Shown piece by piece: positions 1 through 21,152 of a stretch of 21,152 nucleotides of DNA. Below the pieces are notes generated by a model. That model was not told where the DNA came from and searched no databases. It was given only the letters and a program-made list of their open reading frames with translations. The stretch is from Candidatus Baldrarchaeum yapensis (GTDB taxonomy: Archaea > Asgardarchaeota > Baldrarchaeia > Baldrarchaeales > Baldrarchaeaceae): the NCBI GenBank assembly GCA_016840465.1, contig JAEOSH010000041.1, forward strand, positions 1 to 21,152. The letters run 5' to 3'. Numbering within the stretch: the stretch's first letter is position 1; each line of letters begins with the position of its first letter. Both the position numbers and the translations under genes were made by a program.

Positions 1-450
1 CTCTCGTGCGTTGGATGGAGTATAGGTCAGTGATGCAAGCCCCCGTTCCTCAAGAGCGAGCAGAAGATATCCCACCGCGAGCCATGTACTCTCCTTGGCG
101 TATGGTTGCTTTTTATCCGAAATCACTACTATGAGAAATGGAGCCTCCGTGAGGAACTCCTTCCGCCACGTGATTCCTCTCTCCCGCGCCCATTTTAGAA
201 ACCACTCCGGGAGAGATGTACTTTCATAGAATTCCCTCTCTGCTCTTTCGCAAACTTCTCTTATCCTTTGCTTTAGTTCCTTATCGCTTACAATTATGAA
301 TCTCCATGGTTGCCTATTGGCGCCGGAGGGTGCTTGTAGTGCGGCGGATATTGCGTATAACACATCTCTCAGGTCGACATCTCCGTCGCTGTACTTTCTT
401 ATGCTACGTCTACGTGTCGCCAGATCCAGAACCGTGGTTCCTCGTTCCAT
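1..450 (-). CDS. Nitroreductase-family flavoprotein, iodotyrosine deiodinase-like (truncated by window edge)
   Basis: The reading frame is open from an ATG at 450 to the left edge (150 residues), so the C-terminus is missing. The N-terminus has the family's RRRSIRKY motif (residues 13-20) and the FMN-site motif APSGANRQPW (40-49). The region EREFY (71-75), the WRKEF segment (95-99) and a TYTPSN segment near the cut end look more like iodotyrosine deiodinase than NfsB-type nitroreductases. The deiodinase substrate triad Glu-Tyr-Lys appears present as E71, Y75 and K97, with nearly the spacing I recall from the human enzyme. Such enzymes bind FMN and reduce halophenols or other phenolic amino acids; the substrate here is unknown. 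The gene starts 11 bp after the stop of the longin-like gene and is probably cotranscribed with it. A generic FMN nitroreductase is the alternative. Confidence 0.85.
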   Translation of the reverse strand, partial: MERGTTVLDLATRRRSIRKYSDGDVDLRDVLYAISAALQAPSGANRQPWRFIIVSDKELKQRIREVCERAEREFYESTSLPEWFLKWARERGITWRKEFLTEAPFLIVVISDKKQPYAKESTWLAVGYLLLALEERGLASLTYTPSNARE

Positions 451-461
451 ACCAGTACATT

Positions 462-1016
462 TCACGCATCATCTTTAAACATTATGGGAGGGGTTTTCTT
501 CTCGTGGGAGCGAAGAATTTCAACGTATTTTTGCAACTCGCTTGCAATTTCCCCGATGAGGGCAACTATTGTGTCGCTATTACGCATAAACCTACATAAC
601 TCGGTATACAGTTTTCGAAGCACCGAGTCTACGTCTTCGCACATCTCGATGGAGTCTATTGACCTGAAAATGAGGCTTTTAACCTTTTTCTCAAGTTTGA
701 GAATAAGGGGTATGAACTCCCTGCTGAAGAGGGAAGCTATTGCGAAGATGCCCCATCGCTTCGACTCATTGAAGAATACATAACCGGCTATATCGTGCTC
801 CTGCATATCGAGGAAGGATATGTAGGGGAGTTTAGATAAAAGGGTTGAGCCATAGGACAGCCAGACCTTGACGCGAAGAATCTCGCACACGTTCGGAGGG
901 AGTGCACCCGAGGGATAGGTTGCGAGAAGTTCGGTTCCAGTCACCTGGTTCAGGCGCACAAACGCGACTCCCTTCACTATTCCACTCTTTTTGATACTTT
1001 TAGTCAAATTTTTCAC
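462..1016 (-). CDS. Longin-like domain protein with C-terminal helical region
   Basis: This 184-residue protein has no enzyme motif that I recognise. Residues 16-117 follow the longin pattern: a first strand GVAFVRL (16-22), then TGTELLATYPS (26-36), which resembles the 'GP.vl.syP' hairpin of archaeal longin-like proteins. After that come IAGYVFF (76-82), a strand WGIFAIASLF (88-97) and an amphipathic helix (about 100-117). Residues 120-175 are predicted helical. Longin folds act in trafficking complexes and in GTPase regulation in eukaryotes and are abundant in Asgard archaea. The start is supported by GGTGAT at 1021-1026 and a TATA box at 1054-1061. It lies downstream of the actin gene on the same strand, 273 bp away, and just upstream of the nitroreductase. 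The coding call is firm; the fold call is pattern-based. Confidence 0.7.
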   Translation of the reverse strand: MKNLTKSIKKSGIVKGVAFVRLNQVTGTELLATYPSGALPPNVCEILRVKVWLSYGSTLLSKLPYISFLDMQEHDIAGYVFFNESKRWGIFAIASLFSREFIPLILKLEKKVKSLIFRSIDSIEMCEDVDSVLRKLYTELCRFMRNSDTIVALIGEIASELQKYVEILRSHEKKTPPIMFKDDA

Positions 1017-1053
1017 GATATCACCATTTTATTGCACTTTTTCGAACGCTCGA

Positions 1054-1061
1054 TTTTTATA
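1054..1061 (-). promoter_or_regulatory. TATA box of the longin-like gene
   Basis: TATAAAAA on the minus strand is centred about 41 nt upstream of the ATG at 1016. That predicts transcription starting near 1030 and a leader of roughly 14 nt containing the GGTGAT ribosome site at 1021-1026. The longin-like/nitroreductase pair is therefore likely its own unit rather than a tail of the actin transcript. Confidence 0.5.
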
Positions 1062-1289
1062 CTAATGTTCTCATCCTCCCGTTTATCACTTTCTATGATA
1101 TGAAACACGACGAAGAATACGAAGTTTCTGCCGATTCTGCCGGACTCAGATTACACAGAAAGTTATAAAAATTGCATCAGGCAATTCATCGCAAATGCCA
1201 AAATACATGTCTCAAGGTTATAATATCCGATCATGAAACATATCGTGACTTTCAAAGGTTAGGCTTTTCCGCGGTAGGTCATCCGGCAT

Positions 1290-2408
1290 TTAACTCTTCG
1301 AGATCGTAATCCCCAGCTGGTACTGTTTCCTTGTAACACACATCTTGATAAAATTGCTACTGCTAGCAACAACGGATCCACCAACCCACGCGAGAATGTT
1401 CCTTTCCGGAACTGCAAGTACCTCCACGCCGACGTCCTTCATCCCTCTCGCTTTCAGGTCCCTCTCCACCTCTCTCTCGATCCTCTCCTTGAAGCCGGGG
1501 AACATTGTGTTTCCGCCGCTCAGTATGATTCTGGATATGAGTTCCCCACGTATCGTGATGTCGCAGGACAGAATGCTCTCTATGAGGGCTTCGTGCACTC
1601 CGGGGAGATCCTTTCCGATAAGTGAGGGATCGAACATCACTTCCGGCGCCATAAACCTCTCTTGGGACAGAGCGATCTCCGCGCCATCGGAAGTGCTATG
1701 CACCACCTCCACGGATTTGTGGCACAACCTTATAAGCTTCAACTCCATGTCTGGCCTCACTGCCACATAGCAGTATTTTTCCTTGATCTCCTGAACCATC
1801 AGTCTTCCTTTGGTCCCGGAGATGTTATAACCCTGCCTTATGAGCAACCTCATAAGGTGCTCCGAGACATCGGTACCTCCCAGCTCGATTTTCATAACCG
1901 CGGGGTCAATGCAGTACCCCTTGTAAATCGGAGTTATTTGTGTCAGTCCCTCACCGGACTCCACCACAATGCCCGTATCGGCTCCAACGGCGCGCAACGA
2001 GAGGCTCACTTGAGGCATCATGCAGAGTGATGGGACGTTAAATACCTCGAACATTATCTCAAATATCCTTTCGCGGTTCTTCTCCGGGTTCTTAACTGGC
2101 TCTGTCAGCAACACGGGATGCTTTGAGGGATCTATCTTCAGCCCCCTCCTGAATACGAAGTCCCACAGCCTTATCATAGCATCCCAGTCGACGACAACCC
2201 CGCGCCTTATTGGATGCACCATACGTGCTCCTTTTGAGAGAAACGCCTCCCTCCCAACGAGGAAGTCCTGACCACCCTCCTCGGAATGCACCAATCCGAT
2301 CACTGTTGGTATAATGAGACGTGGGCGTGTATCGCCCGCAAACCCAGCTTTTAAAAGCCCCGTGCCATTGTCGATAACGACGGGTGTGGCGTGGGAAAAT
2401 TTCGTCAT
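1290..2408 (-). CDS. Actin-family protein (archaeal actin)
   Basis: The 372-residue protein aligns by eye with eukaryotic actin (375 aa) from end to end, without the large insertions of crenactin. The phosphate-1 loop is VVIDNGTGLLKAGFAGD (residues 10-26). TEPVKNPEKNRE (102-113), IMFEVFNVP (118-126), Gln133 (actin Q137), the adenine-side IKEKYCYVA (208-216), SGGNTMFPG (297-305) and VPERNILAWVGGS (333-345) are all present. The phosphate-2 loop is altered: VESGEGLTQ (149-157) gives Glu150 and Glu153 where actin has Asp154 and Asp157, and Gln157 where actin has His161. The DNase-binding loop is about five residues shorter. A polymerising ATPase cytoskeletal role is expected. The ribosome site is GAGGT about 7 nt before the ATG. 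Whether it belongs with crenactins, lokiactins or another clade cannot be decided by eye. Confidence 0.95.
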   Translation of the reverse strand: MTKFSHATPVVIDNGTGLLKAGFAGDTRPRLIIPTVIGLVHSEEGGQDFLVGREAFLSKGARMVHPIRRGVVVDWDAMIRLWDFVFRRGLKIDPSKHPVLLTEPVKNPEKNRERIFEIMFEVFNVPSLCMMPQVSLSLRAVGADTGIVVESGEGLTQITPIYKGYCIDPAVMKIELGGTDVSEHLMRLLIRQGYNISGTKGRLMVQEIKEKYCYVAVRPDMELKLIRLCHKSVEVVHSTSDGAEIALSQERFMAPEVMFDPSLIGKDLPGVHEALIESILSCDITIRGELISRIILSGGNTMFPGFKERIEREVERDLKARGMKDVGVEVLAVPERNILAWVGGSVVASSSNFIKMCVTRKQYQLGITISKS

Positions 2409-2454
2409 CAGTGTTACCTCTCATTTCTATAGTTGGAAGTGGAGCCAGGTCTAC

Positions 2455-2462
2455 TCTATATT
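2455..2462 (-). promoter_or_regulatory. Candidate TATA box of the actin gene
   Basis: AATATAGA on the minus strand is centred about 50 nt upstream of the actin ATG. It would give a start near 2434 and a leader of about 26 nt that includes the GAGGT ribosome site. A second TATA-like site, CTATAGAA near 2427-2436, is closer, but it would leave no leader for that ribosome site. Confidence 0.35.
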
Positions 2463-2610
2463 GCGGGGGAATAAAGTTTTGCGGTGCTGAGAATAGAGAG
2501 TATTACGTGAGTTGTGATGTTATTCTTAAAATTCGTAATAGAAGGGCATAAAAATTCCGTCACTTTGAAAAATTCGCATACTCCATGGCCCCTGCGCATT
2601 CGATCAGGTC

Positions 2611-3540
2611 TTATATTAACTCATACAGGCTTGGAAGATTCTCCCGAGGGATTCTCCTGACTCTGCCCAACTTCTCCAGCGCTATCAGGTACGCCTTGAC
2701 CACGCTTCCCATCCAGATCTTTTGTCTCCAAATTTTGGATTTGTATAGTTCGTTTACAAGTTGTTTGACGGTCTTGGGGCCCTCCTTGAGGTGCTCCAAT
2801 ATGTCCTTCATGCGCGAAAGCTTCTTTTGCCGGTTTTCCTCTATTATCTCCTTAGGTTCCATTATGATTGGGCCGTGCGCGGGATATATTACCGAGATAT
2901 CCAATTTCTTCAGCCTTTCGAGGGAGTCCAAGTATAATAGTACATCCCCATCCGGAACCCCGATCCATGTGCTCATGCCCTTCAGCACGGTGTCCCCGGA
3001 GAATAGTATTCCCTCATCCGGCTGGTAAAGGCAGACATGGCATGGACTGTGCCCCGGCGTGTGTATCACGCGGAACTCATATCCGCTAACCTCAATTACA
3101 TCCCCGTCTTTGACGGGAACGTCGATATTTGTCTCCCTCGCCCCACACATTCCAGTAAGGTACTCTTTTACGAAGATATCCGCATCTTTTCCCCGCAATA
3201 TCGTGTACTTCTCAACATATTTCTTAAAGTCGCCAAGAAGAGGTGCGGCATATTCGTGTATTGCGATGGGGACCCCGTATTTTTCCTTGAGAACCGTACT
3301 CCCAGGAAAGTGATCTGGGTGCGCGTGGGTGTTGAGGACAAGCTTCAGGTTGCGCACTCCTCCGGCGTACCTATTAATCTCTCCCAATATCTTTGATATC
3401 GACTGGTTGAGGCCGTAGGCGGAGTCTACGAGGATCCAGTCCCTCCGCCCGATTAGGTATACGTTGACATCGACCCTAAAGTCCCCGGGGCTTTCAACAG
3501 CAATCATCCTTATATTGAGGTCTCCGGCCATGGCGACCAC
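2611..3540 (-). CDS. Metallo-beta-lactamase-fold hydrolase with C-terminal winged helix (LACTB2-like)
   Basis: The zinc-hydrolase signature is complete: HAHPDH (residues 72-77, the HxHxDH motif), HTPGH (160-164), SGD (181-183) and an AHG histidine (222). The N-terminal strands lead to VDSAYG (38-43), as in glyoxalase-II/LACTB2 relatives. Residues from about 235 to the end are charged and helical, ending in a winged-helix-like LEKLGRVRR segment typical of LACTB2-type proteins, which act as single-strand endoribonucleases or thioesterases. The substrate cannot be told from sequence. The start is a GTG at 3540, preceded by GGAG at 5 nt; an ATG three codons later (3531) has poorer spacing. It follows the epimerase by 49 bp on the same strand and may share its transcript. 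Confidence 0.9.
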   Translation of the reverse strand: MVAMAGDLNIRMIAVESPGDFRVDVNVYLIGRRDWILVDSAYGLNQSISKILGEINRYAGGVRNLKLVLNTHAHPDHFPGSTVLKEKYGVPIAIHEYAAPLLGDFKKYVEKYTILRGKDADIFVKEYLTGMCGARETNIDVPVKDGDVIEVSGYEFRVIHTPGHSPCHVCLYQPDEGILFSGDTVLKGMSTWIGVPDGDVLLYLDSLERLKKLDISVIYPAHGPIIMEPKEIIEENRQKKLSRMKDILEHLKEGPKTVKQLVNELYKSKIWRQKIWMGSVVKAYLIALEKLGRVRRIPRENLPSLYELI

Positions 3541-3589
3541 TGTTGCTCCACATTATAGTCCTAAGTACTTATTCAATCGAAGTTCGCAG

Positions 3590-4579
3590 TTATTTATCAT
3601 TCGATCTTGCCGCGACATATCTTGTGCCGTAAAGATACCTCGCCATTTCAGAAATCCCGTCGGCGAGGGAGTACTTCGGCTTAAATCCCAAAACCTCGCT
3701 AGCCCTTCGGATGTCGGCACAACTTCTCCGGATGTCCCCCGTTCTTGGAGGCCTGTGCAATATCGGCACGTTCTCCGACTTCGAAATCATCCTTCTCATG
3801 AGCCTTGCCAGTTCCAGAATGGGAGTTTCCCTCCCGGATCCCACATTGAACGTCATCCCGGCAGATGTGCTGGCGTTCCTGAGTGCTAGTAGCGTGGCCT
3901 TCACCACATCCTTCACATATACGAAGTCTCTGGTCTGCATCCCGTCACCAAATATCTCTAAGGGCTTGCGGGATATGAGCCTGCGTAGGAATATGGAAAT
4001 GACGCCGCTGTATTGCCCCCCGTCCTGTCTCGGCCCATAAACGTTAAAGTATCTAAGGGTGACGGTCTTCATCCCGTAGACCCTGTAGTAGGCATAGCAG
4101 TACTGCTCGGCGGCCGCCTTGGATGCACCATACGGTGATATCGGCCTTAGCGGGTGACTTTCGGGTATTGGTATTGTCTCGGGCTCTCCGTAAACCGCGC
4201 ACGACGAAATGAATATAAATCTTTCAACGTCACATTTTCTTGAAAGCTCTAGGATGTTGAGCGTCCCCCCGACGTTAATGTCATTGGTGAGGTGGGGGTT
4301 TTCAACCGAAAGGGGCACGCTCACGACCGCCGCTAGGTGTATCACCGCTTCTACGTCCCTCATTACGTGTACATTCGAGAACCTTCTGATATCATCCCTC
4401 AGGAACACTATTGCGCCGTTCTCGATATGATGCCTTATGTTCTCTATTTTCCCAGAGAAGAGATTGTCCAAAACGATGACGTGCACCCCGCACTCTACAA
4501 GTGTATCCACTAGGTGACTTCCAATAAAGCCCGCGCCACCAGTAACCAAAACGGATGTGGGGAGCCCCCTAACGCTCAT
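3590..4579 (-). CDS. NAD-dependent epimerase/dehydratase, UDP-glucose 4-epimerase-like
   Basis: This is a 329-residue extended short-chain dehydrogenase. The dinucleotide motif is GGAGFIG (residues 14-20) after strand VLVTG. DNL (38-40) follows the second strand, as in NAD-specific members. HLAAVVSVPLS (81-91), SSCAVYGEP (125-133), the catalytic Tyr150-x-x-x-Lys154, and RYFNVYGPRQ (176-185) are typical of GalE-type UDP-hexose epimerases. The later GDGMQTRDFVYVKDVV stretch binds the nucleotide sugar. It probably interconverts UDP-glucose and UDP-galactose or the N-acetyl forms for glycans or protein glycosylation. The ATG at 4579 has a GGTGG ribosome site 5 nt upstream. No glycosyltransferase genes are adjacent, so the pathway is open. 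Confidence 0.93.
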   Translation of the reverse strand: MSVRGLPTSVLVTGGAGFIGSHLVDTLVECGVHVIVLDNLFSGKIENIRHHIENGAIVFLRDDIRRFSNVHVMRDVEAVIHLAAVVSVPLSVENPHLTNDINVGGTLNILELSRKCDVERFIFISSCAVYGEPETIPIPESHPLRPISPYGASKAAAEQYCYAYYRVYGMKTVTLRYFNVYGPRQDGGQYSGVISIFLRRLISRKPLEIFGDGMQTRDFVYVKDVVKATLLALRNASTSAGMTFNVGSGRETPILELARLMRRMISKSENVPILHRPPRTGDIRRSCADIRRASEVLGFKPKYSLADGISEMARYLYGTRYVAARSNDK

Positions 4580-4686
4580 AGGACCACCTTACACCCGTAT
4601 ACGATCAGCACTTGTTTTAAAGCAGAGCGTTAAGCGATCACACCACACCGATTTTGGAGCATTTGGCGAAAAACTCCTCATAACTC

Positions 4687-5736
4687 TTATTGGTGCGCCC
4701 TACTTACATCTTTCGCAGCGTTTCCGCGCATCTCGGACAACACAACATCCCTTATTTTGCAGAATGCACAAATGTCCAATGGCGTGGCCATATTACAGAT
4801 GGAGCACCTTCGTAACGGAACCTCACGCTTTATCTGCTCTCCGTATTTGCTCTCGAGTGCCGGCTTCAACTTCTTGAGGAAGTTTCTAACTACGACTATA
4901 GATACTCCCGGCCTCAGGTTTTCGAGTTCATCTAGGATCTTTTTCATCTCCGAGAGCGTGGATCCGGCCCTGTAGGGGCAGGCGCCCGAGACTATCTTTA
5001 AGTCCCTGAACTTCGCGTAGAGTTCCAACTCGAACTCATATATCTGAAAGAGTGGCTTTATTTTTGAAATGAGCCCGACATCCGGCACACTTGGGAGAAC
5101 GGGGTCATAGCGCAGGAGTGCGTCTAGGTTCATGTCTATCAGGTTCTGGAGTAGAAATATTGCCTCGTCCGTCAGGTTGTGCCCAGTTGCAACCCTATCC
5201 GCATTTAGCTCCACGCCCGCTTTGTTGAACAGGTAACGTTTTATAGTTCCACATACGGAACATGGCGGTCTTCTCAGCCTTCTCCTGACGCTTCTACTTG
5301 CAACGTTGTCTATCGTGAATCCGTACTCGTCCTTAAGGCTTATGACGATTCCGTCAATATCAAGTTCCTTGCAGTTCTCACGGAAGGCTTCTAGCGCCCT
5401 CTTCGAGAAGTCATCCACCGATATCCCGAGGTCTATGTGGAGTGGCACGAGATCGAACCTCAGTTTCTCTCTGAGTTTCGCTAAAATATGTAGGAGCGAA
5501 ACGCTGTCCTTCCCCCCGCTCACCGCCGCTACTACTCTCTCGTTCGGTCGTATCATCTTATATTGCTCTATAGTTTTCAGCACCCTCTTCTCTATGTACT
5601 CTATGAAGTGATCCCGGCAGAGACGCATGTTTGCATACCTGAGCGAAACCTCTGCGGTCTTTCCACAGAACCTGCATCTTTTCAAATAGCTTTCCCCGCG
5701 CCTCTTGTTTATCAGTCGTGATTGTGGACGTAGCAT
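4687..5736 (-). CDS. ttuA: tRNA 2-thiolation protein of the TtuA/Ncs6 family
   Basis: Members of this family adenylate and thiolate a tRNA uridine using sulfur from a ubiquitin-like carrier. An N-terminal zinc knuckle has C21, C24, C40 and H43. The ATP-binding PP-loop SGGKDS is at 73-78. The catalytic/iron-sulfur cysteines are C159, C162 (PPCSVCG) and C253 (GACPY). ATGHNLTDEA (183-192) follows, and a C-terminal zinc knuckle has C311, C314, C323 and C326. Spacing and the CSVCGTIKRY stretch resemble Pyrococcus TtuA, which makes 5-methyl-2-thiouridine-54 in thermophiles, more than wobble-specific Ncs6. The ATG at 5736 is 2 bp after the dehydrogenase stop and has no ribosome site, so translation may be coupled. 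A TTG near 5685, just before the first zinc knuckle, is an alternative start. Confidence 0.9.
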   Translation of the reverse strand: MLRPQSRLINKRRGESYLKRCRFCGKTAEVSLRYANMRLCRDHFIEYIEKRVLKTIEQYKMIRPNERVVAAVSGGKDSVSLLHILAKLREKLRFDLVPLHIDLGISVDDFSKRALEAFRENCKELDIDGIVISLKDEYGFTIDNVASRSVRRRLRRPPCSVCGTIKRYLFNKAGVELNADRVATGHNLTDEAIFLLQNLIDMNLDALLRYDPVLPSVPDVGLISKIKPLFQIYEFELELYAKFRDLKIVSGACPYRAGSTLSEMKKILDELENLRPGVSIVVVRNFLKKLKPALESKYGEQIKREVPLRRCSICNMATPLDICAFCKIRDVVLSEMRGNAAKDVSRAHQ

Positions 5737-5738
5737 AT

Positions 5739-6779
5739 TTACGGGTGAATCAGAACCTTTATGTGTTTTCCTTCCAGCGCCTCCCGGAAGGCATCGTTTA
5801 TCCTTTCAAGGGGAAACTTTGCGGTGATCAGAGGTTTCAAGTTCACCATTCTGCGCTTCAGAAGTGTAAGTGCTATTTTGAACTCGTCGTCTGGTGCACT
5901 CGGAGGGTTATAGGCAAGTGTCCCCCTCAACTCGACATTCTTCAGTACCACCCAATTGGGGTAGATCACAGCGGGTTTGGGGTATATTCCGACAACCATG
6001 ACCCTCCCTCTACTGCGGTACTCGGGCACACCGACTCTTACCGCCTCTATTGCCTGTCGAAGCACCTCACCAACCCCCGAGCACTCAAATGCAACATTCA
6101 CTCCCTCTCCTCCGGTAAGATCTTTAATTCTCTCTACGGGATCCTCCTCCCTCGGATTTATAACCTCATCTGCACCAAGTTTTTTGGCCACTTCTCTTCT
6201 AACCTTCAGGGGCTCAGATATGAAGACCTCCCCCGCACCCGCGGCTCTGATGCATTGCAGTATTAGCAATCCTATTGGTCCCGCGCCGAAGATCGCAACC
6301 CTATCTCCAAGCTTCATCTCGGATCTTCTCACTGCTGCAACTGCGACGGATAGAGGCTCCACCAGTGCGGCTTCCTCCATTGAAACCCCATCGGGGATTC
6401 TGTAGAGTCCACTAAACAGGCCCGCGGGCTTCACGTCGGCAATGACGTAGTCCGCATATCCTCCATAGGCCCTAGGGACAACTCTATCACCAACGCTCCA
6501 GCCCTCGACTCCCTCGCCCACCTTGGCAATCTCGCCTGATATTTCATGGCCCAGCAGCTGGTACATCGTTATTCCGGTCATCTGCGCCCACAGGTTCATG
6601 GATCCTGATATGTATCTTGTGTCGATATTTTTTTCCTTTAGAACCCTGAAGGGCTCGAGGTCGGTTCCGCAGACCGCGCAGTAGTTGACCCTTATCACGA
6701 CTTGGCCCTTGCCTGGTTCCGGATCCGGTACTTCCTTTATGACGAACTTCTCAAACCCCACAAGTTCGGCCTTGCGCAT
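5739..6779 (-). CDS. Zinc-dependent medium-chain alcohol/polyol dehydrogenase
   Basis: The N-terminal GroES-like domain carries the catalytic zinc ligands: Cys37 in CAVCGTD (34-40), His78-Glu79 in LLGHEISGE, and Glu141 in VEPLSVA. The Rossmann domain begins at VAIFGAGPIGLL (161-172) with the GxGPxG motif. The cluster of four cysteines that holds the structural zinc in many relatives is absent: between about 100 and 112 the chain goes directly from DRVVPRAYGGYADYV. The family includes sorbitol and threonine dehydrogenases; the substrate is not predictable. The unusually long segment between the two zinc-ligand motifs (residues about 42-74) may shape the substrate pocket. The start has GGGAG 4 nt upstream. 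It is the first gene of a two-gene unit with the tRNA thiolase. Confidence 0.92.
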   Translation of the reverse strand: MRKAELVGFEKFVIKEVPDPEPGKGQVVIRVNYCAVCGTDLEPFRVLKEKNIDTRYISGSMNLWAQMTGITMYQLLGHEISGEIAKVGEGVEGWSVGDRVVPRAYGGYADYVIADVKPAGLFSGLYRIPDGVSMEEAALVEPLSVAVAAVRRSEMKLGDRVAIFGAGPIGLLILQCIRAAGAGEVFISEPLKVRREVAKKLGADEVINPREEDPVERIKDLTGGEGVNVAFECSGVGEVLRQAIEAVRVGVPEYRSRGRVMVVGIYPKPAVIYPNWVVLKNVELRGTLAYNPPSAPDDEFKIALTLLKRRMVNLKPLITAKFPLERINDAFREALEGKHIKVLIHP

Positions 6780-7025
6780 ACCGCTCCCAACTTTGTGCGT
6801 TCACAAGAACTATACTGTGTCATACCTTTATTACAATTTGCTCGGAGCCAAAGCCATACCTAAGCGTGTCGCTGAGGAGGATGCGGATCAGCATAGGCTG
6901 AATCTATCATTGCCGCCGCCCAGCGGCTCTACGCCGTCACCAATCTTCATCTCCGCATACTATTTGTAGAGGGGCGTATTTTAACCTTTAGGAATGTCAG
7001 GGCGTTGGGCTGACCGATGATGCAT

Positions 7026-7643
7026 CTATTCCTTGAGCGTCAGGAACCCCCTTCTCCTGAGGTCCTCCAGGATTCCTTGAACCTCATCGAATGATATCGA
7101 GATACCGGCTTTTTGCAACATCTTTGTGAGTTTCCACACGGGCATTCTCTCTTGGAGGTTCATGAGCACCGTGATTGCTCTCCCTCCGAGGAAACGGGCA
7201 TGGCGTATCACTTCGTTTACATCCTTGTATTGAGGGGCGACCTCATATACTGCACGGTACTTCTCCTTCGTTTTGTCATCGACCTCGTACTCCAGCTTTT
7301 CCATGAAGGATCTGTTGAGGTCGTCCAATCCCCGTTTTATTACCTTGATGGCATTTCTTCCGAACCTGAGGGTGAGTGGCGGGTCTAGGGTTGTGAAGAA
7401 GGATATCAGGAGGGTGGGAGAGAGTCCCATTATCAGAAGCGTGTATTCGTCGAGGCGTTCGATGACGTACTCGCCCTCGGGGAGGTCGAGGTGCCTCTTG
7501 GCAATGTCGACGACCTTGGGGAGATATCTTTCATCTATTCCGGAATAAACGAGATCACCATCCCTATTGATGACAACGAACCTCAGGGCACTCGGAATAT
7601 CCTTTGATATCCCCTTGAAAAAACTTTTAATTGATTCTTCCAT
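7026..7643 (-). CDS. Roadblock/longin-like domain protein with C-terminal winged helix
   Basis: The protein has 205 residues in two parts. Residues 1-112 look like a small alpha-beta domain of the roadblock/profilin type: a strand-turn-strand LRFVVINRDGDLVYSGI (20-36), a helix YLPKVVDIAKRHL (40-52), strands around 58-73 and 78-94, and a closing helix 96-112. Residues about 154-205 form a winged-helix-like domain ending in the recognition-helix pattern EVQGILEDLRRRGFLTLKE. Roadblock folds control small GTPases in eukaryotes and some archaea and bacteria. The fusion to a DNA- or protein-binding winged helix suggests a regulator or scaffold, which is inference. A GGTGTGAG ribosome site precedes the ATG. 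No GTPase gene is in the window. It is divergent from the gene at 7798. Confidence 0.72.
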   Translation of the reverse strand: MEESIKSFFKGISKDIPSALRFVVINRDGDLVYSGIDERYLPKVVDIAKRHLDLPEGEYVIERLDEYTLLIMGLSPTLLISFFTTLDPPLTLRFGRNAIKVIKRGLDDLNRSFMEKLEYEVDDKTKEKYRAVYEVAPQYKDVNEVIRHARFLGGRAITVLMNLQERMPVWKLTKMLQKAGISISFDEVQGILEDLRRRGFLTLKE

Positions 7644-7797
7644 CGCTCACACCTAGTGGCACCACTTGAACCTCCCCATAATATTATCAGGAAGGCTTAT
7701 CTTATCTCTCTATCGGGTCTCAACATTTGCTGATATTCTGAAGAATAAATGTTATTAGAAGGTTCATCAGAAACATATCGCACCGGGGGTATTTCAC

Positions 7798-8124
7798 TTG
7801 TATGTCGAAAGGCACTTCAATTACATCCACATAACCTTCGAGGCGAGTGAGGGCGTCGAGTACACGATTATAATAAGGTGTACGCAAGAGGATGGGCGGA
7901 TAAAGGTGTTCGTGGAGCAGGAGAGGATGCACCTCGGAAACAAACTATACATTTTTGAGCCGGGTTCTGGGAGATCCGAAATCCTCCCGCTCAAGGGTCC
8001 GGAACCCTTCGAAATACACTTCGTTTCCGAGAGCGAGATGGAGAAACTGGTGAGGGAGCGCGGCATCGACCGCAAAAAGTGTCTGAACGAGGCGCTTGAG
8101 AAAGCAAATGAAATGGTTTCTTGA
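7798..8124 (+). CDS. Small protein of unknown function
   Basis: I do not recognise this 108-residue protein. Its first half alternates hydrophobic and charged residues in a beta-rich pattern (YIHITFEASEGVEYTIIIR, about 9-27). The last 30 residues form a charged helix (SEMEKLVRERG...EALEKANEMV). There is no signal peptide and no membrane segment. The start is a TTG at 7798 preceded by GGGGGT; no ATG in this frame would keep the first strand. It is divergent from the roadblock-like gene across a 154-bp gap and is followed on the same strand by another small unknown gene. Codon use looks like that of the neighbours, so I take it as real. Confidence 0.68.
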   Translation: MYVERHFNYIHITFEASEGVEYTIIIRCTQEDGRIKVFVEQERMHLGNKLYIFEPGSGRSEILPLKGPEPFEIHFVSESEMEKLVRERGIDRKKCLNEALEKANEMVS

Positions 8125-8137
8125 GCTTTTCACACCT

Positions 8138-8157
8138 ACACCTTCCGACACCTTCCG
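8138..8157. repeat. Perfect 10-bp tandem repeat upstream of a promoter
   Basis: ACACCTTCCG occurs twice without a gap, so the copies sit one helical turn apart. The second copy ends about 30 bp before the TATA-like sequence at 8187. The position suits a binding site for an activator or repressor of the gene at 8248, but no protein is known to bind it. Confidence 0.5.
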
Positions 8158-8186
8158 TTAAGAGCGGTATTACCAGCTGAGAGAGG

Positions 8187-8194
8187 TTTATATT
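8187..8194 (+). promoter_or_regulatory. Candidate TATA box for the gene at 8248
   Basis: TTTATATT preceded by purine-rich GAGAGG (BRE-like) would place the transcription start near 8215. That leaves a leader of about 30 nt ending with the AGGGG ribosome site at roughly 8237-8241. Confidence 0.4.
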
Positions 8195-8247
8195 CAGACC
8201 GTACGATATGTAGACGATACCATCGACGCGGGCAGTAGGGGAAGCGG

Positions 8248-8538
8248 ATGGAGGAAAACCATATACTCAAAATTGTGACGTGGGACGAGGAGCAGTTTAT
8301 CAGAACCGTGAGGAACATCGATGTTCGGGACAGAATAATTTTCCTTAAGAAGAACGAGGATGGCACGAACGCGTATTTCTTCGTGTACAGGCTGGGGGAG
8401 GGCGTCAGCATAATACTACAGCTTTTGACGCGGAAGCGTCTCAGCTTGGGAGACGACGTGAAAATCCTCGCAATAGAGGATCTGGAGCTCGTCACCGATT
8501 TCCGGGAGTACGTAACGCTGATCAAAAACTTTTATTAG
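8248..8538 (+). CDS. Small protein of unknown function
   Basis: This 96-residue protein is not recognised. It begins with MEENHILKIVTWDEEQF and alternates short strands and helices, including IIFLKKNEDGTNAYFFVYRL (about 30-49) and VKILAIEDLELV (about 71-82). This suggests one compact alpha-beta domain. It has no cysteines, no membrane segment and no catalytic motif that I can see. The ATG is preceded by AGGGG at about 6 nt and by a TATA-like element and a 10-bp tandem repeat further upstream, so it probably has its own regulated promoter. It lies between another small unknown protein and the phosphoglycerate mutase gene, all on one strand. Confidence 0.68.
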   Translation: MEENHILKIVTWDEEQFIRTVRNIDVRDRIIFLKKNEDGTNAYFFVYRLGEGVSIILQLLTRKRLSLGDDVKILAIEDLELVTDFREYVTLIKNFY

Positions 8539-8731
8539 TCCTCCCTCTTTGATGCGCGTGAGATTCCACCTCACTCCTAGTTCTCAAATACATGAATATG
8601 TTGTGGTTTTGTGGAAATGCAATTTTCGTTCTGAACGGGAATTGTCACCGCGCACGAGATCTGTAATGAGCACAACACTGATGTTTCCCCTGAGTAATAG
8701 CATGATGTTTCATCTATTACCGAGGATAATT

Positions 8732-8739
8732 CTTATAAG
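8732..8739 (+). promoter_or_regulatory. TATA box of the phosphoglycerate mutase gene
   Basis: CTTATAAG, with a purine-rich GAGGATAA stretch in front of it, is centred about 50 nt before the ATG at 8786. The predicted start near 8760 rules out translation from any of the upstream in-frame codons between 8549 and 8760. Confidence 0.5.
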
Positions 8740-8785
8740 TCCATGCGCTAGCTTATCCTCCAAGGCACCACGGGAGACGGTGTGG

Positions 8786-10033
8786 ATGCGCGCGCTCATG
8801 ATAATAGTTGATGGCATGGCGGATCGTCCAATCAGGAAATTAGGTTGGAAGACGCCACTGGAAGTTGCTGACACGCCCAATATGGATCACATAGCGGAGA
8901 TGGGGTCGTGCGGAGTATTTGACCCCTTAGGGCCCGGGAAGAGGGCAGGGACGGACACAGCAACACTTGCAATTCTTGGCTATGATCCGTACAAATACTA
9001 TACGGGCAGAGGCGCACTGGAAGCAGCGGGTGCTGGCATAAAGCTACAGCCGGGGGATATTGCATTCAGATGTAATTTTGCCACGGTGGACGAGAACTGG
9101 CGCCTAATCAACAGAACCGCCGGTTACATAAATGACGGAACCGATGAACTCGAGAGAGCGATAAACGAGTGTATAAAGCTGCCGGACCCCGATGTGGACT
9201 TCATATTTAAAGTGTCAGCGGGGTACAGGGCGGCGCTTGTCTTCAGGCGGAATGCGGGAAACGGCGCCCTATCGCCTGCGGTATCTGATGTATACTGTGA
9301 AAAGTGTGGTGTTCCCGTTCCTCCTGCTCGCCCCTTAGAGGATAGCGAGGGCGCGAGGAAGTGCGCGGAGTTCGTAAACCACTTCATAAGGATGGCAAGA
9401 GAGGTTCTTAGGGAGCATCCTGTGAACAGGGAGAGGGCATCACGCGGGTTGCCACCTGCAAACTTCATATTGGTTAGAGGAGGAAGTTCCTGTCCGTCCT
9501 TGGAGTCATTTGAGAACAAATGGGGGCTGAGAGGTGCATGCATCGCCGGTATTGGGTTGATTAAGGGAATTGCAGCGCTCACTGGCATGAATGTGATCAA
9601 CGTGAAGGGGGCGACCGGGTACATCGATTCGGATTTTATGGCAAAGGGAAAGGCGGCACTTGACGCGTTGCGGCATTACCAATTCGTGATAATCCACATA
9701 GAAGCCACCGACGAGGTCTCACACGATGGCGACTTTGAGAAGAAGATAGAGGTCCTAGAGCGCGTAGACAAGATGATCGGTATGCTTCTAGATAGAGTTC
9801 CCGAGGACACTCTTTTCGTTCTGCTGTCAGATCACACAACATCTTCCGAGTTGGGCGACCACACAGCAGATCCGGCGCCGATAGCCATCGCGGGGCCCAC
9901 GGTTTTATCGGATCACGTGAGAAGATTCACCGAGAGGGAGGTATACCTCGGAAGGCTCGGAAGGATAAACGCCTTAGACATAATGCCAATAATACTTGAC
10001 TATCTGAACCTCTCCTCCAAGTTTGGTGCGTAA
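8786..10033 (+). CDS. apgM: 2,3-bisphosphoglycerate-independent phosphoglycerate mutase, archaeal type
   Basis: This 415-residue enzyme of the alkaline phosphatase superfamily interconverts 3- and 2-phosphoglycerate in glycolysis and gluconeogenesis. The N-terminus MRALMIIVDGMADRP carries the first metal aspartate (D9). The nucleophile loop RAGTDTATLAILGYDP (53-68) and YTGRGALEAAG follow. The C-terminal metal motifs are IEATDEVSHDGD and LLSDHTTSSELGDH. The nucleophile position holds Thr56, where the Pyrococcus enzyme has Ser in AGSDTAHLS. Thr nucleophiles are used elsewhere in the superfamily. The frame stays open upstream to 8549, but the ATG at 8786 matches the family N-terminus, has GGTG just upstream and lies 50 nt after a TATA box. 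It ends in SSKFGA, very like its Pyrococcus relative. Confidence 0.95.
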   Translation: MRALMIIVDGMADRPIRKLGWKTPLEVADTPNMDHIAEMGSCGVFDPLGPGKRAGTDTATLAILGYDPYKYYTGRGALEAAGAGIKLQPGDIAFRCNFATVDENWRLINRTAGYINDGTDELERAINECIKLPDPDVDFIFKVSAGYRAALVFRRNAGNGALSPAVSDVYCEKCGVPVPPARPLEDSEGARKCAEFVNHFIRMAREVLREHPVNRERASRGLPPANFILVRGGSSCPSLESFENKWGLRGACIAGIGLIKGIAALTGMNVINVKGATGYIDSDFMAKGKAALDALRHYQFVIIHIEATDEVSHDGDFEKKIEVLERVDKMIGMLLDRVPEDTLFVLLSDHTTSSELGDHTADPAPIAIAGPTVLSDHVRRFTEREVYLGRLGRINALDIMPIILDYLNLSSKFGA

Positions 10034-10199
10034 TCTTCACGTTTCAAAATGCCAATCCCCGTCCGCTTCTACCTTACCGGATGTCTCCTCACCCTCTTCA
10101 TCGCTTCCATCTTAACAAAATCTAAATATGCATCGTGCCGCGGTTTGATGAGGCATACCTAAAAGCATGAAGTTTCTTACATGAGTGTGGTGGGGGAAC

Positions 10200-10544
10200 A
10201 TGCCGAGAACGAAGATTTCTTCGAGCAGGAAAACCACGCGGGTGGTCATGGGAGACACCGTAATAAAGAAGTCATACGATGAACGGTCGCTGTTTCTGGA
10301 CCTAGACAGGGCGATAGAACTGCTTGAGGACAAGTTTTCGAGCATAGGCGTGAACGCAAAGATATCGCTCGAGGGGAACATGCTGGACATAAGGGTCGGT
10401 AGCGTGTGCATTGCCCTCTACGAAAACGGAGCAATAGAGGCGTACTCCAACCTATCGGATGAGAAGTTGCTGGACAAGTGTCTCAAGGCGGTCGAAGAAA
10501 TTATAGAGGATGTTGCGACGGAGTTCGGAGAGTTCGGGGAGTAA
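10200..10544 (+). CDS. Small protein of unknown function
   Basis: This 114-residue protein is not recognised. The first 18 residues are basic (PRTKISSSRKTTR). A helix DLDRAIELLEDKF is followed by strands around AKISLEGNMLDIRVGSVCIALYENGAIEAYS and a terminal helix EKLLDKCLKAVEEIIEDV. The tail is acidic (EFGEFGE). The strand-strand-helix run vaguely recalls one repeat of a TBP-like fold, but this is too weak to name. The ATG at 10200 is favoured over the GTG at 10185 because GGTGGGGG (10189-10196) sits directly before it. It follows phosphoglycerate mutase by 166 bp and may have its own promoter. Confidence 0.68.
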   Translation: MPRTKISSSRKTTRVVMGDTVIKKSYDERSLFLDLDRAIELLEDKFSSIGVNAKISLEGNMLDIRVGSVCIALYENGAIEAYSNLSDEKLLDKCLKAVEEIIEDVATEFGEFGE

Positions 10545-10644
10545 TCATCCCTTCACTTTATCTTAGATGCGGATGGAACACTCGCGTCCGTGGCGCTACT
10601 CGTATACCTTTTCCTCCTCCAAATGGAATCCGACCATGTCCCTC

Positions 10645-10830
10645 TCAACGTCCCTTCTTTTCTCCCAGTAGGCCGGGGTCTAGCATCTCCCTGTACAGTT
10701 CGTGCTGTATTATTGCCCTCATGATCTCGTTGGTTCCGGTCCATATGAGCCCGAGCCTGCAGTCCCTCAGATACCTCTCTACTGGGTAGACGGTCGTGTA
10801 CCGTTCTTCCACTTGGTAGCATTCAGCAAT
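10645..10830 (-). pseudogene. Acyl-CoA dehydrogenase remnant, C-terminal end
   Basis: In the frame ending with TGA at 10645-10647 the minus strand reads [12 protein letters not shown], then [15 protein letters not shown] and [11 protein letters not shown]. This is the characteristic C-terminal helix region of acyl-CoA dehydrogenases (the ERxxRD...EGTNEI motif). The frame is closed upstream by a stop at 10831-10833, and no start codon or ribosome site fits. The conserved Gly-Gly-Tyr-Gly loop that should precede YPVER is missing or eroded. About 250 residues of the enzyme (the middle FAD/acyl-CoA domains) are absent between this piece and the N-terminal piece at 11028-11303. The two pieces are collinear and on the same strand, so they are parts of one destroyed gene. 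Confidence 0.82.
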
Positions 10831-10857
10831 TTATAGTAATTTTCAGCCACCAAGTGG
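10809..10857. repeat. Inverted repeat at the acyl-CoA dehydrogenase breakpoint
   Basis: CCACTTGGT (10809-10817) and its exact complement ACCAAGTGG (10849-10857) flank 31 bases. The match extends to 12 positions with one mismatch. The left arm lies inside the acyl-CoA dehydrogenase remnant and the right arm borders the GC-rich segment. It may be a hairpin end of a mobile element or a product of the deletion event. Confidence 0.5.
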
Positions 10858-11005
10858 GCCATCACGGCTCCCGGTCGCTCCGCCCCGCCTTACCCAGCCC
10901 ATCCCGTGCGGTCGCCCGCACGCTCACCGGACTGGTTCGGCGAAGCGGAACCCACCAGTACTCATCAACCTCGTCCTCTTCATCGGCCTCGACCTGACCG
11001 AATAA
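10858..11005. other. GC-rich segment of atypical composition inside the broken acyl-CoA dehydrogenase
   Basis: By eye this stretch is about two-thirds G+C, clearly above its surroundings. It carries a hairpin GGTTC-GGCGAAGCG-GAACC (10934-10952). One minus-strand frame is open from the 11020s to about 10871 and reads with an acidic run EADEEDEVDEYWW followed by basic VPLRRTSP and RATARDGLGKAGR. This could be the tail of a foreign gene such as a transposase, but I recognise no family. It could also be a structured RNA; no SRP, RNase P or tRNA signature was found. Confidence 0.4.
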
Positions 11006-11027
11006 TGGAGCGATACCATTTAAACTT

Positions 11028-11303
11028 TTACGAAAATGTCTGAAAATTACTTAAACCGAAAACTGTTTCAGACCCCCCTATTTCTTCGATCGCGGCAACC
11101 TCGGCGACCCAGGTCGCTCCCCTTCCCCCGTACTCTGGTGGGAATCTCAAGCCCAGCAGTCTTCTTTCCGCGGCCATCTGTATAAATTCCTTTGGGAATT
11201 TTACTTCCTCGCGTTCCATTTTCCTTATAAGTTCGGGGTCGATCGACCTCGCAAACTCCTGCGCCTCTTCCTTTATCTTTCTCTCCTCAGGCGTTAGCAA
11301 CAC
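11028..11303 (-). pseudogene. Acyl-CoA dehydrogenase remnant, N-terminal end
   Basis: The first 75 residues read LTPEERKIKEEAQEFARSI, then a helix ending MAAERRLLGLRFPPEYGGRG and WVAEVAAIEEIG. This is the classic N-terminal helical domain of acyl-CoA dehydrogenases, which oxidise acyl-CoA thioesters with FAD. The frame runs into unrelated residues and a TAA at 11028, giving 91 residues where an intact enzyme has about 380-400. A GAGGAGG ribosome site and a TATA-like CTTTATT remain upstream, so a short product may still be made. The matching C-terminal end lies at 10645-10830. Start codon GTG at 11303 or the adjacent TTG. Confidence 0.82.
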
Positions 11304-11467
11304 GCCGTACGTATGGATCCTCCTCGGAGTTTTCGTACAATAAAGAGTTCCAATTTCTCGGATTTAATAGTTCCGTAAGGCGGGTGAGCGGTCGCGTTAC
11401 CTCGAAACCGACCAACAAGTTGGGATGGGGGTTAGTGCAACTGTGTGGAGACGTTGTGGTGCTTCCT

Positions 11468-11541
11468 GATCGTCGATGATCATGGTAAAATTTTTACAAG
11501 CAATTTTGCTCCCCCCATCTGTAAAATCAGTTAAAATTAAC
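11468..11541. repeat. Cluster of four short palindromes downstream of the antiporter operon
   Basis: Four dyads stand close together: TGATC-n6-GATCA (from 11468), GTAAAATTTTTAC (11485-11497), AGCAATTTTGCT (11499-11510) and GTTAAAATTAAC (11530-11541). They start 9 bp after the stop of the OB-fold gene, on its 3' side. They may form a termination or mRNA-stabilising region. The stems are short and AT-rich, so chance contributes. Confidence 0.4.
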
Positions 11542-11549
11542 GAGTTAAA

Positions 11550-11873
11550 CTATTCGGGTTCCGCGACCTTTATAGATAGAACCTTTATTGCGATCGTGTC
11601 GTGTAGCTTTTTCACCACTCCGACGATGCTGACCCTTCTGTTGCTGTAGTCGTCGAAGCACAGGTTTTCGAGGCCGTAGCACAGTATTCTCTTTCCTCCG
11701 GACATCAGCATTCCGACACAATAGTCCTCCTCGGGTAGGTTGACCGTGTAGAGGGGGCCTCGCGGGGTCTTCCCCGTGTATACGAGGACTCCCTCTACCT
11801 CCACTTCCTTGCCTAGGAACTCCTCGGGGCGCTCTAGGATATCCTCAAGTTTTGCCTTTATCACCTTTACCAT
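11550..11873 (-). CDS. Small OB-fold protein
   Basis: This 107-residue protein begins with a helix KAKLEDILERPEEFLGK. It is followed by strands of the OB-fold type: EVEVEGVLVYTG (23-34), PLYTVNLPEEDYCVGMLM (about 40-57), RRVSIVGVVKKL (about 79-90) and IAIKVLSIKV (about 94-103). The GKEVEVEGVL...VGVVKK pattern is that of nucleic-acid-binding OB domains found alone in many archaea. Ligand and role are unknown. Its ATG overlaps the antiporter's 3' end by 29 bp and is preceded by GGGAGGT at about 10 nt inside the antiporter gene, so the two are cotranscribed and probably translationally linked. Confidence 0.75.
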   Translation of the reverse strand: MVKVIKAKLEDILERPEEFLGKEVEVEGVLVYTGKTPRGPLYTVNLPEEDYCVGMLMSGGKRILCYGLENLCFDDYSNRRVSIVGVVKKLHDTIAIKVLSIKVAEPE

Positions 11874-13059
11874 GAGGCGCCTTACCTCCCATGATTAGAT
11901 ACTTTAGCACGATGGGGGTTAAAAATGTCGTTATCAAAACGACTATTACGAGAACAGCATACCACATCCCATTTATAACCCCCGCGACCAGCCCTATCTC
12001 GGCAAAAATAAGCGGCATCTCCCCCCGCGGAACCATACCGACCCCCATGATGTACGACGACCTGTTATCATTCTTATGAAACTTGCCGGCGAGTATTCCC
12101 CCCAAAATCTTCCCTAAAATGGCCACGACCGAAATTGCCAGTCCCATCAGAAGGGCCTCTCCCGCCACTCCCACGTTTATCTTCATCCCTATGTTTATCA
12201 TGAAGATGGGGACAGTGACGAAAGCAACGGGAGAGATTTCGGTAAGGACGTCATCCTTCAGGTCGGTCTCAGCGAGGATGAGACCCGCAAAGTAGGCGCC
12301 AACTATGGGGGAAAGACCGGCGCACGCGGCGAGAAACCCGACCAGGAGCGCAAAACTGAAGCTAAAGACAAACATACCACCGCGCGTCTTTATAAGCCAG
12401 AACTTAGGAGCAATATACGTTATGAAGAGAACGCCGATGATGAACATGCACAGGAAGAAGATCCCCGCCGGCACCAGCACCTCTACGAACTTCTCGACGG
12501 AGATTGTGCCGGCGCCGAGAGCCTTAACTATAGGCATGAGCAGAAGGATGACGATGAGGTCGTCTAAAACCGCGGCCACCACTATTGTCTGTGCCTCCCA
12601 ACTCCTCAGCATATCGAAGTCCGCAAAAACTCTAATAGTTATTCCGATGCTGGTTGCGGCGAGCGCGAGGCTTACGAAGATTGCGAGGATCATGCTCCCG
12701 GAAAACAGCAATACCAACGGCATGGATAGGATGACGGTGAAGATAAAGCCCCCCACCGCAAGGATGGTCGCAGCGGCCCCACTTCTCATTATTGTCCGGA
12801 CATCAGTCTCGAGACCGGCGATGAAGAGGAGAGTCAGCGCCCCTATAAGGGATATGAAGTCGAAAACCTGACTGGGCCTGAGGATTCCCAGCACGCACGG
12901 TCCCAGGATTATGCCTACCAGTACTTGGCCTATCAATTCCGACTGACGGATCCTCTTGCACGCTTCTGCGGCGAGGACTCCCATGAAGAGCGCCACTCCG
13001 TACATGAAGAGGTCCCATAGTATCTCCTGTGCCGCGACTATTTCCGGCACCCCCTTCAT
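11845..13059 (-). CDS. Cation/proton antiporter of the CPA2 (KefB/NapA) type
   Basis: This is an integral membrane protein of about 404 residues with roughly 12-13 hydrophobic segments. Conserved landmarks are LIGQVLVGIILGP, LLFIAGLETD, LALAATSIGITIRVF, AAVLDDLIVI with the paired aspartates used for ion binding in NapA-like exchangers, PIVGAYFAGLILAE, and MVPRGEMPLIFAEIG with the Arg/Glu pair of the C-terminal bundle. It exchanges Na+ or K+ for H+ across the cytoplasmic membrane. It lacks the cytoplasmic RCK/TrkA domains found in many relatives. The ATG at 13059 is taken; a GTG three codons earlier (13068) is possible, and neither has a good ribosome site. The OB-fold gene follows with overlap. 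Confidence 0.93.
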   Translation of the reverse strand: MKGVPEIVAAQEILWDLFMYGVALFMGVLAAEACKRIRQSELIGQVLVGIILGPCVLGILRPSQVFDFISLIGALTLLFIAGLETDVRTIMRSGAAATILAVGGFIFTVILSMPLVLLFSGSMILAIFVSLALAATSIGITIRVFADFDMLRSWEAQTIVVAAVLDDLIVILLLMPIVKALGAGTISVEKFVEVLVPAGIFFLCMFIIGVLFITYIAPKFWLIKTRGGMFVFSFSFALLVGFLAACAGLSPIVGAYFAGLILAETDLKDDVLTEISPVAFVTVPIFMINIGMKINVGVAGEALLMGLAISVVAILGKILGGILAGKFHKNDNRSSYIMGVGMVPRGEMPLIFAEIGLVAGVINGMWYAVLVIVVLITTFLTPIVLKYLIMGGKAPHGKGDKGKT

Positions 13060-13132
13060 ACTAGTCACTAGGGGTGGGCGTGGAGAAGGAGGGATAGGGA
13101 TGTAGAGAAGACGAAATGTCGGAAAAGTCCCA

Positions 13133-13169
13133 GTAAAATTTACGATTGCATCGAACCTTAAAATTTTAC
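13133..13169. repeat. Paired AT-rich near-palindromes upstream of the antiporter
   Basis: GTAAAATTTAC (13133-13143) and TTAAAATTTTAC (13158-13169) lie 14 bases apart in the 290-bp gap between the antiporter and the TIM-barrel gene. Each is nearly self-complementary, and they also pair with one another. They sit about 75-110 bp upstream of the antiporter start and resemble GTAAAATTTTTAC at 11485 beyond the far end of the same operon. An operator role is possible. The remainder of this gap shows no gene. Confidence 0.35.
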
Positions 13170-13358
13170 GGATACGTACAGTCGAGGGGGTCGCCGTTAC
13201 CGAAATTATGTCTATGCGCTCAGGCTTATAGAAAGATTCATGAATGCCGAAACAATGGATTGAGCCCCTTGCGACTTCCGTTTCCCGTGGGGGACTTTCA
13301 CCACATGGCTTCCATTTCGCGCTTTTTATTAGGAGGAAGGGTCATTTTTCTAAATACT

Positions 13359-14111
13359 TCACAGCCGAAGGATTTTCTTTACGACATCTATATCTACCTT
13401 CAGGAAGCAGTGGAATTCTTCCCTGTACTCTAGAATGAGGGAAGCGTTTCTATTCAGAACCTCAAAATTCAGTATCTTTTTGAAATCCAATACGCCTCTT
13501 TTGTCGAATATCGGTATGTGGTTTAATCCGCCGCTCTTCCCGGCATGCCCCCATTCCCTATTAGATACGTGATAGACGAGAATTACGTCCCGGTACTCCC
13601 TCACCTGTGCAAGCGTTTCTTCACTGCTCAGGGGGATGTGTGAGAAGTCGTAGCACATCCGGAACCTGTCGCTATTTCGGCAAAACTCGAAGATCTCATG
13701 CGGGTTACGGAAAAGCCTATCCTTGCTCATGAACGTCTCCCAGCAGAGGTAAACGCCATGTTCGTCCAGCATCGGCTCTACGACACTCTTCAGCAAGTAA
13801 AATACTCTGTCTCTCCTAATCTTTCTCTTTATAAAGCAGGGGTGGAGAACTATCGACTCGCAGTCGAACGCGTTCGCGAGGACGCAACATCTTTTGATGA
13901 CGTCCATGAACTCCCGGAACCTGTGAACCTTCGCGTTCGGCGCGTGGATCGTTATCACGTCCCGGTTTCTCTTCTCCGAAACCTCCCTTATTATCTCATT
14001 GATATCGAGTTTTAGGAAGTCGGCAACTTTGAAGAACGCCAGTTCTATTTCCCTGACGTCTTCTAGGAACTTGGGGTATTCGCACCTGGCACCGACCCTC
14101 AATTTGACCAC
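13359..14111 (-). CDS. TIM-barrel protein of the xylose isomerase-like / AP endonuclease 2 superfamily
   Basis: The protein has 250 residues, the usual size for this barrel. Barrel strands with metal-ligand-type residues are visible in order: VITIHAPN (His), SIVLHPC (His), GVYLCWETF (Glu), RMCYDFSHIPLS (Asp and His), ILVYHVSN (His) and SLILEYREEF (Glu). This is the ligand set of sugar-phosphate isomerases and endonuclease IV relatives. Whether it acts on sugars or damaged DNA cannot be decided; the short loops argue against a full endonuclease IV. Start GTG at 14111 with CGGG just upstream. It is divergent from the serine dehydratase operon across about 170 bp, with no pathway link visible. 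Confidence 0.82.
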   Translation of the reverse strand: MVKLRVGARCEYPKFLEDVREIELAFFKVADFLKLDINEIIREVSEKRNRDVITIHAPNAKVHRFREFMDVIKRCCVLANAFDCESIVLHPCFIKRKIRRDRVFYLLKSVVEPMLDEHGVYLCWETFMSKDRLFRNPHEIFEFCRNSDRFRMCYDFSHIPLSSEETLAQVREYRDVILVYHVSNREWGHAGKSGGLNHIPIFDKRGVLDFKKILNFEVLNRNASLILEYREEFHCFLKVDIDVVKKILRL

Positions 14112-14279
14112 TACCCGCTCTTATCCGAGAACTCAAACCACATGAGGTGCCCGATTCTGCAGAAATTCTCACAGTTCTTACGAGCGGTATTGTTATTTCT
14201 TGATGTCGGAGTACCGATGGAAAGTCATAATAAAAGTCAGTCAGAAAGAAAATTTATCAAGCATGTCCGGGGAAGATGC

Positions 14280-14960
14280 ATGCCCAGGCGGCGTGTTGAG
14301 AGCGTATTTGAGATAATAGGGCCGGTAATGGTGGGTCCTAGTTCGAGTCACACCGCGGGTGCCGTTAGGATAGGGAGGCTTGCGAGGGAGCTATTGGGAG
14401 ATCGGCCCGTATATGCAAAAATAGTGCTGCATGGGAGTTTTGCCGAGACATACAGGGGTCATGGAACGGACAGGGCCATAGTGGCGGGCTTGTTGGGATT
14501 TGCTCCCGACGACGAGAGGATAAGGGATGCCTTTTCCCACGCCAAGAGGGAGGGACTCAAGTTCGAAATCGTAACTGCGGATCTCGGTGAGGAGTACCAC
14601 CCCAACACTGCAAAAATAACGTTAAGGGGGGAGAAGGGGGAGACCATCGAGGTGGTTGGCAGTAGCATAGGGGGAGGGCATGTTGAGATCGTGGAGATTA
14701 ATGGTTTTCTGGTGTCCATTTCCGGAACTTACCACACGCTGGTGACGATACACAGGGATGTGCCGGGGGTTGCGGCGAAAATAACGTCTCTGCTGGCATC
14801 ACGTGGGATAAACATTGCGAGGATGAACATCACCAGAAAGGTGCGCGGAGAAGATGCCTGCGCGTCCATAGAGGTTGATCAGGAGATACCCGAGGATGTG
14901 GTCCGGGCTCTGGAGAGGTACCCGGAGATAAGGATCGTGAGGCACGTGAGGCCGATTTGA
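14280..14960 (+). CDS. sdaAB: L-serine dehydratase, iron-sulfur type, beta subunit
   Basis: This subunit works with the next gene product to convert L-serine to pyruvate and ammonia. SVFEIIGPVMVGPSSSHTAGAVRIG (8-32) is the beta-domain signature, including the PSSSHT substrate loop. HGSFAETYRGHGTDRA follows, and GSSIGGGH sits before the linker. From about residue 150 an ACT domain reads TLVTIHRDVPGVAAKITSLL and GINIARMNITR, probably the amino-acid regulatory site. The frame stays open upstream to 14142, but the family N-terminus, GGGGAAG at 14269-14275 and TATA-like elements at 14226-14236 and 14249-14258 favour the ATG at 14280. It is followed by the alpha subunit after 9 bp. The split arrangement is that of Bacillus and many anaerobes. 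Confidence 0.94.
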   Translation: MPRRRVESVFEIIGPVMVGPSSSHTAGAVRIGRLARELLGDRPVYAKIVLHGSFAETYRGHGTDRAIVAGLLGFAPDDERIRDAFSHAKREGLKFEIVTADLGEEYHPNTAKITLRGEKGETIEVVGSSIGGGHVEIVEINGFLVSISGTYHTLVTIHRDVPGVAAKITSLLASRGINIARMNITRKVRGEDACASIEVDQEIPEDVVRALERYPEIRIVRHVRPI

Positions 14961-14969
14961 GGTGATGGC

Positions 14970-15848
14970 ATGAGGTCGGGTATTGTGGAGAGCATGGAGG
15001 CGCTCGTATCGGAGGCGGAACGTACCGGTAAGAAAATAGGAGAGCTGGTGCTGGAGTACGAGGCGAAACTGAAGGATGTGCCGAGGGATGAGGTTTGGAG
15101 GGAAATGGAGAGGCGCTGGAGGGTGATGAAAGACTCTGTGATAAAGGCGACTGCAAAGCCGCCCCAACTTCCGTTTAAAGAGTTAACGGGCATGAGCCGG
15201 AAAGTCCTGACCCGGAAGCCCCTCTTTCTGGGAAGCCCCCTAATGAAAGCTGTTGCGAGATCCATGGCGGTTGCGGAGTACAACGCATCGATGGGTAGAA
15301 TATGCGCGGCTCCAACCGCCGGGTCTGCGGGGATACTTCCGGCGGTACTTTACACCGTGATGGAAGAGTATGAGATCTCCGAGGACAGTATAGTGCTTGC
15401 GCTGTTCACGGCGGGAGGAATAGGACTGATCATTGCAAATAGGGCGTCGATAAGCGGTGCGGAGGCGGGGTGTCAAGCGGAATGTGGTGTTGCCTCCGCA
15501 ATGGCGGCGGGCGCCCTTGTGGAGCTATTTGAGGGATCGCCAAGGATGGTCGCCGACGCGGTCGCGATTGCTCTTAAGAACTTAATGGGACTGATATGTG
15601 ACCCTGTAGCCGGTCTCGTGGTCTCCCCATGTATAAAGCGCAATGCAATTGGAGTGATGAATGCATTTCTGTCGGCGGAGATGGCATTGGCTGGTGTTAA
15701 AAGCCTGATACCATGCGACGAGGTCATAGACGCCATGGGAGAGGTCGGAAGGAAACTCCCACTCGAGTTTAAGGAAACGGGATTGGGAGGTATTGCTGCG
15801 ACCCCGACGGCGGAGAAATTGAAGAAATCGCTGACGGGTCAAATTTAG
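14970..15848 (+). CDS. sdaAA: L-serine dehydratase, iron-sulfur type, alpha subunit
   Basis: This is the catalytic subunit of 292 residues. Cysteines suited to the [4Fe-4S] cluster are C168 and C172 (GCQAECG), C210 (LICDPVAG) and C221 (SPCIKRN). The motifs APTAGSAGILPA (114-125) and NLMGLICDPVAGLV are diagnostic. The cluster acts as a Lewis acid removing the serine hydroxyl, so the enzyme is oxygen-sensitive and the host is probably anaerobic. The ATG follows GAGGTGAT, a near-perfect ribosome site that overlaps the beta-subunit stop codon, so both subunits come from one message. No serine transporter or threonine pathway gene is adjacent. All expected residues look intact. Confidence 0.95.
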   Translation: MRSGIVESMEALVSEAERTGKKIGELVLEYEAKLKDVPRDEVWREMERRWRVMKDSVIKATAKPPQLPFKELTGMSRKVLTRKPLFLGSPLMKAVARSMAVAEYNASMGRICAAPTAGSAGILPAVLYTVMEEYEISEDSIVLALFTAGGIGLIIANRASISGAEAGCQAECGVASAMAAGALVELFEGSPRMVADAVAIALKNLMGLICDPVAGLVVSPCIKRNAIGVMNAFLSAEMALAGVKSLIPCDEVIDAMGEVGRKLPLEFKETGLGGIAATPTAEKLKKSLTGQI

Positions 15849-15928
15849 AAATACCGATCGAAAATCGCAGACGAATTAGGAAGTATAGTGGTAATGCTGG
15901 TGGCATCGATATTGGCCGCACCACGGAC

Positions 15929-15936
15929 TTTAAATA
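15929..15936 (+). promoter_or_regulatory. TATA box of the coiled-coil protein gene
   Basis: TTTAAATA is centred 25 nt before position 15957. Transcription would start at or next to the first ATG (15957), leaving a leader of about 12 nt for the second ATG at 15969. Confidence 0.55.
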
Positions 15937-15968
15937 CCATCTGCCGAAACTCCTAAATGGTGGAACCG

Positions 15969-16817
15969 ATGGTGAGCACCGAGGAATTGAAGAGTGCATT
16001 TCTGGATCTGCTGGAGAAGGACAAGGAGTTCCGGTACGCGGTTGCGGCGCGGATAGGGCTACTGGAGATACTGCAACGTCTCGATGGGATAGAGAATGGT
16101 CAGAGGAAGATCTGGGAGGAGATAAAGAAGATCTGGGAAGAAATTCGGAAGCTTCGGGAGGAGCAGACGAAGATATGGCAGGAGAATCGGAAAATATGGC
16201 AGGAGATAGAGAAGCTAAGAAAGGAGCAGACGAGAACCTGGGAGGAGATTCGGAAGATATGGCAGGAAATCCAAAAGTTGCGGGAGGAGCAGACGAAGAT
16301 ATGGCAGGAGATCGAAAAGCTACGTGAGGGTCAGAACAGGATTTGGGAGGAGATTCGGAAGATATGGCAGGAAATAAGGAACATGCGTGAGTCGTTCGAG
16401 AAGAGGTTTGAACAGATAGATGCGAGGCTCAACAGGGTTGAGAGGACGCTGGAGAAGCTCACGCTGGAGATGGAGGAAGAGGCACGGGAGGTTGTCAGCT
16501 ACCGGCTCAGGAAAATGGGAATTCACGTGGATCTGGACGTTCTTAAGCTTCCCGATATGGAGATAAACCTCTACGGCGCGACGGAGAAGGTGTGTGTTAT
16601 CGGAGAGGCGAAGGTGAGGGCGGGCATAAGCGCGGTCCAAGAACTTGCGGATAAATTTGAGAGGCTGAAGAAGCTATACTCGAGCCTCCTCCGGGAGAAA
16701 ATAATACTGATTCTATACGTAACGACGGCGACTCCCGGTGCCATCGAGGAGGCCAAGAAGAGAGGTATCTGGATTTTGAAGATGACCAAAGATCTGACCC
16801 CACCTCCCAAGATTTGA
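15969..16817 (+). CDS. Tryptophan-rich coiled-coil protein with nuclease-like C-terminal domain (DUF3782-like)
   Basis: Three parts are visible. An N-terminal helical region (1-45) is followed by 14 uninterrupted heptads (46-143) of the form x-K-I-W-E-E-I or x-K-L-R-E-E-Q, a long coiled coil. The C-terminal domain (about 160-282) resembles the PD-(D/E)XK nuclease-like end of DUF3782-type proteins of thermophilic archaea: MEINLYG (197-203), GEAKV (212-216, the ExK motif), then a helix and IILILYVTTATPGAIEEAKKRGIWIL. The acidic residue expected in the first motif is Asn200, so activity is uncertain. The ATG at 15969 has GGTGG at 5 nt; an ATG at 15957 is a leaderless alternative. It is monocistronic by context. 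Role unknown; a structural or nucleic-acid-associated function is inference. Confidence 0.85.
   Translation: MVSTEELKSAFLDLLEKDKEFRYAVAARIGLLEILQRLDGIENGQRKIWEEIKKIWEEIRKLREEQTKIWQENRKIWQEIEKLRKEQTRTWEEIRKIWQEIQKLREEQTKIWQEIEKLREGQNRIWEEIRKIWQEIRNMRESFEKRFEQIDARLNRVERTLEKLTLEMEEEAREVVSYRLRKMGIHVDLDVLKLPDMEINLYGATEKVCVIGEAKVRAGISAVQELADKFERLKKLYSSLLREKIILILYVTTATPGAIEEAKKRGIWILKMTKDLTPPPKI
16104..16397 (+). repeat. Coding heptad repeat array (14 units of 21 bp)
   Basis: Fourteen consecutive 7-residue units carry Trp or Arg at the fourth position in the order WWR WWR WWR WR WWR. At the DNA level stretches of about 30 bp recur almost exactly, for example at 16240 and 16345 (105 bp apart, five heptads) and at 16155 and 16281 (126 bp, six heptads). 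The array therefore grew by in-frame duplication. Confidence 0.85.
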
Positions 16818-16942
16818 TGTGCTCGCCTCAAATTTTGTCAAAATTCCGGGCTTAGCAATTTTCGCGTGAATTATTGGAAGAGTGTGTCCCTCGTTTTACT
16901 ATCTTGGGTTCCTCCATCTTGCGCTCATCGGCTCAAATCATC

Positions 16943-16950
16943 TTTTTATC
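16943..16950 (+). promoter_or_regulatory. TATA-like element of the LarA-type gene
   Basis: TTTTTATC is centred about 25 nt before 16971, where an in-frame ATG also lies. The message therefore probably starts at 16970-16973, which excludes the long upstream extension of the frame to 16866. Confidence 0.4.
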
Positions 16951-16985
16951 CGATGTTGGAAGTTATTAAGATGTGTGGGATGTTT

Positions 16986-18521
16986 ATGGAGGAAATAATA
17001 TTCTGCGGCGATGATGTCCTAGTGTACAATTTCGACGATAGGGTGAAGATATTCTATCCACCGGATCCTATCCCACCGCTGGAAGATCCCGATAGGGCGG
17101 TGCTAGATGCTATTAGAAGCCCAATAGGATCGAAGCCGATAAGCGAACTCGTTGATGCGGCCTCTAATGTGGTAATAGCGTTTGATGACATGTGTGTCCC
17201 TCTCCCACATAGCAGGAAAAAGGATCCTAGGGCGATCGCCGCCAGGGCGGTGGTGGCTGAACTGGAGAATGCGGGTGTTAAGAAGGAAAACATAACATTT
17301 ATCTGTGCACGGGGGCTCCATAGGAGATGCAAGCCTCAAGAGCTCAGAATGATCCTCGGCTCTGATATTGTTAAGGAGTTTAAAGACCGGATCTTGCATC
17401 ATAACCCCACCGACCCCGGGAACCTTGTAAAGATCGGAGAGACACCTTCCGGACACGTTGTGGAGATAAATAAGGTCGCCGCAGAGGCCGACCTTCTAAT
17501 TTATCTCAACATCACCTTTACACCCATGAACGGGGGCTGGAAGTCGTTCATCATAGGCCTCGGATCTTATAGCACGATAAGGGCGAGCCATATACCCGAG
17601 GTCACCGGGAAGGGGCATTTAATGGATCCCGAGCGATCGATGTTGCACAAGATAATATGGGAGATGGGGCAGGTTCTAAAGGAAAGGGTGAATGTTTTCA
17701 CCGTGGAAAGCGTGGTGAATAACGATTTTTACAGTGGCCTGCTTGGTCGCCTGTGGAGGCCGCTTAAGGGGCAGTCTTCGAGAATTAGAAAGATCCTGTT
17801 GAAACTGATGGGTAAGTCTCCCAAATTCTTAAAGAGGATCGTTAGGAGGAAGTATCGTGCAAACTACGCGCCGATAGGATTCTTCGCCGGAGATCCGGAG
17901 GAGGCCCATAAGGAAACACTGAAACTTGTGGAGAAGCAGATGCTCGTGAGAGTTGATCAACAGTTCGATGTTGTAATCTTCGGACTGCCCAACTTATGTC
18001 CTTACAGCGTGGGAACGGAGTTAAACCCCGTACTTCTTCACACCACGATCTTCGGGTATCTTGTAAACATGTACAAGGGCAAACCTCCCCTTAAGAGGGG
18101 AGGGGTATTGGTGGTTGCAAATCCAGCGGAGAAGGTTTTTGACCTCGAGCAACATCCCTCCTACGCGGAGCTTTACTACAAGATTCTTCCAAACATTACG
18201 AAGATGGAGGATTTAGAGAATTACGAGAAGGAGTTTCTCGAGCGAGAGGATTTAATGCAGAAATTCGTGCAGAGATACGCCTACCATCCTATCCACGCGA
18301 TAATAGCGTACTACTGGGGTGCGATGGGCAGGAAGCACGCGGGAAGAACAATAATAGCGGGCGCAAAAAGTGAGGACGTTCTCAAAAGGTTAGGACTGGA
18401 AGATGCAAAAGACCTCGACGACGCTATTCGCAAAGCAAAGGAATACGCCGGCGAGGACGCATCCATCGCTTACCTCTTCATGCCACCGTTGTTCATCGCA
18501 GACCTCTCTGCCAGCATCTAG
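16986..18521 (+). CDS. LarA-family protein (nickel-pincer racemase superfamily), divergent
   Basis: The protein of about 511 residues matches the LarA/DUF2088 family. The N-terminal FDDRVKIFYPPDPIPPLEDP, VIAFDDMCVPLP (63-74), FICARGLHRRC (105-115) and NGGWKS (182-187) correspond to LarA blocks. Lys186 fits the lysine that anchors the nickel pincer cofactor, and His202, 16 residues on, fits the nickel ligand. His112 fits LarA His108. LarA's second catalytic His (His174) is replaced around Asn175/Ile176, and the carboxylate-binding Arg of D-x-T-R-P is Val71. The substrate is thus probably not lactate. A basic insertion (about 256-300) makes it longer than the usual roughly 425 residues. ATGs at 16971, 16980 and 16986 are candidates; 16986 fits the family N-terminus. 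No larB, larC or larE genes are in the window. Confidence 0.88.
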   Translation: MEEIIFCGDDVLVYNFDDRVKIFYPPDPIPPLEDPDRAVLDAIRSPIGSKPISELVDAASNVVIAFDDMCVPLPHSRKKDPRAIAARAVVAELENAGVKKENITFICARGLHRRCKPQELRMILGSDIVKEFKDRILHHNPTDPGNLVKIGETPSGHVVEINKVAAEADLLIYLNITFTPMNGGWKSFIIGLGSYSTIRASHIPEVTGKGHLMDPERSMLHKIIWEMGQVLKERVNVFTVESVVNNDFYSGLLGRLWRPLKGQSSRIRKILLKLMGKSPKFLKRIVRRKYRANYAPIGFFAGDPEEAHKETLKLVEKQMLVRVDQQFDVVIFGLPNLCPYSVGTELNPVLLHTTIFGYLVNMYKGKPPLKRGGVLVVANPAEKVFDLEQHPSYAELYYKILPNITKMEDLENYEKEFLEREDLMQKFVQRYAYHPIHAIIAYYWGAMGRKHAGRTIIAGAKSEDVLKRLGLEDAKDLDDAIRKAKEYAGEDASIAYLFMPPLFIADLSASI

Positions 18522-18545
18522 AACATCCTCAGTACTTCCCCCCAT

Positions 18546-19472
18546 CTATAACATCGCTTCACTTTTAATTTCTTGATCTAAATTCCTTTGACGAGTTTTA
18601 GGAACTCTCTCCTCCACCACATATGGTAGTTTCTTAGTTCTGAATATGACAATTTTGTCCCCAAATTCTCTCAAATACGTCAGCACAACCTCCTTGCCCC
18701 TCTCCGTTAACGCGAACACTGGTATTGCGACACCTATCTGGAGTAGTGCAATGCTTCCTATCCTCTCCCTGACAATCTTGGAGGCGCTCGCCCACACAAG
18801 ATCCGCCTTTTTCAGATTATCAACATCAGTATCCCGAATACAGGTATTGCACACCGAAAACACGGTGACGCTTATATCCTCACTCTCTTTCATGCTCCTA
18901 ATGACGGGTATCTTATCCGCGTCAAAACCGCTGACGGTAACGGCAATTTTCTTATGACCGAGTTCTATTGCCCTCCGGATGCCCTCAACCTGATCTATGA
19001 GTGCTCTTTCCCTGTCAAGTAAAATTCCTCCCCTATCCTCGATATGGCCTATTATCTCCGGCACCGGACTTGTTTTCACGATTCCCGTGAGAAATGCTCC
19101 TATCTCCTGAACAAGATCAGGATTGGTGGAAATTACCGTACCCGCACCCTCGCACACAGTCACGGCGCAATCAAAGAGCCCTGCGCGCATGCACACCCTT
19201 ATCATCTCTGATGCTCCGAAAGGCACCACGTTCGATGATGTGAACATCCTATGCGGGCATCCAAACCCCGTTTTCTCTATCTTGAGGATAACACTCCTGA
19301 TGACGGCGTCCTTATCGATAGTACCGGTTTTGTAAAGCATCTCGTGAAGCGGACAGAACTCAACAGTGGGCTCGTCCAGCACCTCGACGCCATCGCCGGA
19401 AACCCTGACCCTCGCCCCGCAACAGTAGAATATGTGCTCTCCACGTACTGGTAGCTTTTTCTTTAACTTCAT
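18546..19472 (-). CDS. Methanogenesis marker protein 8 family (DUF2099) protein
   Basis: The 308-residue sequence matches what I know of the DUF2099/marker-8 family: an N-terminal VRVSGDGVEVLDEPTVEFCPL, GFGCPHR (69-75), PFGASEMIRV, DCAVTVCEGAGTVISTNPDLVQEIGAFLTGIV (101-132), PVPEIIGHIEDRGG, a repeat-like IDQVEGIRRAIELGHKKIAVTV, and ADLVWASASKIVRE. The family is near-universal in methanogens and occurs in some other archaea; its biochemical function is not established. Cysteines at 17, 18, 40, 72, 94, 102 and 107 could bind metal or a cluster. The start overlaps the stop of the SPOUT-like gene (ATGA) and has GGGGAG upstream, so the two are translationally coupled. It converges on the LarA-type gene with only 24 bp between. 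Confidence 0.87.
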   Translation of the reverse strand: MKLKKKLPVRGEHIFYCCGARVRVSGDGVEVLDEPTVEFCPLHEMLYKTGTIDKDAVIRSVILKIEKTGFGCPHRMFTSSNVVPFGASEMIRVCMRAGLFDCAVTVCEGAGTVISTNPDLVQEIGAFLTGIVKTSPVPEIIGHIEDRGGILLDRERALIDQVEGIRRAIELGHKKIAVTVSGFDADKIPVIRSMKESEDISVTVFSVCNTCIRDTDVDNLKKADLVWASASKIVRERIGSIALLQIGVAIPVFALTERGKEVVLTYLREFGDKIVIFRTKKLPYVVEERVPKTRQRNLDQEIKSEAML

Positions 19473-19945
19473 TGCTCTCCCCGAAGCCTCCTTCTGAGCC
19501 TATAAAGCGCCAGCGCAGCGGTTGCAATGGGACCAACGTCCCCCTCGACATCGAGCCTCACTGGCGTTCCTAAGGACAACTCCGCCCTTGTAAAACTGGG
19601 CTCCATCCCGCCGAAGATCAGCATCACCTTCTTGCCCTCACTCAGTTTCTTAATAACCTCCTCCTCATCGAACTCCTTCTCCGCATACCGTGGTGGGACG
19701 AACAGGTAGATCGTGGACGGCTCGAATAACTCTATTGCGTCCTTAAGATCAGGAAGGCACACAAGCCTCTTCTTCTCCTTATAGATTATTTTAAACGCCT
19801 CCGGAACGCCGGTGACCGCGGCAGAACCCTCAACCTTTGTCACCACAAATCCGCTGAAGCCCAACCCCGCGATGAGCCTCGCCATGTCCTTGACCCTCTG
19901 CACACTACTCACACCGTGGAACACCACCACCAACCTTTCCTCCAT
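19469..19945 (-). CDS. SPOUT-like protein (archaeal SpoU-type/'RecB-family' annotated group)
   Basis: This 158-residue protein starts MEERLVVVFHGVSSVQRVKDMARL and contains VVTKVEGSAAVTGVPEAFK, LVCLPDLKDAIELFEP, VMLIFGGMEPSF and DVGPIATAALALYRLRR. This pattern belongs to a conserved archaeal family annotated as a SpoU-type RNA methylase or, less aptly, RecB-family nuclease. The C-terminal GG-(M/S)-EP and GPIATAALAL segments resemble the SPOUT cofactor-binding knot. RNA methylation is therefore likely but unproven. The ATG at 19945 follows GGTGATC exactly; the ATG six codons earlier (19963) lacks such a site. A TTTATC element near 19987 may be its promoter. It is the first gene of a coupled pair with the marker-8 homolog. 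Confidence 0.78.
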   Translation of the reverse strand: MEERLVVVFHGVSSVQRVKDMARLIAGLGFSGFVVTKVEGSAAVTGVPEAFKIIYKEKKRLVCLPDLKDAIELFEPSTIYLFVPPRYAEKEFDEEEVIKKLSEGKKVMLIFGGMEPSFTRAELSLGTPVRLDVEGDVGPIATAALALYRLRRRLRGEQ

Positions 19946-20198
19946 ATGATCACCGCCGAACACGACTTCGGATCCGATACCTTGATAAAGTGACTCTCTT
20001 CTCCTTTTCTACTTTAACACTTTCTGCAAAAAACTCGGTGCATCACAACACGGAGGCTGGATAAAATCAGCCTGCAGGACACTCCGCTCGAAGAATTTCT
20101 CCTGTAATCTCCGATTCCAGAGATCCGCCGTAATCTGTTTAACGGAGCTGGATGTTACTCCTTCTCACGAATCTCCGAGATTTTTTGAGAATCTAACA

Positions 20199-20850
20199 TT
20201 ATTCAGATAGCTTTATAGGCTCGTAGTATTGATCGATGATCCCCTTCCACTTCTTGTCCCTATATTCGGGTAACGAAATGTTGGGGTAACGGGGCTTCGC
20301 CAGAACCTCTAAAACTTCAAACGCTTCGAAAAACCTGCCACTATATGTTGTTTTTACCAGAGCTGCCGTATCGAGACCCTTGTAGGTGCCGGCCAGAGAG
20401 ATTACCTCTTCACCGTCCTCAAGCACACCCGCATCCGTCGCCATAACCGCCACCTCTATCGCTATCTTAACACCCTGACCGAATATTCCGAGAGTCCTAT
20501 CTATGTAGGTGAGAGGAGTCGGGATGTTTCAGCCCAAGGATCTTTCAAGGCATGCAAGCGGTCTCGTGCCTTGAATCACAACGACGCCATGTCTCTCAAG
20601 GTACCTTCTAACCTCCCCCGTAATCCCTATATAGGGATGTCGCCCTTGGGGCCCCAGGTCTTTGCCGGATAGTGAGTCACCACGATCAACCGTATCTCGG
20701 TACCCCGAAGGATATTCAGAGCCTTAAGGGCGCTCCTGCCGGTCTCGGATACAACCACGACCTTCTTAATGACCAATTCTAGGGCCCTTTTCCTCGCAAT
20801 CCTGATTACCTCTCCCATTCACTTCACCACAGTACCGAAATAGTAACATT
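20199..20850 (-). pseudogene. Broken pyruvate kinase alpha/beta-domain-like gene
   Basis: Pieces of one protein lie in two frames. From an ATG at 20818 (GGTGA site upstream) comes GEVIRIARKRALELVIKKVVVVSETGRSALKAL and IRLIVVTHYPAK, closed by TAG at 20627. A second frame continues at once with IGITGEVRRYLERHGVVV, reaches a TGA near 20530, then reads GIFGQGVKIAIEVAVMATDAGV, GEEVISLAGTYKGLDTAAL and a C-terminal tail to 20199. This order matches the archaeal single-domain proteins related to the pyruvate kinase alpha/beta domain, of unknown function. The first lesion is explained by one extra TA in CCTATATAGGG. Traces of the family's N-terminal YYF motif at 20837-20845 are out of frame. Two or three lesions indicate a pseudogene, unless they are sequence errors. 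Confidence 0.82.
20623..20638. repeat. Perfect 16-bp palindrome at the frameshift site
   Basis: ATCCCTATATAGGGAT is its own complement. The centre is a TATATA run. Removing one TA rejoins the two reading frames of the surrounding pseudogene (Asp-Ile-Pro-Ile-Gly-Ile-Thr), so dinucleotide slippage most likely made the palindrome longer and broke the gene. Confidence 0.75.
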
Positions 20851-20917
20851 TCCGCCTTCTCGTACATCGGCAACTCCTCCTAGCACCAATAATCGCTAGG
20901 TAATAGATTTAGCACTT

Positions 20918-21151
20918 CTACTTGATATGGTACACCTTTATTCCTAATTTATCCGCGATGGCCGCTTGTCCTTCGTCACTGGTCAAAAGTTCTCCATATG
21001 TCGACGCCTGTGCCAAATATAAGGAATCGTACACCGTAATCCCATATTTGAACGATATCTCAACCGCCTTGTCGAGATACAACCTCTCATCCTCTATCAC
21101 AATGATTCCCTCCTCCACAAGCCTCTTCAGTTGCCCATAAAGAACCTGTGC
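20918..21151 (-). CDS. PIN-domain protein, VapC-like toxin (truncated by window edge)
   Basis: The frame is open to the right edge, so the N-terminus is missing; 77 residues are visible. The segment YLDKAVEISFKYGITVYDSLYLAQA contains the conserved helix with the third acidic residue of PIN domains (YDSLYLA). LLTSDEGQAAIADKLGIKVYHI carries the TSDE aspartate and the closing strand. PIN nucleases of this size are usually the VapC toxin of VapBC pairs and cleave RNA. The matching VapB antitoxin would lie beyond the edge, upstream of the toxin. Downstream on the same strand, after about 67 bp, is the broken pyruvate-kinase-like gene. Confidence 0.85.
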   Translation of the reverse strand, partial: AQVLYGQLKRLVEEGIIVIEDERLYLDKAVEISFKYGITVYDSLYLAQASTYGELLTSDEGQAAIADKLGIKVYHIK

Positions 21152-21152
21152 C

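Follow-up and report, generated by a model that had tools for sequence, protein, structure and literature searches.

A divergent second actin with a rewritten phosphate-2 loop in a Baldrarchaeal genome: a candidate actin-related protein

Eukaryotic actin-related proteins (Arps; Arp2, Arp3 and others) arose by duplication of actin, have weaker filament contacts and act together with actin. The descent of Arps from actin is one of the unsolved problems in the origin of the eukaryotic cytoskeleton, and its steps can no longer be read from the eukaryotic Arps, which are too old. Asgard genomes encode Arps in addition to lokiactin, and the history of these genes is one of gain, loss and duplication (PMC9834061). 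Judged from titles and abstracts, none of the papers searched that name both Baldrarchaeota and actin deals with a Baldrarchaeal actin.

In F-actin the attacking water is bound by Gln137 and is activated by a bridging water that Asp154 and His161 keep in place; the Q137A/D154A/H161A actin had no measurable ATPase, and Q137A alone was slow (PMC9646518). The phosphate exit gate of actin is made of Arg177, Asn111, His73 and Gly74, with R177-N111 as the back door, and a second plausible phosphate route involves His73-Arg183, with Arg183 contacting Asp157 (PMC10643162). Crenactin has an enlarged hydrophobic plug, and its DNase-binding loop (D-loop) is a main longitudinal contact too (PMC5173319).

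The window gene and its changed residues

The window is the whole stretch of DNA analysed (21,152 nucleotides). Its actin gene encodes 372 amino acids on the minus strand (1290..2408; ATG at 2408, stop at 1290-1292), and the plus-strand reading of the same interval was interrupted by stops. A Shine-Dalgarno-like GAGGTAA was read directly from the sequence 5' of the ATG (2414..2420, minus strand), and codon usage (0.76) was similar to that of the neighbouring genes (0.72-0.76). The Pfam Actin profile (PF00022) matched over the full length of the protein (316.5 bits, E 2.7e-94, cut-off 27; profile positions 3-398 of 410), in agreement with the original prediction of an actin almost from end to end, and every solved-structure match listed was an actin. 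Structure prediction with homologues gave a pLDDT of 61, too weak for active-site geometry, and its Foldseek matches were actins.

Alignment with rabbit actin and actin-family sequences placed the phosphate-2 (P2) loop, equivalent to actin 154-161, at 1938..1961 (minus strand), where it reads ESGEGLTQ as against DSGDGVTH (D154E, D157E, V159L and H161Q). The Gln137 equivalent (residue 133; codon 2010..2012, minus strand) was kept. Both observations had been predicted, as had a D-loop shortened by about five residues: the remnant LVHSEEGGQD (2265..2294, minus strand) lies in an interval, from I-V-G to V-G-x-E-A, of 20 residues vs 25 in rabbit actin. The body had been called insertion-free, which was nearly so; one small Arg-Gly insertion was present in subdomain 3 (1443..1448, minus strand). 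Three separate codons, the intact frame, the Shine-Dalgarno-like motif and the neighbour-like codon usage indicate that the window actin is neither chance nor a sequencing slip.

The phosphate-release gate, overlooked earlier, was also rewritten. By alignment, all on the minus strand, the sensor loop had the equivalent of E72R and H73R (2202..2207), the Pro-rich loop read PVKN for A/P-P-L-N (2088..2099; P109V and L110K, with Asn111 kept), and R177K (1890..1892) and R183T (1872..1874) affected the back door and the Asp157 contact described for actin (PMC10643162). Both partners of the Asp157-Arg183 pair were changed (D157E, R183T). The window actin was thus changed at Asp154, Asp157, His161, His73, Pro109, Arg177 and Arg183, and kept Gln137, Asn111, Gly74, Asp11, Lys18, Lys213 and Glu214, together with the complete P1 loop (7/7). 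This pattern would be expected if ATP binding was kept and hydrolysis and release were retuned, and the original expectation that hydrolysis and filament dynamics should differ from those of eukaryotic actin was judged right. Changes in P2 would not by themselves predict a loss of hydrolysis or assembly, because crenactins polymerise with Glu154 and Gln161.

Canonical actins and rabbit actin have 198 conserved sites in common, of which the window actin had lost 87. With contact sets based on the published literature on F-actin and not on coordinates, losses amounted to 20/26 conserved sites on the pointed-end face (Fisher p 0.0005), a further change that the original prediction had missed, 18/34 on the barbed-end face and 4/14 between strands. 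The nucleotide site lost 7/25 conserved sites, and no conserved glycine was lost (0/23). The distribution of losses points to a constrained fold with one face released. The pointed end of an ordinary filament could be joined and blocked by a subunit whose own pointed face does not work; capping would be one possibility only, and a specific capping model is weakened by the erosion of the barbed face.

A survey of 137 distinct actin-family sequences, mostly Asgard, included 99 canonical ones, rabbit actin among them. D154 and H161 were found in 99/99 and D157 in 96/99 canonical actins, and His73 was invariant in the canonical Asgard actins. The loop ESGEGLTQ was unique to the window actin among the 137 sequences; Glu154 was also present in crenactins and in several of the divergent Asgard actins, Glu157 in a further three divergent actins, and Gln161 otherwise only in crenactins. 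Across 227 Asgard genomes, the DNA pattern for E-x-G-E-G-hydrophobic-T-Q had two matches, the window gene and a second place; the genome of the other match had its sole actin on another contig, so that no other actin of the 227 genomes had this type of loop.

Other unusual actins were seen in the same material. Genomes of family f10 (G046:C40, G052:C119) had two divergent actins head to tail, and in two genomes of this family both actin matches lay inside one open frame of 717-743 aa, as if in a fused actin dimer. At G056:C32:282378-286744 and G016:C391:500-4836, an N-terminal actin piece lay in a 1650-aa frame about 3 kb from the remaining match, which reads as a split actin or a giant insert.

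No conserved operon was found around the window actin, a solitary gene with gaps of about 200 bp on its upstream side and about 270 bp on its downstream side. The downstream gene (465-1016, minus strand) encodes 184 aa with no Pfam match, longin/roadblock-like to the eye; its relatives, all weak, were confined to this order, family f6 and a single further Asgard genome, and its structure predicted alone had a pLDDT of 38. Elsewhere in the window, 11028-11303 (minus strand; 91 aa) contained the N-terminal domain only of an acyl-CoA dehydrogenase and is probably a gene remnant, and 15957-16817 (plus strand; 286 aa) encodes a repeated coiled coil (IWEEIRKLREEQTK) with a C-terminal domain nuclease-fold-like to the eye.

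The ordinary actin of the same genome

The source genome, from an Asgard archaeon, was 96% complete and the sole genome of its family in the sample; its order includes Candidatus Baldrarchaeota MAG_95 and Yap30.bin4.67. The genome holds a second actin, not noticed in the original prediction, which alters the interpretation. This copy (G000:C7) is ordinary, with DSGDGVTH and a full D-loop (27 residues over the interval, 7 more than in the window actin). It was the closest relative of the window actin (52-53% identity), followed by the actins of the order (47-48%). In the tree of canonical actins the two copies formed a clade (support 100/96) inside the order, and the alternative tree joining G000:C7 with the sister family and excluding the window actin was rejected (p-AU 0.006). 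Two kinds of evidence were independent of tree models: nine rare residues, lacking in the sister family, were common only to the two copies (background mean 0.7), and the two-residue Arg-Gly insertion was common to both copies and the sister family. The original prediction would have been refuted had the P2 substitutions been universal in the closest archaeal actins; they are not, as all of these, including the same-genome sister, have D154, D157 and H161.

A divergently transcribed helix-turn-helix-like neighbour of G000:C7 was kept in MAG_95 (48% identical), which identifies the position of the ordinary copy as the ancestral locus and the window copy as displaced. The two sister-family genomes with actin (91% complete) had one actin each, so that the duplication is specific, as sampled, to the lineage of the window genome; on the tree it came after this family had separated from the order's other sampled family. 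The branch of the window actin measured 2.3 to 7.3 changes per column vs 0 to 0.13 for the sister copy. Trees, rare residues and locus together indicate that the window copy is a displaced, fast-evolving duplicate of an ordinary Baldrarchaeal actin.

The predicted helix-turn-helix protein divergently transcribed next to the canonical actin in the two families of the order (L001:2808-3506, L091:1860-2567; 48%) may be an actin-linked regulator. The window genome also contains a gelsolin-like gene (G000:C19:2153-2338), and some actin regulation therefore probably exists there. Profilin had no match in the window genome and sub-threshold matches in both sister genomes with actin (L172, L173).

The window contig belongs to the source genome, as indicated by a tetranucleotide correlation of 0.951 with other stretches of that genome (0.28-0.34 for the sister family) and by a core gene of the window, whose best match was in the same order. 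A binning error, in which the contig would come from another organism, could account for the GC content of the window (50.2% vs 44-45% around the ordinary actin), but sampled contigs of the genome spanned 42 to 50% GC, with the window at the high end, and the window actin was sister to the actin of the same genome; together with the tetranucleotide profile and the core gene, this makes such an error extremely improbable.

The window actin is known from one genome only. In GTDB r220 contigs, an alignment query found canonical-type Asgard actins, and the window protein alone found no relative; viral contigs had no relative either. The record L117 (WJJB01000268.1), titled Candidatus Bathyarchaeota, had an Asgard-type actin and its match was in family f29 of the Asgard genomes (G185:C201), and its label is probably wrong.

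Resemblance to crenactins and competing explanations

The original prediction placed Glu154 and Gln161 in crenactin, and nine crenactin-type sequences (four above the NCBIfam cut-off) agreed, with EGGHGNIQ, EGGHGNTQ or EAGHGNTQ and Gln137 kept. It also proposed a crenactin-like active site, which held at 154, 161 and 137, and failed at 157, where crenactin has His, not Glu; three of the four crenactin residues Glu154, His157, Gln161 and Gln137 were thus present, and the resemblance was local. The crenactin-like patch was confined to 136, 154, 161 and 163, with no excess elsewhere over other divergent Asgard actins: the window actin had changed to the crenactin residue at 9/55 sites (16%), vs about 7-21% in those actins. 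The hydrophobic plug aligned to that of actin without insertion, and the crenactin model NF053560 scored 38.6 bits with the window actin, far from its cut-off of 630. Identity to crenactins was 21-23%, and higher in the sister copy (23-29%). Crenactin ancestry of the window actin was weighed and rejected. The idea of an actin body carrying a crenactin active site gave way to that of a duplicated Asgard actin in which a few positions would have converged on crenactin, and the resemblance is read as local convergence.

Import of the active site from a crenactin gene, by gene conversion or transfer, would explain why Pro136-Gln137, Glu154, Gln161 and Thr163 match crenactins, and the split joining the window actin with crenactins was not rejected (p-AU 0.196). 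That split places the distant crenactin branch on the longest branch, a known long-branch effect. In the tree with crenactins, a test of canonical Asgard actins as a clade excluding the window actin gave p 0.03 but carries no weight, since rabbit actin and two other rows also broke this clade. The residues between the matching ones disagree (SGEGL vs AGHGN), identity to crenactins is below that of the sister actin, the rate of crenactin-like change is the same as in other divergent Asgard actins, and the genome has no crenactin, its only matches to the model being the two actins far below cut-off. Such an import has next to no likelihood. A second self-assembling actin, hydrolysing ATP in the crenactin manner through Glu154, Gln161 and Gln137 and assembling, with its minimal D-loop, into a filament of its own with different packing, would be possible but unlikely. 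Crenactins with these three residues form F-actin-like double filaments (PMC5173319), the window actin has Pro136, Glu154, Gln161 and Thr163 in common with korarchaeal-type crenactins, and the interstrand set was fairly well kept. The D-loop and the subdomain 4 face, however, were the most eroded, residue 157 is Glu and not the crenactin His, and D157-R183, R177 and H73 were all changed. Loss of function after duplication, with drift since, is suggested by the very long branch and the 87 lost sites, but the intact frame, the ribosome-binding site, the neighbour-like codon usage, the retained glycines, the complete P1 loop and the concentration of loss on one face make a decaying duplicate improbable.

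The preferred explanation, given a probability of about 0.62, is that the window actin would be a young, lineage-specific, ATP-binding Arp that forms no normal F-actin and is probably a partner of the ordinary actin. The evidence shows duplication of an ordinary Baldrarchaeal actin, with one copy still at the ancestral locus and the other located elsewhere and evolving far faster. This second copy retained the fold and, within the nucleotide pocket, the phosphate-1/Mg side; its changes fell on the proton relay (D154E and H161Q, Q137 being retained), on the Asp157-Arg183 pair, on the pointed-end face (D-loop and subdomain 4) and on the phosphate-release gate (H73R, P109V, R177K). It may still bind ATP-Mg, with slow hydrolysis or altered phosphate release, and would probably not be extendable into ordinary F-actin at its pointed side; as an end-binder or a nucleation or capping factor, like eukaryotic Arps, it would serve the ordinary actin and not form bulk polymer. 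A bolder form of this explanation takes the protein as an early actin-to-Arp transition, with relay, Asp157-Arg183 pair and gate rebuilt together and converging on crenactin, and with a nucleotide-gated subunit, lateral face intact and no working pointed face, capping or seeding filaments of its sister; this is doubtful.

The worth of the pair lies in an ancestor-like copy still at its old locus in the same genome. The similarity of the two proteins is sufficient for swapping domains and reconstructing ancestors, and the pair could test which changes of active site or surface make a polymerising actin into a partner. The window actin also shows natural variation in those residues of hydrolysis and phosphate release that are currently under mutational study in eukaryotic actin.

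Comparison with known actins and Arps

The window actin resembles the canonical Asgard actins (lokiactin family, with the sister copy) in length, fold, P1 loop, Gln137, Arg-Gly insertion and rare residues, and its phylogenetic position is among them. It differs from them in the P2 loop, where D154, H161 and nearly always D157 are the rule, in the shortened D-loop, the sensor and Pro-rich loops, R177, R183 and the subdomain 4 face, and from its sister also in locus and in the far slower evolution of the latter. Crenactins of Thermoproteota and relatives (NF053560) share Glu154, Gln161, Gln137, Pro136 and, in most, Thr163 with it, and differ in His157, the longer hydrophobic plug and the D-loop. 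Among the divergent Asgard actins (Arps), the VVEIGDSxTR group (family f3, mostly Lokiarchaeota records) is likewise a divergent actin beside a canonical one with D154E, but has D157 kept, Arg161 and no Gln137, and forms a separate clade (100/100). Eukaryotic Arp3 keeps DSGDGVTH and has insertions, unlike the window actin, and there is no orthology with eukaryotic Arps, because the window actin nests inside the Baldrarchaeal actins. With Arps as a class it has in common that it is a divergent paralogue beside a canonical actin, with relaxed filament contacts and the fold kept; as Asgard Arps were already known, it adds a variant and not a new class.
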